Source of the DNA: Treponema sp.
Lineage (GTDB): Bacteria > Spirochaetota > Spirochaetia > Treponematales > Breznakiellaceae
Reading direction: 5' to 3'
NCBI GenBank assembly: GCA_009787775.1
Contig: WQSQ01000016.1
Span: 1-34,329 of the forward strand
DNA length: 34,329 nt
Shown here: positions 1-34,329 of the stretch, piece by piece
Layout: each line of letters begins with the position of its first letter
Numbering within the stretch: the stretch's first letter is position 1
Program-made: the position numbers and the translations under genes
The notes under the pieces: generated by a model
The model's input: the letters and a program-made list of their open reading frames with translations, nothing else
Told to the model about the DNA's origin: nothing
The model's database searches: none

Positions 1-292
1 TGAAACTCCTACACGAAACCGACTCGCCGGTCTCGTGACCTCTCCCCCTTCCCTGTTGCCTGCCTCCTCTCAAAGACAGACTCGTTGCCAAATATCTTTG
101 GTATCTATTGATACCGCCTGGCCATCGAACGGCCAAGCACGGACATAAATTTTTGCCCGGAGTTTGAATATAACTGTACTTCAAATCTTTGTCAAGCGAA
201 AACTATAAAAATTTGATAATTATTATCCATACATAAAACATAGCAGGTTAAAGAAAAAAGAACACTCCCTGATATAATTTACAGATACGAAT
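1..292. other. Left-edge non-coding stretch with three hairpins
   Basis: No convincing gene is seen here. Three inverted repeats stand out: 12-21 with 28-37 (ten pairs, one mismatch), 100-105 with 110-115 (GGTATC/GATACC around a four-base loop) and 119-123 with 131-135 (TGGCC/GGCCA). None is followed by a clear T-run, so none is called a terminator. A frame open from the window edge to about base 150 has no recognisable sequence, and I do not call it. Confidence 0.4.
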
Positions 293-1150
293 CTAAAAGC
301 CTAATTTACCGCCGATCTTGAACCCAACCGTCGGGTCATAATCCCGGCCAATGCCCTGAATCGGAACCGCTCCGAAAACGGTAATGCCGCTGTCAAGATT
401 GTACTGCGCCTCAGGAATAATATTAATACCAGCGTCTTTTATCTCATTTTCAATCGGAATATTCACAGTAACTCTGGCAGAAAGAGGGCCGGTTGTGTAC
501 GAGACGAAGACATCAACATCATTAAAGAAATTAGACTTATCATCGCTATTTTTATTTTTGTTTATGTAGTTAAATAATGTAAGGCCGCCTCCGACACCGA
601 TTGAAGTACCCATACCTAATGTCAAATTTAACATTGCAAAATCAAATGGGTCCGTATTGTTATCGCCAAGAAGAATAAACGGCATAACAAGCGTACCATA
701 AACATCTCCAAAGCTTAAATTATGGGTATAGTTCACACCAGCGCCCATATACATTTCAAGATTTTCGGTATAACTCCAAGGCCTGTTCATGGGAGAACTT
801 GACGGAAGCATCAGGGAATCCTTGAAAGGTACATGCGTCCAGTTTTCCAGCCAAATTGCCATACTCCCTGTAGGTGAGATGCCAAGGTTATATGTTGCTT
901 TTATACTAAGGTCAAGACTAACCCATAAATTATTATTTATATCGTTAAATCCTAAAGGGAGCCCCAATTCTCCGAAAATATCAAACTCGGATACAGCCAT
1001 CTCGTAAGAAGCAAAAGGCACCGCGAACAGGGAATTACTATTTTTTCTTAAATCTTTAGCAGTATCACCGCCTACAGAAAAACCTTCCTGAGCTGCGGCA
1101 ATTCCCCCAGCTATACATAGTACAAGCAAAAGGGTTACAATTTTTTTCAT
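293..1150 (-). CDS. Predicted outer-membrane beta-barrel protein, family unknown
   Basis: The 285-residue product begins with a typical Sec signal peptide: a Lys-Lys start, a hydrophobic Leu/Val-rich core and an AAAQ-type cleavage site near residues 19-21. The rest is rich in Gly, aromatic residues and alternating polar/hydrophobic stretches, and it ends in a Gly-Gly-Lys-Leu-Gly-Phe tail with a terminal Phe. That is the usual signature of an outer-membrane beta-barrel. A G-rich run just before the ATG can serve as ribosome binding site. It is transcribed alone, with an 88-base gap to the methylthiotransferase gene upstream. I do not recognise the family. Surface-exposed barrel or porin-like is an inference from composition only. 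Confidence 0.6.
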   Translation of the reverse strand: MKKIVTLLLVLCIAGGIAAAQEGFSVGGDTAKDLRKNSNSLFAVPFASYEMAVSEFDIFGELGLPLGFNDINNNLWVSLDLSIKATYNLGISPTGSMAIWLENWTHVPFKDSLMLPSSSPMNRPWSYTENLEMYMGAGVNYTHNLSFGDVYGTLVMPFILLGDNNTDPFDFAMLNLTLGMGTSIGVGGGLTLFNYINKNKNSDDKSNFFNDVDVFVSYTTGPLSARVTVNIPIENEIKDAGINIIPEAQYNLDSGITVFGAVPIQGIGRDYDPTVGFKIGGKLGF

Positions 1151-1238
1151 AAACCCCCCAAAAAATCACTAAGATACAAACCCAATAAACACATACTAAA
1201 CACTAATGTAAATTAAGTCAAGTATATTACAGAAAAAA

Positions 1239-2798
1239 TCATAAGAAATCTGCATATGCGTCAAAATAACAGGAATTCATATTGCCGACTATTTTGCAGC
1301 GCACCACAGTTCCAGGCAAAGATATTCTTTCTCCTTTACATTTGACAAGTATTTTTAGGTAATTTTCCGAAGTTCCATGTACCATTATACCTGAAAATTC
1401 GTGAAATTGATCATTATCTGGTGATAATTTATGTTCAAGGTGTTTTGATTCTTCGATTAGCACATCAATTTCCCGACCAATCCAGCGCTGCACATAATCA
1501 GCTTTTCCCAGCTTTGCTGAATTAATAAGAAGCTGCGCGCGGCGGGACGATTCGGTTTCGGCAACTGCACCAGAAAATGAAAATGCCGGAGTGCCGCTTC
1601 TTTTTGAATACGGGAAAACATGGCACCATGCAAAATCAAGTTTTTGGCACAGGCTGACAGTCTGTTCAAAATCGTTTATTGCCTCACCAGGAAACCCTGT
1701 AATAATATCGCAGGCAATAAACGGGTCATCCTTTGCGTTTCTAAGCAGATTGACAGCTTTTTCAACAATTTCGCCGCTGTAGGAACGTCCCATTCTTTTA
1801 AGGGTTTCATTACTGCCGGATTGAACCGATAAATGGAAATGAGGCCGGATTCGCCGATTCGATAAGACTTCAGCAATATTTTCATCAACACAGTCGGGTG
1901 CAAGCGAAGATAAACGAACGGCGATTTTCTTTGTACCTTCAAGCAGATATTTCAAAAGTCCTGCAAGCCCGATCCCCGATCCGCAATCCTTATACTGGCA
2001 AATATTTACTCCTGTAAGCACCGCCTCCGCATGGCTTTCCTCCAAAATACGAAGACGCGACAGTACTTCTTCTTTGGCAAGGCTGATACTCGGCCCGCGC
2101 GCAAGGCGGATTCTGCAATATGTACAATGTTTATCGCAGCCATCCTGAATTTTCAGGAAACTTCTTGTATGCTGCGAAAATCGGCTGGGGTTAAAAACGA
2201 ATAAATTTTGAGCCGCTTGTAAAATTCGGTTAGTTTTGCCTCGGCTAAGTAGTTTTTCGGGTAAAAGCCCTGTAAAACTACGGTTATCAATGGAAGCTCT
2301 TTTAAAACGCAAACCTTCGGTTTGAAAGTTTTGCAAGAGCCTTTTATGCTTATTTGTTTCGCGTTGAGACAGGGATATATTAAAAGCATTAAGTTTATCG
2401 CTTAACCGTGCTGAACCGCCGCGAATATACTGAGGCAGATTAATTATTTCATCTTTTTTTACTATAAAAAGGCGATTCCCGCAGCCTGTTCCCAGTTTTT
2501 GCAAATCGGCTTTGTTTAACTGTGCGTAACAGCCTGTAACAATAACGTATGATTCGGGGTAATCGCGCAGCGCCTTTCTGATAACACGTCTGGCCTTTTG
2601 ATCAGCTTTCGATGTAACCGTGCAAGTATTAATTACAATTATCGCCGGATAATTACCGGTATTTTGTTCTCCGCTCTTTGTTTCCTGATTCCCGGCCCCT
2701 GATTCCGTAAAACCAGCTAGAAAAAACGTGTCCGAAATTGCTTCGCTTTCCAGTTGGTTTAGTTTGCAGCCCAACGTAAGAACCAAAAAAGAAGGCAC
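1239..2798 (-). CDS. mtaB: tRNA t6A37 methylthiotransferase, MtaB-like, with internal insertion
   Basis: This is a radical-SAM methylthiotransferase. The MtaB branch converts t6A to ms2t6A at position 37 of ANN-decoding tRNAs. The N-terminal domain has the three Cys that hold one Fe-S cluster (Cys11 in LGCKLNQ, Cys59 in NTCTVTS, Cys90 in VTGCYAQ). The radical-SAM motif CDKHCTYC supplies Cys221, Cys225 and Cys228. A C-terminal TRAM-like segment ends the protein. The LGCKLNQ and NTCTVTS signatures favour MtaB over MiaB or RimO. At 519 residues it is longer than the usual 420-450: the stretch between Cys90 and the radical-SAM motif is about 130 residues, roughly 55 more than normal. Residues about 152-193 of it are encoded by a palindromic DNA repeat that recurs at 27.7 kb. 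The start is GTG. The conserved motifs are intact and the frame is unbroken, so the gene is probably functional. Confidence 0.88.
   Translation of the reverse strand: MPSFLVLTLGCKLNQLESEAISDTFFLAGFTESGAGNQETKSGEQNTGNYPAIIVINTCTVTSKADQKARRVIRKALRDYPESYVIVTGCYAQLNKADLQKLGTGCGNRLFIVKKDEIINLPQYIRGGSARLSDKLNAFNISLSQRETNKHKRLLQNFQTEGLRFKRASIDNRSFTGLLPEKLLSRGKTNRILQAAQNLFVFNPSRFSQHTRSFLKIQDGCDKHCTYCRIRLARGPSISLAKEEVLSRLRILEESHAEAVLTGVNICQYKDCGSGIGLAGLLKYLLEGTKKIAVRLSSLAPDCVDENIAEVLSNRRIRPHFHLSVQSGSNETLKRMGRSYSGEIVEKAVNLLRNAKDDPFIACDIITGFPGEAINDFEQTVSLCQKLDFAWCHVFPYSKRSGTPAFSFSGAVAETESSRRAQLLINSAKLGKADYVQRWIGREIDVLIEESKHLEHKLSPDNDQFHEFSGIMVHGTSENYLKILVKCKGERISLPGTVVRCKIVGNMNSCYFDAYADFL
2221..2345. 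repeat. Palindromic repeat element (family A) inside mtaB
   Basis: Two adjacent hairpin units lie within the mtaB frame. Unit 1 (2249-2281) has arms GTAGTTTT/AAAACTAC with an inner GGG/CCC. Unit 2 (2296-2340) has nested arms GCTCTT/AAGAGC, AAAAC/GTTTT and CAAACC/GGTTTG around a TTC loop. The same two units, in the same order and orientation, occur in non-coding DNA at 27721-27852, with 23 identical bases (2310-2332 against 27819-27841). Here the element is translated without a stop as part of the MtaB insertion. Confidence 0.75.
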
Positions 2799-2853
2799 TC
2801 TTAAACTCTGTTATAAATATTAATAATAATTAAGACAGTTTTCCCCAAAAAGC

Positions 2854-2889
2854 AAACCTGCGAACAGAAGGTTCAGTGTTCGAAGGTTT
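2854..2889 (-). terminator. Hairpin of repeat family B, probable terminator of the bactofilin/TPR unit
   Basis: Within the 137-base gap 2799-2935, arms 2854-2865 and 2878-2889 pair over 12 bases with one mismatch. Read on the minus strand, the hairpin is followed by GCTTTTTGG, so it could act as a Rho-independent terminator for the TPR gene that ends at 2936. A related sequence lies inverted at 26291-26348, so this is also a dispersed repeat. Confidence 0.5.
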
Positions 2890-2935
2890 TGAGGAAGCCC
2901 CAATTTACTAATCATCTGCTGTCAGCAACTGCATA

Positions 2936-3571
2936 CTATCTGATACCCATGTTCTGTCTGATCCGGTCAATCCCGCGGCGGGCATCGGTTAACTGTGAAT
3001 TGAGAGTCAGCGCGTATTCATAAGCTTCTCTCGCGCCGGTTAAATCCGATGCGTTTTCGCGGGTAAAGCCGAGCCTGACCCACCATGCCGCATTATTCGG
3101 CATCCAGTGAACAGCGGTGGAAAGGGCAATATCCGCATAGCGGAACTTACCCTGCCGAATATAAATCTCTCCCATCAAATAATACACTTGATCAATCCGC
3201 TGCCCCTCAGGAGCCGCGGATGCATATTCCTGAAGAAATGCCAGCGCTTCATTGTTCATGCCCAGATTATAATGAACCTCTCCCAGTATCTGGGTAATCC
3301 TTACATCAAAACGATTTATAGCGCGGCCTGTGCGGGCGTAACGCAGCGCTTCTTCAAACCGGTTAAGCCTGATGAGCGACCAGCAGATAACAACATGGGA
3401 TTCAAGGTTATTGGCATTTTCAGCTATTTCATCACGGCAGATTTGAACCGCCCGTTCATAATTGCCGATGCGGTATTCCGCAAGCGCATCAGGAACATTC
3501 TGAGCGTATAAACCAAAAGTAAACACCGTAAGAACCAGCAATAACAGCAAATTCCTGATATTTCTTTTCAT
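2936..3571 (-). CDS. Secreted TPR-repeat protein
   Basis: The product is 211 residues. It opens with a signal peptide (MKRNIRN, a run of Leu, then GLYAQ near residue 24), followed by about four tetratricopeptide-type helix pairs across residues 30-205. Recognisable TPR phrases include a canonical repeat around AWWVRLGFTRENASD and the following EAYEYALTLN. TPR domains are protein-binding scaffolds; no catalytic residue is visible. The ATG at 3571 overlaps the stop of the bactofilin gene (ATGA), which indicates translational coupling. An in-frame upstream start lies inside bactofilin and is less likely. The signal peptide places it in the periplasm or at the outer membrane, whereas bactofilin is cytosolic, so any partnership would have to cross the membrane or be indirect. 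Confidence 0.75.
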   Translation of the reverse strand: MKRNIRNLLLLLVLTVFTFGLYAQNVPDALAEYRIGNYERAVQICRDEIAENANNLESHVVICWSLIRLNRFEEALRYARTGRAINRFDVRITQILGEVHYNLGMNNEALAFLQEYASAAPEGQRIDQVYYLMGEIYIRQGKFRYADIALSTAVHWMPNNAAWWVRLGFTRENASDLTGAREAYEYALTLNSQLTDARRGIDRIRQNMGIR

Positions 3572-3930
3572 GATTGATTCTTCCCAACCATAGTGCATCG
3601 TCCATTAAAAACGCAGCCTGTTTCCATATGAATCTCAGGAGACGTTACATTTCCCGATAGTTTTCCGTTAACTGTAACTTCCACTTTCTCCGTGGCAGTA
3701 ACATCACCCTTAACCTGTCCTCTTATAAGAACGCGAAGCGCCTGTATGTTTGCGTTCACAACGGCACTTTCGTCAACAACCAGCAATCCTGTCGAGTTTA
3801 TCTCACCAGAAACCTTGCCCCTGATCAAAAAAGGTTTCTCAAAGCGCAATGTTCCGGTAAAATCTATATCAGGAGACAGAATAGTATCAAAGTCCGCATC
3901 TTCCAGATAATCGTTGTATATCTCAGCCAT
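3568..3930 (-). CDS. Bactofilin-family cytoskeletal protein
   Basis: The product is 120 residues and has the short beta-helical bactofilin core. Turn repeats such as FLIRGKVSGEI, VLIRGQVKGDV and VEVTVNGKLSGNVTSPEI recur about every 17-18 residues, flanked by short disordered ends. Bactofilins polymerise without nucleotide at the inner membrane and position cell-wall or motility functions; in spirochaetes they help shape the cell. Length and repeat pattern fit the family well. The stop overlaps the start of the secreted TPR gene. No Shine-Dalgarno precedes the ATG, and a promoter lies right at the start codon (see 3938-3966). Confidence 0.88.
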   Translation of the reverse strand: MAEIYNDYLEDADFDTILSPDIDFTGTLRFEKPFLIRGKVSGEINSTGLLVVDESAVVNANIQALRVLIRGQVKGDVTATEKVEVTVNGKLSGNVTSPEIHMETGCVFNGRCTMVGKNQS

Positions 3931-3937
3931 TTATGCA

Positions 3938-3966
3938 ATTGTATCATTTTAAAAAAGATTTGGGAA
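3938..3966 (-). promoter_or_regulatory. Promoter placing the bactofilin start at or near +1 (possible leaderless mRNA)
   Basis: On the minus strand a TTCCCA box (3966-3961), a 17-base spacer and TACAAT (3943-3938) are followed by only seven bases before the bactofilin ATG. There is no purine-rich ribosome binding site. The geometry matches the promoter before the PHP gene at 26.2 kb exactly. Leaderless translation is an inference. Confidence 0.45.
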
Positions 3967-4038
3967 TAGGATATCGGCGCTCCGCCCTGATCGTACAGAA
4001 ACAGCGCCCGTCGCCCTCACACGGTTTATAAAAGCGCA

Positions 4039-4066
4039 TTGCCTTTTTTGCCTTCCCAATTATACT
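4039..4066 (+). promoter_or_regulatory. Candidate sigma-70-type promoter upstream of the palindrome array
   Basis: TTGCCT (4039-4044), a 16-base spacer and TATACT (4061-4066) resemble a housekeeping promoter on the plus strand. It would transcribe through the palindrome array toward the degraded regulator. No intact gene follows, so it may be a relic. Confidence 0.35.
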
Positions 4067-4123
4067 CTGAAATCGCAGACAATTTAAGCGCTTACAGGCT
4101 TCTTTTTCTTCCTTAGTGTGAGT

Positions 4124-4213
4124 TCATACTGCAGCCTATAGTAATCAGTCACTATAGGCTAAAGTGAATATTCACTATAGTCTATAGTGATATATCACTT
4201 TAGATTAAAGTGG
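4124..4213. repeat. Array of four 19-bp palindromes spaced at 23 bp
   Basis: Three units of 19 bases stand at 4149-4167, 4172-4190 and 4195-4213. Each reads approximately TCACTWTAG, one centre base, CTAWAGTGA. The four-base spacers are ATAT and TATA. A more degenerate unit of similar form lies just left at 4124-4144. Each unit is nearly self-complementary, and unit 2 is a perfect dyad around its centre. The regular phasing suggests a multi-site operator or a run of hairpins rather than chance. Confidence 0.7.
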
Positions 4214-4316
4214 CATACAATACAAGGAAGGAACTTTACATCAGAATACTTATAAATAACGCAATAAAATACCCTAATGTTTAATTGTCATTTCATACCT
4301 TTATTTTGCAGGTTAA

Positions 4317-4652
4317 GTGACACTTTTGTTCGTTTATTATACAGATGCAGGAAATAACGCTGATTACCATTTTTTTATGCCCTCGGTTCAGGTTAAATCG
4401 TTTGATGATGTTCCTGAAGGGCTGGACTGCTTTACCTTCCAGACATCGTTATGCGCAAGATTAAACTTTATGGAAAACAAAAAACTTAAGAATTAATATA
4501 GCCGCCGCCGATGCGATGTTTATGCTATTGACAATTTTATGGATGACGAGAACCAGAAATATTTTCTGGAGTGTAAAAGAGTAAATATTGATAAATTCGA
4601 TAAGCGGAAACTTGAGTATTGTTATTTTTTATATTCTGACCATGAAGGCTGA
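4317..4652 (+). pseudogene. Remnant of a regulator effector-binding domain (MerR/GyrI-like)
   Basis: Two frames on the plus strand read as pieces of one protein. The first, 4317-4496, contains VQVKSFDDVPEGL and stops at 4494. The second, from about 4505 to 4652, contains YAIDNFMDDENQKYFLECKR and then KLEYCYF. From memory of the family, both resemble the C-terminal effector-binding (GyrI-like) part of MerR-type multidrug regulators. There is no start codon with an HTH domain upstream, and a frame change joins the halves, so the gene is dead. Its last 31 bases overlap the 3' end of the convergent ABC ATPase gene. The palindrome array upstream could be its former operator. The family call is tentative. 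Confidence 0.4.
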
Positions 4653-5371
4653 TTAAACGGCATTAAAACATGCTGAGGTATATTCTTCATAAATAATTCT
4701 TCCAAAGAACCGGTATTCTGCAGATTATTGTTTTCCATAATTTCTCCTTCATGCAATAAAACGCAGGTATCTATAAATTTATCCAGAAACTCAATAACAT
4801 GGCTTGAAAAAAGTATCGTAACATTTTTGCTTTTATAATGTTTAATGAGGTTCTTTATCTTTATATTTGAAATCATATCAAGTCCGTTATTTGGCTCATC
4901 CCATATAATTGTGTCAATATCTCCGATAAGACTGATGACTATCTGCACTTTCTTTTTCATTCCTGACGAACATTCCCTGAACCGCTTATCCCTGTATTTA
5001 TCAATTTCAAAGTAACGAACCAGCTCATCTGTGTCTTTTGTTAATTTATTTTTCCCTGTTTTTAATATAACTGCTAGTTCAATGTTTTCCATGCATGTCA
5101 GCCAGGGATATAGATAATCATCGCCTGGCAAGAAGGCAATTTTTCTTCTTATTGCAGGAAACTCCTTTTCATTTTCTGTCTTTATTCCGTTATGGGAGAC
5201 AAATCCTGATGTCGGAGTGTAAAGACCCTCAATACAGTTAAACAGTGTTGTCTTTCCCGCTCCGTTATAACCGATAATTCCGTAAATAATTCCGGGTTTG
5301 AATTCAAGATTGATATTTTTAATTCCTGAGTTGGAGCTGAATATTTTAGAAAGATTTCCGCAGATAATCAT
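4622..5371 (-). CDS. ABC transporter ATP-binding protein
   Basis: This 249-residue ATPase has Walker A GYNGAGKTT near residue 35, a Q-loop region, a degenerate signature SSGMKKK in place of LSGGQ, Walker B IIWDEPNNGLD and the switch His in SSHVIEF. The pattern is that of single-domain, ABC-2-type transporter ATPases. I chose the ATG at 5371 because it forms an ATGA overlap with the stop of the permease gene; an in-frame ATG at 5383 would add four residues. It works with the permease at 5368-6447. The substrate is unknown. Codon use of this gene and the next two is visibly richer in A and T than the rhamnose genes, which may point to separate origin. Confidence 0.85.
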   Translation of the reverse strand: MIICGNLSKIFSSNSGIKNINLEFKPGIIYGIIGYNGAGKTTLFNCIEGLYTPTSGFVSHNGIKTENEKEFPAIRRKIAFLPGDDYLYPWLTCMENIELAVILKTGKNKLTKDTDELVRYFEIDKYRDKRFRECSSGMKKKVQIVISLIGDIDTIIWDEPNNGLDMISNIKIKNLIKHYKSKNVTILFSSHVIEFLDKFIDTCVLLHEGEIMENNNLQNTGSLEELFMKNIPQHVLMPFNQPSWSEYKK

Positions 5372-6447
5372 AGTAAATACCATTCCCTGTATTCGTTTTT
5401 TGCTTTAATAAATGTGATCAAAACCGGTATTGCCGATAACGGCATATAAAATACAGGCAATGTACCTATCCAGGCTGTTGACACAACAAGAAGGCACAGA
5501 ATTACCGTTTTTATTAATTTATTTATGGCAGTAAATGCTATATTGATGGTTGAAAACATTATTATGAATATGCAAAAGACATATTTAAACATTAAAAAAG
5601 GATTTATTAAACATCCCATAATAATAAAAACTGCAAGTAAAAGTCCGTACGCTAATGCAATAAAATGAAGAGTTCTTTTATAATGATATTTAAAGCTGTT
5701 CTCTGTTATTATTGCCTGATACTTCCAGTTAATATTTTGTATTGATTCAATAATTCCGGAAAAACCTGCAGAAAATAAAACAAAAACAATGATAAAATAG
5801 GTTATTTGATTCTTCATCGCCAAAAGGGAATTAAAATTTCCTGTATACTCAGCTGTGATAACAATAAAAAGAGAGACACATAAAGCAAAAAGAGCAAAAA
5901 AATCCGGAGTCAAGTAATCATAAATAATTGTTTTTATATACGGATTCATTCTCAATGCCCTTTTTTCTTTCTTTATTGATTGATTATTTGCATAATTATT
6001 TTTTTTATACATTATCAGAAATGCCAGAAATATAAAAAAAACAGGTACCCCAATAAAGACAAGAAACAAAAAGATATTTGAGGCAGAATCCAATGCCAAA
6101 ATACAAAAAATTATTAATAAAATATTATTAATAAAAGCTTTTTTAAGAAAAAATCCTGCGAGAATATACTTATTTGCAATATTGCTTTTTGAATATAATG
6201 TTAATACCGGTATTGTATCGTAATTTTTAAAAGACGCAAGAACAGAAAAAAGCGCAAGAAGCAGAGTAACAATAACGAGCGTACTGTTATCCGGCTTTAT
6301 TACAAGATGCCTGTTTGCGGCGGCAAAAATGAAAGCTCCGATTATTACAAATATCCAGATTACCATAACAGGAGAAGTTTTAAAGAGAGACAGCACCCTC
6401 TTAAAAATTACATTGATCCAAAAAAGCATTAATCTCATTATTCTCAC
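5368..6447 (-). CDS. ABC transporter membrane protein, polytopic
   Basis: The product is about 359 residues and very hydrophobic. I count roughly nine or ten membrane spans, for example around residues 28-45, 58-68, 108-150, 185-200, 215-235, 262-300 and 305-345, with a Lys-rich cytosolic loop near 150-165. There is no peptidase or binding motif. It starts with GTG at 6447, overlapping the stop of lplA as GTGA, and ends in an ATGA overlap with the ATPase, so three genes are translationally coupled. Together with the ATPase it forms a complete ABC-2-like transporter or a bacteriocin/lantibiotic-immunity-type exporter. Export of a small molecule is a guess; I do not recognise the family. Confidence 0.7.
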   Translation of the reverse strand: MRIMRLMLFWINVIFKRVLSLFKTSPVMVIWIFVIIGAFIFAAANRHLVIKPDNSTLVIVTLLLALFSVLASFKNYDTIPVLTLYSKSNIANKYILAGFFLKKAFINNILLIIFCILALDSASNIFLFLVFIGVPVFFIFLAFLIMYKKNNYANNQSIKKEKRALRMNPYIKTIIYDYLTPDFFALFALCVSLFIVITAEYTGNFNSLLAMKNQITYFIIVFVLFSAGFSGIIESIQNINWKYQAIITENSFKYHYKRTLHFIALAYGLLLAVFIIMGCLINPFLMFKYVFCIFIIMFSTINIAFTAINKLIKTVILCLLVVSTAWIGTLPVFYMPLSAIPVLITFIKAKNEYREWYLL

Positions 6448-7436
6448 TCAAACAGCAGGGAGAGAAAGCCTGCTGCACAAATATCATAAAAGAAAAGAGG
6501 TATATCCATTTCCTTTATAGCTCCTTTAATTTCACCGTACTCAAAATGATGTCCTTTTAATGCATCAGCTAACTCTGCCGGATCACTGCTCCCGAAAAAG
6601 TCGCCGAAAAAGACAATGTTATTAATTATTCCTTCTTTTCCCACATCAAGAAGAATCTCAATATTACCGCAGCCTTCGATCCGCCTGATTTTTCGGATAT
6701 TATACGGGGGAGAAGAGCCGTAATTCCAGCTCCATTTAGAATAAATCTCCTCTTTAAGCTTCTCTATTTTGCAAATATCATCATTAAAAATATTATATTC
6801 GTTCATATCCAGTTCATTAAAAAGATATTTTCCCAGTTTCGCCGAAAACTTCTCAACCGGTATATCTTCTTTTAAAAAAGGCCGGATATTCGCTACACGG
6901 CTCCTTACAGATTTTATCCCCTTTGATTCAAATTTATCTTCTTTTACAGTCAGCGCGCCGGAAAGCATATCAAGATCGCAATCGTACAGTAAAGTGCCGT
7001 GGTGCATTACTCTTCTGTTTTTTACATACTGCGCGTTACCGGAAATTTTACTATCTCCAATCGTTATGTCATTGCGTCCTGAAATCTCCGCTGGAATACC
7101 GAAAGAAACAAGCGCTTTTTGGATAAAACCGCAGAATAATGAAAAATCAATTTTTTCATTATCCGCTCCGGTTATAAATGTAAAGTTTATATTTCCTAAA
7201 TCATGATATACAGCTCCGCCGCCTGAAAGCCGCCTTACCACATTGATGTTATTGGATTTAACAAAAGGAAGATTAATCTCAGCTAATGTATTCTGATTTT
7301 TGCCGACAATAACCGAATTATTATTCCGCCACAACATAAAATAATTGTGCTTTCGATCCAAAAAGTCAAAAATATACTGTTCAAGTGCAAGGTTAAACTG
7401 AGGATCAGTACATGAATTTTCAATATATAAATTCAT
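6444..7436 (-). CDS. lplA: Lipoate-protein ligase A
   Basis: The enzyme activates lipoate with ATP and attaches it to the lipoyl Lys of E2 or GcvH proteins. At 330 residues it is close to E. coli LplA (337). The hallmark RRLSGGGAVYHDLGN, which binds lipoyl-AMP, lies at about residues 67-81. A conserved Lys within GDSKISGNAQ follows near residue 130, then HHGTLLYD. A smaller C-terminal accessory domain follows from about residue 245. The gene is first of a three-gene operon with an ABC transporter, linked by a GTGA overlap. No Shine-Dalgarno is evident. The stretch upstream is AT-rich and shared with the divergent kinase promoter. The function is well supported; its link to the transporter is unexplained. 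Confidence 0.92.
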   Translation of the reverse strand: MNLYIENSCTDPQFNLALEQYIFDFLDRKHNYFMLWRNNNSVIVGKNQNTLAEINLPFVKSNNINVVRRLSGGGAVYHDLGNINFTFITGADNEKIDFSLFCGFIQKALVSFGIPAEISGRNDITIGDSKISGNAQYVKNRRVMHHGTLLYDCDLDMLSGALTVKEDKFESKGIKSVRSRVANIRPFLKEDIPVEKFSAKLGKYLFNELDMNEYNIFNDDICKIEKLKEEIYSKWSWNYGSSPPYNIRKIRRIEGCGNIEILLDVGKEGIINNIVFFGDFFGSSDPAELADALKGHHFEYGEIKGAIKEMDIPLFFYDICAAGFLSLLFE

Positions 7437-7544
7437 AATTTAATATACTTTTACAATTATTAAACATAAGTTATTATAGTATCAAGAGGTAAAACGTGGC
7501 GGTTAGCCGCTTTAAAGAAAAATTTTCCATAAACGGAGATGAAC
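7437..7544. promoter_or_regulatory. Divergent control region between lplA and the sugar kinase
   Basis: About 100 AT-rich bases separate the two start codons. Toward the kinase, TTTACA and TATTAT at 16-base spacing make a weak promoter. Toward lplA, TTGATA with a TAATAA box 17 bases on is a second weak candidate. A short GCGG/CCGC hairpin precedes the kinase ribosome binding site GGAG at 7535-7538. Both promoter calls are low-confidence. Confidence 0.3.
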
Positions 7545-9086
7545 ATGGAATATGCCATTGCGGTGATTGATATTGGAATGACCAATAAGAGAGTCGCTGT
7601 TTATGATGATTCACTGCATCAGATGGACGCGCACTACCTTGTCTTTGATCCGCTGATGATTGACGGCATAGAGTGCCATGACCTTGAAGCAATGGAAGAA
7701 TGGTTTACAGCTGAAATAAAATTATTTTCGGAAAAATATCCGATAAAGGCAATATCAGTTTGTACGCACGGCGCGACTTATGTATGTGTAGGGAATGACG
7801 GAAAAACCGCTGTTCCATGTGTGTACTACACGCATGAACCTCAGTCCAACACGCCGAAGACGGGTGAAGATTGCTCGCTTGAATCAGGAGATGATTTTCA
7901 TCGCAATTTCTATGAAACATTCGGAACAAAAGAAGATCTTCAGGCAGAAACAGGAACTCCCGCATTTAAAGCACTGATAAATCCGGCAAAAGGTTTATTC
8001 TTCACACAGAAACAATTTACAGACATGTTTAAAAATACAGTATCAGTGCTACCCTACCCTCAATACTGGGGTTTCCGTTTTACGGGAAAAGCCGGAGTTG
8101 AAAGCACCTATATGGGCAATCATACATATTTATGGAATCACAAAGAAAGCTGTCTCTCCAGTGCCGCGCATAAATTGGGAATGGCAAGCTTAATCCCCGG
8201 CAAGCTGTACAAGTCGTGGGATACACTTGGAAATATCAGTGATGATTTCGCAGATAAGACAGGGCTATCCAAAGAAACAATTGTAACAATGGGCATTCAT
8301 GATTCAAACTCAGCGCTTCTTCCCCATTTTGCGAAAAAAGGAGAGAGAGGATTTATTTTAAATTCCACCGGAACATGGTGCGTAATCATGAACCCTGTTG
8401 AAAAATACGGCTTCTCTCCCGATGAACTTGGGAAAGTTGTGTTTTTTAACATTTCAGCCTTCGGAACTCCGATAAAAACCGCAATCTTTCTTGGCGGACT
8501 TGAGTTTGAAACATGGTCAGAGCATTTTCAAAGGCTGCATAAAAGAATTGATATTCCCGGCTGGAATGAAGAGATATACCGCCGTATATTAAAAGAGAAG
8601 AAACTCTTTCTGCTGCCTGAATTAACAAAAGGCTCTGGACAGTTTCCGGAATCAAGAGCCCGTATCTCTGTTAACGGAAAAAGTTATTTAATTGACAGTA
8701 CGGAAACGAGCCCTGCAGATTATGAAACATTATTCGCTGTCCTGCGCATTTCCCTTGTATTACAGACTCTTACAGCGCTTGAACGTACTGGCATTAAACC
8801 TGGTTATGATGTGTACACAGAAGGCGGTTTTAGAAAAGACGAATCCTATAACCTGCTGCTTTCTTCTTACCTTTGCGATAATAAAGTATTCTTGACCGAC
8901 ATAAATGAAGCATCCGCGCTGGGAGCTGCAATGATTGCAAAGATGGCGCTCAGCAGAAAATCTTTAAATGACTTGGCGCAAGATTTTGAAATAAGCTATA
9001 TTGAACAAAAAAAAGACAGCTTCCCCGAACTTGAAGACTACAGGCAGGTATGGCTTAAAGAAGCGTGGCTTGGAAAGAAGCTGTGA
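7545..9086 (+). CDS. FGGY-family carbohydrate kinase, probable L-rhamnulokinase
   Basis: This 513-residue sugar kinase has the N-terminal phosphate-binding motif VIDIGMTNKR at residues 7-16, the catalytic Asp in MGIHDSNSALLP near residue 249, and a C-terminal ATP-binding half with NSTGTW and TEGGFRKDE. In the rhamnose pathway an FGGY kinase phosphorylates L-rhamnulose to rhamnulose-1-phosphate, and it is the only sugar kinase in the window, so that role is likely; fuculo-, ribulo- or xylulokinase activity is not excluded. I place the start at ATG 7545 because GGAG lies six bases upstream; the ATG at 7539 would leave no gap. The Gfo/Idh/MocA gene follows after 13 bases and is probably co-transcribed. 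Confidence 0.75.
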   Translation: MEYAIAVIDIGMTNKRVAVYDDSLHQMDAHYLVFDPLMIDGIECHDLEAMEEWFTAEIKLFSEKYPIKAISVCTHGATYVCVGNDGKTAVPCVYYTHEPQSNTPKTGEDCSLESGDDFHRNFYETFGTKEDLQAETGTPAFKALINPAKGLFFTQKQFTDMFKNTVSVLPYPQYWGFRFTGKAGVESTYMGNHTYLWNHKESCLSSAAHKLGMASLIPGKLYKSWDTLGNISDDFADKTGLSKETIVTMGIHDSNSALLPHFAKKGERGFILNSTGTWCVIMNPVEKYGFSPDELGKVVFFNISAFGTPIKTAIFLGGLEFETWSEHFQRLHKRIDIPGWNEEIYRRILKEKKLFLLPELTKGSGQFPESRARISVNGKSYLIDSTETSPADYETLFAVLRISLVLQTLTALERTGIKPGYDVYTEGGFRKDESYNLLLSSYLCDNKVFLTDINEASALGAAMIAKMALSRKSLNDLAQDFEISYIEQKKDSFPELEDYRQVWLKEAWLGKKL

Positions 9087-9099
9087 AGCGAGGAAAACA

Positions 9100-10386
9100 G
9101 TGGCAAAGAAAAAATATGTACAGGTCGGGACAGGCGGAAGAGCGCGCATGTATTATGAGGCTGTCTCCACAACATACAAAGACAATGCCCAGATAGCGGC
9201 ATTTTGCGACATATCGCAGACGCGGATGAATTATGCGAACAGGCTGCTAAAAGATGAATACAGGGTTCCAGAAGCGAAAACATACAATTACACCAATTTT
9301 GATAAAATGCTTGATGAAATTAAACCTGACACTGTAATTGTAACAAGCGTGGATCGCACTCATCACGACTATATAATCCGGTCAATGGAAAAAGGCTATG
9401 ACGTAATTACAGAAAAACCAATTACTATTGACGAGAAAAAAGCCCAGTCGATCCTTGACTGCCAGAAGCGAACAGGGAAGAAATTACGTGTAACATTTAA
9501 TTACCGTTACGCTCCCCATAACACCAAAATCCGTGAAATTATAATGGACGGATTATTGGGTGATGTTTTTTCCGTTCACTTTGAATGGCTTTTGGATACA
9601 TATCACGGAGCGGATTATTTTCGCCGCTGGCACAGGAACAAATTAAACTCAGGGGGTTTACTGGTACATAAATCAACTCATCATTTTGATTTGGTAAACT
9701 TCTGGCTTGGAACTGTCCCTGAAACAGTATTCGCGATGGGAGACTTGAATTTCTATGGAATGAAAAACGCTGAAAAAAGAGGAATTAAAGACTTTTATTA
9801 CCGCTGCTACGGCAGCGAAGCTGCAAAAAAAGATCCGTTTGCAATAGATATGGAAAACAATGAAACAATGAAGTCCCTATATCTTGACGCAGAAAATGAT
9901 TCAGGTTATATCCGCGACCGCAGCGTATTCTCAGATGAGATTTCAATAGAAGATACAATGGGGCTTTTAATCCGTTACCGGAATAATGCAATCATGACTT
10001 ATTCATTGAACGCTTATATGCCGTGGGAAGGCTACAATGTCGTCTTTAACGGATCAAAGGGGCGGCTGGAAGTAAGCGTAAAAGAGAAAGCGTATATTAA
10101 CGCCGGCGGAGAAAAAAGCGAAGAAGGCGCTCTTTCGCAGAAATCAATTGTATTCTGGCCCATGTTCGGCAATCAATACGACATTGAGTTTACCGAAGGA
10201 AAGGGCGGGCACGGCGGCGGCGATAATGTAATGCTGAACGATATATTCGGCGAGCCAAAGGAAGACAGATTCAAACGCGCCGCTTCCCACATTGACGGAG
10301 TATATTCCATTTTGACCGGGATTGCGGGTAACAAATCAATCGCTTCAGGGGAGCCTGTTAAAATAAAAGACATGATAACATTTTAA
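9100..10386 (+). CDS. Gfo/Idh/MocA-family NAD(P)-dependent oxidoreductase
   Basis: The 428-residue product has a Rossmann domain with VGTGGRARM at its start, the family's EKPITID segment near residue 107, and GGLLVHKSTHHFDLVNFWLG, which carries the catalytic Lys/His pair typical of sugar dehydrogenases in this family. The family oxidises or reduces sugars and their lactones, or acts on glycosides through a transient keto step. I place the start at GTG 9100: GAGG sits six bases upstream and the frame upstream would overlap the kinase. It follows the kinase closely and converges on the GH105 gene with only ten bases between the stops. Substrate not determined; a uronate or rhamnose derivative fits the context. 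Confidence 0.8.
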   Translation: MAKKKYVQVGTGGRARMYYEAVSTTYKDNAQIAAFCDISQTRMNYANRLLKDEYRVPEAKTYNYTNFDKMLDEIKPDTVIVTSVDRTHHDYIIRSMEKGYDVITEKPITIDEKKAQSILDCQKRTGKKLRVTFNYRYAPHNTKIREIIMDGLLGDVFSVHFEWLLDTYHGADYFRRWHRNKLNSGGLLVHKSTHHFDLVNFWLGTVPETVFAMGDLNFYGMKNAEKRGIKDFYYRCYGSEAAKKDPFAIDMENNETMKSLYLDAENDSGYIRDRSVFSDEISIEDTMGLLIRYRNNAIMTYSLNAYMPWEGYNVVFNGSKGRLEVSVKEKAYINAGGEKSEEGALSQKSIVFWPMFGNQYDIEFTEGKGGHGGGDNVMLNDIFGEPKEDRFKRAASHIDGVYSILTGIAGNKSIASGEPVKIKDMITF

Positions 10387-10396
10387 CAACAAATGG

Positions 10397-11503
10397 CTAT
10401 AAACCCAGTTGATTGCACGTATCGTAATACTCGCTGCACATGAGCAGAAAAGCACCCATGCCGTGAAGATCGTTCTCTACTGTCGGACGGTCAATATAGA
10501 ACCGGTAATCTCCCACCCCTGTACCGATACAGATATTGGGAATGATCAAATCTTCATCCTTGAACTTCAGTGAGTTAATGATTCCTTCATAAGCGCGGTT
10601 AATGTACTTTACATATGATTTATGCAGCAATCCCTTCTTAATCGCTTTTGCGATTGCGTAAGTATAAAGCGATGAACATGAGGTCTCGAGCCAGTTCCCT
10701 TCCCTATCTCCCTTGTCTACTACCTGATACCAAAGGCCTGATTGTTCGTCCTGAAAACGCACGAGAGCATTTATTATATCAATTCCCGCGCTTACAAACT
10801 CATGTCTGCGCGGGTGTTCCTGTGGGAAGAAGTCCAGAATATCCATAACAGCTACAGCGTACCAGCCTATAGCGCGCCCCCAGAATTCCGGTGAAAGACC
10901 GGTTTCTTTATCGCACCAATCTATTGCTTTTGAGTCGTCCCACGCATGGTATAAAAGACCGGTTACCGGATCTGTCATGTTTCGCCTCATCAGGTTCATC
11001 TGCTGATATACTATTTCGTAATAATAAGGTTTGTTAAAATAATAAGCGTACATTACACAATAAGGGCCAATCATATAAAGACCGTCCAGCCACATTTGAT
11101 TGGGACGTATATCTTTATGCCAGAATCCTCCGCGCGCATTTGTCGGCCACACATCCACAAGCGATGAAAAATCGGTCAGAACCTTTTTATAGCGCTCGTC
11201 TTTTGTGTCATTATACAGATTAAAAAGCATAATAGACGGCATCATGTCATCAAACTGAAGTCCGTTATCGTTATATTTAATTTTTCCGTCTTTATCAATA
11301 TGATAATCCATCCAGTTTTTTATATAGTCGTAATATTTTCTGTCTTTGCATAAAAGGTATGTCCTTTCCACTCCGGAAAGAAAAACCCCCTGATGGTAAT
11401 GGAAGCGGTTTTTGGGAGGCAGATCCTCTGTTGAAAATTTCCTAATAATGGTATCAGCACCCATTTTCGCATAACAAAGCGCTGTCTTTCCGTTAATTGT
11501 CAT
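10397..11503 (-). CDS. GH105 unsaturated rhamnogalacturonyl hydrolase
   Basis: The 368-residue protein has the (alpha/alpha)6-barrel pattern of YteR/YesR-type enzymes. These remove the delta-4,5-unsaturated galacturonate from the non-reducing end of rhamnogalacturonan I fragments made by lyases. MWLDGLYMIGP places the likely catalytic Asp at residue 140. RAIGWYAVAVMDIL and WLETSCSSLYTYAIAKA are further family signatures. There is no signal peptide, so it acts in the cytosol on imported oligosaccharides. The ATG follows a strong G-rich ribosome binding site. It is the last gene of the minus-strand unit that starts with the sugar-binding protein. Removal of the unsaturated uronate would leave rhamnose exposed for the rha genes in the window. 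Confidence 0.85.
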   Translation of the reverse strand: MTINGKTALCYAKMGADTIIRKFSTEDLPPKNRFHYHQGVFLSGVERTYLLCKDRKYYDYIKNWMDYHIDKDGKIKYNDNGLQFDDMMPSIMLFNLYNDTKDERYKKVLTDFSSLVDVWPTNARGGFWHKDIRPNQMWLDGLYMIGPYCVMYAYYFNKPYYYEIVYQQMNLMRRNMTDPVTGLLYHAWDDSKAIDWCDKETGLSPEFWGRAIGWYAVAVMDILDFFPQEHPRRHEFVSAGIDIINALVRFQDEQSGLWYQVVDKGDREGNWLETSCSSLYTYAIAKAIKKGLLHKSYVKYINRAYEGIINSLKFKDEDLIIPNICIGTGVGDYRFYIDRPTVENDLHGMGAFLLMCSEYYDTCNQLGL

Positions 11504-11530
11504 TATATTTCCCCCTGTACATATAAATTA

Positions 11531-12952
11531 CTATAAATAAGGACGTATTCTTTCACCGGAGAGAATGATATCCAGATCGGATAGTATTTTGTCGGTATAC
11601 GCGGATAGTGTAAAATGGGCTCTGCCGCCATTCAGACTTGTTAATACCCGCCTTGCTGTTGCCTGATAAAAGCTGACTGTGTCTGCGTTTTTATTTCTGT
11701 CACGGTAATTGTAAACAATTTCCAGAAACGGAAGATGCTGCTCTCCCGCTGAATATTCATTGTATTCGTCATATCTGGCGCCGATAAGGTTTTGATAAAA
11801 GGTGCGGAAATTTCCTGTATCAATATCAATGCCTGCAGCTCTCACTGCTAATTTTTCGTTTTCTCCTGTTAACAAAAATGTAACTGTCCTTTGCGGTGTT
11901 TTAATATCGATCGAAGCAATATTGTCAATATATGGAAGGATTACTATTTTGTTCATCAAATCAAAATGGCCGATCTCAAACCACGGAAAATTAACTACTC
12001 TGCCTTCATAGATATATGTTGTTCCTTCGCGGTGAATGAAAACTTTCCCGCTGCCGTCCGGTTCAGAAAAAACCAGACGGTAATTAAAACCCGCCGCAGT
12101 TAAATCCAGTGTAGACCAAGGCTGCGATAGTCCGTACCTGCTTAATTCATCGCTCCGCGTATTACTGTTGCCGGAAATATTTGCGACAAAACGATCCGCG
12201 TACAATCCGAACATTGATTCAAGCATAGCTATATTGTCCATGCTGACTGCCGCATTTACCGGGCTTGTTACTTCAAATGGGCTGATAAGGCCAAAACCTA
12301 TATTGCTGTCAGATTTAACCGTGTTCATTATTGTAATTGCTTCCCGTACTGAACCGCCAAGAACAATTTTATCAAAGACAATCGTTTCATCTTTATCCAT
12401 TTGCGCAAAAGGAGTAAGAGAGGTATCTACCAGGGAAAAAAGACTGCCCAGAAAAATGCTTACGTCAAAGTATGAAGCCAGAAAAACCTCAGGAGATTCA
12501 TCCAGTTTTACATACATATTACCGTCAGGCGCGTTATAACCTATAAGAAGAATAGTCACTATCCCGCTATCAGACTGTATAATCAATTGCGCCTGAGCGG
12601 GATCAAGGCCGAAAACAGAAAGGTCTGCAGCTTCGTCTGTTACAAGCCCATAAGAGGTAAGCCTTGAAGATACATCAAGGATATTAAGAAAATAGAAAAT
12701 ACTAATCGGCAGATCGTCATACCCTGCAATTGACGGAATTTCTCCGCCCCGGACTGTATATTCACCATGGCCGTTGCGTATTGTTACATACCTGACATCA
12801 TTTATGCTCCCTGTTACATAAATATACTCTGCCTCATCTGCCTGTTCCATGGCAGGAGAAGTTTCTTTTTCTCCTGTGAGAATAAAGACAGCAACGCCAA
12901 GAGACGTTAAAACAATCAGCATTATAAATAAAAAAATGATTCTTTTATTCAT
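11531..12952 (-). CDS. DUF4340-domain membrane-anchored protein
   Basis: This 473-residue protein has one N-terminal membrane anchor (residues 5-25, MNKRIIFLFIML start) and a long extracytoplasmic part. DUF4340 features include a repeated pattern of short beta hairpins and phrases such as YGLVTDEAADLSVFGLD near residue 100. The family nearly always sits beside GldG-type genes, as it does here, eleven bases after GldG. Its biochemical role is unknown; a subunit of the transporter complex on the outer face is the usual assumption. Confidence 0.75.
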   Translation of the reverse strand: MNKRIIFLFIMLIVLTSLGVAVFILTGEKETSPAMEQADEAEYIYVTGSINDVRYVTIRNGHGEYTVRGGEIPSIAGYDDLPISIFYFLNILDVSSRLTSYGLVTDEAADLSVFGLDPAQAQLIIQSDSGIVTILLIGYNAPDGNMYVKLDESPEVFLASYFDVSIFLGSLFSLVDTSLTPFAQMDKDETIVFDKIVLGGSVREAITIMNTVKSDSNIGFGLISPFEVTSPVNAAVSMDNIAMLESMFGLYADRFVANISGNSNTRSDELSRYGLSQPWSTLDLTAAGFNYRLVFSEPDGSGKVFIHREGTTYIYEGRVVNFPWFEIGHFDLMNKIVILPYIDNIASIDIKTPQRTVTFLLTGENEKLAVRAAGIDIDTGNFRTFYQNLIGARYDEYNEYSAGEQHLPFLEIVYNYRDRNKNADTVSFYQATARRVLTSLNGGRAHFTLSAYTDKILSDLDIILSGERIRPYL

Positions 12953-12962
12953 GATAGTCTTT

Positions 12963-14426
12963 TCATTTATGCCGCCTGCGCCACCACACGGTAATCCCTG
13001 CGCTTAAGATTGCTAGAGGCAGCAGTACAACAAAAATTATAATCATGATAATAATTTGTGAATAACTTGCTCTAAGCTCTGTAAACCCGATAATTTTGTC
13101 CATAATGTAGAAATTATCTTCGCGGCCTGTAAGGCTTCCAAGCAAATCCAGAAAATAGGCGGAATTGGCAATATATGGATTGCCGAGCGTGCTTTCTTCC
13201 AGCGCGAGAACAGATCCGCTGACAAGCACATGATTTTTCACCTGATTCCTGTCAGCGTCATATCCAGCCTGGGTACAAAGCAAAAGAGAAGGCACATTAC
13301 CTGTAATGTATGAAGGACTTGGTACCCAGTCATTGGGCGCGTCCTGCGGCCTGATTCCTGATGCGCTTGAAAATTTTAAAAGCGGTGTAACAAAGCGGGA
13401 TCGGAACTCGTTATAAACAACCCTTAGGGGGCGCGACTGCGCAATCATTGGCTGCAGATTTCTTTGTATCATGTTTTGGGAATATTTATCATCGGCATAA
13501 TCCACAATCGCGATATATGGCGACGGAGATATAAGCCGGTTATTATCAGTTTCAAAAACAAGTCCTGAATCAACTGCTATGCCCCATTCACTTAAAAACT
13601 CGTCAAGATTTGGTACTGTCGGCTGAACCACAGAGGCAAGATAAAAAAACACCCTGTTGTTCCCGCTATTTAAAAAATTGTCAATTTTTCTTAATTCCTC
13701 AGGAGAAAGATCGCGCGCCGGATTGGCCAGAATAAGAAGCGAAGCTTCGGAAGGGATTTCGTTTGTTAACAGATTAATTTCGGCTACACTGTAATTGTTT
13801 AGTAATAAAAGTTCCAGAAAAGAAAGCACATCCTGAAAGCCATGTCCAGACAAGATAAGTGCTAAGAACTCTTTATTGCTGATTACATTAATCAACGCCG
13901 ATGTTACAGCCTGTTCCGCTCTGGAAGAGGTAACATAATCTCCGTACTCGGAACTGAAAATATTAAATAGAGCAGAAGGATAAATAACTTTGTGCCTGTA
14001 CTGTGAAGTTACAATTATATCATTCATTCTGATTTGATCCTGAGGGTATCTTGAAACAAAATCCGGATTGCGGATTAAATCCACATACTCAATACGCATA
14101 TGGGAAGAATACTGAGCGTATTTGCGGATAACTTCATTCGCCTGAATAAAATAATCCTGCGGAGAAGCGGAAATAAAACCGGACTCGCTGTTCATTATAT
14201 AAATTGTTACATCATGATCCAGAGCAGTCAGAATGTTTTCTGTGTCTTTTGAAATCTCAAAAACGCGGTTTTTCGTAAGATCAACATTGAGGGGAAATTT
14301 CATAAAAAGAAGAGTCAGTACAACATTAAGAAGAACAATAAAAAGAACAACACATATAGTAATAACAACAGAAACTGTTCCGTACTTCATATTTCTGTTG
14401 TTTAAAATATTTCCAGCAGTACTCAT
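12963..14426 (-). CDS. GldG-like ABC transporter auxiliary protein
   Basis: The product is 487 residues with an N-terminal membrane span (about 18-40) and a C-terminal span (about 455-478) ending in Arg-Arg-Arg-His-Lys. Between them is the extracytoplasmic GldG/IFT52-like domain (DUF4350-type fold) with LTKNRVFEISKDTENIL near the start. Members partner GldA/GldF ABC components; in Bacteroidetes these are needed for gliding, but homologues in spirochaetes and others have no known gliding role. The ATG follows directly after the permease stop codon, which implies tight co-translation. Confidence 0.8.
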   Translation of the reverse strand: MSTAGNILNNRNMKYGTVSVVITICVVLFIVLLNVVLTLLFMKFPLNVDLTKNRVFEISKDTENILTALDHDVTIYIMNSESGFISASPQDYFIQANEVIRKYAQYSSHMRIEYVDLIRNPDFVSRYPQDQIRMNDIIVTSQYRHKVIYPSALFNIFSSEYGDYVTSSRAEQAVTSALINVISNKEFLALILSGHGFQDVLSFLELLLLNNYSVAEINLLTNEIPSEASLLILANPARDLSPEELRKIDNFLNSGNNRVFFYLASVVQPTVPNLDEFLSEWGIAVDSGLVFETDNNRLISPSPYIAIVDYADDKYSQNMIQRNLQPMIAQSRPLRVVYNEFRSRFVTPLLKFSSASGIRPQDAPNDWVPSPSYITGNVPSLLLCTQAGYDADRNQVKNHVLVSGSVLALEESTLGNPYIANSAYFLDLLGSLTGREDNFYIMDKIIGFTELRASYSQIIIMIIIFVVLLPLAILSAGITVWWRRRHK

Positions 14427-15131
14427 TTAGCTCCACCTTCTTTTTTCCAGAACTCTGGTAGTAAGAAACAGGAAAATGATACATACGCTGATAAAGAAAA
14501 AGAGATTGGAAACTGAAAGTATGCCGCTTGTTATCGGTGTAAATCTCATGGTAAAAGAAATTTCCTCAATAATCAAAATAAAAACCGGATTGGGAATAAT
14601 AGCGGGAAGCGCCTCCAGAAACAAAATTCCAAGCACTACAGCGAAAGTGCCGATGGCGGCAATTGCCTGATTCTCGGTGAGTGAAGAAATAAATTGCCCG
14701 ATGGAGATGAACGCTAAACCAAGGAGTAAAAGCGCTATATAATTCCCAATAATGATTGCCCAGCTTATCAAAGAAAAAAAACTTAATGTAACAGCATATA
14801 TTATGGTAACGGAAATCCCTGTTATATAAACAATTGCCGCCGCAAGAAATTTCCCTGCAACTATCGCTCCAAGACTAATGGGAGAAGTTAGTAATATTTG
14901 ATCTGTACGCCTGCGGCGATCTTCCGACATAAGACGCATGGTAAGAATGGGAGTAGAAAACATAACCACGGACAAAAGAGATGAAAAAACCGGTCTTAAA
15001 TCAGCGCTGCCTGCTGCCAAAGATCCTGTTAATAAAAACAGACCAGAAAGAAAATAAATAACCCCAAGATAAATGAATCCGATCGGAGATGAAAAATATG
15101 CTGATAATTCCCGCCTGATTATCGCGTTCAT
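14427..15131 (-). CDS. ABC-2-type permease, GldF-like
   Basis: The product is 234 residues with six predicted membrane segments. It begins MNAIIRRELSAYFSSPIGF, the characteristic start of ABC-2 permeases, and contains MRLMSEDRRRRTDQILLTSP, the conserved cytosolic coupling region. Its start overlaps the ATPase stop by one base (TAATG). It forms the membrane half of the Gld-like transporter with the ATPase upstream and GldG downstream. Substrate unknown. Confidence 0.85.
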   Translation of the reverse strand: MNAIIRRELSAYFSSPIGFIYLGVIYFLSGLFLLTGSLAAGSADLRPVFSSLLSVVMFSTPILTMRLMSEDRRRRTDQILLTSPISLGAIVAGKFLAAAIVYITGISVTIIYAVTLSFFSLISWAIIIGNYIALLLLGLAFISIGQFISSLTENQAIAAIGTFAVVLGILFLEALPAIIPNPVFILIIEEISFTMRFTPITSGILSVSNLFFFISVCIIFLFLTTRVLEKRRWS

Positions 15132-16150
15132 TATGCCGCTCCCTTATTAAAAAGCGCGATAAGTTTTGAGGAATCCCCCGCGGTAAGGCGTAAAAACGCA
15201 TCTTCAAGAGAGATGTCGTTTTTATGCAGGGATAAAATCGGCCAGTTTTTTTCAGCGAGTAATTTAAAAAGCTCACGGCGAATGTCTTTGCCTGCGGCAA
15301 CTTCCAAAAGAAACTCAAAAGAATCTGATTGCGCAGGGAACTCCGTTGTACAATCAGGATTCCCTGTATGCTTTACAGATATAACCCCTGCAAGTTTTTC
15401 AAGGTGCTGCATCAGCTCATTCGGCGAGACATCGTCAGGTGAAACACCATTCGGAAATCCCGCGCACAACAGCAGATTATTTTCACCCGCAAGGGAGGAA
15501 AGCCGCTGCGGAGTATCGTTTGCAATAATCGCGCCGTTATTAATAATTATTATCCGTTCGCAGACAGATTGAATTTCCTGTAAAATATGAGAAGAGAAAA
15601 TCACCGCACATTTTCTACCAAGTTCCCTTATTAACTCCCGCACTTCAAGAATCTGTTTTGGATCAAGACCCACGGTAGGTTCATCAAGAATCAGAAGCTT
15701 AGGATTCCCGAGCATTGCCTGAGCCAGGCCGACGCGCTGCTGATAACCTTTTGATAAGTTTCTGATAATTCTGCTGCGCACATCGGAAATTCCCGTTAAA
15801 CTACAAATTTCTGCTATGTGTTCTTTCCTGGGTAAAGTAATTTTCTTTAAATCAAAAACAAAGAAAAGATAACTTTCAACAGTCATATCGGGATACAACG
15901 GAGGCTGTTCTGGAAGATATCCGATTTGTTTCTTGCAGTTTATAGGATCTTCCATTATTTCATGTCCGTTCAGTTTTACAGTTCCCGATGCAGAAGATAA
16001 AAAACCTGTGATTATATTCATGGTTGTGGTTTTCCCCGCGCCATTGGGACCTAGAAAACCCAATACCTCATGATCGCCTAAAGAGAAACTGATGTTATCA
16101 AGTACTTTCCGCGAACCATATACTTTGGAAACACCATTTAATTCCAGCAT
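15131..16150 (-). CDS. ABC transporter ATPase, GldA-like
   Basis: The product is 339 residues. Walker A GPNGAGKTTT is near residue 37, the signature LSKGYQQRVGLAQA near 135, Walker B LLILDEPTVGLD near 155, and SSHIL follows. The C-terminal 110 residues form the extra domain seen in GldA/CcmA/Nod-type ATPases. It is unlike the MalK/MsmX ATPases that power sugar importers, since it has no TOBE-like regulatory domain and its signature is exporter-type. It starts twelve bases after the sugar permease stop and is probably co-transcribed. Confidence 0.87.
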   Translation of the reverse strand: MLELNGVSKVYGSRKVLDNISFSLGDHEVLGFLGPNGAGKTTTMNIITGFLSSASGTVKLNGHEIMEDPINCKKQIGYLPEQPPLYPDMTVESYLFFVFDLKKITLPRKEHIAEICSLTGISDVRSRIIRNLSKGYQQRVGLAQAMLGNPKLLILDEPTVGLDPKQILEVRELIRELGRKCAVIFSSHILQEIQSVCERIIIINNGAIIANDTPQRLSSLAGENNLLLCAGFPNGVSPDDVSPNELMQHLEKLAGVISVKHTGNPDCTTEFPAQSDSFEFLLEVAAGKDIRRELFKLLAEKNWPILSLHKNDISLEDAFLRLTAGDSSKLIALFNKGAA

Positions 16151-16162
16151 TGTAGCAGTGAT

Positions 16163-17026
16163 TTAAGCCTTCATACCGGTAGTGCTGATACCTTCCACAA
16201 TATATTTTTGAAAAAGGAAGAAGATAACAAGTGACGGCAGAAGGGATAATGATCCCATCGCAAAAATAGCACCCCAATCTGTATGTGATGTTGGATCAGC
16301 AAAATTCCGCAAAGCCAGAGATACAGTGTAGAGTTGTGTCCGGTTAAGATAAAGAAGATGAGCCAGAAAGTCGTCCCACCTCCAGTAGAAACTGAATATC
16401 GCGGATGTGATCAAAGCCGGTTTAATTAACGGGAAAAGAATACGGATAAAAATATTAAATTTGTTACATCCGTCGATTACAGCCGATTCATCCAGTTCCA
16501 TAGGCACTCCGCGAAAGAACTGTACCATTAAAAAAATAAAGAAAGCCTGCCCGCAGAATTGAGGTATAATAAGCGGATAAAAAGTATTCACCCATCCAAA
16601 GTTGAAAAACATAATGTACTGTGGAACCATAACTACCTGATAAGGCAGCATAAGGGTAAGGAACATACAGCTAAACCAGAAAGCCCTTCCCCTAAAACGA
16701 ATACGCGCGAAACCATAAGCGACTAGCGAGGAGGAAAGCACTGCGCCGATAGTGGTTATCGATGATATATAAATGGAATTAGCAAAAAAATTGGTAAACG
16801 AGTATTGCGTATTTTCGCTGAATCTCCAGCCGCGGATGTAATTTTCAAAAGTAAGATTAACCGGAATAAGCGAAATACTGTCAAATATCTCATTGTTCGG
16901 TTTAAAAGAGCTGATTATCATCCACAATATGGGATAAAGCATAAAAAACCCGAATACAATCATAAATAAATGATACAATCCGGAATTAATAAAATCTTTT
17001 CTGCGTTGTCTTTGTGATAAATCCAT
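16163..17026 (-). CDS. Sugar ABC transporter permease, CUT1 family (MalG-like)
   Basis: The product is 287 residues with six membrane spans and the EAA loop reading ESAVIDGCNKFNIFIRILFP, which docks the ATPase. The first cytosolic stretch and the MYPILWMIISSFK segment are typical of MalG/LacG-type permeases of carbohydrate importers. It pairs with the MalF-like permease eleven bases upstream and with the binding protein. No MsmX/MalK-type ATPase is encoded in the window, so a shared ATPase elsewhere is likely. The substrate is inferred from the GH105 and rhamnose genes to be a rhamnose-containing oligosaccharide. Confidence 0.88.
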   Translation of the reverse strand: MDLSQRQRRKDFINSGLYHLFMIVFGFFMLYPILWMIISSFKPNNEIFDSISLIPVNLTFENYIRGWRFSENTQYSFTNFFANSIYISSITTIGAVLSSSLVAYGFARIRFRGRAFWFSCMFLTLMLPYQVVMVPQYIMFFNFGWVNTFYPLIIPQFCGQAFFIFLMVQFFRGVPMELDESAVIDGCNKFNIFIRILFPLIKPALITSAIFSFYWRWDDFLAHLLYLNRTQLYTVSLALRNFADPTSHTDWGAIFAMGSLSLLPSLVIFFLFQKYIVEGISTTGMKA

Positions 17027-17037
17027 TTTTAGCCGCC

Positions 17038-17943
17038 TTATGATTCGTAATGCACCCAGCGGTTCTGAGTTTTAAATATAATTACGGTAAATACAGCAAT
17101 GATTAATACAAGTACCCAGGCCAGAGCCGAGGCATACCCCATATCCGGCGTACCCCTGAAAGCCCGCATATATACATACAACGCGTAAAACAAGGTATTA
17201 TACTGCGGATCGCCTGAGCCTCCTGATATAATAAAAGCCTGACTGAAAGCCGTAAAACCGTTAATAAGCTGCATAATGAGGTTGAAGAAAATGATCGGCG
17301 TCATCTGGGGAAGCGTTATCCTGAAAAATTGGTTAATCCAGCCGGCTCCGTCAATAGACGCCGCTTCGTAATAAGTTTTAGGAATTTGCCTAAGTCCCGC
17401 CAGGAATATCAGCATTGAAGAGCCGAACTGCCAAATCGCAAGAATAACTATAACTCCGAGCGCTGTATCAGGATTCCCAATCCAGCTTATGTTACTTTTT
17501 ATCCCAATAGCCTGTAAAACAATATTGATCAAACCGTCGGACATAAAAATACGCCGCCATAAAACGGCAATCGCGACGCTTGCGCCGACCAGTGAGGGGA
17601 TATAATATGCGGTTGTATATACTTTTGTCATCCATGAAGCACGTTTAAAAAGCGAAGCTAAAAAAAACGCAAAAATTAGACGAAGGGAAACCGAGAAAAA
17701 AGCATAAATAAAGGTAACTTGAAGTGTCTTCCAAAACAGGGAATCAGTTACCATTCGCTGAAAATTTTCCAGTCCGTTAAAGGCAGGGGGAGTAAAAAGA
17801 TTATACCTTGTAAAAGAAAAATAAAATGACATCCCCATCGGGATAATCGCAAAGGCAAAGAAACCAATAAGCCATGGACTTATAAAGAGAAACCCTGCAA
17901 TATCCTCCTTCAATTGCCTTTTACCGGTATAGTAAGCTTTCAT
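17038..17943 (-). CDS. Sugar ABC transporter permease, CUT1 family (MalF-like)
   Basis: The product is 301 residues with six membrane spans and the EAA loop at EAASIDGAGWINQFFRITLP. It begins with a hydrophilic Lys-rich tail and the phrase FISPWLIGFFAFAIIPMG, common in CUT1 MalF/UgpA types. It is followed by the MalG-like gene after an eleven-base gap. Upstream, between it and the binding protein, is a terminator hairpin that would let only part of the transcription reach it, in line with the need for more binding protein than permease. Confidence 0.88.
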   Translation of the reverse strand: MKAYYTGKRQLKEDIAGFLFISPWLIGFFAFAIIPMGMSFYFSFTRYNLFTPPAFNGLENFQRMVTDSLFWKTLQVTFIYAFFSVSLRLIFAFFLASLFKRASWMTKVYTTAYYIPSLVGASVAIAVLWRRIFMSDGLINIVLQAIGIKSNISWIGNPDTALGVIVILAIWQFGSSMLIFLAGLRQIPKTYYEAASIDGAGWINQFFRITLPQMTPIIFFNLIMQLINGFTAFSQAFIISGGSGDPQYNTLFYALYVYMRAFRGTPDMGYASALAWVLVLIIAVFTVIIFKTQNRWVHYES

Positions 17944-18003
17944 TGAACACTCCCGCTGTCATTATCTTTAACTTCATTCACAAAAACAATAATGTAATAC
18001 GGA

Positions 18004-18038
18004 TAAAAAACAGATGACCGCTTTTTAAGGCGGTCATC
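18004..18038 (-). terminator. Rho-independent (partial) terminator after the sugar-binding protein
   Basis: A perfect nine-base stem (18013-18021 with 18030-18038, GATGACCGC/GCGGTCATC) has an eight-base loop. On the minus strand it is followed by TGTTTTTTAT. It stands 12 bases past the stop of the binding-protein gene and before the permease start, the usual place for a leaky terminator that sets binding-protein excess. Confidence 0.85.
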
Positions 18039-18050
18039 CATATTTACCGG

Positions 18051-19349
18051 TTACCGGTTTTCTCTGGCTAATACAGCATTAGAATCCCGCACAACCTGGG
18101 CAAGACCGTTATCTACAGTAAGCCTGCCAAGGAAGATTTCCTGTACGATGTTACGCATAACCGGGTTTTCAATTTCACCCGCTCCCGAAGGATATGCAGG
18201 ATCAGCAGGAGAAGTATAGGGTTCTATCCTTGAAATGTAATTCGCAACTTTTTGGTCGCCTGCACTAAGAACACCATAAATATCCTGGCGGATCTGGGTA
18301 TTAACAGGAATTCCTCGTTCAGCGAGAAGAATACGGCCTGCGCTGAGGTCATTAACAAAGAAGTTTATAAATTTTGCGGCAAGATCTTTATTCTGTGATC
18401 TGGCTGTCATGGAAATAAACATTGACGCTCTGTAATATGTGCCGTTAGCTGTTTTACCGGGTACGCTTGGGAACAAAATATAATCCAGAGAGCGGCGCGC
18501 CGCGTCCTGGAAGCCTACAAGCTGGTTACTCCAGTTCATTTGATTCCATGTCTTCCCGAGCGGTAAAGGTTCTTCGGCCATTGCTTTTCCCTGAATCCAT
18601 GCATCCTGTATATCATAGAGTATACCGGCATTCATCAGACGCATTTCCATATTCAAATAATCCCTGACAGCATTATAAGCTGTCTGATTATTGGTAATGC
18701 CAAGCGTTCTGTTATCATCATTAAAACATGGACTGCCAAACTGGCGGGAAATATGCTCTAAAACTTGCCTGAAATTGAACGGAGGAATAGACTGAACACC
18801 TGTACTTGTATAAATCTGATTGGCAATTCTTTCATAATCCGTCCATGTCCATGTAGTGTCGTCAATTGTAACACCTGCTCTCTGGAGAACCGCGGGGTCT
18901 ACAATCATCCCCCATGCATTGGTTGCAAGGATTAGACCGGCAAGCGTATTCCCAATTCTTCCGGCTGCAACAGCGCCAGAAGGCCAGTATGTAAGGTCAA
19001 TAGCTCCGCCTGCGCGGGCATACGGAGTCAAGTCCTGAAGCTGACCATTTGTGTTATATAATTTGATCCATGAAACATCCTGTTGAATAACATCAGGAAG
19101 GTTCCCTGAGGCTGACTGCGTAGCCAGTCTGTCCCAATAGGCTGCAAAAGCAACACCGGCTTCAGCTTCAACTTTAACTCCGGGGTTGACTGCTTCAAAC
19201 AACCTAATTACTGCGTTTGTCCTGTCATCACGCGCGACATTTCCCCACCAGCCAAAGCGAAGGGAACCGGATGTATCCTGCGCCGGACTGGCGAAAAGCA
19301 TCATCGGCAGAATCATAAGGATGAGCAGTAAAAAACCAATTTTCTTCAT
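18051..19349 (-). CDS. Extracellular solute-binding protein, sugar type (CUT1)
   Basis: The product is 432 residues. The Sec signal peptide runs to FASPA near residue 22; no Cys follows, so it is not a lipoprotein. The mature part begins with the LRFGWWGN strand and carries the type-1 sugar-binding pattern (AVNPGVKVEAE, the WNQMNWSNQLVG region and FISMTARSQNKDLAAKFINFF). A strong AGGAGG ribosome binding site precedes the ATG by seven bases. It heads the minus-strand unit; by context it would capture a rhamnogalacturonan-derived oligosaccharide or rhamnose. Confidence 0.87.
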   Translation of the reverse strand: MKKIGFLLLILMILPMMLFASPAQDTSGSLRFGWWGNVARDDRTNAVIRLFEAVNPGVKVEAEAGVAFAAYWDRLATQSASGNLPDVIQQDVSWIKLYNTNGQLQDLTPYARAGGAIDLTYWPSGAVAAGRIGNTLAGLILATNAWGMIVDPAVLQRAGVTIDDTTWTWTDYERIANQIYTSTGVQSIPPFNFRQVLEHISRQFGSPCFNDDNRTLGITNNQTAYNAVRDYLNMEMRLMNAGILYDIQDAWIQGKAMAEEPLPLGKTWNQMNWSNQLVGFQDAARRSLDYILFPSVPGKTANGTYYRASMFISMTARSQNKDLAAKFINFFVNDLSAGRILLAERGIPVNTQIRQDIYGVLSAGDQKVANYISRIEPYTSPADPAYPSGAGEIENPVMRNIVQEIFLGRLTVDNGLAQVVRDSNAVLARENR

Positions 19350-19625
19350 TCTAATTCCTCCTGTAGGATTTATTTCTTATATTATCTCATGAGTATTATT
19401 GAGCCGTCAATAGGAGAAATAAGTATAAGTAAGCGATTAACGTTAAATTAAAATATAATTATATCTTTATTTATATCAAATTACCTGTGCTATTTCCAAA
19501 ACTCAGTTGGTTTTGGAAAAGCCTCCCCTAATATCAGTAGTCTCAAATAATATTCCCTGTTTAAAACATTCTTTTTTCATTGATTTCACCTATAAATGAG
19601 GTATATACTACATTCAGGAGTTGAA
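19350..19625. promoter_or_regulatory. Divergent control region of the sugar ABC and rha units
   Basis: This region separates the binding-protein gene from rhaM. It contains a perfect ten-pair hairpin or dyad at 19493-19502 and 19510-19519 (TTTCCAAAAC/GTTTTGGAAA, seven-base loop) that could be a regulator site. The plus-strand promoter TTGATT (19580-19585), 18 bases, TATACT (19604-19609) would start transcription about ten bases before the AGGAG of rhaM. Nothing else is evident. Confidence 0.5.
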
Positions 19626-19940
19626 ATGAGAAGAAATGCCTTTGCGATGCGATTAAAACCCGGCTGTGAAGCTGAATATAAAAAACGCCATGATGAAATT
19701 TGGCCTGAACTTAAAGATGAATTAAGAAAAGCCGGCGTTTCGGATTATTCGATATACCTTGACAATAAAACCAATACGTTATTCGCTTTTCAATACCTTG
19801 CGGACGACGCTACAAACGATGATTTGCCGCAAAAAGAAATAATTAAAAAATGGTGGCACATGATGAAGGATGTAATGGATACAAATCCTGATGAATCGCC
19901 CGTAAGCAGTACGTTAATTGAAATGTTTCATCTGGATTAA
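19626..19940 (+). CDS. rhaM: L-rhamnose mutarotase
   Basis: This enzyme interconverts alpha- and beta-L-rhamnose so that the isomerase receives its preferred anomer. The 104-residue length equals the family's usual size. With ATG 19626 (AGGAG five bases upstream), Tyr18, His22 and Trp76 fall at the same numbers as the active-site residues reported for E. coli YiiL, which supports both the identity and the start; an upstream in-frame start lies within the promoter region. It is the first gene of rhaM-aldolase-rhaA-dehydrogenase, each a few bases apart. Confidence 0.93.
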   Translation: MRRNAFAMRLKPGCEAEYKKRHDEIWPELKDELRKAGVSDYSIYLDNKTNTLFAFQYLADDATNDDLPQKEIIKKWWHMMKDVMDTNPDESPVSSTLIEMFHLD

Positions 19941-19945
19941 TATTT

Positions 19946-21061
19946 ATGAGCATTGAAAAGCTGTCTGAGTTATCCCGTTTTTACGGAAGTAATCCGGAAT
20001 ATACGCTTGCAGGCGGAGGAAATACCTCTTTTAAAGATGAAGAAACCTTATTTGTAAAAGCGTCAGGTTTTTCTCTTGCAGATGCAACGGCGGATTCCTT
20101 TGTAAAAATGGACAGGCAGGCATTAAACGCAATCTGGGAAAAAGCATACCCCGCATCCAGCGAAGAAAGGGAAAAAGAAGTATTAGCCGATTTAATGGCG
20201 GCGCGAAAAGAAGGAGATAAAAGGCCAAGCGTAGAAGCGCTGTTACACGATATCATCCCCTTTTCATATGTTGTCCACCTGCACCCGGCTTTGGTAAACG
20301 GACTATGCTGCTCCAAAAATGGAGAAACCGCTTTTAAGGAAATTTTCTGCGAAGATACATTGTGGATTCCGTCTACAAACCCAGGCTACATTCTTTCCCG
20401 CCTTGTAAAAACAGCGTTAGACGAATATTACGCTGCGCAAAAAAAGCACCCGTCCGTTATTCTATTGCAAAACCATGGTATTTTTGCAGGAGCGGACACA
20501 ATAGAGGGAATAAAGCGCGTATACGATGAAGTAATGGAAAAAATCGGCGCTAAGATAATAAGAAAACCGGATTTTTCTGATGAAGAGCGAATCTCCGCAG
20601 AAGAAATCCCCCGCAAGCACGTGGATATATTTGCATTATTAAAAGAAATTAGCGGTTATTCTTCTTTTATGAACAGCAGGGAAATAGCGCGTTATATCAA
20701 AGATCGCCCTTCTTTCTATCCTGTGTCATCGGCGTTTACTCCAGATCATATTGTCTACGCGGGAAGCGATCCTCTTTTTACGGAGGCAAATACACCGGAG
20801 ACAATTCGCACAGATTGGGATAAACATACTCAAAAAACAGGCAGGGCTGCTAAAATTATCGCCGTTAAGGGCCTTGGTGTATTCAGCGCGGCGGCAACAC
20901 AGAAGGCGGCTTTTTTTGCTCTTGATCTTTTTAAGGATACGGTAAAGGTAGCGGTTTATACAGAAAGTTTCGCCGGTCCTCTTTTTATGACACAGGATAA
21001 AATTGATTTTATCAATAATTGGGAAGTTGAACGTTTTCGATCCGGAGTATCAACAAAATAG
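19946..21061 (+). CDS. Class II aldolase, probable rhamnulose-1-phosphate aldolase
   Basis: The 371-residue enzyme would split L-rhamnulose-1-phosphate into DHAP and L-lactaldehyde. GGGNTS (residues 23-28) binds phosphate. His111 and His113 (VVHLHP) with His177 (LQNHGIF) are the zinc ligands, and Glu97 is the likely catalytic base. Single-domain class II aldolases are about 215-275 residues. The extra 130 C-terminal residues look like those at the end of the aldolase half of the bifunctional RhaEW-type enzyme, which continues into an SDR; here the frame simply ends (FINNWEVERFRSG region), and an SDR is encoded separately at 23645-24856. ATG 19946 lacks a clear Shine-Dalgarno and probably depends on coupling to rhaM. 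Confidence 0.8.
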   Translation: MSIEKLSELSRFYGSNPEYTLAGGGNTSFKDEETLFVKASGFSLADATADSFVKMDRQALNAIWEKAYPASSEEREKEVLADLMAARKEGDKRPSVEALLHDIIPFSYVVHLHPALVNGLCCSKNGETAFKEIFCEDTLWIPSTNPGYILSRLVKTALDEYYAAQKKHPSVILLQNHGIFAGADTIEGIKRVYDEVMEKIGAKIIRKPDFSDEERISAEEIPRKHVDIFALLKEISGYSSFMNSREIARYIKDRPSFYPVSSAFTPDHIVYAGSDPLFTEANTPETIRTDWDKHTQKTGRAAKIIAVKGLGVFSAAATQKAAFFALDLFKDTVKVAVYTESFAGPLFMTQDKIDFINNWEVERFRSGVSTK

Positions 21062-21071
21062 CGGAGGAATT

Positions 21072-22361
21072 ATGAAAGAAGATAAAAAAACAGGCGAACA
21101 ATTAAAACAATCAATCGAAGAATCCTATGAGCTTGCAAAAACAGCATACACACAATTCGGGGTTAATACTGATAAGGCAATCCGCGCCGCGCTTGACATC
21201 CCGGTTTCCGTACAGTGCTGGCAGGGTGACGATGTTACCGGATTTGAAGGCAGCGTCGGATCAGGGGGCGGCATTCTCGCTACCGGAAATTATCCGGGAA
21301 GAGCGCGTAACGCAGACGAACTTAGAGCGGACGCACAGTTCGCCTTTTCATTAATTCCCGGAAAAAAACGTTTTAACCTGCATACCCTTTATGCTGAAAC
21401 AGGCGGAAAAAAAGTTTCGCGCGACGAACTTGAACCGGAACATTTTAAAACGTGGATGTCCTGGTCAAAGAAAAAGAAAATCCCGCTTGATTTTAACCCC
21501 AGCTTCTTCGCTCACCCGATGGCAAATACGGGCTACACTCTTTCAAGCGATGATAAGAGAATCCGTGATTTCTGGATTCGCCACTGCAAGGCATCGCGCA
21601 AAATTGCTTCAGCTATCGGAGCGAATCAGGGAAGCCCGTGCGTGAACAATATCTGGGTGCCTGACGGCTCCAAAGACACGCCCGCTGATCGTCTTTCCCC
21701 AAGACAGAGACTGCGCGACGCGTTAGATGAAACCATTGAAATAAAATACGAGGCGAAAACGATCACGGACGCTGTTGAGTCAAAACTGTTCGGCATAGGA
21801 AGCGAAGCCTATGTTGTCGGCTCTCATGAGTTTTATATGGGATATGCCTCCGCCAGGCAGATCAAGTTATGCCTTGATTCGGGGCATTTTCATCCGACAG
21901 AAGCACTTGCTGATAAAATATCCGCGGCTCTTCTTTTTATTCCCGGTCTTTTAATACATTTCAGCCGCGGCCTCAGGTGGGATTCGGATCATGTCGCGAT
22001 TTATTCTGATGAGTTACGCGACACTTGCCGCGAAATCGCAAGAGCGAAATGTTTTAACCGTATCGACATAGCCCTGGATTTCTTTGACGCTTCAATTAAC
22101 CGTATCGCAGCATGGACGATAGGCACAAGGTCTCTTCGCAAAGGTCTGCTGGAAGCGCTTTTGGAACCTACAAAGATGCTTACGGACGCGGAAAAAGCCG
22201 GAAAGAATCACGAGCGCCTCGCTATTATGGAAGAGCTAAAAACGCTTCCTTTCAGCGCCGTTTGGGATAAACTCTGTTTTGACGCAGAAGTTCCTTCGGG
22301 AATAAACTGGCTTTATAAAGTCGATCAATATGAAAAAGATGTTTTGAACAAAAGAAAATAA
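21072..22361 (+). CDS. rhaA: L-rhamnose isomerase
   Basis: The 429-residue enzyme interconverts L-rhamnose and L-rhamnulose. VQCWQGDDVTGFE at about residues 45-57 is a family hallmark. GSHEFYMGYA, CLDSGHFHPTE and LRWDSDHV carry the Glu, Asp and His metal ligands. Length is close to E. coli RhaA (419). ATG 21072 has GGAGG five bases upstream, and an earlier in-frame start lies inside the aldolase gene. It is third in the rha unit. Confidence 0.95.
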   Translation: MKEDKKTGEQLKQSIEESYELAKTAYTQFGVNTDKAIRAALDIPVSVQCWQGDDVTGFEGSVGSGGGILATGNYPGRARNADELRADAQFAFSLIPGKKRFNLHTLYAETGGKKVSRDELEPEHFKTWMSWSKKKKIPLDFNPSFFAHPMANTGYTLSSDDKRIRDFWIRHCKASRKIASAIGANQGSPCVNNIWVPDGSKDTPADRLSPRQRLRDALDETIEIKYEAKTITDAVESKLFGIGSEAYVVGSHEFYMGYASARQIKLCLDSGHFHPTEALADKISAALLFIPGLLIHFSRGLRWDSDHVAIYSDELRDTCREIARAKCFNRIDIALDFFDASINRIAAWTIGTRSLRKGLLEALLEPTKMLTDAEKAGKNHERLAIMEELKTLPFSAVWDKLCFDAEVPSGINWLYKVDQYEKDVLNKRK

Positions 22362-22370
22362 AGAGTGAAA

Positions 22371-23648
22371 ATGAAAACAAAAGCTGTCCGTTTATACGGA
22401 GAAAATGATCTTCGCCTTGATGAGTTTGAACTGCCTCCTATGAAAGACGATGAAATTCTTGCGAAGGTATTTTCCGATTCAATCTGCATGTCGAGTCACA
22501 AGCTTGCATCGCAAGGCGCGAAGCATAAACGCGTGCGCCATGACCTTTCCAAAACCCAGCCGATTATAGGTCACGAATTTTGCGGAACAATTGAACAGGT
22601 AGGCGCGAAATGGAAAGACAAGTATAAAGCCGGGAATAAGTTCGCGATTCAGACGGCGCTTAATTATCCCGATGAAAACGGTGAAGCTACATTATGGGCG
22701 CCTGGTTATTCTTACGAATACATCGGAGGAAGCGCAGCTTATGTAATAATTCCAAAAGAAGTAATGGAGATGAACTGCCTTCTTGACTACAATGGAGAAA
22801 ATTATTATATGGGTTCCCTTTCCGAGCCTGTTTCCTGCATAGTAGGAGCGTTTCACGCGCAGTATCACACAAAAGCAGGCTCTTATGTACATTCAATGGG
22901 GATTGCGCAAGGCGGTTCAATGGCGCTCCTTGCAGGGGTCGGCCCAATGGGGTTAGGCGCAATAGATTACGCGATTCACAACCCAAGAAAACCTTCGCTT
23001 CTTGTTGTCACAGATATCGACGACAGCCGCCTCTCCCGCGCGGCTCAGCTTCTGACAGCCAAAGACGCAGAAAAGAACGGAGTTAAATTAATTTATGTTA
23101 ACACGAAAAACCTGGCTGATCCCGTCGATCATTTAAAATCAATAAACGGCGGAAAACTTTATGATGATGTTTTTGTATTCGCGCCTTTAAAACCTGTGCT
23201 TGAAATGGGGGACAGGCTTTTAGGCAGGGACGGCTGTCTTAACTTTTTCGCAGGCCCTGTAAATCCCGCATTTTCCGCTGAGTTTAATTTTTACAATGTA
23301 CATTATGAATCGCATCATATTGTCGGAACATCAGGGGGAAATACAGATGACATGAAAGAATCCCTTGAAATGATGGCAAAAGGTGAATTAAATCCGGGCT
23401 TTATGATCACCCACATCGGAGGATTAAACACAGCTCCCGAAACAACAATAAACCTTGATAAAATTCCCGGAGGTAAAAAACTCATTTATACTCATAAAAA
23501 ACTTGACCTTACCGCGATCGATGATTTCACTGAAAAAGGAAAAAACGATCCTTTCTATGCAAAACTCGCGGAGATATGCGCCCGCCATCAGGGATTATGG
23601 AACACAGAAGCTGAGAAGTATTTACTGGATAACGCTCCGGAGATTTAA
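22371..23648 (+). CDS. Zinc-type alcohol dehydrogenase-like (MDR) protein
   Basis: The 425-residue medium-chain dehydrogenase has a catalytic Cys in DSICMSSHK (about residue 37), GHEFCG at about 65 with the ligand His-Glu, and a Rossmann fold at GVGPMGLGAIDYA. The structural four-Cys zinc lobe of classical ADH is absent. From memory it resembles sorbose-1-phosphate/sorbitol-6-phosphate dehydrogenase relatives. Its place after rhaA suggests it handles rhamnose breakdown products, such as lactaldehyde, or a related deoxy-sugar. The start is ATG 22371, with AGAG just upstream; GTG 22365 is possible. Its stop overlaps that of the converging SDR by four bases. Confidence 0.75.
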   Translation: MKTKAVRLYGENDLRLDEFELPPMKDDEILAKVFSDSICMSSHKLASQGAKHKRVRHDLSKTQPIIGHEFCGTIEQVGAKWKDKYKAGNKFAIQTALNYPDENGEATLWAPGYSYEYIGGSAAYVIIPKEVMEMNCLLDYNGENYYMGSLSEPVSCIVGAFHAQYHTKAGSYVHSMGIAQGGSMALLAGVGPMGLGAIDYAIHNPRKPSLLVVTDIDDSRLSRAAQLLTAKDAEKNGVKLIYVNTKNLADPVDHLKSINGGKLYDDVFVFAPLKPVLEMGDRLLGRDGCLNFFAGPVNPAFSAEFNFYNVHYESHHIVGTSGGNTDDMKESLEMMAKGELNPGFMITHIGGLNTAPETTINLDKIPGGKKLIYTHKKLDLTAIDDFTEKGKNDPFYAKLAEICARHQGLWNTEAEKYLLDNAPEI

Positions 23649-24856
23649 TGCAGCATTATCTGTCCGCCTGTAACGGGAACAGCCTGCCCTGTTTCATATT
23701 CCTGTTCGACAATGTAATAAATAGCGCACATTAAATCCTTTCCGGTGCAGCCTCTTTTCATGGGAACTTTTGATTCGTAAAAGCTGCGCACATCGGCGAT
23801 GCTTTTTGCGCCGGGAACTTTTCCCTGTTTTAAATACTGAACGAATAGTCCTTTGTCAGGATCCGACCATAAAGGGCCGTCAAGAAAGTTTCCCGGACAC
23901 ACAGCGTTCACTTTTACTCCGTATTCAATAAGCTCCATCGCAAAACTCGCAGTAAGGCCGAGCCCTCCGAACTTTCCTCCGGCGTACGCTCCGTTTTTGT
24001 TGGAACCTTCAAGGCCGGACTTTGAGTTTACCTGAATAATGTCTGTCTTCCAGTCAGGCGCGCTGTAGTGCTGCGCTCTTAATAACCTGCCTGCGTATTT
24101 GCAGATAATAAAAAAGCCCGTGTAATTGATGTCTGTGACAAACTTAAAATCCTGCAGCTCCTGTTCAAGAACGCTTCCTGCCTTAAGCACTCCGGCGTTG
24201 CTGACGCAGATATCAAGGCCGCCCGCGGTTAGTGCCACCGTATTGAACATCGCTTCCACTGATTCTTCGCTTGATACATTCACTTCAACAGCGACAGCGG
24301 CTGTCCGTTTTTCATTTTCATTTATTAAAGCCGCCAGCTTTTTCGCTCCGTTAATGTTAAGGTCTGCGATAAAAACAAGGGCTCCTGCGTGCGCGAGGTT
24401 GCGCGTTATTTCCTCTCCGATTCCCTGAGCGCCTCCTGTAACCAGAGCTATTTTGTTTTTTACAACATCTGATCTTTTCTGCGCGTCAATTAAGATATTG
24501 TCCCTTGCGTGTATTTCGGCAAAGTGGGATGTTTTTTTCTCATCAAGGCATTTGCGCGCTGAATCAAGATCCTCTCCAATCCAGCATACGCCTGCATGCC
24601 TGCCGTCAATTGACACCGCGACGCAGGAGGGCACCGAAACAAAGCCGTCTTCCTTAATGTCGTTCTTCTTCCAGTCAGAATAAGCGCTGCGGATAATATT
24701 CGCCGCAGCCTGCTCTGTGTCTGTTGATTTTAATTCCGCTTTCATGGCGGTTTTGGGAACAATTAATTCCCAGTCGTTAAAGACTGCAATATGAGGTTTT
24801 CCAGTAACGTCAATGCAGAGCCCTCTTACAAGAGCGGATATTATACCGTATTTCAT
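23645..24856 (-). CDS. SDR-family dehydrogenase with 133-residue N-terminal region
   Basis: The 403-residue product ends in a standard short-chain dehydrogenase (residues about 134-400): TGGAQGIG cofactor loop, SNAG, then the catalytic Ser in VNSKSG and Tyr/Lys in YAGGK. The SDR half is of the type fused to the aldolase in bifunctional RhaEW enzymes, where it is a lactaldehyde dehydrogenase. The first 133 residues (MKYGIISALVRGLC start, IAVFNDWELIVPKTA) are not a known SDR part and I do not recognise them. ATG 24856 overlaps the PHP stop (ATGA) with GGAG six bases upstream, so the two genes are coupled. Lactaldehyde or rhamnose dehydrogenase are both possible roles. Confidence 0.7.
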   Translation of the reverse strand: MKYGIISALVRGLCIDVTGKPHIAVFNDWELIVPKTAMKAELKSTDTEQAAANIIRSAYSDWKKNDIKEDGFVSVPSCVAVSIDGRHAGVCWIGEDLDSARKCLDEKKTSHFAEIHARDNILIDAQKRSDVVKNKIALVTGGAQGIGEEITRNLAHAGALVFIADLNINGAKKLAALINENEKRTAAVAVEVNVSSEESVEAMFNTVALTAGGLDICVSNAGVLKAGSVLEQELQDFKFVTDINYTGFFIICKYAGRLLRAQHYSAPDWKTDIIQVNSKSGLEGSNKNGAYAGGKFGGLGLTASFAMELIEYGVKVNAVCPGNFLDGPLWSDPDKGLFVQYLKQGKVPGAKSIADVRSFYESKVPMKRGCTGKDLMCAIYYIVEQEYETGQAVPVTGGQIMLH

Positions 24857-26229
24857 ACACTTCTCCAATTTAGATTTCCTTTATCGATCTCGCAAGCGGT
24901 CTGCGCCGCGGATTCATCAGGATTATACATATTTAATTTTTTACCGAAGAAAGCAAAGGCGGCTAACCTTTCATTTAAATCAAGGGAGGCAAGCGGATTG
25001 TCGGCGGAGAATATCCCATAACGCGTGTTAATACTGGAAAGCCTCTCATGCGCGATTACTGCCCATGTTGTGTCTACAAGATGACGACATTCATCTTTTA
25101 AGACTTCAGGGCAGTTAAATGACTGTCGGGAACTGTTTATATCAACCCCTGATATTTCCATAAAACCGTGTTTCCTGCAAAGATTCTGCACATTACTCAG
25201 CTGCCTGATAGTATTGCGAGGCGGCATATAGGTAACCGCTTTATAACCAAGCCGCGGCAGTTCAGAAAAAAGCTCTTCTATAAAGTCATCTTCAAATTTC
25301 TCAGCCTTTTTATCTCCTGTTGGAGATTCTCCTACGTCTCCCAGATACGCGTAAGACGGTATCGCTCCTATGGAAGAGGCAAAGGACGTCACTCTCTGCG
25401 CGCCGATACATTCGTTTTCACCGGGCTGAATAAAAATAGAAGGCAGCAGCTCTGTTTTTAAAACACCTAACAGGTCATACAGATAATGAGGATTTTCATT
25501 ATCGCTTAACAGCGCGTTTATTTTAGGTGAAACTGCTATACCGAATTTTTGTTTTATCCCGTCTGCAAGGCTCGGCCCTTTACCGTATTTATGAATGATT
25601 TTTTGGGCGATTGAAGCAAGAAGATGCCTCTCTGTTATTTCTCCTCCCTCGCTGTATTTTGAAATCTGATATATATCCCGTTCAAAATCAATTTCACTTA
25701 AACCCGCTTCCCTCAGCAGGCTGTTAGCTGATAAAGCCATCGCCTTTGTCCGCTTGAGCCTCTCTTCTCTTATGGGTGCAAGGAACTGTGCGGCTTTTTT
25801 AATGCCGGGACGAGGTATCCCCTGTACCGTCATGTACGCAAAACCTTCGGAATCAGGGTTGTTAATCTTCCTGGCGGCAAACACGGACGCTTTACCGTCA
25901 GCGTCCTTTTTGAAACTGACGCGCACTTCAAAACCGGCGCATCCCCCAATTCCCAAAGCCGCGCAGGCTGCAAGCATCTCATCCGCCGCCGCGATAGAGT
26001 CATGATCGACAGATCCCGCGGCCCTTAACCCGGCTTCCCATGCTTTATATGCCGCCATTGCCGGAGTATATGGGCTGTAACTGTAAATGGTATGTATATG
26101 GTTGTTAATTTCTCCTGTATTATCAGAAAGGGCTCTGTTTACTTCCGCTTTTTGCCGTGTTCGAAGAGCCGCAAGGCGTTCATCCCCTGAAAGAAAAGGG
26201 TCGTTAAGAATCTTAAGATTGTCTGTCAT
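24853..26229 (-). CDS. PHP-domain metal-dependent hydrolase, role unknown
   Basis: The product is 458 residues. The PHP metal motifs are HIHT (His44, His46), VDHD (Asp75, His76) and the Glu of GFEV (101). Later metal-binding signals, which PHP domains keep towards the C-terminus, include GVDINSSRQ near residue 385. PHP proteins are phosphoesterases of nucleotides, histidinol phosphate or sugars, so a sugar-phosphate substrate is a reasonable guess. It is transcribed toward the rha unit and coupled to the SDR. I start at ATG 26229 because a promoter overlaps the longer frame; upstream TTG 26265 would place the promoter inside the coding region. Confidence 0.7.
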   Translation of the reverse strand: MTDNLKILNDPFLSGDERLAALRTRQKAEVNRALSDNTGEINNHIHTIYSYSPYTPAMAAYKAWEAGLRAAGSVDHDSIAAADEMLAACAALGIGGCAGFEVRVSFKKDADGKASVFAARKINNPDSEGFAYMTVQGIPRPGIKKAAQFLAPIREERLKRTKAMALSANSLLREAGLSEIDFERDIYQISKYSEGGEITERHLLASIAQKIIHKYGKGPSLADGIKQKFGIAVSPKINALLSDNENPHYLYDLLGVLKTELLPSIFIQPGENECIGAQRVTSFASSIGAIPSYAYLGDVGESPTGDKKAEKFEDDFIEELFSELPRLGYKAVTYMPPRNTIRQLSNVQNLCRKHGFMEISGVDINSSRQSFNCPEVLKDECRHLVDTTWAVIAHERLSSINTRYGIFSADNPLASLDLNERLAAFAFFGKKLNMYNPDESAAQTACEIDKGNLNWRSV

Positions 26230-26236
26230 TGCATAT

Positions 26237-26265
26237 ATTATAGTATTTTCTGATGTTTTTGGCAA
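26237..26265 (-). promoter_or_regulatory. Strong promoter at the PHP start codon (possible leaderless mRNA)
   Basis: On the minus strand TTGCCA (26265-26260), 17 bases and TATAAT (26242-26237) match the consensus well. The ATG begins eight bases past the -10 box, where transcription would start, and no ribosome binding site lies between. The same 17/7-base arrangement precedes the bactofilin gene. Confidence 0.55.
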
Positions 26266-26290
26266 AAGGAGCGCAAAAGAAGAAAAAAAC

Positions 26291-26348
26291 CACAGAGTCC
26301 TCGAACCATCGAACCTCTGATTAGCAGGTTCGCGAGTTTCACAGAGGT
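26291..26348 (-). repeat. Repeat family B copy, possible terminator of the TA pair
   Basis: Arms CTCGAACC (26300-26307) and GGTTCGC (26328-26334) pair imperfectly. A second possible stem joins CCTCTG and CAGAGG. On the minus strand it is followed by a run of seven T (TTTTTTTC), so it may end transcription from the toxin-antitoxin genes. By eye the sequence is about three quarters similar, in reverse orientation, to 2852-2891. Confidence 0.45.
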
Positions 26349-26443
26349 AAGAAAAGATTTTCGCACCAATAACTCTGTGTTTTGTCAGGTTTTGTCCGGA
26401 TTTTCAGTATATCTTAATACATCCTAATACATTTAACAATTTT

Positions 26444-26850
26444 TTACCAAAAAAACTGCAGTCCGTCATCTTTGTATATTTTAACCTGCGTGTCTTTGCT
26501 CATCAGAATATAATCATTATTTATACATTGATATATCAGCATTCTGTCGAAAGGATCTTTATGTTCATTTCTGTATGGCAGCTGCATACTTTTTATCGCA
26601 TCCAGCGGTTCCAGCGGAATCAGGCTGAATTTCATTTCTTCGCAATATTCGGGAATATCAGACGGCATAAAATTTATTTTAAGTTTTCCAATACTGCATT
26701 TTAACGCAATCTCCCATAATGAAACAGCGCTTACCAATATTTCATTATCAGGAATTTTAATGCCTGAATTACATTTTTTGACAGTTCATTTGTTTTTCCA
26801 ATTGCCCATAATAACGTATGAATATCCAGTAAATAATTCAGAGACGGCAT
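26444..26850 (-). pseudogene. PIN-domain toxin gene with a one-base frameshift
   Basis: Read from ATG 26850, the first frame gives YLLDIHTLLWAIGKTNELSK and so the PIN start with Asp10-type acid. It breaks at an AAAA run at 26758-26755; after the shift, IPDNEILVSAVSLWEIALKC continues and the protein runs to 26444 with the usual acidic residues (LWEI, DPFDRML, SKD). Restoring one A would give about 135 residues, normal for this COG3744-like RNase toxin. Its start overlaps the antitoxin stop by 13 bases. The frame is broken, so it is most likely inactive; a sequencing error or a rare slippage event at the A-run is also possible. Confidence 0.75.
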
Positions 26851-27071
26851 AATTCTTCTGCTGTCATTTTGAAATCATTTTTAAATTCAATAATGGCTTT
26901 TCCGTCCAGGATTCCGATTTTACGTTCGGTTTTCTTTTCTTCATTCGGGACGATCATTGCTACAGGTTTTTTTGCTCTACTGAATAAAATCCCAATTTTT
27001 TTTCTGTTTTTTACTTCATCAAGTATTTTTGAAAAATGTGTCTTTATTTCTCCGACCGGCATTGTTTTCAT
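26838..27071 (-). CDS. Phd/YefM-type antitoxin
   Basis: The product is 77 residues and starts with the Phd-like DNA-binding fold: KTMPVGEIKTHFSKILDEV, then KKPVAMIVPNEE. The remaining C-terminal segment (KMTAEELCRL) would bind the toxin. It precedes the PIN-domain toxin gene and overlaps it by 13 bases, a normal toxin-antitoxin arrangement. An ATG three codons further in is an alternative start. No Shine-Dalgarno is evident. Confidence 0.75.
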   Translation of the reverse strand: MKTMPVGEIKTHFSKILDEVKNRKKIGILFSRAKKPVAMIVPNEEKKTERKIGILDGKAIIEFKNDFKMTAEELCRL

Positions 27072-27078
27072 AATATGT

Positions 27079-27107
27079 AATTAATAATTTTCTGGACAAC
27101 TTGTCAA
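27079..27107 (-). promoter_or_regulatory. Candidate TA promoter with overlapping operator
   Basis: On the minus strand TTGACA (27107-27102) is a perfect -35 box; the -10 match 17 bases on (TTAATT) is poor. An 11-base palindrome GACAA-c-TTGTC (27095-27105) overlaps the -35 box, a plausible site for antitoxin autorepression. Confidence 0.35.
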
Positions 27108-27175
27108 GATATTCGCAATCAAATTATATAATCGGGTAAGGCGGTTATACTGCCAAAGATCATATTTGCTTTGAT

Positions 27176-27547
27176 AATTGCTGGAGAAAAGCATTGATAA
27201 ATAAATCTGCATTGTGGCTCTGGCGGTTAACTCATCCTCGCCCAATTGGTATAACGGTTATTGTGTAATAATTCTGGACGATCCTGCTCTGCCGCTTTTT
27301 CAACACCCGGCGGTCAAATATTTATAAGCCGCGGCCTTATTGAGTTAACCTCCAGCGAAGATATGCTCGCGGCGGTTATTGCTCATGAACTTGCTAATAT
27401 TCAGTTAATGCATGATTATACGCAAATTAACAATGATCGCCTGATTCAACAACTTGCGCAGGAGCGTTTCAGAATTTCACAAAGCCTTACATCCGATACA
27501 GGACAATTGTTCCCGGATACGGTTAACGAAATTGTCCAAACCCTATT
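27176..27547 (+). pseudogene. Decayed duplicate of the M48 protease gene, with internal deletion
   Basis: This segment matches the intact protease region at about 32135-32735. It begins with the tail of the preceding LPP20-type gene and the start of the protease gene (AATAAATCTGCATT, matching 32163-32176), then jumps to the codons for MALAVNS near 32396. About 220 bases, the signal peptide and N-terminal part, are missing. The join falls at a shared TGCAT. From there the frame reads like the parent through GHIFISRGLIELTSSEDM-like residues, but the metal motif has become HELAN in place of HELAH. It ends after the QTLL codons. It is not functional. Confidence 0.85.
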
Positions 27548-27888
27548 ATTTAAATTAATAACAATATACTTTAATTTAGCATGCACAGAAATCAATTTTC
27601 AGCATCACATATAGGAACTCCCGCAGAACTGCATCGTAGGTTATTACAACAAGGTATACCGCGAATGTCTTGACAATGTTATTATTATAATATAAGTTAT
27701 ATTTATCGTTAATTGAGTTTGTTCTAAAACAAAATTGGTTTTGCCATAAGCTCTTGCAGTTTTTCGGCTTTCAGCCTGCAAAACTCCCTTTTTAACAAGA
27801 AAACTGTTACTGAATGTACAAACCTTCGGTTTGAAAGTTTTAGTACAGCCTCAATTATGCAGTTATACAGTATTCAGGAGTCTATTTT
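27548..27888. other. Non-coding stretch before the envelope cluster
   Basis: No gene is seen. It holds a possible promoter (TTGACA at 27670-27675, 15-base spacer, TATAAG at 27691-27696), the family A palindromic element, and the AGGAG ribosome binding site for the gene at 27889. If the promoter is used, the transcript leader is about 190 bases and includes the palindromes. Confidence 0.4.
27721..27852. repeat. Palindromic repeat element (family A), non-coding copy
   Basis: Unit 1 (about 27754-27785) has TTGCAG/CTGCAA arms and an inner GGCT/AGCC around TTC. Unit 2 (27815-27847) has TGTAC/GTACA outer and CAAACC/GGTTTG inner arms around TTC. It has the same order and orientation as the copy in mtaB; where arms differ, the pairing is often kept by changes on both sides. 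Confidence 0.75.
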
Positions 27889-29229
27889 ATGAAAAAGAAT
27901 CTTTCTGTATCAGGATTAATTGTACCAGTACTTGTTTTTATTGCGGCTGTTTTTACAGGATGCGCGACAGAAATACCTTTTCAGGTGCAGCGCGCGCCTG
28001 CCTGGAATACGCTGGGGATTCAGCGCCTTGCGGTTTTGCCGTTTACGACATCTGACGGTTCGCAGCTGCAGCGGCAGGCAGCTACATTACTGACAAACGA
28101 ATCGCGCCAAAACATTCAGGCAACAAACCATTTTACGCTTGTCAATGCCGATGAAGTACAGCGGGTACGGGCCAGGGGCGAAAGCGCCGAGAACCTTATT
28201 GATGCCTATTTTACCGGAAATGTTACATCAGTGTCTGTTTCCGACACCAATACGCCGGGTTCATACCGCGACAGAAACGGAAACTTGATTAATTTTATAG
28301 ATTACAGACGCGAAGTAACAATGTCTTTCAATTACGATCTTACATCAACCAGAGGTTCAGAGTTGATAGGATCCGATACTAAAACTGTTTCTACAAGCAG
28401 CATGGCCAGGGACAATCCTGATAATCTGGCAACAACAGAATCGTTAATTCAGAGTTTAGCCCGGCAATATATGAGGCCGGTAGGCAGTTATATGGCGCCT
28501 TATTTTACGACCGAACGCAGAACGCTTCAAAAAGAAACATCAAATGATAAAGCCTTAAAACAACGCGCAAGTGACGCTGAGGCCCTGGCCAAATCCGGGA
28601 ACTATCGGCTGGCACAGGAAGCATTTCTTGGAATTTACAGGGATTCCGGCAGTGTCACCGCTGCGTATAATGCAGCCATGCTTACTGAAATAATGGGAGA
28701 TGCGCAGGGAGCAATAACCTTTTTACAAACTGTATACGCTGCAACAGGCAACCAGTCAATTGCCGGTGAAATTTCCAGGCTGAGGAATTCAATTGCAGAA
28801 GCAGATACATTACAGGCCTTTGCGGATAATCAGAGCCAGCGGGACAGGGTCGTAGCCATGATGGTCGAAACACTTCCTTCCAAATTGCCGGTTAATCCAA
28901 GGGTTGCGCTGATAAACAATTCGCAGAATAATACAGAGCTTGCGGAAACGGTTACAAACGCCATACTGGAAGGTCTTTTAACTAAAAACATAACTGTCGT
29001 TGACCGGAATAACCGGACGCTTATGGAAATGGAGCGTATCTATCAATTTTCCGGTAATGTAAGTGATGAAGATATTATCAGAATCGGGCATGAAGCAGGG
29101 GTTAATACTTTTATTATGGTAGCTGTTACCGGAACAAGCGCTACAAGACGTTTGTCCGTACAGGTGCTTGATGTTGAACGAAGTACGGTTCTCTATCAGT
29201 CGCCGCAGTCCAATGAAATGAACCTGTAA
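27889..29229 (+). CDS. Lipoprotein with two CsgG/LpoB-like domains
   Basis: The 446-residue product has a lipoprotein signal with Cys25 in VFTGC. Residues about 40-190 form a first CsgG/TolB-N-like domain (RLAVLPFTTSDG). Residues about 215-290 are a TPR-like helical linker. Residues about 315-446 form a second such domain (VALINNSQNN, then ITVVDRNNRTLMEMERIYQF and ARRLSVQVLDVE). Proteins of this kind sit on the inner face of the outer membrane as assembly or activator factors (CsgG, LpoB, FlgO). ATG follows AGGAG with an eight-base gap. It opens the plus-strand envelope cluster. Which process it serves is not known. Confidence 0.7.
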   Translation: MKKNLSVSGLIVPVLVFIAAVFTGCATEIPFQVQRAPAWNTLGIQRLAVLPFTTSDGSQLQRQAATLLTNESRQNIQATNHFTLVNADEVQRVRARGESAENLIDAYFTGNVTSVSVSDTNTPGSYRDRNGNLINFIDYRREVTMSFNYDLTSTRGSELIGSDTKTVSTSSMARDNPDNLATTESLIQSLARQYMRPVGSYMAPYFTTERRTLQKETSNDKALKQRASDAEALAKSGNYRLAQEAFLGIYRDSGSVTAAYNAAMLTEIMGDAQGAITFLQTVYAATGNQSIAGEISRLRNSIAEADTLQAFADNQSQRDRVVAMMVETLPSKLPVNPRVALINNSQNNTELAETVTNAILEGLLTKNITVVDRNNRTLMEMERIYQFSGNVSDEDIIRIGHEAGVNTFIMVAVTGTSATRRLSVQVLDVERSTVLYQSPQSNEMNL

Positions 29230-29499
29230 TAAGCCTGGTAAATAAAACCGGATTTATTATTGCAGCTTTGTATAATAAAGCAGCCGCGATGCGGCTGTGA
29301 ATTCGATGAACAACAAAATTACTTTTAATTAAAATTAATTGGTTTATACTGACGGAAATGGAAAAATAAGATATAATTGTTATACGGCGATTTTAAAAAC
29401 CTTTTAGTATTGCCTCTCAGTATGATTTATCCTGGGGATTTATATGCGTTTATCAGACAATTATATTAAGTTTTGTCATGTAGATAAAGGAGCGCCGCA
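29230..29499. promoter_or_regulatory. Gap with hairpin and promoter before the second cluster gene
   Basis: CAGCCGC/GCGGCTG forms a seven-base stem around 29281-29299, without a T-run. A promoter-like pair CTGACG (29349-29354) and TATAAT (29372-29377) at 17-base spacing could drive the genes from 29500 onward. Nothing else is evident. Confidence 0.4.
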
Positions 29500-30663
29500 G
29501 TGACAGGAAAAGTTTTTTCATTTACTGTTGTTTATCTTTTCTTCTCATGCCTGTTATTCATGCCGCTGCTTGCCGCACAAACACCCGAACAGGCAGACGC
29601 TATGGCAAGAGAGGCATTACAGAGACTGGAAGCGGCCCTTGGGGGAAACACTTCAAGCGTATCTGTTTCCTCCGCAAACACTGCCGCGCCTTCTTTGCAG
29701 ATAACGCAGGGCGGCGTTCAGCCTGCGTGGGTAATTGATCCGTACGCAGCCTATGACAGGGGCCGCTATTTTGCCGCTGTCGGATCGGCACCTAACAGAA
29801 GCCAGGCTGAAGCAAGAGCGCTTTCTGCGTTAGTTGCAATTTTCGGCCAGTCAATTCAGTCTGATTTTACAGTTGCCGCCATGTATTCGGAAGCGGTTAA
29901 TAACGGTATTGTTAATGTTTCAGAAAACACGGATATCCGCGACACAATAACAAGAGCGGCTTCCATGGACAACCTTATCGGCGCTCAAATAGGGTACGTG
30001 TGGGATTCAGGGAGAAACGCAGTTTACGCGGCGGCTTATCTTGATAAGGAAAGAGCGGTTTCCATATATACTGATTTGGTAATTTTTAATAAAAACAATA
30101 TAGCTCTCCTTACAAATATGAGCAATGAAGAAAAAAATACTTTTGACGGTTTGGCGCGTTACAGACTTGCTTCGCAGATTGCAAAGATTAACGCCAATTA
30201 TGCTGTTATTATTAACCAGTCGGGCGGTTCCGCCGCGTCATTAAACCTGAATAACGCGGATTATTACATACTCGAGGCGAATAATATATTCCGTAATATT
30301 ACCGTTACTGTAAGCGTTGACAATGACCGCGCCAACCGTGTGCAGAACGCATTTGCAGGCGTGCTAAGCTCCGAAGGGCTGCGCACAAGGGGAAATAACC
30401 CGCCTTATATTCTGGAAGTGTTTGTATTTACAAGCGAAGTAATTTTCCCGTATAACGCTTTTAAATGGTGCCTAATCGAAGTAAGCGCCAACCTGATTGA
30501 TAACTCAACGGGAGCGTCGTTATTTCCTTTTGGTTTTTACCTGAGGGAAGGCCATTCAACTTATGCCAATGCGGAGTCAAGAGCCTATTTAATGGCGGAA
30601 AGGGAGATAAGCCAAAAATTCCCCCTTGTATTGCGTGAATATCTGGAGACAGTGATGCCGTAA
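29500..30663 (+). CDS. LPP20-domain secreted protein
   Basis: The product is 387 residues. A signal peptide ends at LLAAQ (about residue 27), without Cys. An LPP20-type domain follows from about residue 75 (QPAWVIDPYAAYDRGRYFAA, then SQAEARALSALVAIFGQSI). The second half, with YTDLVIFNKNN and a YILEANNI-VTVSV region, looks like a further beta-rich domain of a FlgT-like arrangement. Start GTG 29500 lies seven bases after AAAGGAG. It is adjacent to two more LPP20 proteins. Role unknown; outer-membrane or periplasmic location is inferred. Confidence 0.68.
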   Translation: MTGKVFSFTVVYLFFSCLLFMPLLAAQTPEQADAMAREALQRLEAALGGNTSSVSVSSANTAAPSLQITQGGVQPAWVIDPYAAYDRGRYFAAVGSAPNRSQAEARALSALVAIFGQSIQSDFTVAAMYSEAVNNGIVNVSENTDIRDTITRAASMDNLIGAQIGYVWDSGRNAVYAAAYLDKERAVSIYTDLVIFNKNNIALLTNMSNEEKNTFDGLARYRLASQIAKINANYAVIINQSGGSAASLNLNNADYYILEANNIFRNITVTVSVDNDRANRVQNAFAGVLSSEGLRTRGNNPPYILEVFVFTSEVIFPYNAFKWCLIEVSANLIDNSTGASLFPFGFYLREGHSTYANAESRAYLMAEREISQKFPLVLREYLETVMP

Positions 30664-30743
30664 TTTTACAGGTATTGTATAAATTCCATTATGTGAATAA
30701 GTTTCTTATGAAACTTTTTATATTTTTTAAAGGAGAGTTAAAA

Positions 30744-31331
30744 ATGAAAAAACTCTGTCTGTTGGTTGCTGCCATGGCTGTCATGGCGCTTGTTATGGGA
30801 TGCAGCTCATCCCCTGCTTCCACCTCCGCTCCTGCGACTCCGCAGGCGGCCACGGTTACCCCGTCCAGTACTCCTGCGTGGTTCAGCGATGTACCGCCTG
30901 AGGATGTTGTTTACGGCATTGGAATCGCCAAAATGGCAAACGACGCTATGGCCTTGGAGACCGCTACAACCCGTTCACAGCGCGACATTTCCAGGCAGGT
31001 AAGCGCAGTTGTTCAAGGTATGGTTATTGACTATATGAACCAATCAGGTGCTGCCAATAACCCAAGAGTAATTGAGTCAGTGGATATTATCGGCCGCAAC
31101 CTTACCAACTTAAACCTTACAGGCTCAGTTGTGGACAAACGGGATAAAATGGCTGACGGAACATGGTATGTGCGCACATATACAAGAAAAGCTGACATTT
31201 TAAGGCAGACTGAATCTGTCGTGAATAATGAAATGGCCGACTATGCTGAATGGAGGAGAGAACAGGCTCTCGCTCAGCTTGATCATGCTCTTAGCAGCGC
31301 AAATTTTAAAACACAAGGGCTGGCAGATTAA
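30744..31331 (+). CDS. LPP20-domain lipoprotein
   Basis: The 195-residue product has the lipobox LVMGC with Cys20 and a Ser/Pro/Thr/Ala-rich linker. The LPP20 core follows: PAWFSDVPPEDVVYGIG, ATTRSQRDISRQV and a C-terminal RQTESVVNNEMADY helix. In Vibrio the LPP20 lipoprotein FlgP is part of the flagellar outer-membrane ring, and in Helicobacter Lpp20 is surface-associated. ATG 30744 has AAAGGAG upstream; an upstream in-frame start is not convincing. The gene is flanked by the other LPP20 genes with short gaps. Confidence 0.78.
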   Translation: MKKLCLLVAAMAVMALVMGCSSSPASTSAPATPQAATVTPSSTPAWFSDVPPEDVVYGIGIAKMANDAMALETATTRSQRDISRQVSAVVQGMVIDYMNQSGAANNPRVIESVDIIGRNLTNLNLTGSVVDKRDKMADGTWYVRTYTRKADILRQTESVVNNEMADYAEWRREQALAQLDHALSSANFKTQGLAD

Positions 31332-31339
31332 TATTTATT

Positions 31340-32161
31340 ATGCATAACAAAAAATGTTCTGCATTCTTATTTTCCCTTGTCTTTGCTGTTGTCCTGTTTA
31401 CAGTTTCGTGTTACTCCGCAGGAAACGGGAAACAGCAAAGTTCACGGGATAATCCGTCTGTTACAGACAAACCAACTGATTATTCGCAGCTGGCTTTGCA
31501 TAACAATCTTGTAATCATCGGAGCCGCGCCCCGTTATTTAAACCGTGATGATTCAGTTAAGGCTGCTTTAAACGACGCTGCAAGAAAACTTTCATTTTTT
31601 TATTCTGTAAGCGGCAGCTCTGAAAGTCTTCAGCGCATAGGCAGCACTTCTCTGGATGTTGAATTTGGTTCTTCTTACCAGCTGCAATTTGACAGTAATC
31701 TTGATAACTATCTTGAAATGCTTGAATATGACGTAAAAAATGATGTATTCGAGAGCAATAACGCGGTATTTATTACAACAAGAGTTACATCTGATATTCT
31801 AATGCCCGCGTTCCGCGGAAATTCAGCTTCCGGTACGCGTCCCGGCTGGATAGATTCGCCTCCTTCGCATATCAGCGGGTTTATCACAGGCGTGGGTCTT
31901 TCCGGGCGGCTTGTTTCCCACTGCGATACTGTTGTCAGATCATATGAAAAAGCCGTTATCGCGATTATCGAAAGCATCAGCGTATCTATTCATAACGAAC
32001 ACATGCTTAATCAGGACAACAGCGTCTTTGGCTTTGAAGCGCAGTCATCGGGCGGTTCAAGAGCGTCCGGCATATTGGAAAACTTCTATGTAATTGAAAC
32101 ATGGACGGATCCTTCCAGTTTATCAGTCTGGACTCTTGCAGTTGCGAGAGAAAAGTTTTGA
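31340..32161 (+). CDS. LPP20-like lipoprotein
   Basis: The product is 273 residues with the lipobox FTVSC (Cys24). It then has two stretches resembling the LPP20 fold: LVIIGAAPRYLNRDDSVKAA at about 55-75 and RPGWIDSPPSHISGFITGVG at about 167-186. No Shine-Dalgarno is visible; the stop of the gene before ends eight bases upstream, so it may depend on reinitiation. Its TGA overlaps the TTG start of the M48 protease (TTGA). Function unknown. Confidence 0.65.
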   Translation: MHNKKCSAFLFSLVFAVVLFTVSCYSAGNGKQQSSRDNPSVTDKPTDYSQLALHNNLVIIGAAPRYLNRDDSVKAALNDAARKLSFFYSVSGSSESLQRIGSTSLDVEFGSSYQLQFDSNLDNYLEMLEYDVKNDVFESNNAVFITTRVTSDILMPAFRGNSASGTRPGWIDSPPSHISGFITGVGLSGRLVSHCDTVVRSYEKAVIAIIESISVSIHNEHMLNQDNSVFGFEAQSSGGSRASGILENFYVIETWTDPSSLSVWTLAVAREKF

Positions 32162-33009
32162 AAAATAAATCTGCATTATCACTTTTACTTTTTATTGCCG
32201 CAGGCGTTTTATCAGCGCAGAGTATTGATTTTTCGGGCGCGTTATCCCGAATGGAGAGCGCGATAGACAGTTCGCAGGAAGAGTTTTCATTACAGGACAG
32301 TTATTATCTTGGACGCTCTGCTGCCGCTCACATTCTGGGAAGTTACCGTGTTTATACCGAAAAACCTGAAATAACAAATTACCTGAATCTGATTTGCATG
32401 GCCCTGGCGGTTAACTCACCATCGCCCAACTGGTATAACGGTTATCATGTGATAATTCTGGACGATCCTGCTCTTACCGCTTATTCTACATCCGGCGGTC
32501 ATATATTTATAAGCCGCGGCCTTATTGAGTTAACCTCCAGCGAAGATATGCTCGCGGCGGTTATTGCCCATGAACTTGCTCATATTCAATTAAAGCATGG
32601 TACTGCGCAGATTAAAAATGATCGCCTGATGCAGCAGTTTGCGCAGGAGCGTTTCAGAATTTCACAAAGCCCTGCGTCCAATACAGGGCAGTTGTTCTCG
32701 GATACAGTTAACGAAATTGTTCAAACCCTTCTAAGCGGAGGTTATTCCCAGCTTCAGGAATTTGAAGCTGATTCAGCGGCTGTTTCTTTGCTTGAATCGG
32801 CAGGTTATAACCCGGGAAGCCTTCTTGAGTTATTAGGAGTATTGGAAAGACTTCAGGGATACCAGTGGGCAAGCTTAAATAAAAGCCACCCTTTATCCTT
32901 CCAGAGAATTGATAATTTACGAAGACAGATGATTGCAGCAAGATATAGATCTCCGGATAACAGCGCCGCAAGAAGGGCCAGATTCAACCGGATAATGGAG
33001 CGCGATTAA
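32158..33009 (+). CDS. Secreted M48-family metalloprotease (BepA/Oma1-like)
   Basis: The 283-residue zinc protease has a signal peptide ending near LSAQS. HELAH at residues 138-142 supplies two His ligands and the catalytic Glu. EFEADSAA at about 201-208 supplies the third ligand. SGGHIFISRGLIELTSSEDM is the classic upstream strand. Such periplasmic proteases degrade or mature outer-membrane assembly intermediates. I take TTG 32158, which overlaps the preceding stop as TTGA; an upstream ATG at 32101 would lie within the preceding gene and lack a signal peptide at the start. The duplicate at 27.2 kb has lost one ligand. Confidence 0.88.
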   Translation: MKNKSALSLLLFIAAGVLSAQSIDFSGALSRMESAIDSSQEEFSLQDSYYLGRSAAAHILGSYRVYTEKPEITNYLNLICMALAVNSPSPNWYNGYHVIILDDPALTAYSTSGGHIFISRGLIELTSSEDMLAAVIAHELAHIQLKHGTAQIKNDRLMQQFAQERFRISQSPASNTGQLFSDTVNEIVQTLLSGGYSQLQEFEADSAAVSLLESAGYNPGSLLELLGVLERLQGYQWASLNKSHPLSFQRIDNLRRQMIAARYRSPDNSAARRARFNRIMERD

Positions 33010-33069
33010 CAGAGCGGCTTTTTAGCGGACTTATATATGGACTCTAATAATGTTTTTGGGAGGACCAGT

Positions 33070-33924
33070 ATGAATAAAAAACTCTTTACTGCTTATTTAA
33101 TTTTTATTTTTATGGCTGTATCTTCTGTTTACAGCCAGACAGTCAGCATTGATAACGCTGTTTCTGATTGTGTACATTATCTGCAAAACCGTTATCCAAA
33201 CGGCACAAGAGCGGCGTTAATTTTTATTCAAAGCGAAAACGCGGAACTTGGGGAGTTAGTTCTAAATAAGATGAGCGCCGCTCTTGTAAACAACAACTGG
33301 TTCAGAGTTGTTGAGCGCAATGCCGCCGTTCTTGAGCAAATTGATCAGGAGTTATACCGCAATCGGAGCTTAATTATAAGCCGGGATACCGCGCTTTCTT
33401 TAGGAAGACAGTTAGGCGCACAGATTATTATTTCCGGCTCTTTTACCAGAAACGGGCAGAATTGGATGTTAGATATACAGGCGGTAAACGCGGAAAGCGC
33501 GGAGCGCACCGCCCATCATATATCCGAAAATATACAATCAGATTCTTCATGGAGTTTCCTCGCGGCACACAGAAGCGCGGGCCTTTTCTTTACAGATTAC
33601 GCCTTTGCGCCCCGTGAAACGCAGACAATAACCTCCGCTTTCCGTCAGGCGCTGCAAACCTTTAATACCGGCCTTGCGCTTAACGAAAACGCTGCACAGG
33701 GCGCGGGTTTATGTTTTAATATCGATATTTTTCTTATGAATACCCCTTCCGGCCTTTTGCAGGCGGAAGTTTCAATATCCCTTTTACAGGACAGCAGGAT
33801 TCTGCTCGAAAGCAAACAATATATAATACGCGAATTAACCGAGACAATGACAGCCCGCCGCATAAGCGAGGAAATAAGGGACGACAGGGAATTTTTCGCA
33901 AGAGTTAATAGTTTAATCAGGTAG
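33070..33924 (+). CDS. Secreted CsgG/LpoB/FlgO-like protein
   Basis: The 284-residue product has a signal peptide ending at VYSQ (about residue 23), without Cys. A CsgG/LpoB-type domain follows: TRAALIFIQSENAELGELVL, FRVVERNAAVLEQIDQEL and LGAQIIISGSFTRNGQNW. The second half contains a further beta-rich repeat. ATG 33070 has GGGAGG six bases upstream; ATG 33037 is a weaker start. It follows the protease and precedes a gene of similar size class. LpoB-like proteins activate PBPs; FlgO-like proteins assist flagellar outer-membrane rings. Which applies is unknown. Confidence 0.7.
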   Translation: MNKKLFTAYLIFIFMAVSSVYSQTVSIDNAVSDCVHYLQNRYPNGTRAALIFIQSENAELGELVLNKMSAALVNNNWFRVVERNAAVLEQIDQELYRNRSLIISRDTALSLGRQLGAQIIISGSFTRNGQNWMLDIQAVNAESAERTAHHISENIQSDSSWSFLAAHRSAGLFFTDYAFAPRETQTITSAFRQALQTFNTGLALNENAAQGAGLCFNIDIFLMNTPSGLLQAEVSISLLQDSRILLESKQYIIRELTETMTARRISEEIRDDREFFARVNSLIR

Positions 33925-33935
33925 GAGGAGTAAAA

Positions 33936-34329
33936 ATGAAAAAAGTAATAATATTTATATTCCTTATTCTCACGATCGTATTTATTTTACCGGCAGACTT
34001 ATTCGCGCAGAAGGAAAGCATGCTGGTTATTTTTCCTTTTGCCGGAAGCAGCATTGAGAACGGTAATTTAATCGCATCAAAGTTTTCATATCAGGATTTT
34101 ATTTCAAGTATGTTTTTAGTGGCGCGGATTAGGATCGATACCTCGTTTTTCTTCCACAGAGACGGCAGTAACGATATTGAAGTAATGCTGACAATGGGAA
34201 AACAATTTGGCGCATCGTATATTTTAATAGGCAGCATTTCACTCTCTGACGGACAAAATTCTGTGTTGTTAGAATTTTTTAATGCTGAAAGCAGACTGAA
34301 AATTGCACAGGAACTCATTGTTTTTGAAT
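33936..34329 (+). CDS. Partial CsgG/LpoB-like secreted protein, cut by the window edge
   Basis: The frame is open from ATG 33936, after GGAGGAG (33924-33930), to the end of the window (131 residues, no stop). A signal peptide ends near LFAQ (residue 25). LVIFPFAGSSIENGN, MGKQFGASYILIGSISL and LEFFNAESRLKIAQELIV match the pattern of the CsgG/LpoB-type proteins of this cluster. It overlaps nothing and continues the plus-strand cluster beyond the window. Confidence 0.6.
   Translation, partial: MKKVIIFIFLILTIVFILPADLFAQKESMLVIFPFAGSSIENGNLIASKFSYQDFISSMFLVARIRIDTSFFFHRDGSNDIEVMLTMGKQFGASYILIGSISLSDGQNSVLLEFFNAESRLKIAQELIVFE

Follow-up and report, generated by a model that had tools for sequence, protein, structure and literature searches.

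Results

The seven-gene locus

The stretch of DNA that was analyzed (the window, 34,329 nucleotides) corresponds to the full length of contig C16 from a genome that is 71% complete and 2.04 Mb in size. By kinship the window belongs to family f1, which also includes two closed genomes, of 4,059,867 and 3,855,671 bp, and the isolate codes of its relatives are presumably those of termite-gut samples. Treponema primitia ZAS-2 and Leadbettera (Treponema) azotonutricia ZAS-9 have been assigned to Breznakiellaceae (PMC13067680).

Seven adjacent plus-strand genes, which an earlier note on this DNA had placed at 27889-34329, were verified at these coordinates. The start sites of P3 (ATG, 30744), the M48 gene (TTG, 32158), and P6 (ATG, 33070) were corrected using the signal peptide and the Shine-Dalgarno sequence. 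The features are as follows.

P1, 27889-29229, plus strand: 446-aa lipoprotein, lipobox Cys25; CsgG/LpoB-type C-terminal domain, residues about 320-438
P1-P2 gap, 29230-29499: 270 bp; hairpin at 29281-29297; promoter-like site at 29349-29377
P2, 29500-30663, plus strand: 387-aa exported protein; LPP20 domain at 75-182 and CsgG/TolB/PelC-type domain at about 262-386
P3, 30744-31331, plus strand: 195-aa Lpp20-like lipoprotein, lipobox Cys20
P4, 31340-32161, plus strand: 273-aa lipoprotein, lipobox Cys24; two tandem SHS2/LPP20-like domains
P5, 32158-33009, plus strand: exported M48 metalloprotease, TTG start
P6, 33070-33924, plus strand: exported LpoB/CsgG-type protein
P7, 33936-34329, plus strand: exported CsgG/LpoB-type protein, truncated by the contig end

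As window and contig are one and the same, P7 (33936 onward) is cut off where the contig ends. The stop codon of P4 and the start codon of the protease gene share the sequence TTGA (32158-32161), which confirmed the overlap noted earlier. The other intergenic gaps were short, about 80 bp between P2 and P3, about 60 bp between P5 and P6, and about 11 bp between P6 and P7, and P2 to P7 look like one transcription unit. P1 possibly belongs to a separate unit, since the 270-bp gap behind it carries both a hairpin and a promoter-like site; this site had 10 of 12 matches in what was a consensus scan only, and promoter-like sites were modestly more numerous than in shuffled sequences.

Signal peptides of the ordinary type were recognized by eye in P2, P5, P6, and P7, and the lipobox cysteine was almost invariant across the alignments of P3 and P4. 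A tally of lipoboxes by regular expression was too loose and was set aside. The view of the earlier note that this is an envelope cluster of exported proteins, several of them lipidated, with assembly-factor folds was supported.

LPP20- and SHS2-type proteins

P2 reached the gathering cut-off of the Pfam LPP20 family (PF02169; 28.8 versus 25.9 bits), and an LPP20 match at E < 0.1 was found in all 24 of its 24 orthologues. The AlphaFold model of P2 (pLDDT 78) matched Helicobacter pylori HP1454 (4kzs) across both P2 domains, with a Z score of 10.6 over 228 residues (aligned 87-386, rmsd 4.5), and Foldseek gave an E value of 1.9e-6 for the same pair. Vibrio FlgT (3w1e; both P2 domains, Z 9.9 over 175 residues) and the FlgT-sized chain of the LPHT ring 8z5n (Z 9.8) also matched the model, in both cases by fold only. 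In structure comparison the N-terminal domain of P2 resembled Lpp20 (Z 8.5), and the C-terminal domain was close to CsgG (Z 11.0) and PelC (Z 10.5, 21% identity). The same fold list included LptE, TolB, TraT, and FlgT, so the CsgG/TolB-type fold is a generic one, widespread in envelope proteins. As modeled, P2 has the architecture of HP1454, i.e., an LPP20-like domain followed by a CsgG/TolB-type domain in one secreted chain. By sequence, HP1454 (4kzs) was not recovered with a profile at E < 1, and sequence-profile searches with P4 and P2 against the PDB gave no usable match.

The P3 family profile matched H. pylori Lpp20 (5ok8; E = 2.6e-5), and 15 of 21 family members had an LPP20 match at E < 0.1, while P3 of the window by itself had no Pfam match. 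The AlphaFold model of P4 (pLDDT 81) showed two tandem beta-alpha-beta (SHS2-like) domains, with extra strands after the helix in both halves, as read from secondary structure only. The top two rows for the halves of P4 were residues 1-86 of FlgT (Z 7.1) and Tip-alpha (Z 7.2), followed by a match at Z 5.2; these fold matches are modest (Z about 7) and were seen with the second aligner only, and Foldseek gave no significant match to the P4 model. P4 of the window matched no Pfam family and stayed below the LPP20 gathering cut-off, and an LPP20 match at E < 0.1 was present in 9 of 16 P4 relatives. The three LPP20-type proteins named earlier were thus recovered, P2 by its Pfam score, P3 by the match of its family to 5ok8, and P4 by the tandem SHS2 domains of its model and by its relatives.

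Conservation of the operon

A genome collection was scanned with P2 alone, which yielded 25 loci, all of them from spirochetes by title, among them Treponema, and mostly from metagenome bins. Within 3.5 kb of P2 there was a P3 gene in 21 of the 25 loci, a P4 gene in 15, a CsgG/LpoB-type gene in 17, and an M48 gene in seven. The frequency of P3 in a scan that used only P2 argues that the cluster did not arise by chance. Of 294 genomes surveyed within the order, 191 had P2, and these belong to families f1 and f3; a survey of the phylum found weaker P2 relatives in a few other families.

The neighborhoods of 20 further genomes showed a recurrent order of LpoB, a lipoprotein of about 440 aa, and P2. 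The lipoprotein is called TPR440 here, a convenience label for a TPR-type lipoprotein that had no Pfam match over cut-off. P3 and P4 precede LpoB-TPR440-P2 at loci L121 and L138, TPR440-P2 at L136, and P2 alone at L120. Since the LpoB-TPR440-P2 order spans both families, it was taken as the older one; this older operon contains a canonical LpoB together with the TPR-type lipoprotein and lacks M48. The termite genus has a rearranged P2-P3-(P4)-M48 order with divergent CsgG/LpoB-type genes. The set in the window probably descends from a Treponematales operon P3-P4-LpoB-TPR lipoprotein-P2, often found without P3-P4, and the seven genes are a local variant of a spirochete envelope operon that is widely conserved. 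No description of such an operon was found in the titles and abstracts retrieved on LPP20 or LpoB in Treponema, or on COG3014 with LpoB. The conserved neighborhood expected by the earlier note was therefore upheld for P2, P3, and P4, whose linkage recurs in spirochetes, but not for the order of all seven genes, because P4, P1, P6, and P7 come and go.

CsgG/LpoB-type proteins

P6 exceeded the Pfam cut-offs for LpoB (27.9 versus 22.3 bits) and for CsgG (23.2 versus 20.8 bits, covering positions 34-100 of the 210 of CsgG), and a CsgG/LpoB-type match, the CsgG Pfam included, was found in 13 of 14 P6 relatives. The C-terminal domain of P1 aligned with the P6 family with an hhalign probability of 97.5%, and P7 with one of 79% over 91 columns, while the comparison of the P6 family with P2 gave 18% and no convincing link. 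When whole-protein profiles of P1 and P7 were iterated, they drifted onto P2, and they were excluded from the evidence. A P1 orthologue, 34% identical, lies directly 3' of the M48 gene in L075/L036. Three CsgG/LpoB/FlgO-type proteins had been claimed; the CsgG/LpoB part of this assignment stood for P1, P6, and P7, but the FlgO part did not, because P6 scored 17.0 bits against a FlgO cut-off (PF17680) of 22.6.

A single strong LpoB, about 205 aa long, was present in 10 of the 11 genomes tested of the genus, and in the genome studied here it sits on another contig than the window. Weaker LpoB/CsgG-type genes were numerous in some genomes, one of which (G035) had 16 LpoB-type matches in all. The strong LpoB of the older operon scored 115-121 bits against the Pfam cut-off of 22.3, and 84-94 bits against the NCBIfam LpoB equivalog cut-off of 110.55.

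The locus might control peptidoglycan synthesis: LpoB-type proteins would activate class A penicillin-binding proteins (PBPs) from the outer membrane, in a complex organized by P2 and the LPP20 proteins. In favor of this alternative, the strong LpoB lies directly 5' of the TPR-type lipoprotein and P2 in the older operon, and class A PBPs were found in all 16 of 16 genomes. However, the UB2H docking domain, the partner of E. coli LpoB, had no match over cut-off in 16 genomes, and the spirochete proteins fall below the LpoB equivalog cut-off although P6 has an LpoB-type domain and the older operon a strong LpoB. The strong LpoB of this genome is moreover located elsewhere, and the likeness of P6 to LpoB is weak (22.8 versus 110.55 bits for the equivalog). 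With UB2H not found, a direct role on PBPs is possible, yet not by the docking route of E. coli. Classical LpoB-PBP1B activation was consequently rejected as the main reading and kept as a rival only, and we consider control of peptidoglycan synthesis rather unlikely.

The M48 protease

P5 scored far over the Pfam M48 cut-off (94.1 versus 20.3 bits) and has an intact active site, HELAH plus EFEAD (E-x-EAD). The solved proteins closest to P5 were 3c37 and BepA. P5 resembles E. coli BepA and LoiP in being an exported M48 protease, but it lacks a TPR domain, has no lipobox in the window copy, is operon-linked to LPP20 genes, and stays far under the NCBIfam equivalog cut-offs for BepA and LoiP (59.1 versus 570 and 53.1 versus 365 bits). 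A decayed partial copy of the M48 gene lies at 27204-27544 on the plus strand; it contains frameshifts, has HELAN in place of HELAH, and is identical to the M48 gene in 304 of 344 DNA columns.

In a maximum-likelihood tree of 41 M48 proteins, all operon-linked members fell into one clade of 16 (support 98/90), and within it the M48 of the window belonged to a subclade of six (100/100). An operon gene lay within 3 kb of 14 of the 16 clade members and of none of the 25 other M48 proteins (Fisher p = 3e-9, an indicative value, as related sequences are not independent); two of the 14 linked proteins (L140 and L141) had been fetched because coordinates hinted at linkage, and without them the count is 12 of 14. 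In eight loci the M48 gene was co-oriented with P2 or P3; at the others it adjoined LpoB, TPR440, or P3 genes. P4 was missing from several M48-bearing loci (L035, L036, and L038). Outside the termite genus the operon has no M48 gene, which is thus not a core part of it. The linkage of the M48 clade, i.e., its co-inheritance with the operon, is the strongest evidence that the protease belongs to the module, and the tie between protease and cluster that had been suggested earlier was supported by it.

These data also bear on whether the genes form a unit at all. They could encode a loose set of secreted proteins that change quickly and have promoters or location in common without forming one machine, and it is in keeping with this that P1, P6, and P7, which vary in presence from locus to locus, are members of a large family that has expanded (as many as 16 LpoB-type matches in a single genome). 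However, P2, P3, and P4 are linked across genera and families and in two gene orders, and one M48 clade tracks the operon. A loose set is for us decidedly unlikely.

Relation to flagella

FlgH was found in none of 25 genomes and FlgI in none of 24, with positive controls, so the L and P rings are missing. FliF was present in 262 of 294 genomes, and nearly all P2-bearing genomes were FliF-positive; P2-positive genomes lacking FliF (e.g., G137 and G301) may reflect assembly gaps and were left out. The flagellated genome G046, which is T. pallidum-sized, had no P2 match, and T. denticola-sized genomes had none or a trace (E = 2.7e-4). In the flagellated families f2, f4, and f5, P2 was likewise missing or a trace match. 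No flagellar genes were recognized among the neighbors read, and the FlgT_M Pfam cut-off was not reached.

The Vibrio H-ring is required for penetration of the outer membrane, and loss of flgT leads to mostly periplasmic flagella (PMC7990780). In H. pylori, HP1454 and Lpp20 (HP1456) are encoded in the same operon and both bind FlgP and FapH, but deletion of Lpp20 leaves flagella normal (PMC11756786), which fits a wider envelope role. The spirochete set resembles the H. pylori set in combining, within a single operon, a secreted HP1454-type protein, which P2 is by its two-domain fold, with an Lpp20 lipoprotein, which P3 resembles by sequence. In contrast, the spirochete set goes beyond it with a tandem-SHS2 lipoprotein, LpoB/CsgG-type proteins, and M48, and the flagella are periplasmic. 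With the Vibrio FlgO-FlgP-FlgT H-ring the spirochete set shares SHS2 and CsgG/TolB-type domains in lipoproteins and a soluble FlgT-like protein, but FlgH and FlgI were not found here, the FlgO and FlgT_M cut-offs were not reached, and the presence of the set does not track flagella. The likeness to the Vibrio set that the earlier note had drawn accordingly held for the FlgT fold (P2, and one half of P4 for the FlgT N-domain) and failed for FlgO.

A further alternative is that the set supplies the periplasmic flagellar motor with an accessory part, a ring or collar related to the Vibrio H-ring. In its favor are the resemblance of P2 to FlgT and HP1454 and of P4 to the FlgT N-domain, the binding of FlgP and FapH by the H. 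pylori proteins, and the presence of FliF in nearly all P2-bearing genomes. However, periplasmic flagella need no penetration of the outer membrane, and the motor scaffolds of spirochetes are inner-membrane collars (PMC7990780). Because FlgH and FlgI were not found, P2 does not follow flagella, and the H-ring serves penetration, a flagellar ring is very unlikely. It was rejected as the main reading, in line with the doubt already voiced about it. The set might have a looser accessory role in flagella.

Discussion

The evidence points to a conserved exported set that combines domains of Vibrio and Helicobacter flagellar outer-membrane rings with a dedicated protease, and to an uncharacterized envelope assembly over a flagellar ring. 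The best explanation is a periplasmic SHS2/LpoB assembly that is tethered to the outer membrane, has an M48 protease of its own, and acts in the envelope rather than in flagella. We infer its outer-membrane location, its physical assembly, the substrate of the protease, and its envelope-organizing role, and because location, assembly, and proteolysis all stand on this footing we hold the explanation tentatively, at a little short of even confidence.

In such an assembly, the locus would build a periplasmic scaffold tethered to the outer membrane. The SHS2-domain lipoproteins P3 and P4 would lie on the inner face of the outer membrane, and P2, which is soluble, has two domains, and is predicted to fold like HP1454 and the first two domains of FlgT, would dock onto P3/P4. 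The LpoB/CsgG-type proteins P1, P6, and P7 may extend to peptidoglycan or other envelope partners, and the M48 protease encoded in this operon would trim or clear mis-assembled subunits. In E. coli, the known M48 proteases serve quality control during envelope protein biogenesis (PMC7950410).

A more specific form of this explanation, which we consider unlikely, is a non-flagellar outer-membrane disc or ring of SHS2 lipoproteins in Treponematales, in which P4 would be a FlgQ-like double unit, P2 an HP1454/FlgT-like connector, and a dedicated M48 protease would control assembly in the termite-gut species. In Campylobacter, FlgP has a ring-forming hairpin after its helix, and FlgQ is described as similar to a repeat of two FlgP units (PMC12222027). 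P4, a lipoprotein with two SHS2 domains and additional strands behind the helix of each, resembles FlgP and FlgQ of the basal disk in this respect, but no sequence match was found, the putative hairpin insert of P4 was read from secondary structure only, and flagellar context is lacking.

An export channel, i.e., a CsgG- or PelC-like ring passing a protein fiber or polysaccharide through the outer membrane, is most improbable, for the nearness of the P2 C-terminal fold to CsgG and PelC and the CsgG matches of the P6 relatives are set against a generic fold, a P6 match confined to part of CsgG, and the fact that no export substrate or synthase was recognized among the neighbors read.

The operon matters for several reasons. 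SHS2 domains occur in flagellar outer-membrane rings (FlgP and FlgT), and their non-flagellar relatives are poorly understood. It is a conserved set of similar parts in bacteria whose flagella lie inside the outer membrane, which offers a clean setting for the roles of SHS2 proteins without an external flagellum. The targets of M48 proteases are mostly unknown, and an M48 subfamily linked to defined partners provides testable substrates. The operon also hints at a possible origin of flagellar outer-membrane rings, and, if the disc or ring reading is true, the assembly would be a free-standing relative of these rings.

P2 loci and the LpoB-TPR440-P2 operon

The gene order LpoB-TPR440-P2, in which TPR440 denotes a lipoprotein of roughly 440 aa and P2 the exported protein of LPP20 and CsgG/TolB type, formed an operon conserved in two families of the Treponematales (loci L121, L122, L126, L131, L138, and L139). 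Searches of Pfam and NCBIfam with TPR440 gave nothing over the cut-off. A second copy of P2 was found in the same genome as the window:

L055 7250-9116, at the terminus of contig C13: additional P2 copy with 70% identity

This copy was followed directly by a gene like P6 (LpoB/CsgG-type), which was cut by the end of the contig, and the locus was without the LPP20/SHS2-type lipoprotein genes P3 and P4 and the M48 protease gene. Weaker relatives of P2 were also present beyond the order, in G341, G417, and other genomes of family f22, and in G444 and G502; these relatives were mostly from one family.

Decayed and remnant-looking genes upstream of P1

Two features, one decayed and one that looked so, were located upstream of P1, the first of the seven envelope genes:

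26444-27071, minus strand: remnant-looking toxin-antitoxin pair, Phd/YefM-like antitoxin, then PIN-domain pieces
27204-27544: partial, decayed M48 gene copy, 88% DNA identity to the M48 gene

The antitoxin match was below the cut-off, and the PIN-domain pieces were split over two reading frames. The partial M48 copy contained frameshifts, and its active-site motif was HELAN, in comparison with HELAH in the M48 gene.

CsgG/LpoB-type proteins of the genus

The C-terminal additions of the CsgG/LpoB-type proteins varied within the termite-gut genus (e.g., L076 10586-13200 and L083 9919-10965). Three members of the family matched Lcl_C, and one matched a Listeria-Bacteroides repeat. Weak LpoB/CsgG-type genes were greatly expanded in G035, as well as in further genomes of the genus, with 16 matches in the 2.4 Mb of G035.
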